Positions 1-64,000 of a stretch of 64,000 nucleotides of DNA are shown here, piece after piece (position 1 is the stretch's first letter; each line of letters begins with the position of its first letter). Source of the DNA: Onishia taeanensis (GTDB lineage: Bacteria; Pseudomonadota; Gammaproteobacteria; Pseudomonadales; Halomonadaceae); assembly GCF_003268885.1 (NCBI RefSeq), contig NZ_QLSX01000002.1, positions 212,280-276,279 on the forward strand, read 5' to 3'. Position numbers and translations under genes: made by a program. The notes under the pieces were generated by a model. That model searched no databases. It had not been told where the DNA came from and worked only from the letters and a program-made list of their open reading frames with translations.

Positions 1-76
1 TGGTGGGTCGTGTAGGATTCGAACCTACGACCAATTGGTTAAAAGCCAACTGCTCTACCAACTGAGCTAACGACCC
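1..76 (-). tRNA. tRNA-Lys (anticodon TTT)
   Basis: The reverse complement folds as a complete 76-nt tRNA. It has a GGGTCGT acceptor strand, the D-loop sequence AGCTCAGTTGGTAGAGC, an anticodon arm TTGGCTTTTAACCAA with anticodon TTT, the T-loop GGTTCGAATCC, and an encoded CCA end. It decodes lysine AAA/AAG. It lies at the very window edge, so its terminator and any following tRNA are not visible. Confidence 0.97.
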
Positions 77-92
77 GCTCGACAGGGCGCAT

Positions 93-121
93 AGGTTACT
101 CGTATCGCCCTGTCTTCGCAA
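93..121 (-). promoter_or_regulatory. probable promoter of tRNA-Lys
   Basis: On the minus strand TTGCGA is followed after 17 bp by TAACCT, ending 17 bp before the tRNA. The stretch after the -10 box is GC-rich (GCGCCCTG), as is usual for stringently controlled stable-RNA promoters. The -10 box is a weak match, so this is a candidate only. Confidence 0.4.
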
Positions 122-138
122 GTCTTTTCAGGCAATTT

Positions 139-996
139 TCAGCGCTTGCGCTGTCCGGTCGGCTTGCGCATGCCTTGCACCGGGCGACGCTTGCGCTTGT
201 CGCGGCTCCAGCGGTTCTTCTCGTCCGGGGTCAGCTCCGGCACCTTGCGCGACTCGAGGCCAGCAAGGGTCGACAGGTTATCGACTTCGGCCTGGGTCAG
301 CTCGGTCCATTCGCCGGCCTTGGCCCGCTTGTCGAGGAAGATATTACCGTAACGCACGCGCTTGAGGCGGCTCACGGTCAGCCCCTGGGATTCCCACAGA
401 CGACGCACCTCGCGGTTGCGGCCCTCCATGATCACCACATGGAACCAGGTGTTGATGCCTTCGCCGCCGAACTCCTGCACGTCGGTGAAGTGCGCGGGGC
501 CATCGTCGAGCATCACGCCCTCGACCATGGTCTTGACGTGGGCCTGGGTCACGTCGCCCATGACCCGCACCGCATATTCGCGCTCGACCTCGGTGGACGG
601 ATGCATCAGCCGGTTGGCCAGTTCGCCATCGGTGGTGAACAGCAGAAGACCGCTGGTGTTGATGTCCAGGCGGCCAACGGCCACCCAGCGCTCGCCCTTG
701 AGGCGCGGCAGGCGCTCGAAGACGGTGCGACGCCCTTCCGGGTCCTTGCGGGTGCACAGCTCGCCCTCGGGCTTGTTGTACATGATGACCCGCCGGGTGC
801 TCTCGGCGGCGGTCTTCAAGCTGACCGGCCGGTCGTCGAGGCTGACCCGATCACGGGGCTCGACGCGATCGCCGAGGCTTGCCACCTGGCCGTTGACCTT
901 GACGCGCCCGGCGCTGATGGCGGTTTCCATCTCGCGGCGCGAGCCGAAGCCGGCACGGGCCAGCACTTTCTGCAGTTTTTCGCTTGTGGTGTTCAT
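139..996 (-). CDS. rluB: 23S rRNA pseudouridine synthase RluB
   Basis: This 285-residue protein of the RsuA/RluB/E/F family is expected to convert U2605 of 23S rRNA to pseudouridine. It begins with an S4 RNA-binding domain (about residues 6-55, [16 protein letters not shown]). The synthase domain follows, with the family motif [17 protein letters not shown], whose Asp is the catalytic residue. The C-terminal tail is rich in Arg and Lys, as in RluB and unlike the shorter RluE. Its ATG overlaps the scpB stop codon by 4 bp (ATGA), so it is probably translated from the scpAB message. The scpA-scpB-rluB order is common in gammaproteobacteria. RluB rather than RluF is inferred from this context and the basic tail. 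Confidence 0.93.
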
Positions 997-1931
997 GACT
1001 CTGAGGGTGTCTCGTCAGATGAGTGATCCGTTCCCGCGCGGCCGTCATCATCGACGGTCGGCGCTTGGCGGGCGCGGTCGGCCAGGCGTGCTTCGAGATC
1101 GGCGAAGCTGAGCCCGGCCTGCGTGGACGCCTTCCCGGCGTGTGGGTCCGCGTCGGCCATCCCGACCGTCGCGTGTTCATCGTCGGGCGCCGTAGCTCCC
1201 GCCTGCGGAGCCTGGGCCCCGTCCTGCTGTGCTGGCGATGCTGCCTCTTCTTCTGCGGCAGTGCCGCCAGCATGTGTCTCGTCTTCGCCTGATGGGGTCT
1301 CGCGGGTCTCTTCGTCGTGTAACGCTGCGTCGTCGCCTGCGGCCTCCCCGCTCGACCTCTCTGAACCATCAGCAGACTGCTCGAGCTCGTTGAAGCGCGC
1401 CTCGAAGTCCTTCAGCTCGTGCATCGGCGGCAGCCCGTCCAGGGTCTTGAGGCCGAAGTCGTCGAGGAAGGCGCGGGTCGTGGCGTACACCGAAGGTCGC
1501 CCGGGCACATCCCGCTGACCCACCACACGAATCCAGCCGCGCTCGCTCAGGGTGCGCATGATCGAACTCGATACCGCCACGCCGCGCACCTCTTCGATAT
1601 CGCCACGGGTCACCGGCTGACGATAGGCAATCAGCGCCAGGGTTTCCAGCAGCGCGCGGGAATAGCGCTGCGGACGCTCGTCCCACAGCCGCGACACCCA
1701 GGGCGACAGGCGCTGGCGAATGCGCAACTGAAAGCCCGAAGCGGTCTCGATCAGCTCCAGGGCGCCGGATTCCAGGCGCTCGCCGAGCCGGGCCAGCGCC
1801 TCTCTAAGGTCGCGCCGCGGCGGCCGCTCATGATCGTCGAACAGGCTCTCCAGGCGCTCCGTCGACAGCGGCTCGCCGGCGGCCAGCAGGGCCGCTTCGA
1901 GAATCTGATCGAGATGGTGGCGCTCGTTCAT
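993..1931 (-). CDS. scpB: segregation and condensation protein B
   Basis: ScpB is the winged-helix kleisin-interacting subunit of the SMC-ScpAB condensin, which organises and segregates the chromosome. The first ~185 residues carry the two winged-helix domains (for example [24 protein letters not shown] and [17 protein letters not shown] in shorter pieces). The last ~120 residues are an acidic, Ala/Glu/Asp-rich, low-complexity tail with no recognisable fold, which makes the protein longer (312 residues) than typical ScpB (~180-200). It starts 10 bp downstream of the scpA stop and overlaps rluB by 4 bp. The tail probably does not affect the core function, but that is not shown by sequence. Confidence 0.93.
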
Positions 1932-1940
1932 GGCGCGGGC

Positions 1941-2924
1941 TTACTCCTGCTCGGCATCGGTGAGCGGCGGTGGGCGCCGCCCCGGGTCTTGCGTGTCATC
2001 GGTGGCCTCGAAGGGGCTTTCCTCTCCCCTTTCCGCCTCGCCGGCCACAGGCTCGTCGGCTTGCTCAGGCTGATAGGCCTGCTCCGGCTCGGCCAGCCGC
2101 GCGCGGACGTGAATCGGCGACAGTGGCGCATTCTGCACGATCTCGATCATCGCTTCCTTGGCAAGCTCGAGCAGTGCCATGAAGGTCACCACCACGCCTG
2201 CTTTGCCCTCCTCCAGCGTAAAAAGCGCTTCAAAGGGGGTATAGCGCTGATGATGCAGCGCCTCCATGATCTTGAGCATGCGTTCGCGGGTCGACAGCAC
2301 CTCGCGGCTGATATGGTGCTCCTGGGTCAGCTCGGCGCGCTTCATGATGCCCGCCAGGGCACCGAGAAGCTCGTCGAGCTCCACGTCCGGATGCACCACC
2401 CGCGTCTCGAGATCGGGCAAGGCGGCAGTGGCCGGGAACCAGTCGCGGCCGACCCGGGGCAGTTCGCCGAGCGACTCGGCGGCCTCCTTGAGGCGCTCGT
2501 ACTCCTGCAGGCGACGGATCAGCTCGGCCCTGGGATCGCCTTCGTCATCCTCGTCGTCGCCCTTGGGCGGGCGCGGCAGCAGGGTGCGCGACTTGATCTC
2601 GGCGAGCATCGCCGCCATCAGCAGATACTCGCCGGCAAGCTCGATCTGCATCGCCTTCATCAGCTCAACGTACTCGATGTACTGACGGGTGATCGCGGCC
2701 ACGTCGATGGACAGGATGTCCAGATTCTGGCGGCGGATCAGGTACAGCAGCAAATCCAGCGGGCCCTCGAAGGTTTCGAGAAAGACCCGCAGCGCTTCGG
2801 GAGGAATGTACAGATCCTCCGGCATCTGGGTGATCGGCTGATCGAACAGCCGCGCGAGGATATCCGCCTGCTCGGCGGCGGCAGCTGGCTCATCGTCACG
2901 CGCCGTCTCGGATATCTCGCTCAC
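1941..2924 (-). CDS. scpA: segregation and condensation protein A
   Basis: ScpA is the kleisin that bridges the SMC heads and binds ScpB. The protein has 327 residues. The kleisin core begins near residue 48 with FEGPLDLLLYLIRRQNLDI, the diagnostic ScpA motif. The middle contains the helical region (VELMKAMQIELAGEYLLMAA), and the C-terminal winged helix lies around residues 210-280. An N-terminal acidic stretch and a Glu/Pro-rich C-terminal tail extend the family core. It is the first gene of the scpA-scpB-rluB cluster on the minus strand. Its stop lies 9 bp before the scpB start, so co-transcription is likely. Confidence 0.93.
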   Translation of the reverse strand: MSEISETARDDEPAAAAEQADILARLFDQPITQMPEDLYIPPEALRVFLETFEGPLDLLLYLIRRQNLDILSIDVAAITRQYIEYVELMKAMQIELAGEYLLMAAMLAEIKSRTLLPRPPKGDDEDDEGDPRAELIRRLQEYERLKEAAESLGELPRVGRDWFPATAALPDLETRVVHPDVELDELLGALAGIMKRAELTQEHHISREVLSTRERMLKIMEALHHQRYTPFEALFTLEEGKAGVVVTFMALLELAKEAMIEIVQNAPLSPIHVRARLAEPEQAYQPEQADEPVAGEAERGEESPFEATDDTQDPGRRPPPLTDAEQE

Positions 2925-3061
2925 ACCCTGGGGGATCTCCTGCCATCGTGGCGCCGGCCCGCGTGACCGGCAAAGTCGCGCAGTCTACCAAGAGTCATGC
3001 CCCGGACGTAAGCCAGCCGTGACGCTGGCTATCTCGTTCAAGGACGAAACCCAAAGCGACA

Positions 3062-5011
3062 TCACCTATCCGGGCCGGCCGCCTCGGCCTTGCGGTAGCG
3101 CCCCTGATAATCGAAGAGCTTGTCGCGCACCTGCCAGAAGCGCCCCACCTTGCGGCCTACCACGAAATCGGGCGCCTTGAGCCGGGCTTCGCCCTGTACC
3201 ACTTCCTGAATGCTGGTCGGCCGCCAGTCGGTGCCTGGGGCCCGCAGATGCCGGGCGAGAAAGGCACGCTGGAAGGCGTGGCGCTGGGCCGGCGTCTCCA
3301 GCGCAAACCACTCGGCGAGCGCGGTGCCATCTTCATCGTAATAGCTGATCTTGAGTCGCTCCAGGCCTCGACCATTGCGCGCCGTCTCGAGCTGCATGGC
3401 GCTGACCCTCAGCACCCGGGCATCGCGCAGCTTGAGGGCCTCACGCAGCTTGTCGTCAGGGTCCACCAGCCGCTCGCCACAACCGTGGCAGGTCCGCGCC
3501 GCGATGTCATTCTCCGCACCGCAGCATTCGCAGGCCTTGAAGCGAAAGCGAAACGAGCACTGTTCACTGGCGCCCGACGCCGCGCCTTGACCTTTATTGC
3601 CGCCCGAAGCCGCGCCTTGCCCTTTATTGGCGCCCGACGCCGCGCCTTGACTCTTATTGGCGCCCGACGCCGCGCCACCTTGCCTGTCGCTTTCGTCCTT
3701 CATACCCGGTTCGTTGCGTTCGATCAGCCCCTGACAGCGCCGGCCAAAGTGCTCGATGACCAGCTCGCCGTCCATGCGCCCCCAGAACAGGTTGGCGTGG
3801 CCGCACTCGGGACATTCCACCTGCACCGGCTCGGTGTCACCGGCCGGGCGCGGCGCGGCGACCTCGGGGGCATAGATATCCCAGGGGTTGCCGGCGTAGT
3901 CGAGGATCAGGCAATCGCGCTTGCCCGGCGCCAGCCGCAGGCCGCGACCGATGATCTGCTGGGAGAGACTCACCGACTCGGTGGGTCGCAGTATCGCGAT
4001 CAGATCCACGTGCGGCGCATCGAAGCCGGTGGTCAGCACCGAGACGTTGACCAGGTACTTGAGCGCGCGGGCCTTGAAGGCCGCGATCAGCCGCTCCCGC
4101 TCATCCGAGGCCGTGGTGCCAGTGATCAGCGCCGTCTCGGCGGCGGGCAGCAGGCCGGTCACTTCCTCGGCGTGCTCGACGGTTGAACAGAACAGCATCA
4201 CGCCCTGTCGGTCCTCGGCGCGGGCCATGACATCGGCGACGATGCCGGGCGTGGCTCGGGCGCCCTTGACCACCTGGTTCATCTCCTGCTCATTGAAGCT
4301 GCCGCCGATGCCTGGCGCCAGCGCCGAGAAGTCATAACCCTCGATGGCCACGTCGATGCGCCGGGGCTCGCTCAGGTAGCCCTGGCGCACCATCAGCCGC
4401 AACGGCTGCTCGAAGACGCAGTCCTTGAAGAAGCAGTCCTCGTCGCCCCGCACCATGCCATGGTGATGACGATGGAAGATGAAGCCCTGCCCGAGGCGAT
4501 AAGGAGTGGCGGTCAGGCCCAGCACCTTGAGGCGGGGATTGGCCTCGCCCAGAGCGCTGATCACGCGACGGTAGCTGGCATCTTCACCCAGCGAGACCCG
4601 ATGGCACTCGTCGATCACCACCAGGGTAAAGTCCCCCGCCGAGAAGGCATCGAGGCCGTTGATCACCGACTGCACCGAGCCGAACACCACCTGCCGGGTC
4701 GCCTCCTTGCGCTTGAGCCCGGCGCTGAAGATATCCGCCGAGAGGCCGTAGGCCTCGTACTTGGCGTGATTCTGCTCGACCAGCTCGCGCACATGGGCGA
4801 GCACCAGCACGCGGCCGCGGGCGATGCGGGCGAGCTCGGCGATCACCAGCGACTTGCCGCTGCCGGTGGGCAGCACCACCACGGCCGGCGCGTCACTGCC
4901 ACGGAAATGGGCAATGGTGCGTGCCACCGCCTCGTGCTGGTAGGGGCGCAGGGTTGGCACGTCGGAGGCGAGCGGTGTCGCGGAGGGGGCGGTTTGCGTC
5001 ATGGCGCGCAT
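3062..5011 (-). CDS. radD: RadD-type DNA-repair helicase
   Basis: This is a superfamily 2 helicase closely resembling E. coli RadD (YejH), an ATPase that acts with RecA and SSB in double-strand-break repair. It has LRPYQHEAV at the N-terminus, Walker A PTGSGKS (residues 48-54), a DECH box (134-137), the TATPYRLG motif III region, and the helicase C motif [16 protein letters not shown] cysteine-rich zinc region follows ([12 protein letters not shown], then [18 protein letters not shown]). Unlike E. coli RadD, a run of 10-residue Ala/Ser/Gly/Asn/Lys/Gln repeats (DNA 3571-3680) interrupts this zinc region. An alternative ATG lies 9 bp downstream (5002). Neither start has a strong Shine-Dalgarno site. 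Confidence 0.92.
3571..3680 (-). repeat. 30-bp tandem repeats inside radD
   Basis: Three full 30-bp units (3571-3600, 3601-3630, 3631-3660) and a partial fourth differ from one another at only a few positions. On the minus strand they encode 10-residue units of the type [10 protein letters not shown]. They sit between the two cysteine clusters of RadD. Confidence 0.95.
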
Positions 5012-5142
5012 TCTACCTTAGCGCCGGGCCAAACGTAGATAACCAGAGAACCAGAGAGATAGAGAGACAGGGCGTGGGTGGCAAAGGGCAAAGGCAAGCG
5101 ATCAGCACCAAGAGATCGCAACGAGAGCGCCAAGAGCAGCAC

Positions 5143-5171
5143 AAAAAAGCGCCGCCCCGAGGGGCGGCGCT
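5143..5171 (-). terminator. Rho-independent terminator of purL
   Basis: A perfect GC-rich stem (AGCGCCGCCCC paired with GGGGCGGCGCT, GA in the loop) lies 99 bp past the purL stop. On the minus strand it is followed by six T residues. Confidence 0.9.
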
Positions 5172-5269
5172 TGCTGGCTTGAGATCGGGCCGGTGCCTGA
5201 CTGGCCGGGCGTGGCTAGCCTGACCTGACAGGCCGAGCCCTTCGGCTCGGCGCGTCAGGGCTCCCGGGC

Positions 5270-8200
5270 TCAGCCCAGCCAGGCGCGAGCGTTGCGGAAC
5301 AGCCGTAGCCAGGCGCCGTCCTGCGTCCACTCGGCTGGACGCCAGGAGTTGGTCACCGCACGCGCCACCCGCTCAGGGTGCGGCATCATGATGGTGACGC
5401 GCCCGTCCGGCGTGGTCAGGCCGGTGATCCCCGAGGCGGAGCCGTTGGGGTTGGCCGGATAGCGGCTGGTGACCTGGCCGTAGTTGTCGACGTAGCGCAG
5501 CGCGATCTGATCGCTGCCCTGCATGGCGCGCAGGTGGCCCGCGTCGCGGAACTCGGCACGGCCCTCGCCGTGGGCCACGGCGATCGGCAGTCGCGAGCCT
5601 TCCATGCCGGCGAGCAGGATGGAGGGGCTCTTCTCGACCTGCACCATCGACACCCGGGCCTCGAACTGCTCGGACTCGTTGCGCACGAAGCGCGGCCAGT
5701 TCTCGGCGCCGGGGATCAGCTCCTTGAGCTGGGAGAGCATCTGGCAGCCGTTGCACACGCCCAGCGAGAAGCTGTCCTCGCGCTCAAAGAAGGACGCGAA
5801 CTGCTCCCGGGCGCGCTCGTTGAACAGCACCGACTTGGCCCAGCCGCCGCCGGCGCCCAGCACGTCGCCGTAGGAGAAGCCGCCGCAGGCGACCAGCCCC
5901 TTGAACTCATCGAGACTGACGCGGCCGGCGAGGATATCGCTCATGTGCACATCCACCGCTTCGAAGCCGGCGCGATCGAAGGCCGCCGCCATTTCGACGT
6001 GGCCGTTGACGCCCTGCTCGCGCAGGATCGCCATCGGCGGGCGGGCCAAGTTGACGAACGGCGCGGTGATGTCCTCGTCAACGTCGAAGCTCGGGGTCGC
6101 CGAGAGGCCCGGGTCACGGGCGTCGAGCAGGCCGTCGAATTCGTTCTTGGCGCACTCGGGATTGTCGCGCAGCGCCTGCATCCGGTAGCTGGTCTCGCTC
6201 CAGGTGCGCTGGGTCAGCTGGCGAGTGGTCTCGAGCAGCGGCTCCTCGAACAGCGTCACACGCACCTGATCGTCGTAGCGTGGACGGGCGATGACGCCGC
6301 AGGTATCGATGCCGGCGGCGGCAAACTGCGCCAGCACCGCCTCGGTGTCGCGGCGATTGACCTGGATCACCGCACCAAGCTCTTCCGCGAACAGGGCATC
6401 GACCGCCTCGACCGGCTCGTCGACCAGCCAGTCGAGCTTGATCTCGAGGCCCGCGTGAGCGGCGAAGGCCATTTCCAGCAGGGTGGTGATCAGGCCACCG
6501 TCGCTGCGGTCGTGGTAGGCCAGCAGCTGGCCGTCGGCATTCAGCCCCTGGATGACACTGAAGAAGGCCTTCAGGTCTTCGGGATCGTCGACGTCCGGGC
6601 AGTCATGGCCGACCTGGCCGTAGACCTGAGCCAGGGCCGAGCCGCCGAGGCGGTTCCGCCCGGCGCCGAGATCGATCAGGATCAGGTCGGATTCGTCCTG
6701 CTCCAGGTTGATCTGCGGGGTCAGGGTGCGCAGCGCATCGCTGACCGGGGCGAAGCCGGTGATCGCCAATGAGAGCGGCGCGGTGACGCTCTTGTCCTCG
6801 CCTTCCTCGTCCTGCCAAGCGGTGCGCATGGACATCGAGTCCTTGCCCACGGGGATGGCAATGCCCAGCGCCGGGCACAGCTCCATGCCCACCGCATGCA
6901 CGGCGTCATACAGTGCCTGGTTCTCGCCGGTGTGGTCGGCGGCGCTCATCCAGTTGGCGGACAGCTTGATGTCGGAAAGCTTGCCGATCGGCGCCGCGGC
7001 CAGGTTGGTGATCGACTCGGCCACCGCCAGCCGGGCGCTGGCGGCCGGGTCGATCAGCGCCACCGGCGGCCGCTCGCCCATCGCCATGGCTTCGCCCTGG
7101 TGGGTATCGAAGCTGGCGGTGGTCACGGCGACATCCGCCACCGGCACCTGCCAGGGGCCGACCATCTGGTCGCGGGCGACCTGACCGGTGATCGAGCGGT
7201 CGCCGATGGTGATCAAAAAGCTCTTGGAGGCCACGGCGGGCAGACGCAGCACCCGGTCCAGCGCTTCGCGCAGGTCCAGGTTATCCAGCGCCACGCCGGG
7301 CATATCACGCTCTTCGCGACTGAACTCGCGCTGCATCTTGGGCGGCTTGCCGAACAGCACGCTCATCGGCAGGTCGACCGGCTTGGTGTCGAAGTGACCG
7401 TCGCGGACTTCGAGGTGATGGGCCTCGGTGGCCTCGCCGACCACCGCGAAGGGGCAACGCTCGCGCTCGCAAAGCGCCTCGAAGGTCGCGAGCTGCTCGG
7501 GCGGCACCGCCAGCACATAGCGCTCCTGGGCCTCGTTGCACCAGATTTCCAGCGGGCTCATGCCCGGCTCGGCGTTGGGCACCGCACGCAGCTCGAAGAC
7601 ACCGCCGCGCCCGCCGTCCTTGACCAGCTCCGGGAGGGCGTTGGACAGGCCGCCGGCACCGACGTCGTGGATAAAGCAGACCGGATTCTCATCACCCAGT
7701 GCCCAGCAGCGGTCGATGACTTCCTGGGAGCGACGCTCGATCTCGGGGTTGTCGCGCTGCACCGAGGCGAAGTCGAGATCTTCGCTGGAGCTGCCTGAAG
7801 CCATCGAGGAGGCTGCGCCACCGCCGAGGCCGATCAGCATCGCCGGGCCGCCCATCACGATCAGCTTGGCGCCGACGGGGATATCGCCCTTCTCGACGTG
7901 GCCGTCACGGACGTTGCCGTAGCCGCCGGCCAGCATGATCGGCTTGTGGTAGCCGCGGCGCTCGATACCGCCAGCGCCCAGGGCGTCCTGCTCGTAGGTA
8001 CGGAAATAGCCGGCGAGGTTCGGGCGGCCGAACTCGTTGTTGAAGGCGGCACCACCGATCGGCCCTTCGAGCATGATGGAGAGCGCCGACTGGATGCGCT
8101 CGGGCTTGCCGTAGTCGAAGGCTTCCCAGGGCTGCACGAACTCGGGGATACGCAGGTTCGAGACCGAAAAGCCGGTGAGGCCGGCCTTGGGCTTGCCGCC

Positions 8201-9190
8201 GAGACCGGTGGCACCCTCGTCGCGGATCTCGCCGCCGGCACCGGTGGCCGCACCGGGATGCGGGGCAATGGCGGTCGGATGGTTGTGGGTCTCGACCTTC
8301 ATCAGGATCTGGATCGGTTCCTGATGGCTTGCGTAGGTGGCCCGCTCACCCGCCTTGCCGGTCAGCGGCGCGGCGAAGAAACGCCCCGCCTCGCTGCCAC
8401 GAATCACCGCAGCATTGTCGCTGTAGGCTGAAAGAGTATCTTCCGGCGACTGCTCGTGGGTATTCTTGATCATCTTGAACAGCGAGCGCGGCTGCGCCTC
8501 GCCGTCGATCACCCAGTCGGCGTTGAAGTTCTTGTGGCGGCAGTGCTCGGAGTTGGCCTGGGCGAACATCATCAGCTCGACGTCGGCCGGGTTGCGGCCC
8601 AGCCCTTCGAAGGCTTCGAGCAGGTAGTCGATCTCGTCTTCGGCGAGCGCCAGACCGAGCGCCTGGTTGGCCTCGACCAGGGCCGCGCGGCCCTTGGCCA
8701 GCACATCGACCTGGCCAAGCGGGGCCGGCGACTGATGGGAGAACAGCTTGGCCGCATCGGAGGCATTGGTCAGCACCGACTCGGTCATGCGGTCGTGGAT
8801 CGTCGCCACGATCGCCTCGAAGGCTTCCTCGGAGAGAGTGCCGTCGAGCTGCACACGATAAGCGATACCGCGCTCCAGGCGCTGGATCTTGTCCAGGCCA
8901 CAGTTGCGCACGATATCGGTGGCCTTCGAGGACCAGGGCGACTGGGTGCCGATACGCGGCACCACCAAAAACAGATGACCGTCGCGCGCGCCGGCCGGGG
9001 CCGCGGCCCCATAGTCCAGCAGACGCTCGAGGGTCGCGGTTTCTTCGGCGGACAGATCGCCGTCATGGTCGATGAAATGGACGTAGTCGGCCGTGAGGGA
9101 GGCGACTTCCGGTACCTGAGTACGCAGGGCGGCCATCAGCTTGGCATGACGGAAATCAGAGAGGGCGGGCGCACCTCGCAGTTCGAGCAT
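5270..9190 (-). CDS. purL: phosphoribosylformylglycinamidine synthase PurL
   Basis: PurL converts FGAR, glutamine and ATP to FGAM in de novo purine synthesis, in the cytoplasm. The product of 1306 residues is the large single-chain form (E. coli has 1295). The start [11 protein letters not shown] matches the E. coli N-terminus. The upstream in-frame ATG at 9277 would add 29 residues with no counterpart. In order it has the FGAR-AT N domain, the linker ([30 protein letters not shown] in pieces), two AIRS-like synthetase halves with ATP-binding glycine motifs, and a C-terminal class I glutaminase. The glutaminase has the nucleophile motif GVCNGCQML and the HPER segment. It is divergent from mltF, the same pairing as in E. 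coli. Confidence 0.97.
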
Positions 9191-9332
9191 GTCGTTCGAG
9201 CCTCGGGAACAAAGCATGAAATGGGGGCCGCGGCCTGCGGCAACGAATTCCCCATGATACTGGAAAGGCCGCGCCACCGAAATCCGCGAGGTGGCAGCCT
9301 GTAAAAGGGTAGTTTAAGGTGAGCTTTCCTTA

Positions 9333-10823
9333 TTGCGACTGAATCTACTAATGCTAAAGGCCGTCGCCCGACATCTGCTGCACTACCATCGCTGGTACCT
9401 GTCGCTGGGCGTTGCCGTCACCCTGGCCCTGCTGCCGCATCGTCAGAACCCGGCTCCAAACCGCCATTTGGAGGAGGTTCGCGACCGCGACTTCCTGACT
9501 GTCGTCAGCCGCAACACCCCGACCAGCTACTACGAAGGCCGCCGCGGACCGACCGGCTTCGAGTACGAATTGGCGCGCCGCTTCGCCGACCACCTGGGCG
9601 TCAGCCTGTCGATGGAAACCAAGAGCGACATCGCCAGCGTGCTTCAGAGCGTCGCCAGTGGCGAGGGCGATATGGGTGCCGCGGCGCTGACCCTGGCGCC
9701 GTCCAGAACCGACCTCAACTTCAGTACCGCCATCCTCGAGCTACAGCCGCAGGTGGTCTATCGTCGCGGACTACCCCCGGTGGACAGTGTCGACGACCTC
9801 GTGGGTCTCGAGATCGCTACCATTCGCGACTCCGGGATCGGTGGCGTGCTGCGCGGCCTGCAGGAAGAGTTTCCCGAACTCAGCTGGCGCGAGGCCGCCG
9901 ATCTGGAGGTGGCCGACCTGTTACAGCGCGTCGAGGAGGGTGAACTGGATGCCGCGGTGATCTTCACGCATCAGTTCACCCTCAACCGCCTGTTCTTCCC
10001 CGGCGTCGATGATGGCGTCACTCTCGGTGAACCCCTGAGCATGGTCTGGGCCTTTCCGGCCGACTACGGCCTTGGCCTGCAGCGCGAAGCGAACGACTTT
10101 CTGGCGTCGCTACGGCGCGACGGCACGCTCAATGCTCTGATCAAGCGTTACTTCGGTCAGGAGGACTATCTCGAGTACGTCGGCGCCCGCACCTTCATTC
10201 GCCAGCTTCAGGAGAAGCTCGACGACTACGATGACCTGTTTCGCAAGGCCGCGAGGGAGACCGGGTTCGACTGGAAACTGCTGGCAGCGCTCGGGTATCA
10301 GGAATCCCACTGGGAGCCACGCGCCACCTCGCCTACCGGGGTACGTGGGCTGATGATGCTGACCAACGCCACCGCCTCCGAAATGGACGTCAGCAACCGT
10401 CTCGACCCTGCACAAAGCATCGACGGCGGTGCCCGCTACCTGCGCGAGATGATGGACCGCCTGCAGGAAGAAATCACCGGCGATGACCGGCTATGGATGG
10501 CGCTTGCCGCCTACAATGTGGGCCTTGGCCATCTCTATGACGCCCAGAAGATCGCCGAGATGCGCGGCGGTGACCCCTATGCCTGGCCGGACGTACGCGA
10601 GGCGCTGCCACTGCTGCAGAATCGCGCCTGGTACTCCAAGGTGCGTCACGGCTATGCCCGCGGCGGCGAGCCGGTGATCTACGTGCGCAATATTCGGCGC
10701 TATTACGAGATCCTCAACTACGTCGACCGCAGTCAACAGCAGTTCTTCCAGCTCAACGAGCGGGCAGAAAGCGAAACGGCTGACGACGGTCAGCAGTATG
10801 ATCGCATCCCACCGATCCTATGA
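9333..10823 (+). CDS. mltF: membrane-bound lytic murein transglycosylase F
   Basis: MltF cleaves the MurNAc-GlcNAc bond of peptidoglycan, releasing 1,6-anhydro products. Residues ~50-280 form a solute-binding-protein-like domain ([15 protein letters not shown]). Residues ~300-460 form the SLT catalytic domain with the catalytic Glu in YQESHW, followed by [12 protein letters not shown]. The TTG start has AAGGTGAG nine bases upstream. The ATG at 9351 lacks a ribosome site. The N-terminus is a hydrophobic anchor without a lipobox Cys, unlike the lipoprotein paralogue at 36503. Its stop overlaps the start of the following diguanylate cyclase (ATGA), so the two are translationally coupled. It is the syntenic MltF, being adjacent to purL. 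Confidence 0.92.
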
Positions 10824-12787
10824 GCCGACGCCTTCTCACCCCCGTTTCTCTGCTGCTGTGCTGCTCGGCCCTTGTCACTATCGTGGCGGCTGGCCTATCG
10901 CAGGACATCGGTTTCAGGGACCCCAGTCTGGTGGCCACCCTGGCACTCACGCTAGCCAAGCTCGCCTGGCTCTGCCACTGGCCGCGCCTGGCACGCAGCA
11001 TGGCCAGCGTCACAGTTGCGTGCCTGACGCTCGGACTCTTGAGCTATCTGCTGCCCGAATACTGGGTCGCTACGGCACGCTGGCAGGCCATTGCCGCCTG
11101 GCTTCAGCCAGGCACGGGCCTAGAGGACTGGCGAGCACCGTTGCTCGCGACACTCTGCCTGATCCTGCTCGGCGGCGCCCAGCTGACGGGGCGCCGTGCC
11201 TCGCTGGGCAGCCCCATGCTGCTCGGTCTGGCGGTACTGATGTGGCTCGCTCAGTTGGACGTTGGCATCATGCCAGCCACGCGGTGGGTCATTGACTATA
11301 CGGCGGCACCGACCGCGCTGGTGCCCATGGGCTGCCTATTGGCCGCTCATGCACTGCGCCTTACCATCACATTCATCGCTGAGCGCCAACTGCTGGTCCG
11401 CCCTCTGTCGATGGCGCTGCTACTCGGCGGCCTGGCCCTGGCATTCTCCCAGCACCTGCAATTCCTCGAGGACCGCCGCCTGCATAGCGTGCTGAAGGAA
11501 GAAAACGACCGGCTGGCCGATAACCTTTCCGGGGAGGTCCTCGATCATCTGCGTGCCATGCGGCGCTTCGTCAACGGCTGGCGGCTATTAGATTCGCCCC
11601 CGGATGCTGCCAGCTGGGCCGTGATGGCCGAGCCGCTGTATCGCGACTTCGGCTATTTCGTGAACATCGCCCTGGTCGAACCCGATTCGCGCATTCGTTA
11701 TGTCTACCCCATGGATGCGGCCAATCAGCGCCTCCTGGGCATAAAGATATCCGAAAACCAGCCTGCCGGGCGCCCGGCCCAGCAACGAGCGCTGATCGAC
11801 CATCAGGAAGCGATTACCGACGTCATCCCACTGCTGCAGGGTCAATACGGCATCATCTACTACCTGCCGACCCAAATCGCCACCGGCCGCTTCATTGGCG
11901 CCAGCGCCATGGTGCTCAGCCTGCAGGCCCTGACCGACACGCTCACGGAGACCGTCGACGCGCAGCGCACCCGGCTCGAACTGCGTCAGGCATCGAAACC
12001 TCTGGCCATCCTGGGGCCCGGCGACGGCAATCGCGCCTGGGCGAACACCGCGCAGATCCATATCGGTGATCATCCGCTGACGCTGACGACCCTGCCCTCG
12101 CGGCTGCGACTGCTGGAGTACCACGCCAGGCTGCCAGCGGTCGGCCTGGCCACCGGTCTGGGCCTTTCCTATCTACTGTTCCTGGTGCTGTTCTCTCACC
12201 GGCACCTGGCCATCCAGCACCGTCTGCTCCATGGCTCCCACGCCCAGCTGCGCCGGGAAATCAAGGCCCGTAGCCGCCTGCAGAAGGAAGTCGAATGGCT
12301 GGCCCGTCATGACGAACTGACCAACCTGGCCAACCGGCGGATGCTGATGGAAACCCTCAAGGCGCAGCACGACACTCGCCCGCTGTGCGTGATGATATGT
12401 GACCTTGATCACTTCAAGCGGATCAACGACAGCCTCGGCCATCCGGCAGGCGACGAGTACCTGAAACGCCTGGGCGAGCTGGGCGAGGCCGTGGCGAGCC
12501 GAGCCGGCGGTCTGTTTGCTCGCTACGGCGGCGAGGAATTCATCGTACTGCTGCCCGGCTGCGATACCGCGCGGGGCCTGCAGGTGGCCGATGAGCTCAA
12601 GACCTCACTCCAGTCCGCCAACCTCCAGCACCATGACGGCGAAGCATTGACCATGAGCATCGGCCTGACCGCCCTCGAGCAAGGGCCTCTGGATATCGCC
12701 ACGCTGATGCAGGTCGCCGACGAGGCTCTCTATCAGGCCAAGGAACAGGGACGCAACCGAATCGTCAGCGCCACGATGCCGGTCTAG
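10820..12787 (+). CDS. membrane diguanylate cyclase with extracytoplasmic sensor
   Basis: This 655-residue GGDEF protein is predicted to make cyclic-di-GMP. Residues 1-210 contain about seven to eight hydrophobic segments, like a MASE-type membrane sensor. About 215-440 is an extracytoplasmic loop resembling a CHASE-type sensor ([18 protein letters not shown]). A final membrane helix (~442-462) leads through a short coiled coil into the GGDEF domain. The active-site motif GGEEF is at residue ~570, and the [14 protein letters not shown] metal-binding segment is intact. Five residues before GGEEF the expected RxxD inhibitory site reads RAGG, so product inhibition may be lost. Its start overlaps the mltF stop by 4 bp, which suggests its signal relates to cell-wall state. 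Confidence 0.88.
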
Positions 12788-12860
12788 CCACGCCGCGCAA
12801 CGACGACCCGAACACCGACGCGCGCGCTGGGTCACGCGCTTTCGCTCATGCCCCTGCCGG

Positions 12861-13391
<531 letters not shown>

Positions 13392-13393
13392 TC

Positions 13394-14218
13394 ATGTCTC
13401 AAGCGTTGGACAATCTGGTGGCCCTGCTGGGGCTGGAGATGATCGAGGAAAATCTCTTCCGAGGCCATAGCCAGGACCTGGGCTTCCCCCAGCTGTTCGG
13501 CGGTCAGGTACTCGGTCAGGCGCTTTCGGCCGCCACCCGCACGGTGCCCGCCGAGCGTCGCGTGCATTCCCAGCACGGCTATTTCCTGAGGCCGGGCGAC
13601 CCACAGCTGCCGGTGGTCTACCAGGTCGACCGGGTCCGCGATGGCGGCAGCTTCACCACCCGCCGGATCACCGCCATCCAGAAGGGCAAACCGATCTTCT
13701 TCTGCAGCGCCTCCTTTCAGGGCGACGAGCGCGGCTTTCATCATCAGCTCACCATGCCCGACGTCGACGACCCGGAGACGCTGATTCAGGAAGGCGCCAA
13801 GGTCCAGCGCTTCAACGGTCATCCCATCGAATTCCTGCACCTTGACGACGAGGCCCCAGGCAGCGACGGCGCGCCGCGCAAACGCCTATGGTTCCGGCTG
13901 GCGGGCGAGCTACCCGACGACCCTGCCCTGCACCGCTATCTACTGGCCTACAGCTCGGATTTCAATCTGCTGACCACCTCGCTGGTTTCCCACGGCGTTG
14001 CCTTCGGTGACCCGCAGCTGCAGATAGCCAGCCTCGATCATTCGCTGTGGTTCCATCAGGACGTCACCGTCAATGACTGGCTACGCTACGACATGGACAG
14101 CCCCTGGGCCGGCGGCGCCCGCGGTTTCGCTCGCGGCAGCATCTATGACCGTAAGGGCCGACTGGTCGCCTCTTCCGCCCAGGAAGGCCTGACCCGCGTT
14201 CGCGATTTCGAAGGCTGA
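13394..14218 (+). CDS. tesB: acyl-CoA thioesterase II
   Basis: TesB hydrolyses medium- and long-chain acyl-CoA to free acid and CoA. The protein of 274 residues has the double hot-dog fold. N-terminal features are LFRGHSQDLGFPQLFGGQVLGQAL, given here in overlapping family motifs, and HSQHGYFLRPGD. The C-terminal half has DHSLWFHQD with the catalytic Asp, and the ending GSIYDRKGRLVASSAQEGL. The start at 13394 has AGAGGA seven bases upstream. The longer frame beginning at 13346 has no ribosome site. Its neighbours are tadA (divergent) and tRNA-Thr. Confidence 0.95.
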   Translation: MSQALDNLVALLGLEMIEENLFRGHSQDLGFPQLFGGQVLGQALSAATRTVPAERRVHSQHGYFLRPGDPQLPVVYQVDRVRDGGSFTTRRITAIQKGKPIFFCSASFQGDERGFHHQLTMPDVDDPETLIQEGAKVQRFNGHPIEFLHLDDEAPGSDGAPRKRLWFRLAGELPDDPALHRYLLAYSSDFNLLTTSLVSHGVAFGDPQLQIASLDHSLWFHQDVTVNDWLRYDMDSPWAGGARGFARGSIYDRKGRLVASSAQEGLTRVRDFEG

Positions 14219-14338
14219 CGGCAAGCATTCAAGAACCGGCACCCAAGGACGGACACCCGGCGGGATGAACTGGCAGGCAACGGGCGTTGCCCCTATTCTC
14301 AGCTCGGGGCTCCGCTCAGGCATTCTAGGCCCCGTCGT

Positions 14339-14414
14339 GCCGGTGTAGCTCAGTTGGCAGAGCAGCGCATTCGTAATGCGCAGGTCGGTGGTTCGAATCC
14401 ACTCATCGGCACCA
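14339..14414 (+). tRNA. tRNA-Thr (anticodon CGT)
   Basis: A complete 76-nt cloverleaf is visible. The acceptor GCCGGTG pairs with CATCGGC (one G-U pair). The D-arm is AGCTCAGTTGGCAGAGC, and the anticodon arm GCGCATTCGTAATGCGC has anticodon CGT. The T-arm is GGTGGTTCGAATCCACT, and A73 plus an encoded CCA end the molecule. It stands alone after tesB. Confidence 0.97.
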
Positions 14415-14514
14415 GAACAAGCAATAACGTGCAGGCGCTGGGGAATAGGCTCTTAAGAGCACGTCCGCCCATGACGTCATGCATAACTGGCACCGCCTTA
14501 GTAGTCCTGTCGCC

Positions 14515-14673
14515 TCACCGCCGCGCGATGATCCACACCGCATGAACGATGCCGGGTATGTAGCCGAGCAGCGTCAGCAGGATGTTGATCCAGAACTGCA
14601 GACCGAGACCGACTTGAAGAAAGACACCCACCGGAGGCAGCAGGATCGCGAGCACAATGCGGATAACGTCCAT
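14515..14673 (-). CDS. YqaE/Pmp3-family small membrane protein
   Basis: This is a 52-residue hydrophobic protein beginning MDVIRIVLAILLPPVGVFLQ and ending GIVHAVWIIARR. The pattern LAILLPPVGVF, then INILLTLLGYIPGIVHAVW, is the hallmark of the UPF0057/Pmp3/YqaE family of two-helix membrane proteins, which is linked to membrane potential and salt or stress tolerance. The ATG has AGGAG seven bases upstream. It stands as a single gene on the minus strand, convergent with tRNA-Thr. Its exact role in bacteria is not established. Confidence 0.9.
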   Translation of the reverse strand: MDVIRIVLAILLPPVGVFLQVGLGLQFWINILLTLLGYIPGIVHAVWIIARR

Positions 14674-15017
14674 GAGATAACTCCTTGTATTGATGGCGAT
14701 GAGCCTGCTTGCCTGTATCGACCACTGCGTGTCTCGGAATGTTCAGAGCGTAAACAGTCAAGAGCGCAGGAAGAGTAGAAAGGCGCGCTGTCCCGGACCT
14801 CTTCGAGCCTAGCGGGGCCAATGCCATCAGCTAGCGCTACGGGTATGAACCTGACCTCACCATTCCTCACCATCGCCAAGGGCCAGGTTTTCGTAAAGGT
14901 TTACTTTCTCGGCGTTGATCTCGCTCGGCTATGTCTAAGAGCAAGTCTCAGTGCAAGTCTTAGAGCAAGTCTCGGGGCTAGCCTCAGGGCTATTCCCGAG
15001 GCTTGTCGTGTGCCCAC
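14674..15017. other. intergenic stretch without a supported gene
   Basis: This stretch lies between the YqaE gene and the DUF1206 gene. It must hold the YqaE promoter and contains the 12-bp repeat array at 14941-15000. Short open frames here consist mainly of the repeat and have no family features. Confidence 0.6.
14941..15000. repeat. five 12-bp tandem units
   Basis: The units in register are gcaagtctcagt, gcaagtcttaga, gcaagtctcggg, gctagcctcagg and gctattcccgag. Similarity decays from left to right. The array lies just past the stop of the DUF1206 gene (read on the minus strand). Confidence 0.9.
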
Positions 15018-15830
15018 TCAGTCGACGCTGGTATCCCGGAAGGCGGAGTTGATGAGGCAGTAGAGCCCATAGCCGAACAGGCCGAGAGCCACCACGCCCA
15101 GTAGCCAGGGGCCGAAGGGCTGGGCGGCCAGAACGTTCAGCGCGCCGCCGAGCCCTTGAGCCTGACTCGGATCGGTTCGCCATGCAGCGATGCACAGAAA
15201 GAGACCGATGATCATGAAGACCACCCCGCGAGCTGAGAGGCCCCAGCGGGTGATGCCCTCGAAGAAGCGGCGCTGCGCCGTGGACATGTCCTGGTGATGC
15301 CAGTTCTTGAGGTAGGAGCGGGTGATGGCCCGCCACAGCTGACGCAGGCCGACCCCCAGGAACACCAGACCGACGGCGAAGATCAGGGCCACGCCTCCCC
15401 GGTGGCTCATCAGCAGGGCGGTGCGATCCTGAGCGGCGCCTTCCCCCGACGCCATCGCCAGGTTACGCAACAGGTCGAAGCAGTAGACCCCCAGGCTGCC
15501 GTGGGTGAGGGTGCTGACGAGAAAGCCCAGGCGTGTCCCGCTTCCCTTGAGGCCCAGCCCTACCTCCTCGGTATCCAACAGGGCCTGCAACAGGCGCCAC
15601 AAGGCGTAAGCGAACAGCCCGATGCCCAGCAGGCCGAGCATGACATCTCCGAAAGGTCGACTAACCAGTTGGTTGATCGCCTGCTTGGAACCCACATTGT
15701 CCCCGCCAAGCCCAACCGCCGCCAGGGAGGCGAGGCCACCAATCAGCAGATAGACGATTCCCTTGGCGACATAGCCGGCGCGAGCTGCAAGGGAAAGGCC
15801 CTGCTTGAGTCGTGTCTCGGATCGCGTCAT
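15018..15830 (-). CDS. DUF1206 membrane protein
   Basis: This 270-residue integral membrane protein shows three repeats of a two-helix unit, as in the DUF1206 family. Each starts with a motif like ARAGYVAKGIVYLLIGG (residues ~15), then GFLVSTLTHGSLGVYCF, then WGLSARGVVFMIIGLFL, followed by a second hydrophobic helix ending FAYALWRLLQA, GVGLRQLWRA or FGYGLYCLINS. The function is unknown. The start at 15830 is preceded by GGAG. An upstream in-frame ATG (15962) would add a 44-residue polar extension without a ribosome site. It is transcribed alone. Confidence 0.85.
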   Translation of the reverse strand: MTRSETRLKQGLSLAARAGYVAKGIVYLLIGGLASLAAVGLGGDNVGSKQAINQLVSRPFGDVMLGLLGIGLFAYALWRLLQALLDTEEVGLGLKGSGTRLGFLVSTLTHGSLGVYCFDLLRNLAMASGEGAAQDRTALLMSHRGGVALIFAVGLVFLGVGLRQLWRAITRSYLKNWHHQDMSTAQRRFFEGITRWGLSARGVVFMIIGLFLCIAAWRTDPSQAQGLGGALNVLAAQPFGPWLLGVVALGLFGYGLYCLINSAFRDTSVD

Positions 15831-15963
15831 GGGGGCTCCGTGCCGAGGGGCGGGGGTCGAGGGGAACGCCTCAGGCTCAGGATCACGATGGTAAGGGCCC
15901 CCCGGGCGTTTGACTACATGGTCATGCCGGGAAACCCTTTCCAACAGTTCCGCTATAACCAAC

Positions 15964-15989
15964 GACGCCGACCGCGAGCGGTCGGCGTC
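15964..15989 (-). terminator. strong hairpin downstream of the polyamine ABC operon
   Basis: A perfect 12-bp inverted repeat (GACGCCGACCGC / GCGGTCGGCGTC) lies 38 bp past the last gene of the operon on the minus strand. There is no T-run, so it may be an RNA 3'-end stabiliser rather than a classical terminator. Confidence 0.4.
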
Positions 15990-16026
15990 CAGAGTGAGGC
16001 CGGCGAAGTAGCCCAGGTGGGAAGTG

Positions 16027-16881
16027 TCAGCCTGGGCTCATGCCACGCAGCCGCTCGCTGCGGCGGCGCAGCAGTTCAAGCGTTGCCAGCAGCAGCATCG
16101 ACAGCACTACCAGCATCGTCGCTACCGCCAGGATGGTCGGGCTGATCTGCTCACGAATGCCTGACCACATCTGAAGCGGCATGGTGCGCTGCTCGGGCCC
16201 GGCGATGAACAGCACCACCACCACCTCATCGAAAGAGGTGATGAAGGCGAACAACGCCCCCGACACGACCCCCGGCGTAACCAGCGGCAGTACCACCTTG
16301 AAGAAGGTGCGTGTGGGGTTGGCACCCAGGCTGTGAGCAGCGCGGATCAGGGTGGTATCGAAGCTCGACAGGGTCGCCGTCACCGTGATCACCACGAAGG
16401 GAATGCCCAGCGCCGTATGGGCTAGGATCACCCCCAGATAGGTCTGGGCCAGTTGGATCTTCGAGAAGAAGAAGAACATCGCCGCCGCCGAGATGATCAG
16501 CGGCACGATCATCGGCGAGATCAGAAGTGCCATAATCAGCCCGCGGGCCGGCATATGCCGGCTCGACAGGCCAAGCGCGGCGATAGTGCCAAGCACCGTG
16601 GCCAGCACCGTCGAGGAGATACCGACGATGAAGCTGTTCTTGATCGAGTTCAGCCAGGCGCTGGAGGTGAAGAACTCCTGATACCAGCGCAGCGAATAGC
16701 CTTCCGGATCGAAGTTCAGCATCGCCTCCGAGAAGGTGAAGTACGGCTCGGCATTGAACGACAGCGGGATGATCACCAGCAGCGGGCCGACCAGAAACAG
16801 GAAGACCAGCGCACACAGGACGAGAAAGACGTAATGCCAGATGCGCTCGCCACGGGTGGCATAGGAAGGAATCGCCATCAC
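16027..16881 (-). CDS. polyamine-type ABC transporter permease (PotC-like)
   Basis: This is an inner-membrane permease of 284 residues with six predicted membrane segments. The EAA loop motif reads AAHSLGANPTRTFFKVVLPLVTPGVVSGAL, in pieces. It is the second permease of a spermidine/putrescine-type importer, and FAFITSFDEVVVVLFIAGPEQRTMPLQMWSG is typical of PotC/PotI. It follows the other permease with a 1-bp gap. The substrate could be another cationic or small organic solute of the COG1177 group. Polyamine specificity is inferred from family and operon only. Confidence 0.88.
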   Translation of the reverse strand: MMAIPSYATRGERIWHYVFLVLCALVFLFLVGPLLVIIPLSFNAEPYFTFSEAMLNFDPEGYSLRWYQEFFTSSAWLNSIKNSFIVGISSTVLATVLGTIAALGLSSRHMPARGLIMALLISPMIVPLIISAAAMFFFFSKIQLAQTYLGVILAHTALGIPFVVITVTATLSSFDTTLIRAAHSLGANPTRTFFKVVLPLVTPGVVSGALFAFITSFDEVVVVLFIAGPEQRTMPLQMWSGIREQISPTILAVATMLVVLSMLLLATLELLRRRSERLRGMSPG

Positions 16882-16882
16882 A

Positions 16883-18136
16883 TTACCCCAGTTTGACTTT
16901 GTCGACGCCGATCAGGCGGTTGAAGATCATGTAGAACACGATGACCACGAACAGCAGGATCGAAGCGATCGCCGCGGCCAGGCCCCAGTTCAGCGAGGTC
17001 TGCATATGGTAGGCGATGTAGTTGGTAATGAAGCGTCCCGACTGGCCGCCTACCAGCGCCGGCGTGATGTAGTAGCCGATCGACAGAATGAACACCAGAA
17101 TGCCGCCGGCGGCGATGCCGGGAATGGTCAGCGGGAAGTAGACGCGCCGGAACGACAGGAACGGCTTGCCGCCAAGCGACCGTGCGGCCCGCATGTAGCT
17201 TGGAGGAATCGTCTTCATCACCGAGTACAGCGGCAGAATCATGAACGGCAGCAGGATATGGGTCATGGCGATGATGGTGCCGGTCTTGTTGTGAATCATC
17301 TGCCATCGCGCTTCGTCGGCGACGATCCCCAGCGCCACCATCATGTCATTGAGCACCCCCTGGGACTGCAGGATGGCGATCCAGGTGGTGGTGCGCACCA
17401 GCAGTGAGGTCCAGAACGGCAACAGCACCAGGATCATCAGCAGGTTGGCACGCCGCGCCGGCAGGTTCGCCAGCAGAAAAGCGACCGGGTAGCCGAGCAC
17501 CAGCGTCAGCAGGGTGATCAGGCCACTCATCCAGAAGGTGCGCCAGAACAGCGCCACATGGATCTGCAGGTAGTCCGGCACCTCGACAATGTCGCCGGCG
17601 GGCGTGTACTGAAGATCGACCGCCGCCAGGTAGTACGACAGGGTATAGGGCGAAGATTCACGCTCGATCAGTTGCCAGGTCTCGAGCTCGCCCCAGGCGT
17701 CGTTGGCATCGATCAAGGCCGCCTTGTAGGGCGGTTCGATGCGTGACAGGCGCCGGGCGGTGCCCATTACCGCCGAGCGCATGCCCGACTTCTCGTAGTT
17801 CAGGCGACTCGACACCAACCCCAGATTGCGCTCTTCCTGACCGATCTCAAGATCTTCTGCCAGGGCGGCGTAGACCGGCTCATCGGGCAACGAGGCGCCG
17901 TCCCAGCTCTCGAGAGCCGCCACGGTGCGCGGCAGGGCATTGGAGACTTCGGGGTTGTCGACGCTGCGCCAGAGCATGTCGAAGATCGGCATCACGAAGG
18001 CGATGATCAGGAAGGCCAGCAGCGGCGAGACCAGCAGCAGGGCCTTGAGTTTCAACCGGCGCGAGGCGCGGCGCAGACTGACTTTCAGCGGCACGCCGTC
18101 GGCAGTGGTCAGCGGAGCAGAAGGGGAATCAGACAC
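16883..18136 (-). CDS. polyamine-type ABC transporter permease (PotB-like)
   Basis: This is an inner-membrane permease of about 417 residues, longer than the usual ~280 because a ~130-residue extracytoplasmic segment (~residues 55-185) separates the first membrane helix from the permease core. The core begins near LHVALFWRTFWMSGLITLLTLVLGYPVAF (in pieces). The EAA loop contains AARSLGGKPFLSFRRVYFPLT. The GTG start at 18136 has GGAGAG six bases upstream. An ATG at 18181 lacks a ribosome site. It is the third gene of the four-gene operon, after the binding-protein gene and before the PotC-like gene. Confidence 0.86.
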   Translation of the reverse strand: MSDSPSAPLTTADGVPLKVSLRRASRRLKLKALLLVSPLLAFLIIAFVMPIFDMLWRSVDNPEVSNALPRTVAALESWDGASLPDEPVYAALAEDLEIGQEERNLGLVSSRLNYEKSGMRSAVMGTARRLSRIEPPYKAALIDANDAWGELETWQLIERESSPYTLSYYLAAVDLQYTPAGDIVEVPDYLQIHVALFWRTFWMSGLITLLTLVLGYPVAFLLANLPARRANLLMILVLLPFWTSLLVRTTTWIAILQSQGVLNDMMVALGIVADEARWQMIHNKTGTIIAMTHILLPFMILPLYSVMKTIPPSYMRAARSLGGKPFLSFRRVYFPLTIPGIAAGGILVFILSIGYYITPALVGGQSGRFITNYIAYHMQTSLNWGLAAAIASILLFVVIVFYMIFNRLIGVDKVKLG

Positions 18137-18267
18137 GCGAGCCTCTCCATTCGGGTCACCGGTGATCAACTCACCGGGCATTCGCGACCCCGCCGCGCAT
18201 CACGGCAGGCGTGATGCGCAGGCGAGGCACGGAGAAAGAGAGCGCCGCCCGAAGGCGGCGCTGAGTC

Positions 18268-19395
18268 TTACATGGCCAGCCAGGCGTCGAAGCGGCGGCT
18301 CAGTTCATCGATGTTGTCGGCCCAGAACTCGTCATTCTTGGGAATGGCGGTAGCGAAGTTGGGCGGGAAGGTCGGCATGTGCGGGGTCATCTCGATGCCG
18401 GTCTCGGCGTGGGTGGAGACCATGCCTGAGGACGATTTGCGGGCCGGACCGTAGGAGATGTAGCGGGCCTGGTCGGCGAGACGCTGGGTATCGGTGGCGA
18501 AGTTGAGATAGTCCTTGACCTTGTCGAGCTTGCCGGTCGGCACCACCCAGCCATCGAGCTCGAAGACCTGGGCATCCCAGATGATCTCGAAGGGCTGCCC
18601 CTCACTCAGCATGGCGTTGAAGATCCGCCCGTTGTAGGCCGAGCCGAAGGCGACCTCCTGGTCGGCCAGCAGTTGGGGGGGCTGGGCGCCTTCCTGCCAC
18701 CAGATCACCTGATCCTTGATGGTATCGAGCTTGGCGAAGGCGCGCTGCACGCCCTCCTCGGTGGAGAGCACGTCATAGACGTCTTCCGGTGCCACGCCAT
18801 CGGCGACCAGTGCCCACTCGAGGTTGTTGATCGGCTTGCGCATCAGGGTACGCTTGCCCGGGAAGTTCTCCAGGTCGAAAACGTCGGCGATGGTGCTCGG
18901 CTGCTTGTCCTCGGGGAACATCTCGGTGTTGAAGGCGACGATGTTGGAATAGACGATCGAGGCGACGAAGCACTCATCCAGCGCCCCGTCGACGAAGTCC
19001 TCGCTGGGCGGCGTGCCGTCCGGCGCATCCGCCAGCAGGGCATCATGGTCGAGGGGCTCGATCAGGCCCTCGGCGCAGGCGATCAGGGCATCGGCGGGCA
19101 GCATGTCGACCAGGTCCCAGGTCACGTTGCCGGCCTGGGACTGGGCACGCAGCCCGGCCAGGGCGTTGCCGCTGCGGTCGATGTTGACGATCTCGTCGCC
19201 GGTCTTCTCCATCCAGGGCTCGTTGTAGGCCTTCTGCTGGCTCTCACTGTAGGCCCCGCCCCAGGAGACGATATTGAGGGTTTCGGCCTGGGCGCTGACC
19301 GCCGCGGCCAGCGCACTGAGGCCGACCAAGGCCAACGAGGCACGCCGGATGCGCAGCGAGCGACGACCTGCCACCTGCTTCATGACGTTGTACAT
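18268..19395 (-). CDS. periplasmic substrate-binding protein of the polyamine-type ABC transporter
   Basis: This is a 375-residue binding protein of the PotD/PotF cluster (COG0687). An N-terminal signal peptide runs to about residue 40 (LALVGLSALAAAVSAQAE). The mature protein begins TLNIVSWGGAYSESQQKAY, the standard opening of the family. The start at 19395 has GGAG six bases upstream. The ATG at 19407 would overlap that site. It lies between the ATPase and permease genes, as expected for an importer. The ligand is not certain: close relatives bind putrescine, spermidine or other small molecules. Confidence 0.88.
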   Translation of the reverse strand: MYNVMKQVAGRRSLRIRRASLALVGLSALAAAVSAQAETLNIVSWGGAYSESQQKAYNEPWMEKTGDEIVNIDRSGNALAGLRAQSQAGNVTWDLVDMLPADALIACAEGLIEPLDHDALLADAPDGTPPSEDFVDGALDECFVASIVYSNIVAFNTEMFPEDKQPSTIADVFDLENFPGKRTLMRKPINNLEWALVADGVAPEDVYDVLSTEEGVQRAFAKLDTIKDQVIWWQEGAQPPQLLADQEVAFGSAYNGRIFNAMLSEGQPFEIIWDAQVFELDGWVVPTGKLDKVKDYLNFATDTQRLADQARYISYGPARKSSSGMVSTHAETGIEMTPHMPTFPPNFATAIPKNDEFWADNIDELSRRFDAWLAM

Positions 19396-19451
19396 GACAT
19401 TCTCCATTTATTGTTGTGCTTGGTTTTACCGTACGTTTTTTGCTGTCTTTC

Positions 19452-19481
19452 GTTTTGCCGTACTGGGTTTTGCCGTACTGA
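19452..19481. repeat. two 15-bp tandem units upstream of the binding-protein gene
   Basis: The unit gttttgccgtactg(g/a) occurs twice in direct succession. A related copy (gttttaccgtac) lies about 20 bp to the left. It lies in the 192-bp gap between the ATPase and binding-protein genes. Confidence 0.85.
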
Positions 19482-19587
19482 CTCTTTCCCTGCTTAGCGG
19501 TTGAGATATTGCCGATGATGCCGCGCTGCCACGCCTCGCGTGATCCACGGCGTCTCTGCAAGGGGATAGGTCTCCCCAGGACCCTGC

Positions 19588-20724
19588 TTACGCATCCAGC
19601 GCGCGGCAGTCGACGCTGCACCAGCCGACCTGGATGTCCTGACCCGGCCGCAGGCTTTCAAAGCCGGCGGCATTGGGCGTTTTGAGGATGAATTCGTCGC
19701 TGCCGCACACCGACAGGCGGGTGCGCAGGTGATCGCCCAGGTAGATCACTTCCTGAACGCGAGCGCTGAAGACGTTATCGAAGCGCTCGGCGTCACCCTC
19801 GCGGAGGATCGAGACCCGCTCCGGGCGCAGCGACAGCGTCGTGCGCGACCCGGGGCCCTCGACGGCCACCGGCTTGGCGGTCACCGTCTCGCCGCTGTCC
19901 AGGCGCACCGTGCATGTCTCGCCCTGCTGCGCGGCCACCTCGCCGACTAGGCGGTTGTTCTCGCCGATGAAGTAGGCCACGAAGGCATTCTCGGGGGCCT
20001 CGTAGAGGGTCTCGGGACTCGCCAGCTGCTGCACCACGCCATCGTTGAAGACCGCGATGCGATCCGACATGGTCAGCGCCTCGGTCTGGTCGTGGGTCAC
20101 ATAGATCATGGTCACGCCCAGGTCGGCGTGGATGCGCTTGATCTCGTACTGCATTTCCTCGCGCAGGTTCTTGTCCAGCGCGCCCAGCGGCTCGTCCATC
20201 AGCACCAGCTCGGGTTCGAAGACCAGCGCCCGCGCCAGCGCCACCCGCTGCTGCTGGCCACCAGAGAGCTGGGCGGGGCGACGGTCGCCGAAGTCGCCCA
20301 GGTGCACCATGTCCAGCGCCCGCTTGACCTTCTGGTTGATCTCATCCTTGGACAGGTCCCGCACCTCGAGGGGAAAGGCCAGGTTCTCGGCCACGCTCAT
20401 GTGCGGAAAGAGCGCGTAGTTCTGGAACACCATGCCGATGCCGCGCTTGTGGGGCGGCAGACCGTTGATCGGCGTGTCCTTGAGCAGGATCTCGCCATGG
20501 GTGGGGGTTTCGAAACCGGCCATCATCATCAGGCAGGTGGTCTTGCCCGACCCTGACGGCCCCAGCAGGGTCACGAACTCCCCCTGGCGGATATCGAGGT
20601 TGAACCCCTTGACGACCAGACTCTCGCCGTCATAGCTCTTCTGGACATCGATAAAGCGGGCAAATAGCGATTCTTCATCGGCTTCGGCCGGGGCACTGGG
20701 CGCTGCTGCGAGGGTCTGGGTCAT
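19588..20724 (-). CDS. polyamine-type ABC transporter ATP-binding protein (PotA-like)
   Basis: This is a cytoplasmic ATPase of 378 residues. It has Walker A GPSGSGKTT, Q-loop QNYALFPHMSV, signature LSGGQQQR, Walker B LVLMDEPLGALD, and the H-loop in VTHDQTEAL. A C-terminal TOBE domain (~residues 280-375) is typical of PotA/PotG/MalK-type ATPases. The start MTQTLAAAPS at 20724 has AGGAA upstream. The longer frame from 20805 has no ribosome site. It is the first gene of the operon ATPase, binding protein, permease, permease, all on the minus strand. Confidence 0.9.
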   Translation of the reverse strand: MTQTLAAAPSAPAEADEESLFARFIDVQKSYDGESLVVKGFNLDIRQGEFVTLLGPSGSGKTTCLMMMAGFETPTHGEILLKDTPINGLPPHKRGIGMVFQNYALFPHMSVAENLAFPLEVRDLSKDEINQKVKRALDMVHLGDFGDRRPAQLSGGQQQRVALARALVFEPELVLMDEPLGALDKNLREEMQYEIKRIHADLGVTMIYVTHDQTEALTMSDRIAVFNDGVVQQLASPETLYEAPENAFVAYFIGENNRLVGEVAAQQGETCTVRLDSGETVTAKPVAVEGPGSRTTLSLRPERVSILREGDAERFDNVFSARVQEVIYLGDHLRTRLSVCGSDEFILKTPNAAGFESLRPGQDIQVGWCSVDCRALDA

Positions 20725-21165
20725 GCCGGGTTCCTGTGCGTCGCCGTTATTGTGATTGTTCGGGCACGGCTGCGGAATGCGGCCTCCAGCGAGGATGGGC
20801 CTCATTCTTTTCCACAGCTCACATCGACACTAGAGCGGATATCTATCGCAAGACAAGCACGGGGTGGGACAACCAGCGTTGAATGGCGCTGGTGTCGGCC
20901 GGTGTGGTTTCTGATAGCTGCGGCGATTTCCGTGTCGTCAGATCAGCGGGTCGAATACCGCCAGAGGCCCCTCACCAGCGGCGTGGTTGACCCGATACAC
21001 CTGGTTGATCTAAGCCTGCCCGGATGAGCTCGGAAGGCCTCGTTGCCCGCAAGAAACTTGGTGGCAACCGGCTAACTGTGCTGACGACAGCGATGCCTAC
21101 TGAGGGCCATACTGACGCCATTGATGCGAATCCCGCCGATATCGGACGGGCAAGGAGGCGTGCCC
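20725..21165. other. 441-bp divergent intergenic region
   Basis: This stretch lies between the PotA-like gene (minus) and the MgtC/DUF4010 gene (plus). No gene is supported. It presumably holds both promoters, but no promoter or operator was distinct enough to place. Confidence 0.6.
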
Positions 21166-22446
21166 ATGGACGAGGTCACCCGCCAGTTTCTGACCAGCCA
21201 TCATCTGGCCATCCGGCTCGCCGTGGCGCTGCTGCTGGGTGCACTGATCGGCCTGGAACGGGGCTGGGAAGCCCGAGGCGAGGCCGCCGGCCAGCGCATC
21301 GCCGGCATTCGCACCTTCGCACTAGTGGGCCTGCTCGGGGGCATCGCCGCCCTGCTTGCCGAGCGCATCACGGTCTGGGCCTTTCCAGCGATCTTTCTCG
21401 GCGTGGTAGTGACTAGCCTGATTGCCTATCAGGCCCGGCTTCGCGAGGTGCCCGACTACAGCATCACCAGCATGGTCGGTATGCTGCTGACCTTCTGCTA
21501 CGGCGCTATCGCCGTGGCTGTCGACCCGACCCTTGCCGCCGCAGCGGCGGTGATCACCACGCTGATTCTCGACAACAAGCACGAGATCCACGGCCTGCTC
21601 AATAAACTGCAGCGCCATGAGCTGGATGCGGGCTTCAAACTATTGCTGATCTCGGTGGTGATCCTGCCCCTGCTGCCCAACCAGAATCTGGGCCCGGGCG
21701 GGGCCCTCAACCCCACCACCATCTGGTGGCTGGTGGTGATGATCGCGGCGATCTCCTTCGTCGGCTATTTCGCCATGCGCCTGGGCGGCACCCGCCGTGG
21801 CATCCTCTTCACCAGCCTGTTCGCCGGACTGAGTTCCTCCACCGCCCTGACCCTGCATTTCGCGCGCCTGTCGCGGCGCTCGGAAGGGCTCGGCCCGCTG
21901 CTGGCCGCCGGCATCCTGATCGCCTGCGGCACCATGTTCCCGCGCATTCTGCTCTACTGCCTGGTGATCAATCCGGCCCTGCTGGGCCCCTTGATCGTGC
22001 CGGTCGCGGTGATGGCGGCGCTACTGTGGCTGCCGGCGCTCTGGCTATGGCACAACCACCATGACGGCGCAGCGCTGGAGGAACCAACGCCCACTCAGAA
22101 CCCGCTGGAGCTCAAATCGGCGCTCTTGTTCGGCGCGCTGCTGACAGCGGTAATGCTGCTCGGCGAGTGGCTGCGCGAGTGGCTCGGCGATGCCGGGATC
22201 TACCTGCTGTCGGCGGTCTCGGGCATTGCCGACGTGGATGCCATCACGCTGTCGCTGACGCGCATGGCCGAACACAGCCTGGCACTGCCCACCGCCGTGC
22301 TCGGCATCGTGTTGGCGGCGTCGGTCAACAATCTGGTCAAGGCGGGACTGGCGAGCGTCATCGGTAGCCGGCAACTGGGTTGGCGAGTGGCAGGGCCGAT
22401 GATCGTGTCGCTGATGGCGGGGCTGGCGGTGGCCTGGCTGATCTAG
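21166..22446 (+). CDS. MgtC/SapB and DUF4010 membrane protein
   Basis: This is a 426-residue integral membrane protein. Residues ~10-140 match the MgtC/SapB N-terminal domain (LAVALLLGALIGLERGWEARG, then AGIRTFALVGLLGG). The remainder is the DUF4010 domain, with many helices including LFAGLSSSTALTLHFARLSRR. The family function is unknown. MgtC itself modulates the membrane ATP synthase during Mg limitation, but DUF4010 fusions have no assigned role. The start at 21166 has GGAGG seven bases upstream. It is convergent with the RIO-like kinase gene. Confidence 0.85.
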   Translation: MDEVTRQFLTSHHLAIRLAVALLLGALIGLERGWEARGEAAGQRIAGIRTFALVGLLGGIAALLAERITVWAFPAIFLGVVVTSLIAYQARLREVPDYSITSMVGMLLTFCYGAIAVAVDPTLAAAAAVITTLILDNKHEIHGLLNKLQRHELDAGFKLLLISVVILPLLPNQNLGPGGALNPTTIWWLVVMIAAISFVGYFAMRLGGTRRGILFTSLFAGLSSSTALTLHFARLSRRSEGLGPLLAAGILIACGTMFPRILLYCLVINPALLGPLIVPVAVMAALLWLPALWLWHNHHDGAALEEPTPTQNPLELKSALLFGALLTAVMLLGEWLREWLGDAGIYLLSAVSGIADVDAITLSLTRMAEHSLALPTAVLGIVLAASVNNLVKAGLASVIGSRQLGWRVAGPMIVSLMAGLAVAWLI

Positions 22447-22535
22447 GCCACCGACCAACCGCCTGGGGCGCTGCAAGGAAAAGGGAGTCAAGCGGGCGAG
22501 CCGCATGAAAGGGACCAGAAGCCCAAGGGCTGGGC

Positions 22536-23396
22536 TCAGCGGTCCTCTTCGTCATCGGCGGCGACACGATCCCGGCGGTCGCTTTCTTCCTCGATGACGT
22601 CATCGATGACCGCCATGAGATCATCGACATCGACCTCGTGGGTGTCGTGGGCGAAGCAGCCGGTCAACTGACTGTCGGGAGTGAGTTCGCCGGCCTCGAA
22701 GCGGGCCCAGATCTCATGGCCGTACTCGGTTTCCAGCAGCGACGGGGCGAAACGGCCGAAATAGGCGCGCATGCGATCCACATCCCGGCGCAGCATCATC
22801 GCCGCACTATTGTTGCCCGCGGCATCCACCGCCTGAGGCAGGTCGATGATCACCGGCCCCGCGGCGTCGAGCAGGACGTTGAACTCCGACAGGTCGCCGT
22901 GCACCAGGCCAGCACACAGCATGCGCACGACCTCGCGGATTACCTGATCATGGTAGTCCAGCGCCTCGGCCTCGCTCAGCTCGCAGTCGTCCAGGCGGGG
23001 AGCGGCCTCGCCTTCGGCGTCGGCGACCAGCTCCATCAGCAGCACGCCATCGATGAAGCCATGCGGCTCAGGTACGCGCACACCGGCCGACGCCAAGCGG
23101 TAGAGGGCATCGACCTCGGCATTCAGCCAGGCGGATTCCTGCTCCTGCTGGCCGTAACGGGTCTTCTTCGCCATCGCCCGGGCTCGGCGACTGTTTCGCA
23201 CCTTGCGGCCTTCCTGATATTGCACCGCCTGCTTGAAGCTGCGCTGGCTGGCTTCCTTGAAGACCTTGGCACAGCGCAGGGTGTCGCCGCAGCGCACCAC
23301 ATAGACATTGGCTTCCTTGCCGCTCATCAGCTGGCCTTCCACGGCGTCAATCATGCCGTCGTCGACGAGCGGTTGCAGTCTCTTGGGTATCTTCAT
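22536..23396 (-). CDS. RIO1-family serine kinase homologue
   Basis: This 286-residue atypical kinase resembles bacterial RIO1-like proteins such as Pseudomonas PA4780. It has the flexible glycine-poor loop GKEANVYVVRCGD with the Lys in RCAKVFKE, the catalytic loop HGDLSEFNVLL, and the metal-binding motif IIDLPQAVD. The C-terminal ~60 residues are very acidic (DVDDLMAVIDDVIEEESDRRD in short). The substrate is unknown; archaeal and eukaryotic relatives act in ribosome maturation. AAGG lies just upstream of the ATG. Confidence 0.87.
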   Translation of the reverse strand: MKIPKRLQPLVDDGMIDAVEGQLMSGKEANVYVVRCGDTLRCAKVFKEASQRSFKQAVQYQEGRKVRNSRRARAMAKKTRYGQQEQESAWLNAEVDALYRLASAGVRVPEPHGFIDGVLLMELVADAEGEAAPRLDDCELSEAEALDYHDQVIREVVRMLCAGLVHGDLSEFNVLLDAAGPVIIDLPQAVDAAGNNSAAMMLRRDVDRMRAYFGRFAPSLLETEYGHEIWARFEAGELTPDSQLTGCFAHDTHEVDVDDLMAVIDDVIEEESDRRDRVAADDEEDR

Positions 23397-23564
23397 AACG
23401 CCTTCACGGGCCCTGCCTTGCCGGTTGCGCGCCCATCAGTCAGGCGCTGTATGCATCATCGCATGTTCACAGGGGGAGAGGGTAAACCACCGCAGGCAAA
23501 ATTTGGCCAGCGTCATGGCTATCGCTGCCCTCTCAGCGACTCACCGCCGTTTTCATTCCAGCAT

Positions 23565-23599
23565 AAAAACGCCCGCCCACGGCGAAGCCGGGGCGGGCG
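23565..23599 (-). terminator. Rho-independent terminator of the alcohol dehydrogenase gene
   Basis: The stem GGGCGGGCG/CGCCCGCCC with a short inner stem is followed by TTTTT on the minus strand. It lies 21 bp past the dehydrogenase stop. Confidence 0.85.
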
Positions 23600-23619
23600 C
23601 AGGGTTAACACCAGGCGGA

Positions 23620-24687
23620 TCAGGCCGCTTGAGCATCCTTGAGGCTGGCCATGTCGATGACGAAGCGATACTTCACGTCGCCCTTCTGCATGCGCTCGAA
23701 GGCCTCATTGATGTTCTTGATATCGAGCATCTCGATATCGCAGGTGATGTCATGCTCGGCACAGAAATCCAGCACTTCCTGGGTTTCCGCCAGGCCGCCG
23801 ATCAGCGAGCCGGCCAGCACGCGGCGCTTCATCACCAGGTTGCCGCCCACCAGCGCCGGGTCCACTTCCTGGATCAGGCCGACCAGGATGTGAGTCCCGT
23901 CGTACTTGAGCGTCGCGAGGTATGGGTTGAGGTCGTGGGGAACCGGCACGGTGTCGAGCAGGAAGTCGAAATGCTCGGCCGCGGCCGCCATCTGCTCATC
24001 GTCGGTGGAGACGATGACATGATCGGCGCCCTGCTTCTTGGCCTCAGCGACCTTGGATTCCGAGCGGGTGAATAGCGTGACTTCACAGCCCAGCGCCTTG
24101 GCAAACTTGACGCCCATGTGACCCAGGCCGCCCATGCCGATAATGCCGACCCGGTCGCCGGCCTTGACGCCATAGTGGCGCAGCGGCGAATAGGTGGTGA
24201 TGCCGGCACACAGCATCGGAGCCGCCACGGCCGGATCGAGCTTATCGGGAATCGAGACCACGAAGCGCTCGCTGACGACCACGGAATCGGAATAGCCGCC
24301 CTGGGTCATGGTGCCGTCGTGGCGATCCGGGCTGCCATAGGTCATGGTCATGCCTTCCAGGCAGTACTGTTCCAGGTCGTCCTTGCAGGCACTGCAGTGG
24401 CGGCAGGAATCCACCATGCAGCCTACACCGACCACATCGCCGACCTTATATTTAGTGACATCGCTACCCACTGCGGTGACGCGGCCGACGATCTCGTGGC
24501 CCGGCACCAGCGGATACTGGCTCATGCCCCAATCGTTGCGGGCGAAGTGCAGGTCAGAGTGACAGACACCGCAGTAGTCGATCTCGATGGACACGTCGTC
24601 CTGGCGCGGTGTGCGGCGCTCGAAGCTGAACGGTGCGAGGTCCGACTCGGCCGAATGGGCGGCATAAGCGTTGGCTTGATGGCTCAT
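23620..24687 (-). CDS. zinc-dependent NADPH alcohol/aldehyde reductase (YahK/Ahr type)
   Basis: This is a medium-chain dehydrogenase of 355 residues. Catalytic zinc ligands are in CGVCHSDLH and PGHEIVG. The structural zinc site is CMVDSCRHCSACKDDLEQYC in short. The Rossmann motif is GMGGLGHMGVKFAKALG, followed by a Ser/Arg-containing segment (FTRSESK) typical of NADPH use. The closest recognised group is the cinnamyl-alcohol-dehydrogenase-like YahK/Ahr aldehyde reductases, which reduce a wide range of aldehydes. AGGAGG precedes the ATG. A divergent AraC-type regulator suggests inducible expression by an aldehyde or alcohol. Confidence 0.9.
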   Translation of the reverse strand: MSHQANAYAAHSAESDLAPFSFERRTPRQDDVSIEIDYCGVCHSDLHFARNDWGMSQYPLVPGHEIVGRVTAVGSDVTKYKVGDVVGVGCMVDSCRHCSACKDDLEQYCLEGMTMTYGSPDRHDGTMTQGGYSDSVVVSERFVVSIPDKLDPAVAAPMLCAGITTYSPLRHYGVKAGDRVGIIGMGGLGHMGVKFAKALGCEVTLFTRSESKVAEAKKQGADHVIVSTDDEQMAAAAEHFDFLLDTVPVPHDLNPYLATLKYDGTHILVGLIQEVDPALVGGNLVMKRRVLAGSLIGGLAETQEVLDFCAEHDITCDIEMLDIKNINEAFERMQKGDVKYRFVIDMASLKDAQAA

Positions 24688-24992
24688 GAGTTGCGTGTCC
24701 TCCTGAGAGAGTTGGGCTCATGCAAATGATGAGAGAGCACCATTGTGGTCCTGCGACCGCATCACTGCGACAAACGATCCTGTGTCATTTTTGCCTATTC
24801 CTCCAAATCATGACGCCCAGCAGCGGGTTTTCTCGCCAAAAACGGCATTATTCAGTCATCATAGGGGCATACGGCCTAGCTGTGACGCACCGGCTCTCAC
24901 CGACTCTCTTCCATCTACTCGCTCACCGACTTTCCGTGGCCCAGCACCTTAGGCTGACCGCCTTGATTGACCACTACCGACAGGAATCGCCC
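24688..24992. other. 305-bp divergent control region (alcohol dehydrogenase / AraC regulator)
   Basis: No gene is supported. The AraC frame stays open upstream to 24720, but that part has no family similarity. The region should contain both promoters and the AraC operator. No clear direct-repeat operator was identified by eye. Confidence 0.55.
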
Positions 24993-25928
24993 ATGTCGCT
25001 CTCTTCCCGCCTGATGACGCTGATCAAGCCGCTGATCGATCGCGACGGATTCACCCAAAGCGCGGTACCTGCGGTCTCGTTGATGGCCTGCCACCACCAG
25101 GTGCCGCGCACCCCACTGATGTACGAGCCGAGCCTGGTGATCGTTATCCAGGGCCGCAAGATTGGCTATCTCGGCGATCGCGAGATCCACTACGATCCGG
25201 GCCAGTACCTGGTACAGACTCTGCCACTGCCCTTCGAGTGTGAGACCTTTGCCTCACCCGACGCGCCGCTGCTGGGGCTTTCCGTGCGCATCGAACCGGC
25301 GCTGCTCAGCGAGCTGGTACTCGAGATGACAGGGCTTGAAACAGGGCTTGAAACAGGGCCCGACACCGGAGGCGACGCGACATCGCACTCAAACGAACCG
25401 CTGCCGATGGCGTCGGTGGCGATGACCGCCAGCATGCAGGAAGCGGTCGTGCGGCTGCTGCGCGCCCTGAACGACCCGCTGGATGCACGCGTGATGGGCG
25501 AGGCCCGGGTGAGAGAAGTGATCTTCGAGGCCTTGAAGGGCGAACAGGGCGCGGCGCTGCGTGCTCTGGTGAATCATCAGGGCCACTATTCTCAGATCAT
25601 CCAGGCACTGGCCCAGATGCATGCCGACGTCACCCATAACGCCTCGGTCGAGGTGCTGGCTCGGGATGCCCACATGAGCGTCTCGTCGTTCCATCAGCAC
25701 TTCAAGCAGGTGACCCGCGCCACGCCGCTGCAATACCTGAAGCGACTGCGCCTGATCAAGGCGCGCCAGTTGCTGAGCCATGACGACCTGAACGTCAACC
25801 AGACCGCCGATGCGGTGGGCTATCGCAGCGTTGCCCAGTTCAGCCGCGACTACAAGCGCACCTTCGGCGCCAGCCCCCTGCAGGATCGTCGCCAGAACCG
25901 CAGCCTGTCCGATGCCGACGCCAGCTGA
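24993..25928 (+). CDS. AraC-family transcriptional regulator
   Basis: This is a 311-residue regulator. The N-terminal domain matches the AraC-N cupin type found in many aldehyde/alcohol-responsive regulators (PLMYEPSLVIVIQGRKIGYLG). The C-terminal ~100 residues hold two helix-turn-helix units (VEVLARDAHMSVSSFHQHFKQVT and NQTADAVGYRSVAQFSRDYKR in pieces). The start at 24993 has AGGAA upstream and fits family length. A 12-bp tandem duplication (25331-25363) inserts the residues LETGLETG between the domains. It is divergent from the aldehyde reductase gene, which it probably controls. Confidence 0.9.
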   Translation: MSLSSRLMTLIKPLIDRDGFTQSAVPAVSLMACHHQVPRTPLMYEPSLVIVIQGRKIGYLGDREIHYDPGQYLVQTLPLPFECETFASPDAPLLGLSVRIEPALLSELVLEMTGLETGLETGPDTGGDATSHSNEPLPMASVAMTASMQEAVVRLLRALNDPLDARVMGEARVREVIFEALKGEQGAALRALVNHQGHYSQIIQALAQMHADVTHNASVEVLARDAHMSVSSFHQHFKQVTRATPLQYLKRLRLIKARQLLSHDDLNVNQTADAVGYRSVAQFSRDYKRTFGASPLQDRRQNRSLSDADAS

Positions 25929-25951
25929 TCGCTCACGGCGGCAGGCGCCTG

Positions 25952-26003
25952 CCCTATCCATCGGCCCTATCCACCAACCCTATCCACCGGCCCTATCCTA
26001 GCC
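25952..26003. repeat. four 13-bp tandem units
   Basis: The units in register are ccctatccatcgg, ccctatccaccaa, ccctatccaccgg and ccctatcctagcc, starting 23 bp after the AraC stop codon. Confidence 0.9.
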
Positions 26004-26113
26004 TGACCTGAGGTGACCGGACCTGAGTTGATCCCAGTCAGGGTGACCGCTGAGCGCATCGACTAGGCTAAGGCCTGGTGACTATTTCTGCCGTCCCAGG
26101 CTAATGCCAACAA

Positions 26114-28945
26114 GTGAGCGCCGACGTGTCGATTCGCAATCTGGATGCCCTGTTCACCCCCTCTTCCATCGCACTGATCGGCGCCAGCAACCGCCCGGAC
26201 TCGGTAGGTGCGGTGCTGGCCAAGAATCTCTACGAGGGCGGCTTCGCCGGGCCGGTGATGACCGTCAACCCGCATGAGACCGCGATCCGCTCGACACTCA
26301 ACTACCGCTCGGTGGCCGAGCTGCCGATCGCCCCGGACCTCGCCGTGATCTGCACCCCGCCGAACACGGTGGTGGAGCTGGTCAGTGAGCTTGGCGAGCG
26401 AGGCTGTCGCGCCGCGGTGGTGATCACGGCAGGCTTCGGTGAAGGTAACCATGCAGAGGGGCAGGCGCTCAAACAGGCGGTGCTGGATGCCGCTCGGCCT
26501 CACCAGATGCGCATCATCGGCCCCAACTGCCTGGGGATCATGGCGCCCCATGCCGGCATCAATGCGAGCTTCGCCCATGTCGCACCGACCCCCGGAAATC
26601 TGGCCTTCGTCACCCAGTCCGGCGCGGTGGCCACCTCGGTACTCGACTGGGCCGTGAACCGCGGCATCGGTTTTTCGCACATGTCGTCGCTCGGCGCGAT
26701 GAGTGATGTCGACTTCGGCGACATGCTTTATTACCTGGCACTCGACCCGCACACCCATGCGATCCTGCTCTATGTCGAGGCGGTTAGCGAAGCCCGCAAG
26801 TTCCTCTCGGCGGCGCGCATGGCCTCGCGCAACAAGCCGGTCGTGGTGGTCAAGGCCGGTCGCAGTGACGACGGCGCCCGGGCGGCGTTATCGCATACCG
26901 GCGCAATGGCCGGCGCCGATGCGGTCTATGACGCGGCCTTCCGCCGCGCCGGCATGTTGAGGGTCAAGACACTCGACGAGCTGTTCCAGGCGGTAGGCAC
27001 CCTGGCCTCCGGCGTGCGGGTCAAGGGCGACCGGCTCGCGGTACTGACCAACGGCGGCGGCATCGGCGTGCTGGCGGTGGACGAGCTTGCCGAGGGTAAC
27101 GGCCGATTGGCCGAGCTGTCCCCTGAGACCCTCGCTCACCTGGACACTCGCCTGCCGGCCACCTGGTCCCACGGCAACCCGGTGGATATCCTCGGCGATG
27201 CCACCGGCGAGCGCTATGTGGTGGCGCTTGAGGCGCTGATCGAGGCCGATGACGCCGACGCCATCCTGATCATCAACTGCCCGACGGCCGTGGCCGACAG
27301 CTTTGGGGCCGCCCAGACGGTGATCAACACCTTGCATACTCGCCACCTGCCGGTGCTCAGCTGCTGGTTGGGCGAAGCCGCTGGCGCCGAGGCGCGCCGG
27401 CTCTTCGCCGACCGCCGCCTGCCCTTCTACGATACGCCCGAGCAGGCGGTACAGGCCTTTGGCCACCTGTGGCAGTACCACCGCAACCACGAACTGCTGA
27501 TGGAAACGCCCCCGGCGGTCACGGACCTACCCGAGGACGCGCCGGCCAAGGCCAATGCAATCATCGACGCGGTGCTCAACGAGGGACGCGACGTGCTCAC
27601 CGAACCCGAGGCCAGCGCCCTGCTGGCCGCGTTCGGGGTGCCGGTGGTGCCTGCTCGCCAAGCCCGGGACGGCGAGGAGGCTGCCCGCTTGGCCGCCGAG
27701 CTGGGCTTCCCCGCGGTGGTGAAAATTCTGTCGAAGGACATCAGCCACAAGTCCGATGTGGGCGGCGTAAAAATCGACCTGACCTCCAGTGAGGCCGTGA
27801 GCAGGGCCACCGAGGACATGCTGGCCCGGGTACGTCAATCGAGCCCCGAGGCACGCATCGAAGGGGTCAACGTGCAGCCGATGATCAGCCGTCCCGGCGC
27901 CTTCGAGCTGATTCTGGGCGTCGCCGAGGACCCGATCTTCGGCCCGGTGATTCTGTTTGGCCAGGGAGGCACAGGAGTGGAAGTGATCGGCGACCGAGTG
28001 ATCGGCCTGCCGCCGCTGAATCCCTTGCTGGCCCGGGAGATGATCGAGCGCACCCGCGTATCGCGGCTGCTCAAGGGCTATCGCGACCGCCCCGCCGTGG
28101 ATAGCGAGGCCATCGTGCTGGCACTGGTCAAGCTCTCGCAGCTCGTCGCCTGCCTGCCGCGGGTGGTATCGCTGGATATCAACCCGCTGCTGGCCGATGC
28201 CGGCGGCGTGATCGCTCTGGATGCCCGGGTCGTGGTGCGCGATGCCAGCAAACCGCGAGCGCCAATGACCATCCGCCCCTATCCGCGAGAGCTCGCCCAA
28301 GACATCGTCACCCAGTCCGGCCAGCACTACCGCCTGCGGCCGATCCGCCCCGAGGACGAAGACGCCCTGGTGGAGATGCTCAGACGCTCCGATCGTAGCG
28401 ATATCCGGCTACGCTTCTTCGCCGCGATCAAGCGCTTCGATCATGCCTTCGCCGCCCGCCTGACTCAGCTCGACTACGAACGCGAAATGGCCTTCGTCGC
28501 CCAGCCTCAAAACGCCGATAGCATTCTCGGCGCCGTTCATCTGATCGCCGAGCCCAATCAGGAGCGCGCCGAATTCGCGGTAATGGTGAGAAGCGACATG
28601 AAGCAGTCGGGGCTGGGCTACTGCCTGATGCAGGCGATGCTCGACCACGCCCAACGCATGGGGATTACCTGGGTAGAAGGCGAGGTGATGCTGGAAAACG
28701 ATGCCATGCGCCGTATGGCCAGAGAACTCGGCTTCAAGGAGCAGGAGTTGGAGCGCGGCGCCGACTCGGTGGCCATCTCGCTCAAGCTCGACCATGCCGC
28801 AGACGACGGCACGGACGCTGGCAAGGCCGCTGCCCCGGAAGGCTCAAACGATGGTTCCAAGAACGATTCCAAGAACGATTCCAAGAACAGTGGCTCGGCA
28901 CCAGGCAGTGCAACTACCCCTGCTGAGTCAGCCAAACCCGACTAA
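26114..28945 (+). CDS. PatZ-like NDP-forming acyl-CoA synthetase / GNAT protein acetyltransferase
   Basis: This large protein of about 943 residues has the domain order of E. coli PatZ (YfiQ). A CoA-binding domain (SIALIGASNRPDSVGA, ~18-33) is followed by a succinyl-CoA-ligase-like domain, an ATP-grasp domain (~490-710, including FPAVVKILSKDISHKSDVGG in pieces) and a GNAT acetyltransferase (~735-890, FAVMVRSDMKQSGLGYCLMQ). PatZ acetylates lysines of metabolic enzymes. Unlike E. coli PatZ as recalled, this protein keeps His261 in ALSHTGAMAG, the phospho-histidine position of true ADP-forming acetyl-CoA synthetases. The tail has SKND repeats (12-bp DNA repeats at 28856-28885). The GTG start at 26114 is tentative; a second GTG lies at 26126. 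Confidence 0.88.
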   Translation: MSADVSIRNLDALFTPSSIALIGASNRPDSVGAVLAKNLYEGGFAGPVMTVNPHETAIRSTLNYRSVAELPIAPDLAVICTPPNTVVELVSELGERGCRAAVVITAGFGEGNHAEGQALKQAVLDAARPHQMRIIGPNCLGIMAPHAGINASFAHVAPTPGNLAFVTQSGAVATSVLDWAVNRGIGFSHMSSLGAMSDVDFGDMLYYLALDPHTHAILLYVEAVSEARKFLSAARMASRNKPVVVVKAGRSDDGARAALSHTGAMAGADAVYDAAFRRAGMLRVKTLDELFQAVGTLASGVRVKGDRLAVLTNGGGIGVLAVDELAEGNGRLAELSPETLAHLDTRLPATWSHGNPVDILGDATGERYVVALEALIEADDADAILIINCPTAVADSFGAAQTVINTLHTRHLPVLSCWLGEAAGAEARRLFADRRLPFYDTPEQAVQAFGHLWQYHRNHELLMETPPAVTDLPEDAPAKANAIIDAVLNEGRDVLTEPEASALLAAFGVPVVPARQARDGEEAARLAAELGFPAVVKILSKDISHKSDVGGVKIDLTSSEAVSRATEDMLARVRQSSPEARIEGVNVQPMISRPGAFELILGVAEDPIFGPVILFGQGGTGVEVIGDRVIGLPPLNPLLAREMIERTRVSRLLKGYRDRPAVDSEAIVLALVKLSQLVACLPRVVSLDINPLLADAGGVIALDARVVVRDASKPRAPMTIRPYPRELAQDIVTQSGQHYRLRPIRPEDEDALVEMLRRSDRSDIRLRFFAAIKRFDHAFAARLTQLDYEREMAFVAQPQNADSILGAVHLIAEPNQERAEFAVMVRSDMKQSGLGYCLMQAMLDHAQRMGITWVEGEVMLENDAMRRMARELGFKEQELERGADSVAISLKLDHAADDGTDAGKAAAPEGSNDGSKNDSKNDSKNSGSAPGSATTPAESAKPD

Positions 28946-28957
28946 GAGCGCCGGTGG

Positions 28958-29233
28958 CTATCCGTCACCGTTAATGTCGGGAATGCGCTGCAAATGCAGA
29001 TGGCGCGCCAGGCGAATCGCCGGGCGCACCAGGAACTGGAAGCTGCCGATGATGAACATCCAGATCGCCAGATGCTCCTGAGCGGGATACAGGAACAGAA
29101 TGCTGCCCGCCAGAAACCATAGCGCAATAAGCACATCGTTGAAGATGCTCAGCGCCTCGTAGCGCTGACGGATGACCAACTCCTCATGGCCCAGATGCAG
29201 GGTAAGCGAGTTTTCAGATTGTTGCTGGGCCAT
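28958..29233 (-). CDS. YrhK-domain membrane protein
   Basis: This is a 91-residue protein with two membrane helices. The motif RYEALSIFNDVLIALWFLAGSILFL, read in pieces, then IWMFIIGSFQFLVRPAIRLARHLH, is characteristic of the YrhK-like domain. The function is unknown. AGGAGG lies six bases before the ATG. It sits between the PatZ-like gene (convergent) and dbpA (same strand). Confidence 0.85.
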   Translation of the reverse strand: MAQQQSENSLTLHLGHEELVIRQRYEALSIFNDVLIALWFLAGSILFLYPAQEHLAIWMFIIGSFQFLVRPAIRLARHLHLQRIPDINGDG

Positions 29234-29292
29234 GCGCGCCTCCTTTTAGCCATGCGTATGAACGTGCTGACAAACGAGTGTGACTGCCTTGC

Positions 29293-30684
29293 CTAGCGGC
29301 TGACCCGCCGGGCGCGAAATGAGCGCCCCTTGAGCTTGCCATTGGCGAGCTGATCGAGGGCTGCCTTGGCCTGTTCGCGGCGCACCGCGACGAAGGTGCT
29401 GCGATCTAGCACCTTGATTTTGCCTACCGCATCGCCGGCGATGCCTCCTTCGCCGGTCAGGGCGCCAAGGATATCGCCAGGGCGCACCTTCTGCTTACGC
29501 CCGCCGTCGATCTGCAACGTCACCATCGGTGGCGCAAGGGGCGCCTCGGCGAGCGCCTGGCGAGACGGCAGCGTCTCAGGTGCAAAGGCCTCGTCGAGGC
29601 GCTCGCCGAGCTTCTCCAGGCGAAACGCCTCCTTCGGGCCATAAAGGGTACAGGCGATACCGCTGCCCCCGGCCCGCCCGGTGCGGCCGATCCGGTGCAC
29701 GTGCACCTCGAGCTCGCGGGCGATGCCGTAGTTGAAGACCGCATCCAGAGCGTCGATATCCAGGCCACGAGCGGCCACGTCGGTCGCGACCAGGATCGAG
29801 GCGCTCTGATTGGCGAACAGCACCAGGGTGCGATCCCGGTCGCGCTGCTCAAGGTCACCGTGCAAGGCCAGGGCGCTGAAGCCGTGCTCGCAAAGCGCTT
29901 CGGCCACCTCGCGCGTCTCGCGCTTGGTGTTGCAGAACACGACGCTGGTGGCGGGCCGATGGGTCAGCAGCAACAGGCGCAGGGCCTCGAAGCGCGCGTC
30001 TTCGTCGGCCACCTGGAAGAAGTGCTGACGGATGCTGGTGCTATCGTGGGTCGATTCGACCTCCACCGTGACCGGCTCGCGCATCAGCGACTCGGCGATC
30101 GGGCGAATGGCATCGGTATAGGTGGCGCTGAACAGCAGCGTCTGGCGATCCTTAGGCGTAACGCCGATGATCGCCTCCAGGGCATCCTTGAAGCCCATGT
30201 CGAGCATGCGATCGGCTTCATCGAGCACCAGGGTCGAGAGCGCATCGAGGGACAGCGTGCCCTTGCGCAGATGTTCTTCGACGCGGCCAGGCGTGCCGAC
30301 GACCAGATGGGCGCCGTGTTCCAGCGAGCCACGCTGCGGGCCGAAGGGAGCACCACCGCAAAGCGTCAGCACCTTGACGTTGGGCAGGGCGCGGGCCAGG
30401 CGGCGCAGCTCGCCGGCCACCTGATCAGCAAGCTCGCGGGTCGGGCACAACACCAGGCCCTGAACGTCCAGGCGCGCGAGGTCGAGCCTCGACAGCAGCC
30501 CCAGGCCGAAGGCCGCGGTCTTGCCCGAGCCGGTCTTGCCGCGCCCGATCACGTCACGGCCGTCAAGCATCGGCGGCAGGCTCTGGGCCTGGATCGGCGT
30601 CATGGCGTGATAGCCCAGCGCGTCGAGATTGGTCAGCAGCGCATCGGCCAGTGGCAGGCGCGCGAAAGAGGTGGCATCAGACAC
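29293..30684 (-). CDS. dbpA: ATP-dependent RNA helicase DbpA
   Basis: This is a DEAD-box helicase of 463 residues (E. coli DbpA has 457) that acts on 23S rRNA helix 92 in large-subunit assembly. Motifs are Q-motif MTPIQAQSLPPML, Walker A GKTGSGKTA, PTRELADQV, DEADRMLDMGF, SAT, and HRIGRTGRAGGSG. The C-terminal ~75 residues are the DbpA RNA-recognition domain ending FVAVRREQAKAALDQL and KGRSFRARRVSR. The GTG start at 30684 (VSDATSFARLPL) has AAGGA ten bases upstream. The frame continues upstream to 31251, but that part lies antisense to the YeeN gene and is not coding. Confidence 0.93.
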   Translation of the reverse strand: MSDATSFARLPLADALLTNLDALGYHAMTPIQAQSLPPMLDGRDVIGRGKTGSGKTAAFGLGLLSRLDLARLDVQGLVLCPTRELADQVAGELRRLARALPNVKVLTLCGGAPFGPQRGSLEHGAHLVVGTPGRVEEHLRKGTLSLDALSTLVLDEADRMLDMGFKDALEAIIGVTPKDRQTLLFSATYTDAIRPIAESLMREPVTVEVESTHDSTSIRQHFFQVADEDARFEALRLLLLTHRPATSVVFCNTKRETREVAEALCEHGFSALALHGDLEQRDRDRTLVLFANQSASILVATDVAARGLDIDALDAVFNYGIARELEVHVHRIGRTGRAGGSGIACTLYGPKEAFRLEKLGERLDEAFAPETLPSRQALAEAPLAPPMVTLQIDGGRKQKVRPGDILGALTGEGGIAGDAVGKIKVLDRSTFVAVRREQAKAALDQLANGKLKGRSFRARRVSR

Positions 30685-30852
30685 GGTGGGCGGTCCTTGG
30701 CAGCGGGAAAAAGCGAGGATGGGCAGGATACCAGACCCTTGCCGTGATCGTCTGGAAACCGCGCGGCATCTCGCGGCAAGAAATACCCCTGTTACCGATT
30801 TCGGTTGTTCAGTAAGATTTCCGCTTCGATCACGACGCAACAGGATGACACG

Positions 30853-31569
30853 ATGGGCAGGGCCTTCCAGAACCGCAAGGAATCCATGGCCAAGACGGCC
30901 GATGCGAAAACCAAGGTCTACAGCAAGTACGGCCGTGAGATTTACGTGGTCGCCAAGTCGGGCGGTACCGACCCCAGCAGCAACCTGACGCTGCGCGGCC
31001 TGATCGAACGCGCCAAGAAGGATCAGGTGCCTTCGCACGTGATCGACAAAGCGTTGGACAAGGCCGCCGGCGCCGGCGGCGAGGACTTCTCGCCGGCCCG
31101 CTACGAAGGCTTCGGTCCGGCCAGTTGCATGATCATCGTCGAGTGCCTGACCGATAACCCCAACCGCACCTTCGGCGACGTGCGCAACGCCTTCAACAAG
31201 GGCAAGGGCAAGATCGGCACGCCGGGCAGCGTCAGCCACATGTTCGACCACTGTGCGATCCTGCGCTTTGCCGGCGAGGACGAGGAGGACGTGCTGGAGT
31301 CACTGATGGAGGCCGATGTCGATGTCACCGACATCGAGAACGAGGACGGCCACATCACCGTTTTTGCGCCGCATACCGAATATGCCAAGGCCAAGCAGGC
31401 GCTGATCGACACTTACGGCGAGATGGACTTCGAAGTGGACGAGATCCAGTTCCTGCCCCAGACCCATACGCCGGTTGAGGGCGACGACGTGGCCCCGTTC
31501 GAGAAGCTTCTCGATATGCTCAACGACCTGGACGACGTGCAGAACGTCTACCACAACGCCGAGCTGTAA
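30853..31569 (+). CDS. YebC/PmpR-family regulator, YeeN type
   Basis: This 238-residue protein of the YebC/TACO1 family has the length and N-terminus ([19 protein letters not shown]) of the YeeN subgroup rather than YebC proper. It carries [34 protein letters not shown] and the ending [12 protein letters not shown]. Family members act as DNA-binding regulators and, more recently, as translation factors that relieve polyproline stalling. Which applies here is not known. The ATG at 30853 is preceded by AGGA. It is divergent from dbpA. Confidence 0.92.
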
Positions 31570-31576
31570 GCCTGTC

Positions 31577-31603
31577 GCGCCGGGCTCGTTCACGGCCCGG
31601 CGC
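31577..31603 (+). terminator. hairpin after the YeeN gene
   Basis: A 9-bp stem GCGCCGGGC/GCCCGGCGC with a 9-nt loop starts 8 bp after the stop codon. No T-run follows, so termination is only a possibility. Confidence 0.4.
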
Positions 31604-31748
31604 ATGCCCCTATCTACACCTATCTACGCCACATTGGCATGACGCAGGCGGGGCCAACACTGCTAAGGCCGGGCTATATAGCAGTGAAGAGACGGTGACG
31701 TGACGTTTCGCGACCTTGGCAATCTAGGGGCCTGGGCAATCTCGGGAA

Positions 31749-33479
31749 CTAGGCAATCTCGCGAAACAGGATCACGTAGCGCCTTCTTTCTTCGCGAATA
31801 ACGCCATTCGCCGTGACCCGCACCGTCCGCAGCTGACCATCACGTCGCTCAAACTGACATGCCTTTTCCCAGCGCTTCCCCTGATCGAGCATGTCGACCA
31901 GATCGGGATGTACCATCAGAAACAGCCGCATCGCCGAGCTGGCCTCTTCCTTCGAAAAACCGCTCATCTCCGCAAAGGCGCTGTTGGAGATCAGCACCTG
32001 CTGCTGGTCGTCGAGCACGATGGCCGCATCGCGGGTCTCGGCAAGCACTTCCTTGGCCAGGTCGAGCTCCTCCTCAGTCTGCTCGATGTCGGTGATATCG
32101 GTAGCGATGCCGCCGATCAGGTAAGGTGCGCCATGATCATCAGTGATCGGAAACTTGCTGAACAGAAAGCTCCGCGCCCCCGACCGCGTCTTGAGGACCT
32201 GCTTGTATTTGACCGGCTCACAGCTAAGCAGCACATGACGGTCCATTGCCAGCGCATACTCCATGATCTCGTGATCGAGCACTTCCCACATCGGCCGTCC
32301 CAACAGTTGTTGCGGCGTGGTATTCAACGCCTTGGCATATTGCTGGTTGACCAGGCAGTAGCGGTGATCCAGATCCTTGAGAAAGATCAGGTCGGGGGAA
32401 TGCTCGATGATGCCGGCCAGGTACTTGTCGCGCTCATGGATACGCCGCAACATCTCCTCGAAGGCCCGACCGACGCGGGTAAACTCCTCAAAACGCCCGT
32501 CCTTGAAGGGTTGGGGCGCCCCGCTGTCCGGCATCTGCTCGGCATAACGGGTTAGGTTACCCAGCGCGCTGGACGTCAGCCGGTTGATCACCAACATCAT
32601 GATGACGCCGAACGCCACCACCATCAGGCTGGCATACCCCAGGTTGGTGGTATAAACATCGCGCAAGGCATGGTAGCTGTCGCTGGGCAGCGCCGTGAGG
32701 ACCCGATAGGCCTCACTCCTGTCGACCCTGAGCACATGCTCGCGCAGGATGCCTGCCGGGGTGATGCGCACCTCGTCATCGGAGGCTTTCAGGGCGTTGA
32801 GTTGCTGCAAGGCATTCGCTCCGCTTTCCAGCGAATCGAGGATCGTGCCCCCCTGACTCAGTGCAATCGCGCGAGCACCAAACATCGACTGCAACTCATT
32901 GAGGATCCAGAAGTTGTCGTTGAGCAACACGAAGGTATGCAGTCGGCCAACCACCTCGCCAAGCCGCGGCTCGACCACCGGCAGCGTCAGTCGCAGCAGA
33001 CTATAGTGCTTTTTTTGAGTATCAGGCCCGATATCGGCATCGACGGTGACCCAACGCCCCAACCGCGGCTCTGAACGGCTCAGCGCCTCGAGCGGCAGTT
33101 TCAGGTTCAGCAGGCTGACATTGGGTGCTGCCTGAAATTGGCCATGGTGCTCAATCACCATGGCATCGATATAGCGGGAATAGCTGTCTCGCATCAGCCC
33201 ATGCATGACCTGATCCAGCAGCGCGTTATCGTCGAGCACCAGGGCCCGCTCGAGCGCCGCGGACTGGCTGACCTCCTCGCTGTACTGACTAATGTTGCGA
33301 AAATGACTCTCGACGACGCTATCCAGCATGCGCTGGTCGCGAGTATGGGCCTGCTCGGCTTCCTGCTTCAACGCGCGCTCCGCCCCCAGATAGGCGGTCG
33401 TCAGCAAGGTCAGCGACACCCCCGCAAGCATCGCCAGCACCAGCGCCAGCAACAGCCGCGAGAAACGCCAGGTCCTCAT
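31749..33479 (-). CDS. LuxQ-like membrane sensor with HAMP and two PAS domains, no output domain
   Basis: This 576-residue protein has a membrane helix at ~8-29, a periplasmic sensor at ~30-278 (including GEVVGRLHTFVLLNDNFWILNELQ, reminiscent of the LuxQ periplasmic fold), a second helix at ~281-300, HAMP ~300-350, PAS1 ~353-465 (HSPDLIFLKDLDHRYCLVN) and PAS2 ~470-570. It stops right where a linker to a kinase or GGDEF domain would be expected, at ILFREIA. No kinase, receiver, GGDEF, EAL or methyl-accepting domain is present, and none lies downstream. GGAG precedes the ATG. It overlaps the luxP stop by 4 bp, so it is surely co-translated with LuxP. The output must be by protein contact, or the gene is a natural truncation. 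Confidence 0.82.
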   Translation of the reverse strand: MRTWRFSRLLLALVLAMLAGVSLTLLTTAYLGAERALKQEAEQAHTRDQRMLDSVVESHFRNISQYSEEVSQSAALERALVLDDNALLDQVMHGLMRDSYSRYIDAMVIEHHGQFQAAPNVSLLNLKLPLEALSRSEPRLGRWVTVDADIGPDTQKKHYSLLRLTLPVVEPRLGEVVGRLHTFVLLNDNFWILNELQSMFGARAIALSQGGTILDSLESGANALQQLNALKASDDEVRITPAGILREHVLRVDRSEAYRVLTALPSDSYHALRDVYTTNLGYASLMVVAFGVIMMLVINRLTSSALGNLTRYAEQMPDSGAPQPFKDGRFEEFTRVGRAFEEMLRRIHERDKYLAGIIEHSPDLIFLKDLDHRYCLVNQQYAKALNTTPQQLLGRPMWEVLDHEIMEYALAMDRHVLLSCEPVKYKQVLKTRSGARSFLFSKFPITDDHGAPYLIGGIATDITDIEQTEEELDLAKEVLAETRDAAIVLDDQQQVLISNSAFAEMSGFSKEEASSAMRLFLMVHPDLVDMLDQGKRWEKACQFERRDGQLRTVRVTANGVIREERRRYVILFREIA

Positions 33480-34720
33480 TCGAGTGCTCCTGCGGCAAGC
33501 TCATTTGCCAAGGCGCCATCGGCCATGTCGCTGTCACCGCTACGTTCACCGCTACGTTCACCGTTACGGCCACCCTCGTCGTTGTCATTGTTATCGTCAC
33601 CGACGCCGCTGAGACGAAACGCCTGGCGTTCGAGATAGCTGAGTACCTCGGGCGACACCGAACGCTCGACCAGCATCATCTGGCCGGAAAAGACCTGCGG
33701 CACCCGCTGTGGCGCCTGCATCAGATCCAGCTTGCTGGCCTCGGCCATGGCGATGCCGTTGTCGTCGTTCATCCGCATGACAGTCAGGTCGAGCTCTCCT
33801 TGCCGAAGCGCCGCCAGCTCTGCCTTGCCGCCGCCCCAGCCGTTGATCAGCACATCCAGGCGCCCTGCTTCACGAAGCGCACGCAAAGCGCCCAGTGCGG
33901 TATCCGTGGCGCTGGCAAAGATCATCTTCAGGTCAGGGTGCTGTTGGAGCGCGCGCTGCGTGGCTCGATAGGCTTTTTCGGCCTCACCATCAGTGTAGAA
34001 GGCTACGACCTGTTCGATGTCGGGATACTTGGCGGCGGCAGCGGCAAAAGTCCCACCCCGCATCTCGCTGACATATCCCGGAGCGAAATACAGCATCAGA
34101 TACTTGCCACGGTAGTCGATGAGTTCAAACATCCGGTCGGCAAGTAGCTGCGTTCCCTGCACATGGTCGAAGCCGACATACAGGAAAGGCGGTGTGCTCT
34201 GCCAGTCCGCCAGCGGTGTTGTGATGTTCTGCAGGATCAAGCGTGTTCGGTGCTGAGCCAGGATGCGCTCGATCATCCGGCTTTGGGGCAGCAGGTCCAG
34301 GGTAAAGGCCAGGTAATCGGGGTCCCATCTCAGGGCGTCAGCGAGCTGCTGTTCCTGAAGGTCCAGGTCCCCACCGGGACGGGAGAAGTAGGTCTTGAGC
34401 TCGAAGGGAATCTCTAGCCGTTCCAGACGACGAGCCATCGCCCTGCTACTGCGCCGCCAATAGCCCGAGGCCTGCTGGCCGGGATAGACCATGGCAATGC
34501 GCACTGCACGTGCCGGCGGCGTGGCCAGCGGGTCAGCCGGTGCCTCAACCTGCTCGGTAAATTGCGCCATTAACTCACGCTGCTCAGGATGGCGGGTCAG
34601 GTGTTCATTGATGTTCAGATAGCCCGGCGCCGCCGCATAGGGCGATGCCGCGGCCATCAAGGGGATAAAGCATTGCAGCAGCAGCGTGATCAACGCCAGC
34701 TCTCGACACCATCTTGCCAT
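33476..34720 (-). CDS. luxP: LuxP-type autoinducer-2 periplasmic receptor
   Basis: This is a periplasmic binding protein of 414 residues with a signal peptide (~1-25). It aligns without gaps over its core to Vibrio harveyi LuxP, the receptor for borated AI-2. Segments include VYPGQQASGYW, LILQNITTPLADW, FLYVGFDHVQGT, INGWGGGKAEL and LTVMRMNDDNGIAMAEA. The eight AI-2 contacts recalled for V. harveyi (Q77, S79, W82, N159, R215, T266, W289, R310) are Q83, S85, W88, N165, R221, T272, W295 and R316 here, all at offset +6. The C-terminus has an extra ~50-residue low-complexity tail (GERSGERSGDS). The ATG at 34720 has AGGAAGAGG upstream. It overlaps the LuxQ-like gene. Confidence 0.9.
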   Translation of the reverse strand: MARWCRELALITLLLQCFIPLMAAASPYAAAPGYLNINEHLTRHPEQRELMAQFTEQVEAPADPLATPPARAVRIAMVYPGQQASGYWRRSSRAMARRLERLEIPFELKTYFSRPGGDLDLQEQQLADALRWDPDYLAFTLDLLPQSRMIERILAQHRTRLILQNITTPLADWQSTPPFLYVGFDHVQGTQLLADRMFELIDYRGKYLMLYFAPGYVSEMRGGTFAAAAAKYPDIEQVVAFYTDGEAEKAYRATQRALQQHPDLKMIFASATDTALGALRALREAGRLDVLINGWGGGKAELAALRQGELDLTVMRMNDDNGIAMAEASKLDLMQAPQRVPQVFSGQMMLVERSVSPEVLSYLERQAFRLSGVGDDNNDNDEGGRNGERSGERSGDSDMADGALANELAAGALE

Positions 34721-34997
34721 GGGCCACCTCTTCCTGGGCCTCCGCCCTCCATACCAACTCCCTTTGGGCCATCGCCGGTCCGGCAGCGGAAACACTATGC
34801 CAGCCGCCAGGCCGAACACTTCGCAGCGCACGCCACGATTTCTGCAGTGAATAGGTGACATGCGAGCCTGACAGGTAGTGGCATGGAGTCGTGCAGTTGC
34901 GTAAGAAACGATGTTACGGACGTGTGACGTTACAGCCAACGTCCAGAACGACAGCGGGCCCCTCAGCGCCGGTCACGAGTATCTGGCGGGGACGCGC
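34721..34997. other. 277-bp gap upstream of luxP
   Basis: No gene is supported. The luxP frame stays open to 34939, but that part lacks family similarity and a signal peptide. The gap may hold a luxP promoter separate from that of the upstream cyclase. No box was clear enough to place. Confidence 0.5.
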
Positions 34998-36308
34998 TCA
35001 GCTAACGCAACGCTTGACGGCGTACATGTCGGTATCAGCATGGCGGAACAGCTGCTGGCGGTCACTCCCCTGCTCGGGGTACAGCGCGGTGCCAATGCTC
35101 ACCGTTATGTCGAGCTCGAGGCGCTGACCACCCAGGCGGAAAGGCACGGCAAGCGCAGCACGGATCTTGTCCGCCACAACGACGACCGAAGGCTTCTCCG
35201 CGATATCGGTCAGCAGCACCGTGAACTCATCGCCGCCCATGCGCCCCACCATGTCGGACTCGCGCACGATACTCTCGAGTCTTCGAGCCACCTCGCAAAG
35301 CAGTTGGTCGCCCGCCTCGTGCCCAAGGGTATCGTTGATGTCCTTGAAGCCATTCAGATCGAGATACAGGAGCGCCAAATGCTCGCGAGAGCGATGGGCG
35401 CGCTTCAAGCACATGTCGAAATGCTGATTGAAGAGCATACGGTTGGGCAGTTCGGTCAGCGGATCATGACGGGCCATGTGCTGCAGGCGAGCCTCTGTCT
35501 GCTTGCGCGAGATGGCGGCAGCGACCTGAGTGGACACGAACTGCAAGAGCCCCTTTTCCTCCTCAGTGTAGCGAATGACATCGGTATAGCTCTGCATCAC
35601 CACGGCACCGATCACCCCCGCCTGCGAAATCAGCGGCACGCCCAGCCAGTCGACCCATTCCTGGCCCTGCGCTTCGGCCTGCTCAGCGGTGATCAGCAGC
35701 GCCTGACCGCTGTGAATGACCTCGGCGAGAGGCGTGCCGGACACTAGCGGCTGCGATGCCGGTAAAGGCACCCGCTCATCGATGTAATAAGGGAAGGTCA
35801 GCCAGTCCTTTGCCGCATCGAACAGGGCCACCTGAAAGTTGTCCGCCGGCAGCAATTCGTCAATCACCTGATGAATCAGCTGGTAGAGCTCGACCAGGCC
35901 ATCGGCCTGGTACGCTGCCTCGGAAATCCGGTAGATCGCCTGCTGCACGCGCTCGGCTCGCTTGATCTCGGTGATGTCTCGAGCCACCGCCAAACGGATG
36001 CGTTCGTCGTCCAGCCAGCGCGCCGTCCACATGATATCGACGGCGTGCCCATCCCTGTGGATGTAGCGATTCTCGAAATGCATCTTGAGCTGGCCGTCCA
36101 TGACCTCGGAGGCGGTGGCCAGCGTGCGCTCCCGATCATCCGGATGCACCAGGTCAATCATGGCCGTGCCAATCAATTCCTGCTGGGTATAGCCAAGAAG
36201 GCGTTCGCAGGCGGAACTGATGAACACGAAGCGCCCCTCGACATCGACCGCACAGACCGCGTCAGGCAATAGATCCAGCAGTTTGTCGAGGAGCAGCTCG
36301 GAATTCAT
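34998..36308 (-). CDS. soluble PAS-GAF-GGDEF diguanylate cyclase
   Basis: This 436-residue cytoplasmic protein is predicted to make c-di-GMP. PAS is at ~5-125 (LLPDAVCAVDVEGRFVFIS), GAF at ~130-270 (including WLGVPLISQAGVIGAVVMQSY), and GGDEF at ~280-436 (HDPLTELPNRMLFNQHF). The active site is GGDEF. The inhibitory I-site RESD sits exactly five residues before it, so product feedback should be intact. There is no membrane segment. It lies upstream of luxP on the same strand with a 277-bp gap. It is the only catalytic output protein in this cluster, so it is a candidate partner of the output-less LuxQ-like sensor (inference). Confidence 0.88.
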   Translation of the reverse strand: MNSELLLDKLLDLLPDAVCAVDVEGRFVFISSACERLLGYTQQELIGTAMIDLVHPDDRERTLATASEVMDGQLKMHFENRYIHRDGHAVDIMWTARWLDDERIRLAVARDITEIKRAERVQQAIYRISEAAYQADGLVELYQLIHQVIDELLPADNFQVALFDAAKDWLTFPYYIDERVPLPASQPLVSGTPLAEVIHSGQALLITAEQAEAQGQEWVDWLGVPLISQAGVIGAVVMQSYTDVIRYTEEEKGLLQFVSTQVAAAISRKQTEARLQHMARHDPLTELPNRMLFNQHFDMCLKRAHRSREHLALLYLDLNGFKDINDTLGHEAGDQLLCEVARRLESIVRESDMVGRMGGDEFTVLLTDIAEKPSVVVVADKIRAALAVPFRLGGQRLELDITVSIGTALYPEQGSDRQQLFRHADTDMYAVKRCVS

Positions 36309-36502
36309 ATCGTCTCAATCCAAGGTCAGCAAGGCACGCTTACGCAGTCCCGATGCATAGTACGGCACTCAGGCAAGCAGCCGTTGAGCAAACAGCCGTT
36401 GAGAAGGAAGCGGCATTAGGCTGTTAATGTAAAAGACTTCTCTTTGGTATTCGAATGATTGTGCGCTTTCCTTTCGAATACCGTCGGCTATGGAGCAACC
36501 TC

Positions 36503-37924
36503 ATGTCCCGATCCTCGCTGGGCATCCTGCTGGCAGCGGTCCTGTTCATGCTCGCGGGCTGTGGCGATTCCTCAGCCCCCGCAGCAGACCTGGCCACTCC
36601 CGAAGAGACCGGTGTCCTCAAGGTCGCCACGCGCAACGGCGCCACTACCTATTATTTCGACCGCCACGAAAACCCCGCCGGCCCCGAATACGACCTGACA
36701 CGGCGCTTCGCCGACGATCAAGGCTGGGAGATCGAGTGGTCGCTCTTTGATTCTACCTCCCAGGTGCTCGAGGCCCTCGAGTCCGGCGAGGTCCACCTGG
36801 CCGCCGCGGGGCTGACCCAGTTGCCCAGCCGGGATCAGCGTTTCGCGCCGGGGCCCGGCCATACCGATATCGTCGAACAACTGGTCTGCCACCGGGATAT
36901 GCGTCCCCTGCCTCGCCAAATCGAGGACCTGACCAACGTGGAGATCCGCGTCACCGCGGCGTCGAGCTATTCGCAGCAGCTCGCCTCGCTGGTCAATGAT
37001 CAGACCGGTATCTCCTTCGAGGAGGACCCACGTTCCACCGAGGTGCTGCTGGAAGCGGTGGCCAACCGGACGCTGGACTGTACCGTCGCCGACTCCAACA
37101 TCGTCAGGGTGGTGCGTCGCCACTTCCCCCATCTGGAAGTCGCCATGAACCTGACCGCCGGCAGCACCCTGGGCTGGTACCTGCCTCACGGGCAAGAGGC
37201 GCTGGCCGACCAGGCGAAAGTCTGGATGGATAGCGACGCGGGCCAAGCCGCCATCGAGACGATGACCGAGCAATACTACGCCTATATCGGCGAGTTTGAT
37301 TTCGTCGACCTGCGCGCTTTGAACCGTCGCATTGACGACCGCCTGCCGAACTTCATCGACCTGTTCCTCGACGCAGAGAAAAGTACCGGCATGTCGGCCG
37401 ATCTGCTGGCCGCCCTGGCCTATCAGGAATCCCACTGGGACCCCAGCGCGGTCTCCCCCACCGGCGTGCGCGGCATCATGATGCTGACCCGCAACACCGC
37501 CGAGTCGCTGGGCGTGACCAACCGCCTGGACCCTGAGGCCGCCATCGACGGCGGCGCCCGCTATCTGGCCGACCGCCATGCGCGACTGCCCGAAGATATC
37601 CCCGAACCGGACCGCACCTATCTCGCGCTTGCCAGCTACAACATCGGCCGCGGCCACCTGCTGGACGCCCGCGAACTGGCCCGCAGCCTGGGCAAGAATC
37701 CAGATTCCTGGGAAGACATGAAGGAGGTACTGCCGCTCAAGGCCGACAAGCGCTACTACCCGCAGACGCGCTACGGCTATGCCCGCGGCTACGAGCCGGT
37801 GCACTACGTCAAGCGCATCCGCAACTACATGGACGTGATTGGCCCCGCCATCGACCCGCTGGAGATTGCCGAGGCCAACATGACGTCGACCCAGGCGCCT
37901 TCACATAACGCGTCCACGCAGTAG
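36503..37924 (+). CDS. MltF-like lytic transglycosylase, lipoprotein
   Basis: This is a second MltF homologue of 473 residues. The signal peptide ends in the lipobox LAGC (Cys at ~20), so it is a lipoprotein. A binding-protein-like domain at ~40-275 (PEYDLTRRFADDQGWEIEW) precedes the SLT catalytic domain with the catalytic Glu in YQESHWDPSAVSPTGVRGIMMLT, read in pieces. The start at 36503 has GGAG eight bases upstream. It resembles the purL-linked mltF at 9333 but has a lipid anchor in place of the N-terminal helix. It is divergent from the PAS-GAF-GGDEF gene. Confidence 0.9.
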   Translation: MSRSSLGILLAAVLFMLAGCGDSSAPAADLATPEETGVLKVATRNGATTYYFDRHENPAGPEYDLTRRFADDQGWEIEWSLFDSTSQVLEALESGEVHLAAAGLTQLPSRDQRFAPGPGHTDIVEQLVCHRDMRPLPRQIEDLTNVEIRVTAASSYSQQLASLVNDQTGISFEEDPRSTEVLLEAVANRTLDCTVADSNIVRVVRRHFPHLEVAMNLTAGSTLGWYLPHGQEALADQAKVWMDSDAGQAAIETMTEQYYAYIGEFDFVDLRALNRRIDDRLPNFIDLFLDAEKSTGMSADLLAALAYQESHWDPSAVSPTGVRGIMMLTRNTAESLGVTNRLDPEAAIDGGARYLADRHARLPEDIPEPDRTYLALASYNIGRGHLLDARELARSLGKNPDSWEDMKEVLPLKADKRYYPQTRYGYARGYEPVHYVKRIRNYMDVIGPAIDPLEIAEANMTSTQAPSHNASTQ

Positions 37925-37950
37925 CCATCACCACGAAAGGCAAGCGACCA

Positions 37951-37985
37951 AGGCCTGCCGCGCCATGAGCGCGCGGCAGGGCCTT
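37951..37985 (+). terminator. hairpin terminator after the second mltF
   Basis: A strong GC stem (CTGCCGCGC / GCGCGGCAG, extended by GGC/GCC) starts 26 bp after the stop. Only a short T stretch follows (TTCGTC). Confidence 0.5.
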
Positions 37986-38088
37986 CGTCACCTAGACCCG
38001 AGTGCTAGAACAACTTAAGTGCCAGCCCCCGGGGCAAGAACACCCCTTGGGCTGGAGGAGAACCAGGCTGGAAGAGAACGGGGCTAAA

Positions 38089-38955
38089 TCACTCGCGTCC
38101 CAGGAAGGCGTGAATTGCCGAGAAGTCATCGCGGCCGCGCCCGGCCTGCTTGGCGCTGCCGTAAAGCGACTTGGCCAGCGAGGCCAGGTAGAGCGGCTGG
38201 TCCGCCTCATGGGCGGTCTGCTCCAGCAGGTGAAGGTCCTTGTGCATCCACTCCAGCGGGAACTGCGCCTCATAGTCACCTTCGCGAATCAGCTCGGCCT
38301 TGCCGGCCAGAAACGGCGCGGACACCGGCAGGTTGGGCAGCATGTCCATCAGGAAATCCTTCGAGAAACCCAGCTTCTCGCCCAGCAGGGCCGTTTCGGC
38401 ATAGACCAGCATGGACTGCGCCAGCTGCGCATTGACCAGCATCTTGAAGGCCGAGCCCTGACCGACGGCGCCGACATGCAGCGTCTTGCGGCCCATCGAC
38501 TCCAGCAGTGGCTCAAGTGTCTCGAGTTCACGTGCCTCGCCGCCAACCAGAAAGGTCAGGGTGCCATCCTCGGCCGGCTGCTTGGTGCCGGCGACCGGCG
38601 CATCGACGAAACGCAGCCCGCTGGCCTGGGCGCGCTGGGCAGCGTCACGGCTGAAGGACGGGTTGACCGTTGAACAGTCGACCCATAGCGCGCCCTGTGG
38701 CATCGCCGCCACGAAGCCGTCCTCGGCAAACGCCACCGTCTCCACGACCTCGGGGGAAGGCAGCATGGTGAAGACGATATCCGCCTGTTCGACGGCCTGA
38801 GCATAGGAGGTAGCCCGAGTGGCACCGGCACTCTCCAGAGCCGCCATGGGCTCCGGCGAGCGGTTGAAGACCGTCAGTGAGACGGCCGGGTTGTCGAGCA
38901 GGTTGCGGGCCATGCGCCCGCCCATGATGCCAAGGCCAATAAAGGTAACGTTCAT
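38089..38955 (-). CDS. beta-hydroxyacid dehydrogenase (3-hydroxyisobutyrate dehydrogenase family)
   Basis: This 288-residue NAD(P)-dependent dehydrogenase has the N-terminal Rossmann motif FIGLGIMGGRMARNL, then the substrate-binding motif FVDAPVAGTKQPAEDGTL. The catalytic Lys lies in the GQGSAFKMLVNAQL segment. The C-terminal helical domain completes the fold. The family includes 3-hydroxyisobutyrate, tartronate semialdehyde and succinic-semialdehyde/glyoxylate reductases. The sequence alone does not fix the substrate. AGGGAG precedes the ATG. It is 47 bp downstream of the next oxidoreductase gene on the same strand, so they probably form an operon under HxlR control. Confidence 0.85.
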   Translation of the reverse strand: MNVTFIGLGIMGGRMARNLLDNPAVSLTVFNRSPEPMAALESAGATRATSYAQAVEQADIVFTMLPSPEVVETVAFAEDGFVAAMPQGALWVDCSTVNPSFSRDAAQRAQASGLRFVDAPVAGTKQPAEDGTLTFLVGGEARELETLEPLLESMGRKTLHVGAVGQGSAFKMLVNAQLAQSMLVYAETALLGEKLGFSKDFLMDMLPNLPVSAPFLAGKAELIREGDYEAQFPLEWMHKDLHLLEQTAHEADQPLYLASLAKSLYGSAKQAGRGRDDFSAIHAFLGRE

Positions 38956-39002
38956 GATTGCACTCCCTGTCGAGAAGGGTGGGCCGTCTGACGGACGGGG
39001 TT

Positions 39003-40007
39003 TCAGAAACCGCGCAATACGATCTTGCCGCGCCCCTTGCCGGATTCCAGCAGCGCATGTGCACGCAGCAGGTTCTCGGCGTTGATGGTGCCGAACTCTT
39101 CGGCGAGGGTAGTGGTCAGCTCGCCGCGGTCGACCATCTCGGCCACCCGCTCGAGCAGCCGGTGCTGTTCGATCATGTCTTCTGTCTGGAAGAGCGAGCG
39201 AGTGAACATGAACTCCCAATGCACCGATACGCTCTTGCGCTTGAACGGCATGATGTCGAACGACGCGGGGTCATCGATTACCGCAAGCCGCCCCTGGGGT
39301 GCGATCAGCTCGGCGATCGCGGCCAGGTGCTCGTCGGTATGGGTCAGGCTCGCCACATAGTTCACGGAAGGAAGGTCGGCTGCCTTCAGTTCGTCGACCA
39401 GCGACTGGCGGTGATCGATGACATGGTCGGCGCCCAGCTCCTGCGCCCAGGCACGGGTTTCCGGCCTTGAAGCGGTCGCGATCACGGTCAGGTCGGTAAG
39501 CTGCTTGGCGAGCTGGATCATGATCGAGCCCACGCCGCCAGAAGCACCGATGATCAGCAGCGAACCGGCGTTTTCCTTGGCCACCTGCAGGCGATCGAAG
39601 AGCATTTCCCAGGCGGTGATCGTGGTCAGCGGCAGCGCCGCCGCCTCGGCAAAGCCAAGTGATGTCGGCATCTTGGAGACGATGCGCTCATCGACCTGAT
39701 GGAACTGCGCATTGGTGCCGCTACGATCGACAGCGCCGGCATACCAGACCTTGTCGCCGGGCTGAAACAGGGTCACGTCCTCACCGACGGCCTCAACCAC
39801 ACCGGCGGCATCCCAGCCCAGCACCTTGTACTCGCCACCCTCAGGCGACACGTTCTGACGAATCTTGGTATCGACCGGGTTGACCGAGACGGCCTCGACA
39901 CGCACCAGAAGATCGCGGCCCTGAGCCTCGGGGGTCGGCAGCTCGATATCCTCGAGTGCTTCTGAGGCAGTGACCGGCAGCGACTGCTTATAACCAACGG
40001 CTTTCAT
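39003..40007 (-). CDS. zinc-type alcohol dehydrogenase-like / quinone oxidoreductase family protein
   Basis: This 334-residue medium-chain reductase has no zinc-binding cysteine cluster. The N-terminal GroES-like domain contains VSVNPVDTKIRQ and KVLGWDAAGVVEAVG. The NADPH-binding motif is IIGASGGVGSIMIQLAKQL. The C-terminus ends ESGKGRGKIVLRGF. It belongs to the ZADH/quinone oxidoreductase group that detoxifies quinones or reactive enones. GGAG precedes the ATG. The divergent HxlR-type regulator (40202) with an N-terminal Cys pair suggests induction by quinone or aldehyde stress. Confidence 0.88.
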   Translation of the reverse strand: MKAVGYKQSLPVTASEALEDIELPTPEAQGRDLLVRVEAVSVNPVDTKIRQNVSPEGGEYKVLGWDAAGVVEAVGEDVTLFQPGDKVWYAGAVDRSGTNAQFHQVDERIVSKMPTSLGFAEAAALPLTTITAWEMLFDRLQVAKENAGSLLIIGASGGVGSIMIQLAKQLTDLTVIATASRPETRAWAQELGADHVIDHRQSLVDELKAADLPSVNYVASLTHTDEHLAAIAELIAPQGRLAVIDDPASFDIMPFKRKSVSVHWEFMFTRSLFQTEDMIEQHRLLERVAEMVDRGELTTTLAEEFGTINAENLLRAHALLESGKGRGKIVLRGF

Positions 40008-40128
40008 GGTGAGCTCCTATCAGCAAGTGTATTGCCGACCGAGTATAGGGGTACCATGGTGGCTAACAAGTATGCACACTCCTGTGCGGTAGTGATTTTT
40101 CCGTGCCTTAGCCTCTATAAATATCCTA

Positions 40129-40146
40129 GGTACACTTTTGTATACC
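40129..40146. promoter_or_regulatory. candidate HxlR operator
   Basis: The near-perfect inverted repeat GGTACAC-TTTT-GTATACC (one mismatch per arm) lies in the divergent promoter region between the oxidoreductase and hxlR-type genes, about 55 bp before the regulator start. HxlR-family proteins bind such palindromes as dimers. An AT-rich stretch (CTATAAATAT) just upstream could be a -10 region for the regulator. Confidence 0.5.
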
Positions 40147-40201
40147 GCAACCAACGGGCAAGACCCCGCCCGCGCGACACTCGAACAGGCGATACCCGAA
40201 C

Positions 40202-40570
40202 ATGGATCATAAAAACATGCGGCATCAGAATTACGCCTGCAGCTTCGGCTGCTCCGTGGAAGCCGCCATCGAAGCCATCGGCGGCAAGTGGAAGGGCGTG
40301 ATCCTCTTCCACTTGACGGATGGCACCAAACGCTTCAACGAGTTGCGCCGGCTGATGCCGTCGGTGACCCAGCGCATGCTGACCAAGCAGCTACGCGAGC
40401 TGGAGCGCGACGGCATTGTCCACCGGCACGTCTATGCCGAAGTACCCCCCAGGGTCGAATACCGCCTGACCGCCTTCGGCGAGACACTCGAGCCGATCCT
40501 CAAGGAGCTGGAAGCCTGGGGCAGCCAGTACCTGGACAAATTATCGGCGTTGCGAAGCGCGGACGAATAG
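40202..40570 (+). CDS. HxlR-family winged-helix regulator
   Basis: This 122-residue DNA-binding regulator has a core that reads GGKWKGVILFHLTDGTKRFNELRRLMP, in pieces, followed by the recognition helix TQRMLTKQLRELERDG and the wing PPRVEYRLTAFG. All are diagnostic of the HxlR/MarR-like fold. The N-terminal CSFGCSVE places Cys13 and Cys17 where redox- or aldehyde-sensing HxlR proteins carry their sensor Cys. It is divergent from the quinone-oxidoreductase-like gene, which it most likely represses. Confidence 0.9.
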   Translation: MDHKNMRHQNYACSFGCSVEAAIEAIGGKWKGVILFHLTDGTKRFNELRRLMPSVTQRMLTKQLRELERDGIVHRHVYAEVPPRVEYRLTAFGETLEPILKELEAWGSQYLDKLSALRSADE

Positions 40571-40740
40571 GGAGCGCTTGCTCACTTCTCAGAGCACGCC
40601 ACTACAGCCCCTGCGACCCGGCACAACAACACAGTGCTGGATCGGTGGCCAAAACCCTGTATGCTGAGCGGGTACCACCGACAGTCAATGGAGTAGGCAT
40701 CACGATCGATCATTCTTACCAAGCCAGCACGGAGGTTCTC

Positions 40741-41052
40741 ATGAAGGTATATCGACCTGAATGGCAGTGCACGTTTAACGTAAACGAAGGCGTGGAAGAA
40801 ACAGCCAGTTGGAAGGAACGCATCGCCTGGAGCATCAGGGCGCTTGCCAACAGGCTGGATGGTGGCGGACGTACGATCCAGATTGACTGCGATGTGACCC
40901 CTCGGGTGAGCCAGGAAGATGTCGATGTCTGCCTGGGCAAAGGCTTCGAGGTGACGCACAGCCTGCTCACCCAGCTTGCTCACCAGGCCGCCTGCGAAAA
41001 CGTCATGCGTGACGCCAAGGCAGAGCTTTACGAGGAGAACACGCAGTATTGA
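40741..41052 (+). CDS. hypothetical protein, 103 residues
   Basis: I do not recognise the family. The protein begins MKVYRPEWQCTF and is soluble and mildly acidic. It contains WKERIAWSIRALANRLDGGGRTIQID and ends in a helical segment rich in Ala and Glu. Translation is well supported by GGAGG five bases before the ATG. The same frame extends upstream to 40288 but overlaps hxlR and has no coding character there. It stands alone between hxlR and a repeat-rich gap. Confidence 0.75.
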   Translation: MKVYRPEWQCTFNVNEGVEETASWKERIAWSIRALANRLDGGGRTIQIDCDVTPRVSQEDVDVCLGKGFEVTHSLLTQLAHQAACENVMRDAKAELYEENTQY

Positions 41053-41059
41053 GGGAACA

Positions 41060-41101
41060 GGCTGGCGTGATAGAACTGGCGTGATAGGAATGGTGTGACA
41101 G
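41060..41101. repeat. three 14-bp tandem units
   Basis: The units are ggctggcgtgatag, aactggcgtgatag and gaatggtgtgacag, starting 7 bp after the stop codon of the 103-residue protein gene. Confidence 0.9.
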
Positions 41102-41202
41102 AGCGGGGCAAGCACGCAGGTTGCCCGTTCGACAGTGAGTCAGGTCGCTTCAAGCCAAGCCTATGTAAGGTAAGCAAAGGCAAGGTAAGTACCTGAAGCA
41201 GA

Positions 41203-41258
41203 GCACCTGTTTCACCGCACTTGCTTCACAGCACTTGCTTCACAGCACATGGTTCACC
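41203..41258. repeat. four 14-bp tandem units
   Basis: The units in register are gcacctgtttcacc, gcacttgcttcaca, gcacttgcttcaca and gcacatggttcacc. Confidence 0.92.
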
Positions 41259-41357
41259 GCACTCGTAGCATTGTACGTTTAGCAATAGCACGTGAGCAGG
41301 GACGCTGCGAAAGCGTTAGAAGCTAGAGAGTTAATCGATGCAAGCTAGACCGCCACG

Positions 41358-41395
41358 ACACCCCATTCAGCCACGCTGGATGGGGTGTTTTCGTT
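41358..41395 (+). terminator. Rho-independent terminator of unknown transcript
   Basis: The stem ACACCCCATTCAGC / GCTGGATGGGGTGT (one T-G pair, 3-nt loop) is followed by TTTTC. It is on the plus strand, with no plus-strand gene within 300 bp upstream. Confidence 0.8.
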
Positions 41396-41450
41396 CAGGT
41401 CGTGTCACCAGCAGTCCCGCGCTGGCTAATGGCCCGCAGGGCGAGTGTAC

Positions 41451-42023
41451 CTAAAGGCTGGGCGCGCGATAGCGCAGGTAGATATGCAGAATGCCCATGG
41501 CGGCATGCCCCACCAGATAGGCTTCTATCAGCCCGGTCAGCAGCCCGTGCACTTCCTTCACCTGATACGCCCACGACGGCTGAAAATTCCAGCACAGAAA
41601 CCAGGTAAAGCCCGACAAGACCACCAGCAGCAGCGCTCCCAGGCCGAGCCCATGCATGACCGCAGCCAGTCCAGCCGGCCCCGGGGCTGGCAGCTTGAAC
41701 TTCAATAGCGTCTGAATATCGGCCTTCAGCGGCTCCAGATCGCCGACCAGGTAAGGAAAGTAGTACTTCAGGCCCCGCTGCTTGATCACGGCAAATAGAA
41801 AGATCAGCGATACCGGCACCAGCAACAGCCCCGTCCCGATATGCAGCCAGGTGCCCACGCGCTCGGGAAGCTGGCTCGCCACCTCTCCCGCCCGAGTGAA
41901 GCCCATGAAATTGCTGAAAATGATCTGGCTGATCACCATCAGTAAGACGGCGATATGAAACGACAGCACGAGCGGCGTCTGGCGCTCTCGGAAATAGCTC
42001 ATGGTGCTACTGAGTACGTTCAT
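41451..42023 (-). CDS. cytochrome b561-like membrane protein
   Basis: This 190-residue integral membrane protein has four predicted helices. His residues in helices (LSFHIAVLLM, TWLHIGTGLLLVP, AVMHGLGLGALLL, VKEVHGLLTGLIEAYLVGHAAMG) are placed as for bis-haem b ligation in the cytochrome b561/Ni-Fe hydrogenase cytochrome b fold. It would shuttle electrons in the inner membrane, but the partner is unknown. The start MNVLSSTMSYF at 42023 has AAGGA five bases upstream. The longer frame to 42083 lacks one. Confidence 0.82.
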   Translation of the reverse strand: MNVLSSTMSYFRERQTPLVLSFHIAVLLMVISQIIFSNFMGFTRAGEVASQLPERVGTWLHIGTGLLLVPVSLIFLFAVIKQRGLKYYFPYLVGDLEPLKADIQTLLKFKLPAPGPAGLAAVMHGLGLGALLLVVLSGFTWFLCWNFQPSWAYQVKEVHGLLTGLIEAYLVGHAAMGILHIYLRYRAPSL

Positions 42024-42157
42024 GCAAGTCCTTATGTGGTGGCGACCCAAAGGCTTCCTAACTCGCCCGATCCTGAAACCCATGGCCTCTTCAACGGATA
42101 CGATGCAAGGCGATCAGAGAGTAATAGCACCCATGCCTTACCGCGGTCTTAAGTCGC

Positions 42158-42517
42158 CTAGCCTGCCTCTCCCGCTTTCACGGGCCGGCGCACCACGCCA
42201 TCGACCAGCAGCCTCTTCTCACCACCGACGATCCGGTAGATCACCGTCGAACGCTCCTGTACGCGCCCATAAGAAACCCCGTTCAACGTCAGTCGCCCGT
42301 CCTTGATCTCGACATGATCACCGTTCACATCAATAACCGCGTTACGCCCCGACACCGCCGCTTCCACAGTGCTACCGCCAGCGGCGGTGCGAGTGCTCGA
42401 AACCACCACCGAGCCACCGCCCTGGGTATGAACGCTGGTGGCCGCGGGCACTGACTGGCTTCCGCCGGCAAGCATCATTTGCAGCACCATAAACGTCGCC
42501 ATGCTTTTGGCATTCAT
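42158..42517 (-). CDS. hypothetical secreted protein, 119 residues
   Basis: The family is not recognised. The N-terminus MNAKSMATFMVLQMMLAGGSQSVPAATS looks like a signal peptide. The rest is a small Gly/Val/Thr-rich, beta-type domain (VHTQGGGSVVVSST, then GDHVEIKDGRLTLNGVSYG). The start at 42517 has a GGTGAA-type ribosome site. It follows the next gene on the same strand by 40 bp and is probably co-transcribed with it. Confidence 0.65.
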   Translation of the reverse strand: MNAKSMATFMVLQMMLAGGSQSVPAATSVHTQGGGSVVVSSTRTAAGGSTVEAAVSGRNAVIDVNGDHVEIKDGRLTLNGVSYGRVQERSTVIYRIVGGEKRLLVDGVVRRPVKAGEAG

Positions 42518-42557
42518 TTCACCGCCCTCTATGGATCGCTCATCCCCGCACACACCG

Positions 42558-43187
42558 CTAGCGAGCACCCACCGGAACCATCAGATGCTGATAGTCGGTG
42601 CCCTTCCACATCAGATAAGACCCGCCGTTCTCGGGGTCGGTGGGATAGGCATCGAGCAACGCCGAAGGGGCAATGATCATCAGATGCGGCCCTTCCTTGA
42701 TCCACTGATTATCCTCGCTGGGCCCCTCGGCATAGGGGTCGATATTACTGGCTCCCGCGTCTCCCGCCAGCATGTAGGCAATGCCCAGCGCCTCGGCGGT
42801 GAAGGACTCCTTGGCTTGCCAGGCCTTGGCCCAGGCCATCCAGGTCTCATCCAGGCACATCGGCGCATTGCCGGTCAGCATCGGTGGCGTCGGCATACAG
42901 GTATAGCCATTGCTGCCTTCCTTGAGCACCTTGCCTTCCCAATCCACTACCGTGGCGCCCTCGGCCATCCCCGGCCAGGCCGCGCTCAAGGCGTTCTCAA
43001 GAGGAGCCGACTGCGCCTGCGCCGGGCTCGCCTGGGCAAGGGCAATCACCAGCAACGCCCCAGCAACGGCCCAATGGCTGACGTACTCAGCCCTACCTTC
43101 CGGCTCTTCACACCACCGCTGATTACACTTAAGCCGACTGACGACACACCGGCTCACATCTCTTGATTCCATCATGCATGTGTTCAT
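42558..43187 (-). CDS. hypothetical secreted protein
   Basis: The family is not recognised. A clear signal peptide (HWAVAGALLVIALAQASPAQAQS) lies about 48 residues in from this ATG. A GTG at 43082 placed just before it would give a normal secreted protein of 175 residues and may be the true start. The ATG at 43187 has AGAGGG upstream. The mature part has two Cys (CMPTPP, MCLDETW), suggesting one disulfide, and motifs DWEGKVLKEGSNGYTC and GPHLMIIAPSALLDAYPTDPENGGSYLMWKGT, read in pieces. The gene precedes the 119-residue secreted protein. Confidence 0.65.
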   Translation of the reverse strand: MNTCMMESRDVSRCVVSRLKCNQRWCEEPEGRAEYVSHWAVAGALLVIALAQASPAQAQSAPLENALSAAWPGMAEGATVVDWEGKVLKEGSNGYTCMPTPPMLTGNAPMCLDETWMAWAKAWQAKESFTAEALGIAYMLAGDAGASNIDPYAEGPSEDNQWIKEGPHLMIIAPSALLDAYPTDPENGGSYLMWKGTDYQHLMVPVGAR

Positions 43188-43481
43188 CGCACTGCCCTCT
43201 CTCATTGCCCTCAGTACCACCTGAAAAGACGACCAACGCAGACCCAGCCAGCCGGTGCTCGCTTGCGCGCCCTGACGGGTCGGGCGCTGCTCTATCAGTC
43301 AAGCCGAGTGCGGTAAGACGCTCCACTACCCGTTGTCGATACCGGGTGTGCGGCTGAGCAAAATCAGGGCCTCGTATGATACGCCGTCAGCCAAACGACC
43401 AGTGAACGAGCTGGCGCCGTAAGAATGTCAAGCAGGCCGTGTCACGGGTGCGGTAAAAGAGCGCACTCAAGCATTTGATGG

Positions 43482-43495
43482 TTGATTCAGATCAA
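43482..43495. promoter_or_regulatory. perfect ANR/FNR-type box
   Basis: TTGAT-TCAG-ATCAA matches the consensus TTGATNNNNATCAA bound by FNR/ANR oxygen-sensing regulators. It lies about 290 bp from both flanking divergent starts. The distance is long for direct activation, so a nearer unseen transcript start would be needed. Confidence 0.55.
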
Positions 43496-43590
43496 GCACC
43501 GGAGCAACATTCTGTGTACATGAGCTGCCCTCTAATCGCCGCCCCCATTGCCAATTTCAGCGTCATTCGTTTCGGCACTTTTCGGTACCT

Positions 43591-43661
43591 TTCTAGATAC
43601 TCTTCTAGATACTCTCATAGAGACTTTTCTAGATACTCTTCTAGAGACTCCCTTAGAGACT
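43591..43661. repeat. six 12-bp tandem units
   Basis: The units are ttctagatactc, ttctagatactc, tcatagagactt, ttctagatactc, ttctagagactc and ccttagagact, in one register. Confidence 0.92.
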
Positions 43662-43786
43662 AGAGACGTTCTTCAGTACACCCTAGTAGCGGCCATACCG
43701 CCGTCTAACGTGAAGAAAGGTTCAAGGGCACCGGGGCAGTCAGTTTTCATCACAGTGATGTGTCAGCACATAAGGAGCCTAGTGAC

Positions 43787-44440
43787 ATGCTGAGTATTCT
43801 GATCTTTTTCCTGATCTATGCCGGTGTTTCAATTGCCGTTTATCAGCTATATGACATCTATCATAGCCAGAACTTCGCTGACGAAGAGAAGCGCGCCCGC
43901 ATCGGTGGGCAGGAAGTTGAAGAGCTGGCGCATCAGGCCAAGGAATACCGGGAAACGGGCTCCTCAATGGGGTTTGTAAAAGGCGTGAAGGCCTTCTTCG
44001 GTAGCGATTTCGACCCGCGAGTTGCGCTGGCAGCCTTCTCTCAAGGCGATAAGCTTCCCAACGTGGAGCCTCTGCTGCGCCGGAAAAGCAACATCATCTG
44101 CAACGGCAAGATCAGTATTCGTCATCCTTTTGGCATCAAGACCAACCCGCCCGCGAAAGACTCCCGGGGCGTTGCCATCGCCGTCATCATCATCAACTGC
44201 CTGCTGGCCCTTTTCCTGGGTGGCCTGAGCGTCTACTCCATCGGCTACGATGTACCGGCCGCCTGGATGCACGATGAATCGATCCTGATGCTGCTGATCT
44301 ATGCGCTGATTCTGTTCACGCACTTGATTGCCAAACTCGACAAGTACATGAATGATCTCTACCAGATCGGCCAGTTGAATCGGCACTTCCCCGCCCAGCC
44401 GCTTGACCAGCAGACACAGGATGCTGGCCTATCTACATAA
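43787..44440 (+). CDS. hypothetical inner-membrane protein, 217 residues
   Basis: The family is not recognised. Three hydrophobic helices are visible: residues ~2-24 (LSILIFFLIYAGVSIAVYQL), ~127-150 (AIAVIIINCLLALFLGG) and ~168-190 (ILMLLIYALILFTHL). Between the first two lies a polar cytoplasmic or periplasmic region (~25-125) with GGQEVEELAHQAKEYRETG. The start at 43787 has AAGGAG upstream. A terminator at 44550 follows the gene. Confidence 0.7.
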   Translation: MLSILIFFLIYAGVSIAVYQLYDIYHSQNFADEEKRARIGGQEVEELAHQAKEYRETGSSMGFVKGVKAFFGSDFDPRVALAAFSQGDKLPNVEPLLRRKSNIICNGKISIRHPFGIKTNPPAKDSRGVAIAVIIINCLLALFLGGLSVYSIGYDVPAAWMHDESILMLLIYALILFTHLIAKLDKYMNDLYQIGQLNRHFPAQPLDQQTQDAGLST

Positions 44441-44549
44441 GGTCGTACTTTTAGATAAATTGATGCTTTTATAAAGGTGGTAAGTCCATAAGGCGACAAA
44501 TGGGCGAGCAACACCTCATCCACCGATACCACCATCGGCCGGGATTCAT

Positions 44550-44588
44550 AAAAAACGCCCCAAGACCTCAGCGTCAGGGGCGTTTTTT
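44550..44588. terminator. bidirectional Rho-independent terminator
   Basis: AAAAAACGCCCC and GGGGCGTTTTTT flank an inner hairpin (GAC...GTC). T-runs are present on both strands. It ends the 217-residue membrane protein gene on the plus strand. Confidence 0.85.
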
Positions 44589-44640
44589 CATACAGCGGAA
44601 AAGCCTATTCACGACCGATAAACACAGGAGCACAGCACCG

Positions 44641-44856
44641 ATGCACGCCATCAATCCCGACAAGCTTCACCACAGCAAGTGGACCGCCGTTGCGCCCAAG
44701 CATAAGGAAAAACATTTCATGGTCACCAAGCTGTTGCGCGACGAGGAAGAAAACGTCGTGCAGGTGGTGCTGGAAGCCGTGCTAACCCGGCGGGAATTCA
44801 CCCTGCCCTGGCAGGCACTCAAGGATGAAGAGACCTGGCGGATGGGCTGGAAGTAA
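44641..44856 (+). CDS. Trp-rich small protein (TIGR02450 type)
   Basis: This 71-residue protein beginning MHAINPDKLHHSKWTAV has three conserved Trp contexts (HSKWTAV, LPWQALKD, EETWRMGW). The KHFMVTKLLRDEE segment is typical of the gammaproteobacterial Trp-rich family TIGR02450. The function is unknown. AGGAG lies ten bases before the ATG. The upstream extension of the frame runs through the terminator and is not coding. Confidence 0.85.
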   Translation: MHAINPDKLHHSKWTAVAPKHKEKHFMVTKLLRDEEENVVQVVLEAVLTRREFTLPWQALKDEETWRMGWK

Positions 44857-44969
44857 GCGCCGCCCCCTGTACCGGCGCTTCTCCCAGCCGCTAGACGGTG
44901 GTTCAATCAGATGACTGGCGCCCCCGTTGCCTGCCTGGTGGATACCGGAGGCTAAGCAATTCGCCCTCC

Positions 44970-46220
44970 TCAGGCCGTTGAGGCCGACGCCTCGGGCTGG
45001 GCAGCATGCTTCTCTTCCGTTCGGGAAATGATCGAGGTACCGACCAGGTCCCCCGTGACGTTGAGCGCGGTGCAGCCCATGCCCACCAGGGCATCGATGG
45101 ACGCCAGCAGCGCCACCGTTTCGATCGGCAGCCCCACCTGAGCGAAGACCGTCGCGATCATCACGATGCCGGCTCCCGGCACCCCGGCGGTTCCAATCGA
45201 GGTCAGGGTACCGATCAGCACGATCTGGGCCATGCTCATCAGATCCAGCGGCGCCCCGATCACATTGGCCGCGAACACCGCCGAAATCGCGATGCGGATC
45301 GCCGCGCCATCCATGTTGATGGTCGCGCCCAGCGGCAGGCTGAAGCCGTACAGGCTGCGCGCATAGCCAAGGCGGCGTGCGGCATTCAGCGTCAGCGGCA
45401 GCGTGCCTGAACTGCTCTGGGTGGCGAAGGCGGTGGCCATCGGCGTGCGGGCCTCACGGAAGAACGCCCGCAGCCGAACGCCGAACAGCTTCATCAACAC
45501 CCCGTAGACGACCACCTGCGCCGCCAGCGCGATGTAGAGCACCGCGACCATGTCACCAAGCGAGAGCAGCGTTTCCATGCCCTGCTGGCCGACCGTCTTG
45601 GCGACAATCGCAAACACCCCGATCGGCACATAGTGGAGCACGCCGGACATGACCTTGAGGGTCACTTCGTTCAGCGCCTCTATCACGCCATACAGCCGCT
45701 CACCGAGCGCGGCATGGCTGTCGGAGTTGCGCAGCATCAACAGCGCGATGCCGAACACCACCGCCGTGAAGATAATGCCCAGCAGGTTGCCCTCAACGAA
45801 CGCCGCGACGATGTTGTCCGGCACGATGTTAAGCAGCACGTTGGCGATGCCCGGGTTATCGGGCACGCTGACCTGCGCGCTTTCATCCAGCGTCATGCCG
45901 CTGCCGGGGGCAAAGAACGTCGCCACCGCCAGCCCGACCACGATCGCCAGCGCCGAGGTCACCACGTAGTAGCCGAACAGCTTGCGACCCAAACGCCCCG
46001 TGCTGCCAAGCGGCGCCTGGTTGATGCCAACCATCAGCGTGAACAGCACGATCGGCACGATCAGAAACTTCAAGAGCCTAAGCAGCAGCTCACCAAAGGG
46101 CGCCAGCCAGTGCGCGGCGTCCTGACCGCCCAGCAGGCCAACGACCACACCCAGCACCAGCGCGATGCTGACGCGAAGAATCAGCGATGCCTCCATATAG
46201 GTGCGCAGCAGCGCTTTCAT
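44970..46220 (-). CDS. dicarboxylate/amino acid:cation symporter (DAACS family)
   Basis: This is an inner-membrane Na+ or H+ symporter of 416 residues related to GltP, DctA and GltPh. Features are the serine-rich re-entrant loop (ATQSSSGTLPLT), the cation-site motif GATINMDGAA, the second hairpin (SIGTAGVPGAG) and TM8 with NVTGDLVG. Together they define the glutamate/aspartate/dicarboxylate transporter fold. The exact substrate is not predictable from sequence alone. AGGT/GGAG lies just before the ATG. It is transcribed alone. Confidence 0.9.
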   Translation of the reverse strand: MKALLRTYMEASLILRVSIALVLGVVVGLLGGQDAAHWLAPFGELLLRLLKFLIVPIVLFTLMVGINQAPLGSTGRLGRKLFGYYVVTSALAIVVGLAVATFFAPGSGMTLDESAQVSVPDNPGIANVLLNIVPDNIVAAFVEGNLLGIIFTAVVFGIALLMLRNSDSHAALGERLYGVIEALNEVTLKVMSGVLHYVPIGVFAIVAKTVGQQGMETLLSLGDMVAVLYIALAAQVVVYGVLMKLFGVRLRAFFREARTPMATAFATQSSSGTLPLTLNAARRLGYARSLYGFSLPLGATINMDGAAIRIAISAVFAANVIGAPLDLMSMAQIVLIGTLTSIGTAGVPGAGIVMIATVFAQVGLPIETVALLASIDALVGMGCTALNVTGDLVGTSIISRTEEKHAAQPEASASTA

Positions 46221-46438
46221 AACCTACCTCCCATCATGACGTTCCTCTCAAGGCCCTCAACCGGCCGTGACGCCCATTGGCGGCGATGGTCGTTGTTGTC
46301 AGCGGTTACCTCGCCCAACGGTGATCGTTGGCGAGGCCACCAACAGGACAGCGCCCACAAGGCATTCCTCATGGGCGCTAGGTGATCCAAAGGCCATGTA
46401 GCTGGCAGCGCGATCATCGCTGCCGGCAGTGCCGACCC

Positions 46439-47314
46439 TTAGTCTTGGGTTTCGAGCTTATCCTGGGTCTTCAACTCGAAGTCGCTGGCGTCGTGGCGCT
46501 CGTGCAGCTGCATTTCCGGCTCGCCGAAGGTGCGGTTGACCATTCGCCCGCGGGTGACCGCCGGGCGCGCGTCGATCTGCTTCGCCCAGCGCAGCACGTG
46601 CGTGTATTCCTGAACCTGCAGGAACTCGGCGGCGTCATACAGCCGACCCAGCACCAGCTGGCCGTACCAGGCCCAGTTAGCGATATCGGCGATGGTGTAC
46701 TCATCCCCGGCCAGATACTCGGACTCCGCCAGGCGACGATCCAGCACGTCAAGCTGACGCTTGGTCTCCATGGCGTAGCGGTTGATCGGGTACTCGAGCT
46801 TCTCCGGCGCATAGGCGTAGAAGTGACCGAAGCCACCGCCCAGGAAGGGCGCGCTGCCCATCTGCCAGAACAGCCAGTTCATGGTCTCGGTGCGAGCGGC
46901 CAGGCTGCCCGGCAGGAATTCACCAAAGCGCTCGGCGAGATACAGCAGGATGGCACCGGATTCGAAGACCCGGGTCGCCGGCGTGGTGCTGTGATCCAGC
47001 AGCGCCGGAATCTTCGAGTTCGGGTTGATCTCCACGAAGCCGCTGCCGAACTGGTCGCCATCACCGATGCGGATCAGCCAGGCATCGTACTCGGCATCCT
47101 TGTAGCCAAGCGCCAGCAGCTCCTCGAACATCACCGTGGCCTTCACGCCGTTGGGTGTGCCCATGGAATAGAGCTGGAAGGGATGCTTGCCGACCGGCAG
47201 CTCCTTGTCATGAGTGGGCCCGGCGATAGGGCGATTGACGCTGGCGAACTTGCCGCCGCTGGCCTGATCCCAGGTCCAAACCTTCGGTGGGACGTACTCA
47301 TTGCCTTGGCTCAT
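46439..47314 (-). CDS. yghU: glutathione-dependent disulfide-bond oxidoreductase YghU
   Basis: This 291-residue GST-like protein is of the Nu class, which reduces small disulfides and hydroperoxides using two glutathiones. The N-terminal family signature is KFASVNRPIAGPTHDKELPVGKHPFQLYSMGTPNG, read in pieces. Next comes the thioredoxin-fold domain with NPNSKIPAL, then the helical C-terminal domain (GEYTIADIANWAWYG as DEYTIADIANWAWYG here). GAGGAG lies six bases before the ATG. A perfect 14-bp palindrome lies ~60 bp upstream of the start. Confidence 0.94.
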   Translation of the reverse strand: MSQGNEYVPPKVWTWDQASGGKFASVNRPIAGPTHDKELPVGKHPFQLYSMGTPNGVKATVMFEELLALGYKDAEYDAWLIRIGDGDQFGSGFVEINPNSKIPALLDHSTTPATRVFESGAILLYLAERFGEFLPGSLAARTETMNWLFWQMGSAPFLGGGFGHFYAYAPEKLEYPINRYAMETKRQLDVLDRRLAESEYLAGDEYTIADIANWAWYGQLVLGRLYDAAEFLQVQEYTHVLRWAKQIDARPAVTRGRMVNRTFGEPEMQLHERHDASDFELKTQDKLETQD

Positions 47315-47373
47315 GAAGCGCTCCTCGGTATCGGATGACGATATCTAGTGACGGTATCTAATGACTCGGTTTA

Positions 47374-47387
47374 CCCACCTAGGTGGG
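47374..47387. promoter_or_regulatory. 14-bp palindrome upstream of yghU
   Basis: CCCACCTAGGTGGG is a perfect inverted repeat 60 bp before the yghU start, in its presumed promoter region. It could be an operator. The regulator is unknown. Confidence 0.35.
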
Positions 47388-47534
47388 GGCACGTTAGCTT
47401 GCTATCAACCTGTGACAGACAATAGCGTGCGACAGTTTCGTGCCCAATGCCATATCAGAGTCTTACTGGCTTCCGAGCGCTGCGCTGCCACACTCGACAG
47501 CAGACCGGGGCGGTGGTGCTCATCAGGGCATTGA

Positions 47535-48467
47535 TCAAGATGCTTCCGGGCTGTCAGCTTTCGGGCTATCGCGACCCAGGCGCGACAGCCGCACGTCTAC
47601 CGTTACCGTCAACGATTCCAGCGCCGCGGCCTTTTCGCGGCCTTCGGCGCTGGTGCGATACAGGTGCGGGGTCATCGCCAGCAGGTCGGCGATGGCATCA
47701 ACGCCCTCCAGATCAAGCGAATAGCGAATGCTCTCTGTGGCCAAGGGCGTGAACCCTTCAGGCGCCTGGGGTTCTTCCGCGCGCTCGGGCTTCAGGCTCG
47801 GGTAGATGATCTCGCGCAGTTCCCGCAGATGATCCGGCCCGGCCTCGACCATCAGCAGCGCGCCGCCTGGCTTCAGCACGCGAGCGAACTCCGGGTAGAC
47901 GGGAAAGCCGAACATGCACAGCACAACATCCAGCGTACCGGACTGCACCGGCAGGTTGGCGTTGCTGCCGACCACCCAGCTGGCTTGCTGGCCTGCCTGC
48001 TTGCCTTGCTTGGCGGCGGCGAGCACCGCCCACTTGGAGATATCCACACCCAGTTGAGCCAGGGTTTGCCCATCACCTGTCGTTTCGCCTGCTTCCTCAC
48101 CCCAGGCCTTGGCCAGCTCGCGCAGGTAGTAGCCTTCACCGCAGCCAGCATCCAGGCAGCTTAAGGCGGTATCGGCACTGGCATCGCCTGGTACATCGTT
48201 TGCCAAGTGGCTCAGCGCGGCCTGGCTGACAGCCTCGGCGATCGGCCGGTAGTGGCCGGCATTCAGGAAGCGCTGGCGCGCCGCCACCATCTCCTTGCTG
48301 TCGCCGGGATCGTGCGAGCGCTTCTTCTGCACCGGCAGAAGGTTGACGTAGCCCTGCTTTGCGATATCGAAACTGTGGCCGACGCCACAGCGCCAGGTGC
48401 TGCCGCTCTTGTGCAGCACGTCGCCGTCCAGCGGGCAGGCCAGGGCCTGAAAGGGGATCGTGCTCAT
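47535..48467 (-). CDS. rlmA: 23S rRNA (guanine745-N1)-methyltransferase RlmA
   Basis: This 310-residue protein methylates G745 of 23S rRNA with SAM. An N-terminal zinc region (CPLDGDVLHKSGSTWRCGVGH in pieces) precedes the conserved FDIAKQGYVNLLPVQ and RSHDPGDSKEMVAAR segments. The Rossmann methyltransferase follows, with LDAGCGEGYYL and VVLCMFGFPVYPEFARVLKPGG. The zinc ligands of E. coli (C5, C8, C21, H25) correspond to C11, D14, C27 and H31 here, so one Cys is Asp. The start at 48467 has GAGG six bases upstream. Confidence 0.92.
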   Translation of the reverse strand: MSTIPFQALACPLDGDVLHKSGSTWRCGVGHSFDIAKQGYVNLLPVQKKRSHDPGDSKEMVAARQRFLNAGHYRPIAEAVSQAALSHLANDVPGDASADTALSCLDAGCGEGYYLRELAKAWGEEAGETTGDGQTLAQLGVDISKWAVLAAAKQGKQAGQQASWVVGSNANLPVQSGTLDVVLCMFGFPVYPEFARVLKPGGALLMVEAGPDHLRELREIIYPSLKPERAEEPQAPEGFTPLATESIRYSLDLEGVDAIADLLAMTPHLYRTSAEGREKAAALESLTVTVDVRLSRLGRDSPKADSPEAS

Positions 48468-48584
48468 GTCTTGCCTCACCGTCTGATGATGAATGCCTTA
48501 CGCAAAGAACCTGCCACGCGGGCGAATTCTCGTTGACCAGCCACGAATGATGGCACATGACCTTCTTTAGAGGCGGGAGAAACA

Positions 48585-48612
48585 CAAAAAAGCCTGCCGC
48601 TGGGGCAGGCTT
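48585..48612 (-). terminator. Rho-independent terminator of the zeta-toxin locus
   Basis: The stem AAGCCTGCC/GGGCAGGCTT with a 4-nt loop is followed by TTTTTT on the minus strand, 21 bp past the 49-residue gene. Confidence 0.85.
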
Positions 48613-48632
48613 GATGAATTGGCTGGTGGGTC

Positions 48633-48782
48633 TCAGCGCCGCTCACTGGCCTGGTTGATGACCTGCTTCTGGCGAGCAATGGCATTGCTGATGACCTTAG
48701 CGTGGAGCGCCTTCTTCTGCTCAGCGCTAGCCTGGCGCTGGAAATGCGTCAAAGGCGTTGATTTTACGGTCTTTCCTTTCAT
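48633..48782 (-). CDS. small protein following the zeta toxin gene
   Basis: This is a 49-residue basic protein (MKGKTVKSTPLTHFQRQ...NQASERR). It starts 2 bp after the zeta-toxin stop and is followed at once by a terminator, so it is the last gene of that operon. It is helical and rich in Lys, Gln and Ala. The close coupling suggests a toxin-associated protein. Whether it is an antitoxin is unknown, since zeta antitoxins normally precede the toxin. Confidence 0.6.
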   Translation of the reverse strand: MKGKTVKSTPLTHFQRQASAEQKKALHAKVISNAIARQKQVINQASERR

Positions 48783-48784
48783 AG

Positions 48785-49523
48785 TCAGCCCTCGGCTGCA
48801 AATAGCTGGTCCAACTGCTCATGAGCGTAGCGTTCGGGCAAGCAGTCCTCAATGGACTGAACGTCCGACAGCCACTCCTCGCTGGAGCCATCGTTGTTCT
48901 TGATGATGATATCCACCGTAAGCTGGTCGCCGAACCCCTCTTTGAGCTGGGTGACTACATCGCGCACATCCAGAAACTGGCTGATGAAGCTCTGCAAAGG
49001 GATGTTGCGTCCCTCGACCTCCTCGCGACTCTTCACGAACTCCCAGGCCAAGGCGGGGTCTTGATAGACATAAAAAATCTGCACGGCTCGCCCTCGTCTC
49101 AAGGACCGTTGCACATTCTTTCTGGCGACCCCCAACCTCGACAGCGTGCCATCCAGAATGAAGGATTGCCGCTGATTCAGCATCAGGTCATGGATCTTGT
49201 CGACGACGATGGATACGGCGCGCTGAAACAGCCAAGAGTTGTTGCCCGTATACCCCGGGAAGTGATCTCGCAAATCATCAGGATCGATTCGCAGAATACT
49301 GCCGAAGCCTTCGAACCCTTCCAACTTGAGATCATCAAGCGCGGCGACATACTCCTTGGAAATCTCGGTCTTGCCTGCCCCCGGCTAGTCCGCCATAAAG
49401 ATCGATAAGGGTTCATCTTCAGGATGGGAAGTCTTCTTTACTGGTCAGTGACTTGGCAATTCGCATCTTGTGCTTTCTGGCAAAGGCCAAGGCGTCATCA
49501 GCGATTCCCTCGTCATCGAGCAT
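48785..49523 (-). pseudogene. zeta-toxin family kinase, disrupted
   Basis: The 3' part (up to 49324) encodes a zeta-toxin/UDP-GlcNAc-kinase-like fold (SILRIDPDDLRDHFPGY, SFILDGTLSRLGVARKNV). The N-terminus can be read from the ATG at 49521-49523 (MLDDEGIADDALAFARKHKMRIAKSLTS), with AGGAGTAGG upstream. It resembles the N-terminus of intact members. Two lesions separate the parts: the reading frame shifts near 49420-49430 (the right frame resumes at HPEDEPLSIFMAD), and a TAG at 49385-49387 interrupts the Walker A, giving MAD-stop-PGAGKTEIS where MAGSPGAGKT is expected. The kinase should be inactive. Confidence 0.85.
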
Positions 49524-49605
49524 GCACCTACTCCTCATAAAAGCAATCGGGCCACCCATCTAGGGTGGACCGATCAAGGTTTGCGCCGTTGGCCTACCTC
49601 AGTCA

Positions 49606-49840
49606 TCACTCCCACTCAATCGTCGCGGGCGGCTTGCTGCTGACGTCGTAGGTGACGCGGGAGACGCCTTCCAGCTCGTTGATGATGCGGTTGGAGACTT
49701 TCTCCAGCAGCTCATACGGCAGGTGCGCCCAACGGGCGGTCATGAAGTCGATGGTCTCGACGGCACGCAGGGCGATCACTCACTCCTAGCAGCTGCCGTC
49801 ACCGACCACACCCACGGACTTGAGCAATACCGTGACGGCG
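49606..49840 (-). pseudogene. duplicated 3' end of guaA
   Basis: Positions 49606-49821 align without gaps to 55127-55342 of the intact guaA, with about 14 mismatches by eye (roughly 93% identity). Similarity fades over the next ~20 bp. It still ends in ATIEWE and a stop, but internal TAC to TAG and TGG to TGA changes (near 49784-49790) break the frame. It is on the same strand as guaA and 5.5 kb away. Confidence 0.93.
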
Positions 49841-50069
49841 TGTCTAGGTCCCAGTACCACGGCGAAAATATGCGCATCTGCCCCGGGCACCAGCCTGCTC
49901 GCCGGACTCGAACAGGATCGGCTCAGACCCCACTGCCAGCAGATTGGCCCCATCACTCAGCCCAATCATGTCTCGCCCGACATGGATTCTTCTCTCGGTT
50001 ACACTAGCGCGACCGCCGATAGGGTGAGGCTTTCTCACCACGTGTTCACCCAGCCCTTCCCGACCTGTG

Positions 50070-50969
50070 ATGCATTCCATGTCCATTTCCGCACGCCCTT
50101 CGAAGCTGAGCCTGCCTCAGGTCAATCCTGGTGTGTCGACGGTGCTGGAGTATCTGCTGCTCAAGTTTCCGGCCATCGATGAGGCGACATGGCGTGAGCG
50201 CATGGCCACCGGCAAGGTGCATCGCGATGACGGCTCATGGATTACGCCGGCGTCGCCCTTCAAGCCACATCTACGCGTGTTCTATTACCGCGAAGTGGCA
50301 AGCGAGCCGAGCATTCCCTTCGCAGAGCAGACTGTCTATCGAGATGAGCACATTCTGGTGGCCTACAAGCCGCACTTTCTGCCCGTCACGCCCGGTGGGC
50401 GCTACGTGAACGAGTGTCTGCAACAGCGTCTGCGCAAAAGCACGGGGATCGAGGCGCTGCAGGCGGTGCATCGCCTGGATAGAGTCACGGCAGGACTGGT
50501 GCTGTGCTCCCTCAATCCCGAGACCCGCTCGCTGTATCATCAGCTGTTCAAGTCACGACATATCCACAAGACCTATCAGGCCATCGCCGAGATAGACGGC
50601 GATAAGTCATTGGTGGGTCAGCAGTGGGACGTAAAGAATCGCATCGAGCAAAGCGAGCAGCGCTTTCGCATGCGGGTCAGCGCGGGCGACGCCAACAGCC
50701 ATTCGGTGATCCGCTGCGTGCAGCAAACCGACACGCAGGCGCTGTTCGAATTACACCCCGTCAGCGGGCGCCGCCACCAGCTGCGCGTGCACATGCAGTC
50801 ACTCGGCTGGCCGATCCTGAATGACCGCTACTACCCGGTGCTGCAGCCACTCTCGCCGGATGATTACACACGCCCCTTGCAGCTGCTCTCCAAGGGCTTC
50901 GAGTTCATTGATCCCGTGACAAATGAGCCTAGGTGCATTGAATACGATGGCGACCTGGAGCTTAAATAG
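50070..50969 (+). CDS. RluA-family pseudouridine synthase
   Basis: This is a pseudouridine synthase of ~299 residues. The catalytic motif HRLDRVTAGLVL contains the essential Asp, and the C-terminal PVSGRRHQLRVHMQSLG and LNDRYYPVL segments are typical of RluA/TruC-like enzymes. The N-terminus (MSISARPSKLSLPQVNPG if started at 50079) lacks a classical S4 domain. No clear ribosome site marks the start; GTG 50067, ATG 50070 and ATG 50079 are all possible. It is the first intact gene in the guaA-flanked segment. The RNA target is unknown. Confidence 0.82.
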   Translation: MHSMSISARPSKLSLPQVNPGVSTVLEYLLLKFPAIDEATWRERMATGKVHRDDGSWITPASPFKPHLRVFYYREVASEPSIPFAEQTVYRDEHILVAYKPHFLPVTPGGRYVNECLQQRLRKSTGIEALQAVHRLDRVTAGLVLCSLNPETRSLYHQLFKSRHIHKTYQAIAEIDGDKSLVGQQWDVKNRIEQSEQRFRMRVSAGDANSHSVIRCVQQTDTQALFELHPVSGRRHQLRVHMQSLGWPILNDRYYPVLQPLSPDDYTRPLQLLSKGFEFIDPVTNEPRCIEYDGDLELK

Positions 50970-51386
50970 CGTGGTGCTCTGGTCGACCGTTTCTCCGAGC
51001 CCAGGCTCACCTTCGCCATCATTCTGCTGCTGGGAGACGCGCTGATCGCGCTACCGCTGCTGCTGAGAATCAATCCCTGGCTGGCACTGATCCCCATCGC
51101 GCTTTGGGGCGCCGTGGGCTGGGCGCTACAGGTACCGCAGAATAATGAACTGATGAAAGCCCGCGAAGCGCAGGGCGACGGCAACCTTGCAGAGACGTTA
51201 AACGAATCGGCGCTTTATTTGGGGATTGCTATCGGCGCATCAGTCGGCGGACTAGCCCTTGCCATTCAGGTACCAGTCGACATGCTGTCGGTGGGCGCAG
51301 GGGTCGTGGCGCTGTTGGGAATGGGCGTGCAGGTTTGGCTGATGAGGCGAACCATTGCGGGAGGTGAAGCGTGTCCTCATTTTTGA
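50970..51386 (+). pseudogene. C-terminal remnant of an MFS transporter
   Basis: The frame directly after the pseudouridine synthase stop reads GALVDRFSEPRLTFAIILLLG, in pieces, the cytoplasmic-loop signature of a major facilitator family exporter. Four further hydrophobic helices follow. No start codon with a ribosome site precedes it, and the N-terminal two thirds of the transporter are missing. It is therefore read as a truncated gene. Confidence 0.75.
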
Positions 51387-51751
51387 GGTAGTGAACTATA
51401 CCGTTGTTTTCGCTGATATAGAGTGAGAGTTGCTTTTACACCTGTAGCAAGTCGCGGACCATCGTTTGATTGAGATTTTCGTCGCCCATCCTGTCCTCCT
51501 GATGGCTGCACTATAGCCAGTGCAGCTCTGGAGGAGAGGCAACTCATAGCAGTGCTTCGAACACTTCCCACTCGATGATTAATCGATAGATAAATATCAA
51601 TATAAATCAATAACTTATAGTGCTTTGCTTTGTAATAACCATACGAAACACCATGCTCGGACTGTTCACACCAGCGCTACCTAACGCAGCACATCATCTA
51701 CCCATTGACTGAGGCTGTTTGCCGGTAGAAAACCGACTACCAAAAAGTGGC
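51387..51751. other. 365-bp AT-richer gap
   Basis: No gene is supported. It contains the interrupted inverted repeat at 51495-51535 and an AT-rich stretch (51578-51620). A 17-codon frame at 51436-51489 on the minus strand has a strong GGAGGACAGG site but ends almost at once. It may be the stump of a lost gene. Confidence 0.5.
51495..51535. repeat. interrupted inverted repeat
   Basis: The perfect inner arms GCTGCACT / AGTGCAGC have a 6-bp centre and are flanked by the outer arms TCCTCC / GGAGGA. It could be a hairpin, an operator or a transposon-end relic. No T-run follows. Confidence 0.7.
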
Positions 51752-53170
51752 TCAAAAAATAGTTACGTCGTGGTAGTGATACCTAGCCTGGACGTAAAGG
51801 TCCGCATCTGGCTGGACGGGAGGTGGCAGGGGCTGGTTACTCCCATTTGCCAGTGCAACCCCATGCTGCACAAGGCGTAGGCGAGATTTGAGCCTGTTTC
51901 TCTCAGTCACCAATTCAGTGACGGAGTTAAACCATTCTTGTTCCACCGTCTCGATGGCTTCTTGTAGCTTGCTTTCCTCTGCTAAGCGGTCGTGGATTTG
52001 CAGTGATGAGTAATACATGGCCACGGGAAAGTCTAAAGCGCAGGCGGCTGGGGCAAACATTGCGCTATCGCCTTCATGCTTGCCATAGCCCCAGTCAGAC
52101 CAGACTTGATGAGCGGTGGCCCAAATCAAGGCTTTTCCTGCAGCGTTGGTTGAATTTGCAAACGGGACAAGGATATTTGCAACTGGCGCTGCTGCTCGGT
52201 GTGAGTAGTTGAGCGAAAGCGCCTTGAAGAATGCTGTCCAGTGCGCTTGGGACAGTTGTTGAAGTACCGACCCTAAGGCGGCATCCAGGGATGGGTTGTG
52301 GCCAGGAGCCTTGAACAACGCTTGCATCCACGCAGCCCAGTCCGCGGCAGACGTCTGCGCAACTTGAAGTAGCAAAGCCTGCAGTGTGCTCTGGATGCTT
52401 TGCCCGGGACCTGCCGAGCGGTCCTGACACGAATTTGCAACGCTAACGAACTTGAAAACTAGGTTGTTGACCCTGGATGCAAGGACTACGGCTTGCATGC
52501 CGAGCACACTGCAAATCATGAGCGAAAAAAGAACATCGTTTCGACTCTCAATAATGGCGGCAAGCTCAGCAGGTTCGGCGTTGAACATGAAAACCACGGC
52601 CGACCGAAAATCTGACGAAGGGAAGACGTTCATGTGCGGGACCATCTGCCACAACCGCTCAAGATTTCCACTGCTAGCCAAAGATTCGATTTGCTGACGG
52701 AATTCTGGAAACCGCCATTCATTGAATCCAGGACCTACGTCGGTGCTCTCTATGAGGTGCCGTAAACCCGTAATCAGCTGGGTTGACGCGACTTGAGTGG
52801 CAACACCGGAGAGTCCCGCCAGGTTTGCATCTAGTGCCGTTATTGCGCCAAGCATCGCACGAAGCTTGTTGAGTGAATTTCCGACACTAGCATCCCAGTT
52901 GCGAAGTGCGGTCAGCAACCACCGTATTGCTGCCTCCCACGCTTCAGACGCAGCAGCATCAGGAGGCGTCCCCATTGCATACATGTAGGGTAGAAATGGG
53001 AACTCGTCACCAGTGCTGTGACCGATGGGTTCGGCGTCAAAGGCTTGCAACTGAGAGTCCGTGCTGAGTTGAGTGAGTAGTTGGCTCAGTGCAAGCGGTG
53101 CCGTAGAGGCGCCCGGGGTCAAGGCCGCTTGAAAGCGGGCCTGGGCAAGACTCATTGCAGCCGGGTTCAT
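51752..53170 (-). CDS. unknown protein, second gene of the island two-gene module
   Basis: The family is not recognised. The protein has 472 residues and is predicted mostly alpha-helical and Ala/Leu/Gln-rich. There is no signal peptide and no obvious nucleotide-binding or nuclease motif. One or two hydrophobic helices in the middle (VLFSLMICSVLGMQAVVLASRV) could be buried or membrane-associated. The chosen ATG (53168-53170) overlaps the stop of the preceding gene as ATGA and has GGAGG five bases upstream. The in-frame ATG at 53182 lies on that site. Tight coupling implies a fixed stoichiometry with the VPA1262-like protein. GC content is visibly lower than in the core genes. Confidence 0.8.
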   Translation of the reverse strand: MNPAAMSLAQARFQAALTPGASTAPLALSQLLTQLSTDSQLQAFDAEPIGHSTGDEFPFLPYMYAMGTPPDAAASEAWEAAIRWLLTALRNWDASVGNSLNKLRAMLGAITALDANLAGLSGVATQVASTQLITGLRHLIESTDVGPGFNEWRFPEFRQQIESLASSGNLERLWQMVPHMNVFPSSDFRSAVVFMFNAEPAELAAIIESRNDVLFSLMICSVLGMQAVVLASRVNNLVFKFVSVANSCQDRSAGPGQSIQSTLQALLLQVAQTSAADWAAWMQALFKAPGHNPSLDAALGSVLQQLSQAHWTAFFKALSLNYSHRAAAPVANILVPFANSTNAAGKALIWATAHQVWSDWGYGKHEGDSAMFAPAACALDFPVAMYYSSLQIHDRLAEESKLQEAIETVEQEWFNSVTELVTERNRLKSRLRLVQHGVALANGSNQPLPPPVQPDADLYVQARYHYHDVTIF

Positions 53171-54888
53171 GGCGTCCTCCATACGAGATAGTCGCTACCG
53201 CTCAGTTCGTCCCAAAGGTCCAGAAACGCTTGCCGAATCAGCTCGCCATCGGCGACCTTTTGAAGGATGTGGTGCTTCTGGCCAAAACTGTTGACCGATG
53301 TTCCAAGGGACCACGCTGATGCCGGCCCGATGTCTGAGGGGAAAATCAAAAAGCGGTCATGAAACGGCCAGCCAGCGCTGCCTTCGCGTATGCGGAACTC
53401 TAACCGCAGGTCTTTGCAGTTGCCCTTCAAGTTCATGAAGGTCTCAAGTTGTTTATCTTGCCAAGATTGTTGGGGGGGCGGTGCAGACTGTGGCTTCAAC
53501 CCTACCCAGCCTGCAAGGGGGTGACTGCGAAGCCATATCTCAACCCTTTGGCAAAAAGCGACGGCTTCGGATAACTTTTCCTTATCCTTTGCCATCGGAG
53601 GCTCCGCGCCAGCTGTGAGTGCGCGTAAGTCAGCACCTTTGTGTGGGCAGTGGAAGAGCGTAGCAAGAACGTCTTTGGCATCAAGATATGGGTCCCACAA
53701 CCACGCACCAGTCCTGCCATGCATTCGAAGTAGTGCGCGAATGTCCTTGAATGCATCGTCCGTGCCGGCACCCGAGTTCCCTCCGTACTGAATGAATTCC
53801 TTCCGCTCCCGGATGCTCTTTAGGTTATCTCTGAAGACTCTGTTTTCCCGCCATGGCTCGCGCGGATTGGACGTTGGGGTTCCGATAGTGTTTGGAGACC
53901 GTTCTTCAATGAGCGGTACGGCTACCAACTCTAGTGCCCCATTTGGCGCTGGGAGATAGAACTCCCGGGTGCTGATACTTTCCCCTACAACATGGATGTT
54001 CATGTTGATGCTCGTGATGAACGCAGTTTGCGCAGAAGCGCCAAGCACTAATTGGTACTGGTCATCCCATAGAACGTATCTGGCTCCACCTCCAAGTGAG
54101 TGAAGTTGGAAATTCACCAGTGAACCAGTGACATCTTCGGAGCCGTACCCCTCCACGGTTGTGTCTTCATACTTCTCGCATGACACCCTTAGCTGTCGCG
54201 CGGGCATGGAGTTTTGCCAGATGGGCTGTACAAGAAAATCCCCGTTTTGGGAGCTTGAAACCTTTGTCGTCACGACGGTCACAGGCAATTGGATGAGAAC
54301 ATTTCCAAGCCGGTCAGACAGACCATCAATGCCCATCTTTACGAAGGGCCTTAGGTCCGCCGCCAGTTGCTTGAGAAGCTTTGGCTCATCCAAGAGAAAT
54401 TTCACATCTGTTTTCAGACTATCGAAAAGCTCAAGGACATGGGAGCCTTCCCAGAAGTTATTCTTGAGCACACCGTTCCATGGGTGTGGAAGCGCTGTGT
54501 CAGCAGGCACAAATTGCGGAGGCATGGGGGTAAGTGCTCCGACCTTCAATGCAGAAATGCCAGGCTTCCACTCGCCAGCAATGCTGAAATTCTGAAGCGC
54601 TTGCAGGACTTGTTGCGTAGACACCCGATAGCGCGAGATGCCAAATTTCCATGGAGTGCCACGCAGCTCAATCGGCTTATTGGTTAGGAAGTCGGGCTTG
54701 GGGGGACTCCCATCCGGCGGCGGGCTGGGCTCTGCAACAAGCAAACTCATGAAGTTTGAAGTCTGCTGCGGGGCATCTCGGTGGAAGCCGAATATCTCCG
54801 TTACTTCGAAGCTGTTGTAGTTGCCGATTACACCTGGCACCAGCAGCTTTTGCAGGTGGCAAATATGTTCTGTAATACCCCAAGGCAT
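53167..54888 (-). CDS. VPA1262-like protein with C-terminal phospholipase-D-like region
   Basis: This 574-residue soluble protein has an N-terminal part (FEVTEIFGFHRDAPQQTSNFMSLLVAE) that recalls proteins annotated as VPA1262 family; this assignment is from memory and tentative. The C-terminal third resembles a degenerate phospholipase-D-like fold. WDPYLDAKDVLATLF lies at ~398-412, LRALTAG at ~421-427, then FHDRFLIFPSD with His510 and Arg512, and SLGTSVNSFGQK, the usual order in PLD-like nuclease modules. The HxK pattern is HxR and the spacing to Asp is longer than canonical HxKx4D. It overlaps the next gene by 4 bp. A GGGGG site precedes the ATG. It lies inside the guaA-flanked island. Confidence 0.8.
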   Translation of the reverse strand: MPWGITEHICHLQKLLVPGVIGNYNSFEVTEIFGFHRDAPQQTSNFMSLLVAEPSPPPDGSPPKPDFLTNKPIELRGTPWKFGISRYRVSTQQVLQALQNFSIAGEWKPGISALKVGALTPMPPQFVPADTALPHPWNGVLKNNFWEGSHVLELFDSLKTDVKFLLDEPKLLKQLAADLRPFVKMGIDGLSDRLGNVLIQLPVTVVTTKVSSSQNGDFLVQPIWQNSMPARQLRVSCEKYEDTTVEGYGSEDVTGSLVNFQLHSLGGGARYVLWDDQYQLVLGASAQTAFITSINMNIHVVGESISTREFYLPAPNGALELVAVPLIEERSPNTIGTPTSNPREPWRENRVFRDNLKSIRERKEFIQYGGNSGAGTDDAFKDIRALLRMHGRTGAWLWDPYLDAKDVLATLFHCPHKGADLRALTAGAEPPMAKDKEKLSEAVAFCQRVEIWLRSHPLAGWVGLKPQSAPPPQQSWQDKQLETFMNLKGNCKDLRLEFRIREGSAGWPFHDRFLIFPSDIGPASAWSLGTSVNSFGQKHHILQKVADGELIRQAFLDLWDELSGSDYLVWRTP

Positions 54889-55044
54889 TGCGTTCCCCCT
54901 TGTTTATGCAACCTCTTTTTTGCGATGGATGCCCAATTCCTCATTAGATGCCATTCAGGTAGAAACGAAAGTTCCGGCACTGACATTCACTATGACCTGA
55001 CATGGTATCGTTAACACGTCCGCTTGAGCGTTCACTTCATGCCA

Positions 55045-55086
55045 TAAAAAATGCCATTGATAATGCAGTAAACATCATCAATGGCA
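55045..55086 (-). terminator. Rho-independent terminator of guaA
   Basis: TGCCATTGAT and ATCAATGGCA form a 10-bp stem with a 15-nt loop and are followed by TTTTTT on the minus strand, about 40 bp past the guaA stop. Confidence 0.85.
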
Positions 55087-55126
55087 CCCAATAAACATTA
55101 TGAAATCAACAGGTTAAATAATAGTC

Positions 55127-56704
55127 TCACTCCCACTCGATCGTCGCGGGCGGCTTGCTGCTCACGTCGTAAGTCACGCGGGAAACGCCTTCCAGCTCGT
55201 TGATGATGCGGTTGGAGACCTTCTCCAGCAGCTCATACGGCAGGTGCGCCCAGCGGGCGGTCATGAAGTCGATGGTCTCGACGGCGCGCAGGGCGATCAC
55301 CCACTCGTAGCGGCGGCCGTCGCCGACCACGCCCACGGACTTCACCGGCAGGAAGACGGCGAAGGCCTGGCTAGTCTTGTGGTACCAGCCGGCGTTGTGC
55401 AGCTCTTCGATGAAGATGGCATCGGCCTCACGCAGGATGTCGGCGTATTCCTTCTTCACTTCGCCGAGAATGCGTACCCCGAGGCCCGGCCCCGGGAAGG
55501 GGTGACGGTAGACCATGTCGTAGGGCAGGCCGAGCTCGACGCCGAGCTTGCGCACCTCGTCCTTGAACAGCTCGCGCAGCGGCTCGACGAGCTTGAGCTT
55601 CATGGTCTCGGGCAGGCCACCGACGTTGTGGTGCGACTTGATCACGTGCGCCTTGCCGGTCTTGCTGGCGGCGGACTCGATCACGTCAGGGTAGATGGTG
55701 CCCTGAGCCAGGAAGTCGACGCCTTCGATCTTGGCGGCCTCGGTATCGAACACGTCGATGAAGGTGTTGCCGATGATCTTGCGCTTGGCTTCCGGGTCGT
55801 TGACGCCTTCGAGCTTGCCGAGGAACAGGTCTTCGGCATCGACGCGGATCACCTTGACGCCCATGTGCTGGCCAAAGGTTTCCATCACCTGGTCGCCTTC
55901 CGCCTTGCGCAGCAGGCCGTTGTCGACGAACACGCAGGTCAGCTGGTCGCCGATGGCCTTGTGCAGCAGCGCGGCAACCACGGAGGAGTCGACGCCACCG
56001 GAGAGACCCAGCAGCACGTGACGGTCGCCGACCTGCTCGCGCACCCGGGCCACCTGATCCTCGATGATCTGGGCCGGGGTCCACAGGCGCTCGGACTGGC
56101 AGATATCCAGCACGAAGTGCTCGAGGATGCGCTGGCCCTGCAGGGTGTGGGTCACCTCGGGGTGGAACTGCACGCCGAAGAAGCGCTTCTCTTCCCAGCT
56201 CATGGCGGCGATCGGGCAGCTCGGGGTGGAGGCGGTCACGGTGAAGGTATCCGGCACCTCGGCGACCTTGTCACCGTGGCTCATCCACACGTCGAGCAGC
56301 GGCTTGCCGCTGTCGTGGTCGATGTGGTCCGAGATGTTCTTGAACAGCGCGGTCTCGGCGTCCAGGCGAATCTGGGCGTAGCCGAACTCGCGCTTGTTGG
56401 AACCGGCCACCTTGCCGCCGAGCTGCTCGGCCATGGTCTGCATGCCGTAGCAGATGCCGAGCACCGGCAGGCCCATCTCGAACACGCACTGAGGCGCACG
56501 GGGCGAGTCGAGCTCGGTGACAGACTCCGGGCCACCGGCGAGGATGATGCCGTTGGGGTTGTACTCGCGAACCTCGTCTTCGGTGATGTCGAAGGCGCGC
56601 ACTTCGGAGTACACGCCGATCTCGCGCACGCGGCGGGCGATCAGCTGGGTGTACTGGGAGCCGAAATCGAGGATCAGGATCTTGTGGGCGTGAATATCGG
56701 TCAT
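55127..56704 (-). CDS. guaA: GMP synthase (glutamine-hydrolysing)
   Basis: GuaA converts XMP, glutamine and ATP to GMP. The 525-residue protein has the same length as in E. coli. The N-terminal class I amidotransferase contains [22 protein letters not shown], the nucleophile in [10 protein letters not shown], and the HPE motif. The ATP-pyrophosphatase domain has the P-loop [15 protein letters not shown]. The C-terminal dimerisation domain ends [17 protein letters not shown]. The start MTDIHAHK at 56704 matches the family. An upstream ATG (56731) adds nine residues. It follows guaB on the same strand with a terminator between them. Its 3' end is duplicated at 49606. Confidence 0.97.
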
Positions 56705-56814
56705 GAAGAAAACATCTCTGTGAGGCCGCAAGCCAGTCCAAAAGCTAGCGGGTCAAGACACCGTGTCTGGATACCCAACCGGGGCCGGGTACCGGGTCAC
56801 TCAACCCGCCGGTC

Positions 56815-56845
56815 AAAAAACGAACGGCGGGGATAAGCCCCGCCG
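56815..56845 (-). terminator. terminator between guaB and guaA
   Basis: The stem CGGCGGGG/CCCCGCCG with a 5-nt loop is followed after GTTCG by TTTTTT on the minus strand. It may terminate or attenuate guaB transcription before guaA. Confidence 0.8.
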
Positions 56846-56865
56846 CCGTCTAGCGCATGCTGTGA

Positions 56866-58335
56866 TCAGCTGGCCCGATAGTTCGGGGCTTCCTTGGTGA
56901 TCTGCACGTCGTGGACGTGAGACTCGTTGAAGCCGGCGCCGGTGATCTGCACGAATTCCGGCTTGGTGCGCATCTCGAGCACGCTGCTGCAGCCGGTGTA
57001 GCCCATGGAGGCGCGCAGGCCGCCCATCAGCTGGTGAACGATGGCGCTCATCATGCCCTTGTAGGGCACGCGGCCTTCGATGCCTTCCGGCACCAGCTTC
57101 TCGGCGCCCTCGGACTTGTCCTGGAAGTAGCGGTCGGCGGAGCCCTGGGTCTGAGACATGGCGCCCATGGAGCCCATCCCGCGGTAGGCCTTGTAGGTAC
57201 GGCCCTGGTAGAGCTCGACCTCGCCCGGCGCTTCCTCGGTACCGGCCAGCAGGCCACCGATCATCACGCAGCTGGCGCCGGCGGCGATGGCCTTGGACAG
57301 GTCACCAGAGTAGCGCACGCCGCCGTCGGCGATCAGCGGAATATCGTAGGGCTTGAGCGCCTCGGCGACGTTGGCCACCGCGGTGATCTGCGGCACGCCG
57401 ACGCCTGCCACGATACGGGTGGTGCAGATCGAGCCGGGGCCGATGCCGACCTTGACGGCGTCTGCGCCGGCTTCGGCCAGGGCGATAGCGGCATCGGCGG
57501 TGGCGATGTTGCCGCCGATCACCTGCACCTCGGGGAAGTGCTCCTTGACCCAGCGCACGCGGTCGATCACGCCCTTGGAGTGGCCGTGGGCGGTGTCGAC
57601 GACGATGGCATCGACGCCGGCCTCGACCAGCGCGGCGATGCGGTCCGGAGTCTCCGGGCCGGTACCGACGGCGGCGCCGACCAGCAGGCGGCCGTCGCTG
57701 TCCTTGGCGGCGCTCGGGTAGGTGCGCGCCTTCTCGATGTCGCGCACGGTGACCAGGCCGCGCAGGCGGAACTCGTCATCGACGATCAGGATCTTCTCGA
57801 TGCGGTTTTCCTGCAGCTTGGTCTTGATCTGCTCGAGCGGCGTGCCGACCGGCACGGTGACCAGCTTCTCGCGCGGCGTCATGATCGCCTCGACGCTGTC
57901 GCTGTGGTCCGGCTGGAAACGCATGTCACGACCGGTGACGATGCCGACCAGGGTCTCGCCCTCGACCACCGGAAAACCGGAATAGCCGTACTCGTCGGCC
58001 ATCGCCAGCAGGTCGGTGAGCTTGGCCTTGGGGCCAACGGTCACCGGATCCTTGACGATCACGCTCTCGTGCTTCTTGACCTTGCGCACTTCGGCCGCCT
58101 GGCCGGCAATGGTCATGCTCTTGTGGATGATGCCGATGCCGCCTTCCTGCGCCATGGCAATCGCCAGACGGGCTTCGGTCACGGTATCCATGGCGGACGA
58201 GCAGAGCGGGATGTTCAGTTCGAGATTGCGGGTCAGGCGGGATTTGAGGCTGACGTCCTTGGGGAGGACATCCGAGTAGCCGGGAACGAGTAATACGTCA
58301 TCGAACGTAAGAGCTTCTTGCGCCATACGTAACAT
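56866..58335 (-). CDS. guaB: IMP dehydrogenase
   Basis: GuaB oxidises IMP to XMP with NAD, the committed step to GMP. The protein has 489 residues (E. coli 488). It starts [25 protein letters not shown] in family form. The (beta/alpha)8 barrel is interrupted by two CBS domains (~residues 95-205). The catalytic loop has the active Cys in [13 protein letters not shown], and the flap [11 protein letters not shown] follows. ATG 58335 matches the E. coli start; ATG 58350 would add five residues. A good promoter lies 58 bp upstream of the start. Confidence 0.97.
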
Positions 58336-58754
58336 ATCGGCAACACCCAATGTTGAGCAGATGGAGGATGTGGTGAGGGGAAGTTAATCGACCATTATAA
58401 CGCCGAGGCCCACCTTCCATCAATCCGGGTCCTGGATGAAAACCTGCTCGCCCGGCAGGGTGCGTGATACCCCTCACCCGCCGTCACGCTGACCGCTCTG
58501 CTTGTCGTCAGACACGCCACCATGGCCCTGTCACCACGCCCGTCATCATGCCATCCACAACGGCCGCGGGAGGCCGGTCGCGGGCGCTCGAATAGGCGGC
58601 GAAAGCGCCGAAAAAACGTCGCAAGGCTGTTATCCGCAAGGCCGCCGCGCGAAAATGTCGCACAGGGCTCGGTCATGGCAGATCGTCGCGCGCGGCTCAC
58701 CCTGCCCTGGCATGCAGTAAAAGGCTCACGCTCACGACAGGAGGTCACCGCCAC
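58336..58754. other. 419-bp divergent gap (guaB / AbrB-family gene)
   Basis: This gap contains the guaB promoter at 58394-58423. A 119-residue minus-strand frame covers most of it, but it would include the promoter and has no family features, so it is not called. Confidence 0.6.
58394..58423 (-). promoter_or_regulatory. guaB sigma-70 promoter
   Basis: On the minus strand TTGATG is followed after 18 bp by a perfect TATAAT, with transcription expected to start ~50 bp before the guaB ATG. Confidence 0.75.
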
Positions 58755-59822
58755 TTGAATACCCCCCTCACCTCCCGTTTAGCGGCCCTGGGCCGTTTTC
58801 TGCCAACGCTTGGCCTGGGGCTTGCGGGCGGCGCCATCGCCTTCCGGCTAGGCCTGCCGCTGCCCTGGCTGCTGGGCGCGATGATCGCGACCACCATCGC
58901 CAGCCTTGGCGGAGCACGGCTGCGCTCACCCGGGCGCGGGCGCAAGGGAGTGCTGGTGGTGATCGGGGTCATGCTGGGCTCGGCCTTCCATCAGGGGCTC
59001 AACATCGATGTGGCGGCCTGGAGCGCGAGCCTCGCCATCATGCTGCTGGCAACGGCGGTGATGATGGCGTTCTCGGTGTGGTTCTCGCGGAAGGTCGGCG
59101 GCTATTCGCTGGAAACCTCTCTCTATGCCGGGGTGCCAGGCGGGGTATCGACGGTGACCCTGATGGCGCTGGAATCCGGTGCCGACCTGCGGGTGGTCGG
59201 CATGACCCACGCGGTGCGCATCCTGATCCTGCTGCTGGCCATCCCGCTGGCGCTGCCGCTGTTTGGCCATGTCAGCATGCCGGAGAATCGCACGGATATC
59301 GCTCACTGGCTGTGGCTGCCGAATGCGATGGATACCGCCTGGCTCGTCGCGGCGGGGCTTGCCGGCGCCTGGCTGGGCAAGCGCCTGCGACTGCCAAGCG
59401 CCCTGCTGTTCGGCCCGGCGCTGGCCTCGGCCGCGCTGCACCTTTCCGGGGTCAGCGATGCCGCGGTGCCGCCAACGTTGATCGCGCTGGCCCAGGTGCT
59501 GATCGGCGTGTCGGTGGGGGTGCGCTTTACCGGCACCTCGCTTGCCGCGGTCGGCCACACCCTGGCGATGGGGATTATTCAGGCACTGGGGCTGGTGGTG
59601 ATCGCAGGCCTCGCCGCCTGGGGCGCACAGCTTTTGACCGGCACCTCGATTGCCGCCGCCCTGCTCGCCTACATGCCCGGCGGCGCCCCAGAGCTAAGCC
59701 TGGTGGCGCTGTCGCTGGGCATCGACCCGGCCTTCGTCACCGCCCACCACCTGCTGCGCATCAGCCTGCTGGTGCTCTGCCTGCCACTGCTGCTGAGTGC
59801 CGGACGCCGGCTGAGCACCTAG
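58755..59822 (+). CDS. AbrB-family membrane protein (formerly putative ammonia monooxygenase)
   Basis: This 355-residue integral membrane protein has about ten helices arranged as two repeats of the AbrB duplication domain. Repeat signatures are LPLPWLLGAMIATTI and LRLPSALLFGPALAS. The glycine-rich motifs GGYSLETSLYAGVPGGVSTVTLMA, in pieces, and AYMPGGAPELSLVALSLGIDP are diagnostic. The function is unknown; the E. coli relative AbrB is only described as affecting aidB expression. The TTG start has AGGAGGT nine bases upstream, clearly the best choice. It is divergent from guaB. Confidence 0.88.
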   Translation: MNTPLTSRLAALGRFLPTLGLGLAGGAIAFRLGLPLPWLLGAMIATTIASLGGARLRSPGRGRKGVLVVIGVMLGSAFHQGLNIDVAAWSASLAIMLLATAVMMAFSVWFSRKVGGYSLETSLYAGVPGGVSTVTLMALESGADLRVVGMTHAVRILILLLAIPLALPLFGHVSMPENRTDIAHWLWLPNAMDTAWLVAAGLAGAWLGKRLRLPSALLFGPALASAALHLSGVSDAAVPPTLIALAQVLIGVSVGVRFTGTSLAAVGHTLAMGIIQALGLVVIAGLAAWGAQLLTGTSIAAALLAYMPGGAPELSLVALSLGIDPAFVTAHHLLRISLLVLCLPLLLSAGRRLST

Positions 59823-59828
59823 GGCTTA

Positions 59829-59884
59829 GCGACTGACTCTTCGCGACTGACTCTTCGCGACTGACTAATCGCGACTGACGCTTA
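59829..59884. repeat. four 14-bp tandem units
   Basis: The units are gcgactgactcttc, gcgactgactcttc, gcgactgactaatc and gcgactgacgctta, beginning 6 bp after the AbrB-family stop codon. Confidence 0.93.
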
Positions 59885-59958
59885 GCATCTGAAGCGCCAG
59901 GGCCAACGGCCGCCGGCATGTTAGGCTGAGCGGCGTTTCGATCAAGGATGCCGCCGTC

Positions 59959-61425
59959 ATGCCACAGGCCGATACCCCGACCTTTTCCGTCAGCGAACTC
60001 AACCGCCGCGCCCGGCTGATGCTGGAGCGCGATTTCGGCGATTGCTGGGTCGAGGGCGAGCTTTCCAATGTGGCGCGGCCGGCCTCGGGGCATGTTTATT
60101 TCACCTTGAAGGACGAGCGCGCCCAGCTGAAGTGCGCGCTGTTTCGCAACCGCGGGCGCTTCGTGGGCACGCCGCTGAACGACGGCGACCGGGTGCGCCT
60201 GCGCGGCAAGGTGTCGATCTTCGAGCCCCGGGGCGATTATCAGATGATCGTGGAAGCCGTGCAGCCGACGGGCCAGGGTGACCTGCTGGCGGCCTTCGAG
60301 CGCTTGAAGCATCAGCTCAGCGCCGAGGGCGTATTCGCCAATGCGCGCCCGCTGCCCTGCCCGCCGCGACATCTGCTGGTGCTGACCTCACCGACCGGCG
60401 CGGCGATCCGCGATGTATTGGCGGTGCTTTCCGCGCGCTGGCCGCTTTCCCGGGTCAGCGTGCTGCCGGTGCCGGTACAGGGCAAGGAGGCCGCGCCGGC
60501 GATGATCCGTGCCCTGGCGCTGGCCAACCGCGACTCGCGCTTCGACCCGGAGCGTGACGCTATCCTGGTGACTCGCGGCGGCGGCAGCCTCGAAGATCTC
60601 TGGGCCTTCAACGACGAGCACCTGGCCCGGGCGATTTTCCATTCCCGGTTGCCGGTGCTCTCGGCGGTGGGCCACGAAACTGATGTCACGCTTTCCGACT
60701 TCGCCGCCGATGGCCGAGCCCCGACGCCTTCGGCGGCGGCGGAGCGGCTGGTACCGGACCAGGCGGCGCTGCGTCAGCGCCTGGACAGCGCCCTGTCTCG
60801 TCTCGCCCGCGCCCAGCGCAGCCGGCTGGACGCCGAGACCCAGCGTCTGGATCACCTGCGCGCGCGGCTGCGTCACCCCGGCGAGCGGCTCGCCCAGCAG
60901 CGCGCGCATCTTGGCCAGCTCGAGGGGCGCCTGCAGCGCGCCATGCAGTCACGGCTCTTGGAGGCCCGCACACGCGAGCGACACGCCGGCGCCCGCCTGA
61001 ACGCCTTCGACCCTCGCCAACAGTTGGATAGCGCCCGCCAGCGCCTCGCTCAGGCCGACAGGCGGCTCACGGCCACCCTGCCCCGCCAACTCGCGGAACA
61101 CCGCCAACAGCTGTCGTCGCTTGCTCGGGAACTGCAGGCGGTCAGCCCGCTTGCGGTGCTCGGGCGCGGCTACTCGATTCTTTCGGATGATGAGGGCCGG
61201 GTGATCCGGCGCAGTCAGGATACCCAGCCCGGTCAGCAACTGACCGCCCGGCTGGGCGAAGGAAGGCTAAAAGTGGAAGTGAAGCGGCGCTTCAAGGCAG
61301 CGCCGGCCCCGGAGCGGACCTCATCACAGGCCCCGAACCAAGCCTCGTCACAGGCCCCTAACCAGGCCTCGTCACAGGCCCCAGCCGAGACCACGGGGCC
61401 GGAGCACAGGGACGAGACCGACTAG
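59959..61425 (+). CDS. xseA: exodeoxyribonuclease VII large subunit
   Basis: XseA degrades single-stranded DNA from both ends together with several XseB subunits. The protein has 488 residues. It has an N-terminal OB fold (FSVSELNRRARLMLERDFGDCWVEGELSNV in pieces), the catalytic core with TSPTGAAIRDVL and TRGGGSLEDLWAFNDE, and AVGHETDVTLSDFAADGRAPTPSAAAE. A long Arg/Gln/Leu-rich coiled coil (~270-390) precedes the LGRGYSIL segment. The last ~40 residues are a low-complexity SSQAPNQA repeat tail outside the family core. It stands alone on the plus strand. Confidence 0.95.
   Translation: MPQADTPTFSVSELNRRARLMLERDFGDCWVEGELSNVARPASGHVYFTLKDERAQLKCALFRNRGRFVGTPLNDGDRVRLRGKVSIFEPRGDYQMIVEAVQPTGQGDLLAAFERLKHQLSAEGVFANARPLPCPPRHLLVLTSPTGAAIRDVLAVLSARWPLSRVSVLPVPVQGKEAAPAMIRALALANRDSRFDPERDAILVTRGGGSLEDLWAFNDEHLARAIFHSRLPVLSAVGHETDVTLSDFAADGRAPTPSAAAERLVPDQAALRQRLDSALSRLARAQRSRLDAETQRLDHLRARLRHPGERLAQQRAHLGQLEGRLQRAMQSRLLEARTRERHAGARLNAFDPRQQLDSARQRLAQADRRLTATLPRQLAEHRQQLSSLARELQAVSPLAVLGRGYSILSDDEGRVIRRSQDTQPGQQLTARLGEGRLKVEVKRRFKAAPAPERTSSQAPNQASSQAPNQASSQAPAETTGPEHRDETD
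61320..61385 (+). repeat. 24-bp tandem repeats in the xseA tail
   Basis: Two full and one partial unit encode SSQAPNQA repeats just before the xseA stop. Confidence 0.9.
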
Positions 61426-61513
61426 TCAGGCATGGCGGCGCTCATTCATCGCTACGGCCGTCGCCCCGGCAAGCGCCTTGTGACAGGCGTGTTGCGGCTC
61501 CGGTCTGTGCTAT

Positions 61514-62908
61514 TCAGCCATCACTCTTGGCCACGGCCTTGAAGCTGCTGGGTTCGAGTTCGTGGCGGCCCAGCAGCTTGTAGAAGTCGGTGCGGTTGCG
61601 CCCGGCGATGCGCGCGGCCTGGGTGACGTTGCCTTCGGTGATCTTCAGCACCTTGATCAGATAGCCCCGCTCGAAGCTCGCGCGGGCGTCGTTGAATGAC
61701 GGCAGGGCGTTCTCCTCGGCGACCAGCGCCTGGGCGACCAGCGCTTCGGGAATGATCGGCGCACTGGTCAGCGCCACGCACTGCTCGACCACGTTGACCA
61801 GCTGGCGCACGTTGCCGGGCCAGGCCGAAGAGGCCAGCAGGTTCAGCGCCTCGGTGGAGAAGCCCTTCACGAACGGCTTGTGGCGGGCGGCGGCTTTGCT
61901 GACCAGGTGCTTGGCCAGCAGCGGCACGTCCTCGGCGCGCTCCTTGAGCGGCGGCAGGCGCAGGTTGACCACGTTCAGGCGGTAGTAAAGATCCTCCCGG
62001 AAGTCTCCCTCATGCATGGCGCGATCCAGGTCGCGGTGGGTGGCCGAGATGATGCGCACATCGACAGATACCGAGGCGGTCGAGCCCAGCGGCCGGACCT
62101 GACGCTCCTGCAGCACGCGCAACAGTTTCACCTGCAGAGAGAGCGGCATATCGCCGATTTCGTCGAGGAACAGGCTGCCGCCATCGGCGGCCTGGAAGAG
62201 CCCTTCATGCTGGCTGATCGCGCCGGTGAACGCTCCCTTGGCGTGACCGAAGAGCTCGCTTTCCAACAGCTGCTCGGGCAGCGCGCCGCAGTTGATGGCG
62301 ACGAACGGCTTGTCGGCGCGGGGGCTGGCATCATGCAGGGCGCGCGCCAGCAGTTCCTTGCCCGAGCCCGAGGGGCCACTGACCAGCACGCTGACATCGG
62401 CGCCGGCGACCATGCGTGCCTGGTCGAGGATGCGCTCCATCTGCGGGCTGCGGGTGATGATCGCCGAGCGCCAGGCGTCGTCGCCGTCGCCGGCGGCCGG
62501 CGCCTGGAGCAGCGCTTCGTCGATCGCCGTGAACAGCTCGTCGCGGTCGACGGGCTTGGTCAGGAAGCTGAACACCCCCTGGCGGGTGGCGCTCACCGCA
62601 TCGGGAATCGAACCATGGGCGGTGAGGATGATCACCGGCAGACCTGGGGCTTGGCGCTGGATTTCCTGAAACAGCGCCAGGCCGTCCATCTCATCCATGC
62701 GCAGGTCCGAGAGCACCAGGTCCGGGCGCTCAATGGCCAGGCGATCCAGCGCCATGCGGCCGCTGTCGGCGGTGGTGACGCGAAAGCCACGGCTTTCCAG
62801 CCGCATGCCCAACAGCCTGAGCAGGCTGGCGTCGTCGTCGACCAGCAGGATATGGGCGATGGGTTTGCTGCCCTTGAGGGCGCCGGTCAGTTGCGCGGCG
62901 TCTTTCAC
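61514..62908 (-). CDS. glrR: sigma-54-dependent response regulator GlrR
   Basis: This 464-residue NtrC-type activator has a receiver domain at ~18-130 with phospho-acceptor Asp68 (DLVLSDLRM). The AAA+ domain at ~150-385 has Walker A GPSGSGKE and the sigma-54 contact motif GAFTGA. A C-terminal Fis-type helix-turn-helix ([24 protein letters not shown] in pieces) completes it. The neighbouring qseG and glrK genes identify it as GlrR (QseF/YfhA). In enterobacteria GlrR activates glmY sRNA and envelope genes from sigma-54 promoters. The regulon here is not visible. Confidence 0.93.
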
Positions 62909-62963
62909 GGTGATCTCCCTTCTATTCAGACGAAGCCTGGCCAGGCGCCCGACGCATCGCGCC

Positions 62964-63521
62964 TCAGGGGGCCTGCTGTCGCAGGTTAATGCTTTGCTCG
63001 ATATCGCTCAGGGCCTCGAGCTTGTTGGCCATCTCGTCCAGCTGCTCGGCCTGAGCGGCGTTCTCGTCGGCCAGCGCCTGTCGCGCCTGGCTCTGCTCGG
63101 CCAGCTTTTCGGACAGGGCGCGGCGCCCTTCGAGCTCGTTGAGCCAGTAACGCAGCAGCGGCTGCAGCTCGGTCGGCGCCTTGGCCAGGTCGGCCTTGTA
63201 AAGCTCTGAAGCCTGATTCCATTCGCTCTCGCTGCCCCAGGAAAGCACCACGGCGCGAACTAAGCGCTCATGGGTATCGTTGCCCTCGAGGCGGGCCAGC
63301 TGGCGGTCACGCCAGGCACGATCGCCGCGCTGGGAGGCGAGCCCAAAGGCCACCCAGGCCTCGGTCTGGCAGGCGTTTACGGTCAGGCTAGGCCACTCGT
63401 CCTGGCAGCCGGCGGGCAGTTCCGTCAGCGTCGGTGGCGTGGAGGACGTTTGCGCCGGCAGCCACTGGCATCCTGCCAGCAGCGAAACGGCGACCAGCCC
63501 CGTCAGGGTGCGGTACAGCAT
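62964..63521 (-). CDS. qseG: QseG-like outer-membrane lipoprotein
   Basis: This is a 185-residue lipoprotein with lipobox LLAGC (Cys18). The rest is helical, with a predicted coiled coil at ~130-175 (LSEKLAEQSQARQALADENAAQAEQL in pieces). Its place between glrK and glrR, as in the E. coli glrK-qseG-glrR operon, identifies it as QseG/YfhG, which interacts with the sensor kinase QseE/GlrK. Sequence conservation of this family is low, so the call rests largely on context. Confidence 0.8.
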   Translation of the reverse strand: MLYRTLTGLVAVSLLAGCQWLPAQTSSTPPTLTELPAGCQDEWPSLTVNACQTEAWVAFGLASQRGDRAWRDRQLARLEGNDTHERLVRAVVLSWGSESEWNQASELYKADLAKAPTELQPLLRYWLNELEGRRALSEKLAEQSQARQALADENAAQAEQLDEMANKLEALSDIEQSINLRQQAP

Positions 63522-63524
63522 GGG

Positions 63525-64000
63525 TCATGAGTTCCTTGCGTCTGCGTCTGCCGCACGGTGCTGCGGTGACGGCATCGTTATCGTATTCGTATCCTGCTGA
63601 TTCGCGCCCTGCGCATTACATACCTGCCAGGGCAGCGTCAGGCGGAAGCACACCGCCAGGCGTGCATCGTCGACCAGTTCCAGATGCCCCTGCTGAGCCT
63701 TGGCACAGTCGGCAGCCACCGACAGGCCGATCCCAGAGCCCTTGAGCGGCCCCTTGCGCCGGGCGCGGCCCTGATAGAAGGGATCGAAGAGCCGCTCGCG
63801 GTCCTCGCCGCCGATCGCATCACCGCTGTTGGCGACCTCCACCAGTAGCACGTCGCCGCGCTGCTGGGCGCGCAGTTCAAGCAGTCCGCCATCTTCACCA
63901 TAGGCAATGGCATTGGACAACAGGTTATCCAGAATGCGGCCGGTGGCGGTGCGGTCGGCCTGCCAGGCCAGCGGCCGATCGCTCCACTTGAGCTGCATGC
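63525..64000 (-). CDS. glrK: sensor histidine kinase GlrK, C-terminal part
   Basis: Only the HATPase domain is inside the window; the gene runs off the right edge. Motifs are the N-box TGRILDNLLSNAIAYG, the G1 region VEVANSGDAIG, the F-box ERLFDPFYQGRARRKG and the G2 box GSGIGLSVAADC. A ~35-residue polar tail follows. It ends 3 bp before qseG. GlrK phosphorylates GlrR in response to an envelope signal. The dimerisation domain and sensor part are beyond the window. Confidence 0.9.
   Translation of the reverse strand, partial: MQLKWSDRPLAWQADRTATGRILDNLLSNAIAYGEDGGLLELRAQQRGDVLLVEVANSGDAIGGEDRERLFDPFYQGRARRKGPLKGSGIGLSVAADCAKAQQGHLELVDDARLAVCFRLTLPWQVCNAQGANQQDTNTITMPSPQHRAADADARNS

Follow-up and report, generated by a model that had tools for sequence, protein, structure and literature searches.

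A Two-Gene guaA-Island Module with a Predicted Phospholipase D Fold and a Predicted Defence Function

Introduction

What might be the role of two overlapping genes that travel alone in a small island beside guaA? The question is posed by a locus in the 64-kb stretch of Onishia taeanensis DNA analysed here, which we call the window. A preliminary description, made from the letters of the sequence, had proposed that a helical sensor protein and a partner with a phospholipase D (PLD)-type effector domain form a plausible anti-phage arrangement. We have followed up that proposal with profile searches, structure prediction, and comparisons of the locus with its relatives in other genomes.

Results and Discussion

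The features of the locus are collected in Table 1. Both open reading frames are unbroken. The longest frame of gene 2 begins at 53182; its most likely start, judging from the sequence, is the ATG at 53170, which produces the ATGA overlap with gene 1 that had been described and has a GGAGG upstream. The lower GC reported for the two genes also holds, at 0.538 for the pair vs 0.629 for the window. A consensus scan for promoters and terminators found none.

Table 1. Features of the two-gene island and its surroundings (positions in the window)
Feature	Coordinates	Strand	Evidence
Gene 1 (573 aa, VPA1262_N family)	53167..54888	-	ORF; NF040700; AF2
Gene 1 N-terminal part, beta-rich; Ig-like beta-sandwich at about residues 203-290		-	AF2
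Gene 1 predicted PLD-fold domain, residues 358-573	53170..53817	-	VIA-align on AF2 model
FHDRFLIFP, residues 509-517, variant HKD motif	53338..53364	-	75-sequence alignment
GTSVN, residues 529-533	53290..53304	-	75-sequence alignment
GGAGG, Shine-Dalgarno-like, ahead of gene 2 ATG, within gene 1	53176..53180	-	Sequence
Gene 2 (472 aa, predicted all-helical solenoid partner)	51752..53170	-	ORF; AF2
guaA, integration target (longest ORF; start uncertain)	55127..56731	-	ORF; tblastn
att-like repeat ATCGAGTGGGA, guaA 3' end	55131..55141	-	Repeat scan
Second att-like repeat ATCGAGTGGGA, distal end of 3.6-kb island	51566..51576	-	Repeat scan; BLAST
Displaced older guaA 3'-end copy, 93% identical	49605..49823	-	BLAST
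Pseudouridine synthase (PF00849), far-side boundary of variable slot	50067..50969	+	Pfam; BLAST

The likeness of gene 1 to VPA1262, at first tentative, is firm: the protein is a clear member of the NCBIfam family VPA1262_N (NF040700; 297.8 bits and E 1.4e-88 over residues 77-561, curated cut-off 80 bits). Five annotated plasmid relatives bear this name, which comes without a stated function, and the helical partner lies outside the model. Searching the literature by name returned papers on VPA1262 and none for the family names. In the AlphaFold2 (AF2) model of gene 1 (pLDDT 88.5, pTM 0.65), the C-terminal residues 358-573, earlier called PLD-like, are predicted to adopt a PLD fold of the one-motif kind. 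This is supported by structural alignment with VIA-align, which returns nucleases among its matches (NucT, Z 11.8; Nuc, 11.4; Zucchini, 11.0; SauUSI, 10.9), aligned over 139-157 residues at rmsd 3.3-3.7. For the whole chain, Foldseek ranks low-TM matches to Ig and glycosidase folds first, and the PLD call is based on VIA-align, used for a second look, and on Foldseek rows further down. The call rests on fold comparison because a PDB sequence search with a 23-row alignment of the domain gave no credible match; against Pfam PLDc_2 (PF13091), gene 1 has no match at E 1.

The three PLD-like motifs quoted in the preliminary description, with His510 and Arg512, were all found where it had placed them. 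Among 75 aligned sequences H510, D511, and R512 are invariant (75/75), the position of the HKD Lys is Arg in 75/75, and the acid position (P517) is Pro in 71, Ile in 3, and Arg in 1. S531 and N533 are present in 73 of the 75 rows, the remaining two being gaps. PLD nucleases carry a GSxN segment whose Ser and Asn belong to the catalytic site, and the conserved GTSxN (GTSVN in gene 1) sits where they have it. From the PLD consensus HxKx4(D/E), as it is given in the description of PMC6008594, gene 1 departs by keeping H and replacing K and D/E. Because the motif is degenerate in this way (HxR in place of HxK and Pro at the acid position), we infer a nuclease or phosphodiesterase rather than assign one.

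The loss of the HKD Lys and Asp/Glu positions in the gene 1 family would also suit a defence module whose PLD fold is a pseudo-enzyme that binds membranes, phosphates, or the partner, with the action (e.g., membrane disruption, scaffolding, or sequestration) lying elsewhere in the complex. Some of the structural matches point this way. MITD1, whose PLD fold reportedly binds membranes and which we believe carries the same HDR tripeptide, aligns to the domain with Z 8.1 and 16% identity in VIA-align, and the best VIA-align row is 4urj 'BJ-TSA-9' (Z 11.9), which we take to be a FAM83 protein, with FAM83B at Z 10.5. The account in PMC6008594 describes FAM83 proteins as pseudo-PLDs without PLD activity that have, except for FAM83D, lost the HKD His, whereas that His is the invariant one in the gene 1 family. 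Moreover, joint retention of H, R, S, and N in divergent rows would be unusual for a dead site, and we regard a pseudo-enzyme as unlikely.

Nuc, NucT, Zucchini, and the PLD domain of SauUSI share with gene 1 the fold and a single H-motif per chain. Gene 1 differs from them in having HxR rather than HxK and Pro rather than Asp/Glu (the SauUSI motif is given as HxKx4E in PMC7913695), in its N-terminal part, in its dedicated partner, and in the absence of a recognised ATPase or target-recognition domain. PADLOC 2.0 offers no system match for gene 1, with the best E of 0.052 (PDC-S05) at noise level. The stand-alone HDR-PLD proteins L011, L111, and L112 do match PDC-S05 (E 1e-18, 1e-11, and 3e-9); against PF13091 the first two fall under the Pfam cut-off and the third over it. 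They have the HDR-type PLD domain in common with gene 1 and keep Asp at the acid position (HDRIIFID, HDRFLVVD, HDRFIAID), where gene 1 has Pro.

Gene 2 agrees with its earlier portrayal as a helical protein with no recognisable motif. Its AF2 model (471 residues, from 53167 down) is all-helical with pLDDT 92.6 and pTM 0.89, and an alpha-solenoid is confidently predicted. Neither Pfam nor NCBIfam has a match at E 1, the best PADLOC 2.0 value (E 0.059) is at noise level, and Foldseek returns nothing with E under 0.001. The best VIA-align Z of 8.2 is under the level that helical repeats can reach by chance, and a PDB sequence search with the gene 2 alignment gave no credible match.

The long VPA1262 family (NF040699) is a single polypeptide of about 1100 aa, as opposed to the two genes here. 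In a profile comparison drawing on ten of its proteins (1053-1135 aa), the N-terminal half, which has the HDR motif, proved homologous to gene 1 (hhalign E 4.6e-9, reversed control 0.29). Gene 1 is not itself a member, scoring 24.2 bits over positions 296-524 of ~1026 vs a cut-off of 325 bits. We also asked whether the long form is a fusion of gene 1 and gene 2, for which the C-terminal half, at E 0.042 vs 0.08 for the reversed control, gave no clear signal. A single sequence had offered a hint in hhalign (E 0.0039 at a probability of 8.6), as had four sequences (E 0.025), and because the hint did not strengthen with more members, a fusion is not claimed.

The co-occurrence of the two genes in other genomes, on which the initial proposal depended, is borne out. 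Of 87 gene 1 loci, 83 have a gene 2-type partner downstream in the same orientation; the loci span Pseudomonadota, Bacteroidota, Firmicutes, and others. The relatives come from a pattern-limited scan (80 of 94 found were retained), and the 87 loci contain the near-duplicates L034/L035, L046/L049, and L008/L053. Because the 65 genes used to train the partner model were chosen by adjacency, the 83/87 result tests specificity; among 5725 frames the model gave no matches away from the expected place at E 0.01. The partner is unmatched in L007 and L085, where the contigs stop just past gene 1, in the 1.6 kb downstream in L075, and in L093, which has an overlapping 604-aa ORF. Partner matches are partial and weak in L037 (E 2e-10) and L067 (E 1e-4), an IS separates the genes in L002, the gene 1 frame is broken in L033, and the partner is split into pieces in L045 and L070.

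An adjacency-free test used 339 genomes sampled whatever the gene order. Full-length gene 1 is present in two of them, this genome and one other (G501), and gene 2 is present in the same two, overlapping it; with this one positive beyond our own, neither full-length gene occurs without the other in any of the 339. One genome (G488) has a partner fragment only, with an internal TGA, and in another (G548) the PLD-side part is all that is present of gene 1. A Mantel test of gene 1 against gene 2 gives r 0.895 (69 loci; 0/2000 permutations; L035, L045, L049, L053, L070, and loci missing either protein left out), a correlation to which shared descent is expected to contribute. No third gene recurs when 1013 neighbours are compared all-against-all by BLAST, the widest cluster covering 6 of the 87 loci. 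The two genes are co-inherited, and dN/dS values of 0.135-0.25 also count in favour of the explanation that we prefer below.

That the pair sits alone in a guaA-flanked island is confirmed by the repeats. The 11-mer ATCGAGTGGGA has only two copies in 64 kb (51566 and 55131), in the same orientation, and these enclose gene 1 and gene 2 as the sole cargo of a 3.6-kb island without an integrase gene. The repeats, at the guaA 3' end and the distal end, contain the GAGTGGGA core, published for guaA att sites in PMC7775301, where the guaA 3' end appears as a known integration site and the P4-type integrase as a frequent kind in such islands. With one Bordetella island integrase, tblastn against the window gave a best E of 0.066. 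Among relatives, an integrase is present in L015 (Bordetella) and, split over two frames, in L019 (Oxalobacteraceae). The island DNA is 88-90% identical to these two loci, vs 71-72% for guaA in the same comparisons, and the BLAST match stops at 51566 for L019 and at 51638 for L015. With the window guaA as query, tblastn finds guaA in L015, L019, and L063. The pair has moved horizontally as guaA-island cargo.

The far side of the slot is bounded by a pseudouridine synthase with a BLAST match in 6/6 congeneric stretches. In six other genomes of the genus the slot invariably holds other cargo; a PADLOC scan of ten chosen proteins from these genomes identified PADLOC-system proteins in five (type I and III RM, Olokun, Lamassu), and the sixth has a SIR2-domain/ParA-like pair. 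Because the guaA 3' end is a published integration site and carries other cargo elsewhere, the position beside guaA does not reflect housekeeping linkage, the outcome that would have counted against the original proposal. A guaA-flanked defence island is described from Stenotrophomonas maltophilia (PMC11680222).

Along with the genus slot, the neighbours of relatives place the pair in defence hotspots or islands: AbiE is nearby in L015, a CBASS cyclase with a 4TM effector is one gene away in L005, an LmuA-like protein lies about 6 kb off in L006, and HamB is near in L046. Annotated restriction endonucleases flank the pair on both sides in L003. We compared near proteins (within 3 kb; 140 of 328 sampled) with far proteins (6.5 kb or more; 140 of 185), all of 150-1200 aa and from the 87 loci minus three near-duplicates. 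At 1e-10, 220 PADLOC models matched near vs 88 far, a difference that we take as supportive only because the models are redundant and the figures are not per protein. Phage_integrase appears in 6 of the 140 near proteins and does not figure among the 25 families in the far-set list. No relative turned up on viral contigs, whether gene 1 or a long form served as query, a viral fold library gave nothing at E 0.001 or better, and phage records gave one match, to an unverified 6.8-kb faecal contig.

These neighbourhoods also bear on whether the pair is general mobile-island cargo, serving stress, competition, or host interaction, that sits at guaA by chance. Ordinary genes make up many of the neighbours sampled around relatives, and among eight chosen neighbours scanned, four had no match at 1e-10. 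Antibiotic and arsenic resistance also arrive on guaA islands, as described for ICERspD18B (PMC7775301). The founder VPA1262 lies on a Vibrio parahaemolyticus island whose description in PMC1464126 lists an integrase, colicins, a hydrolase, and hypothetical proteins and names no restriction system. Against such a role stand the defence-type cargo of the genus slot and the fact that Pfam, PADLOC, and NCBIfam recognised in neither protein a domain for transport, secretion, metabolism, or regulation; we consider it improbable. A toxin-antitoxin-like addiction pair stabilising the island, with gene 1 a toxic nuclease and gene 2 its neutraliser, would fit the overlapping layout, the near-obligate co-occurrence, and the presence on islands and plasmids, but is very improbable, since both proteins are far larger than usual toxin-antitoxin components and neither matches such a family in Pfam, PADLOC, or NCBIfam. 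Toxin-antitoxin and defence roles could coexist in the pair.

We therefore favour, as somewhat probable, a candidate self-contained two-gene anti-phage (or anti-mobile-element) module. The plausibility first accorded to a sensor with a PLD-type effector gains support from the predicted PLD fold, the co-occurrence, and the cargo of the guaA slot, so that none of the three outcomes named beforehand as refuting it was found. The effector would be the PLD domain of gene 1, most probably acting as a nuclease or phosphodiesterase. Gene 1 would act as a dimer with His510 as the nucleophile, and Arg512 may take the phosphate-binding place of the HKD Lys. The solenoid of gene 2, perhaps together with gene 1's beta-rich N-terminal region, would sense an infection cue; alternatively, it may keep the effector switched off before infection. 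Since the 3.6-kb island has no recognised modification enzyme or ATPase, self would be told from non-self by sensing, as in abortive infection, and not by DNA marks. More tentatively, the pair may represent a widely dispersed two-protein immune system that combines an HxR PLD phosphodiesterase lacking the HKD acid with a solenoid switch, here in a 3.6-kb guaA mini-island.

Conclusions

Our best reading of the locus is a previously undescribed two-gene module with a predicted defence function. In this genus, the guaA 3' end emerges as a compact site for defence genes that merits mining. VPA1262, so far a locus-tag name only, gains a conserved partner, a predicted fold, and a strong functional context. 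If the pair protects, an immune system of two genes with an unusual PLD-type site would be added to those known, and there would be a simple way to test whether PLD domains of the HxR kind, also found in PDC-S05 relatives, are active enzymes.

Gene Pair and Its Island

Gene 1, which encodes a VPA1262_N-family protein (NF040700) with a C-terminal PLD-fold domain (residues 358–573), and gene 2, which encodes its helical solenoid partner, overlap by ATGA, with a GGAGG ahead of the gene 2 ATG and within gene 1. A whole-genome search finds gene 1 in single copy, and the GC content of the pair is 0.538 versus 0.629 for the window. The 11-mer ATCGAGTGGGA, which includes GAGTGGGA, the guaA attachment core described in PMC7775301, has exactly two occurrences in the 64 kb, one of them distal and the other at the 3′ end of guaA. 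The BLAST alignment of the window with the related Oxalobacteraceae locus (L019) stops at 51566, and that with the Bordetella locus (L015) stops at 51638. The pair therefore makes up the sole cargo of a 3.6-kb guaA island. A search with the L015 integrase revealed no integrase of that type in the island.

Coordinates of the features (window positions unless a locus is named)
Feature	Position	Strand	Remarks
Gene 1	53167-54888	minus	573 aa
Gene 2	51752-53170	minus	472 aa; longest ORF from 53182
11-mer, guaA 3′ end	55131		
11-mer, distal	51566		
Older guaA 3′ copy	about 49605-49823		
Hypervariable slot	50970-55126		guaA-pseudouridine synthase interval; L126-L131 in six other genomes
Zeta-toxin-like gene	48785-49416	minus	PF06414 match at E 3.3e-29, spanning 44-197 of the 199 model positions
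Upstream frame	49183-49416		77 aa
Open frame at distal repeat	51114-51386	plus	90 aa
Stand-alone HDR-PLD proteins	L011:1432-2202; L111:5358-6977; L112:4956-6731		PDC-S05 match
Downstream gene, Sporosarcina relative	L093:11557-13371		604 aa
Main cargo of L129 slot	L129:8127-9990		

The island is 89.6% identical over 3.4 kb to its counterpart in Bordetella genomosp. 5 and 88.4% identical to that in the Oxalobacteraceae isolate, whereas guaA is only 72 and 71% identical in the same comparisons; the island has therefore moved recently. The gene content of the window suggests that its host is a gammaproteobacterium. In the Bordetella element, the gene next to guaA encodes a tyrosine integrase that carries an Arm-DNA-bind_3 domain; after it come a Schlafen/AlbA_2 protein, the pair, and then AbiEi with a partial AbiEii. 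In L019 the integrase match is split into two pieces in different frames. The pair likewise adjoins guaA in Burkholderia MS389 (L063).

Outside the island, the Zeta-toxin-like gene lacks its N-terminal part in frame and looks like a decayed toxin copy; a frame without a Pfam match overlaps it upstream, and G894 (L126), a genome of the same species, has this stretch too. The open frame adjoining the distal repeat is probably a remnant, since at the DNA level it matches the 3′-terminal part of a 393-aa, transporter-like ORF in two other genomes of the genus (L127 and L130) and its counterpart in L126 is 119 aa.

Conservation of the Pair

A pattern-limited scan of genome contigs from 84,980 species with an eight-sequence alignment gave 94 relatives. 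Of these, 80 loci were retained and joined by seven plasmid or phage records, for a total of 87 loci with a few near-duplicates among them. We built a model of the partner from 65 adjacent genes and ran it on 5725 stop-to-stop frames from all loci and the window. At 83 of the 87 loci it finds a match, always downstream of gene 1 in the same orientation; no other frame matched at E 0.01. The first downstream ORF of at least 150 aa abuts or overlaps gene 1 in 70/87 loci; at one locus (L002) an IS lies between the two genes. Pairwise distances of gene 1 and gene 2 over 69 loci correlate with r 0.895, a value reached by none of 2000 permutations and to which shared descent contributes. Both genes are under purifying selection, with dN/dS of 0.135–0.25 in eight comparisons. 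No recurrent third gene was found among the neighbors.

In a sample of 339 genomes across the phylum, drawn without regard to adjacency, two genomes (our own and G501) contain full-length gene 1; the same two contain full-length gene 2, and in both the genes overlap. Of two further genomes, one has just a fragment of the partner and the other just a match to the PLD side. In the sample from the order, 2/293 genomes pass the family cut-off: our own and G156, which encodes a long-form protein. The two genes form a unit. At the Sporosarcina locus, the overlapping downstream gene has neither a partner-model nor a Pfam match; it can be read as a partner that has diverged or been exchanged.

Ten long, single-polypeptide VPA1262 proteins (NF040699; 1053–1135 aa) have the gene 1 part in common (profile E 4.6e-9, reversed control 0.29); their C-terminal half did not stand out from its reversed control against the gene 2 profile (E 0.042 and 0.08). 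The founder, VPA1262, lies in Vibrio parahaemolyticus island VPaI-6 alongside integrase and colicin-like genes (PMC1464126).

Predicted Folds and Putative Active Site

The predicted model of gene 1 has a mean pLDDT of 88.5 and a pTM of 0.65. With a second-look structural aligner, residues from about 343–365 to 563–573 of this model align to PLD folds (4urj, Z 11.9; NucT, 11.8; Nuc, 11.4; Zucchini, 11.0; SauUSI, 10.9; rmsd 3.3–3.7); plain Foldseek returns PLD chains among its rows (Zucchini, probability 0.97–0.98), not top-ranked. Residues about 203–290 match Ig-like domains of GH2 enzymes (Z about 8), a likeness that may be just a common arrangement. Gene 2 is predicted as all helices (pLDDT 92.6, pTM 0.89), and its fold comparison gave solenoid-like neighbors and no specific relative.

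Asp399, His510, Asp511 and Arg512 are invariant in 75 aligned gene 1 sequences, and Ser531 and Asn533 are present in 73, the remaining two rows being gaps. Relative to the PLD catalytic consensus HxKx4(D/E) given in PMC6008594, Lys is replaced by Arg in 75/75 sequences, and the acidic residue gives way to Pro (71 sequences), Ile (3) or Arg (1). The domain is PLD by predicted fold and fails the catalytic definition by motif. That His, Arg, Ser and Asn are all retained speaks for a functional phosphate site; in FAM83 pseudo-PLDs, FAM83D excepted, the His is lost (PMC6008594). Stand-alone relatives that match the PADLOC 2.0 candidate PDC-S05 (L011, L111 and L112) share the HDR motif and type of PLD domain with gene 1, but keep Asp at the acidic position and have different N-termini.

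Genomic Context

We compared the slot in seven genomes of the genus, our own included, by taking the guaA-to-pseudouridine synthase interval from six others, one of them of the same species. The pair is absent from all six, and each carries different cargo. Ten chosen proteins were scanned against PADLOC and seven from these stretches against Pfam. The slots hold a type III RM system, with a methylase match to a 247-aa piece that may be interrupted (L126), Olokun OloA and OloB (L127), type I RM (L128 and L131) and a Lamassu-type LmuB protein beside a 386-aa neighbor without a match (L130). In the sixth (L129), the main cargo is a SIR2-domain protein, whose ThsA matches are partial, and a neighboring ParA/AAA_31-like ATPase that no PADLOC model matched, possibly another unrecognized two-gene system. 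PADLOC system proteins are therefore present in five of the six other slots, and the sixth is unrecognized but plausibly defensive; in this genus the slot is mostly a defense slot whose cargo differs among the seven genomes. A guaA/pgrR-flanked defense island of S. maltophilia is called the most diverse in systems in PMC11680222.

Elsewhere, a CBASS cyclase and 4TM effector lie one gene from the pair (L005), HsdS and an LmuA-like DUF4297 protein lie 6–7 kb upstream, with a reverse transcriptase and integrase (L006), and HamB of Hachiman is a neighbor (L046). Annotated restriction endonucleases flank the pair on both sides in L003, which also has a reverse transcriptase; the one endonuclease scanned had no PADLOC match at 1e-10. 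A 1698-aa helicase-family neighbor has weak mad2 and DrmD matches (L004), and the first 110–150 residues of neighbors in L007 and L029 match PDC-M68A and endonuclease-effector models. Against a defense context, many sampled neighbors are ordinary metabolic or regulatory genes, and those scanned from L032, L062, L021 and L003 had no PADLOC match at 1e-10. L007 (MT837468.1) is a fecal contig deposited as an unverified phage, in which an 815-aa protein close to gene 1 matches HNH-effector-type models over its first 110 residues; the contig could be bacterial in origin and not phage.

Novelty and Proposed Mechanism

No PADLOC 2.0 model matches gene 1 or gene 2 above noise. In the open-access main texts searched, two papers name VPA1262 and none mentions NF040700 or "VPA1262 family"; neither "PLD" nor "VPA12" occurs in the main text of DefensePredictor. 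Searches for PLD-containing two-gene or HEAT-repeat defense systems listed none that was recognized as this pair from titles and the openings of abstracts; an earlier description under another name may exist. Most likely, gene 1 is the effector through its PLD fold, with nucleic acid or some other phosphodiester as the inferred substrate, while gene 2 would serve as sensor or brake. The effector role, dimerization and the trigger are likewise what we infer for the pair.
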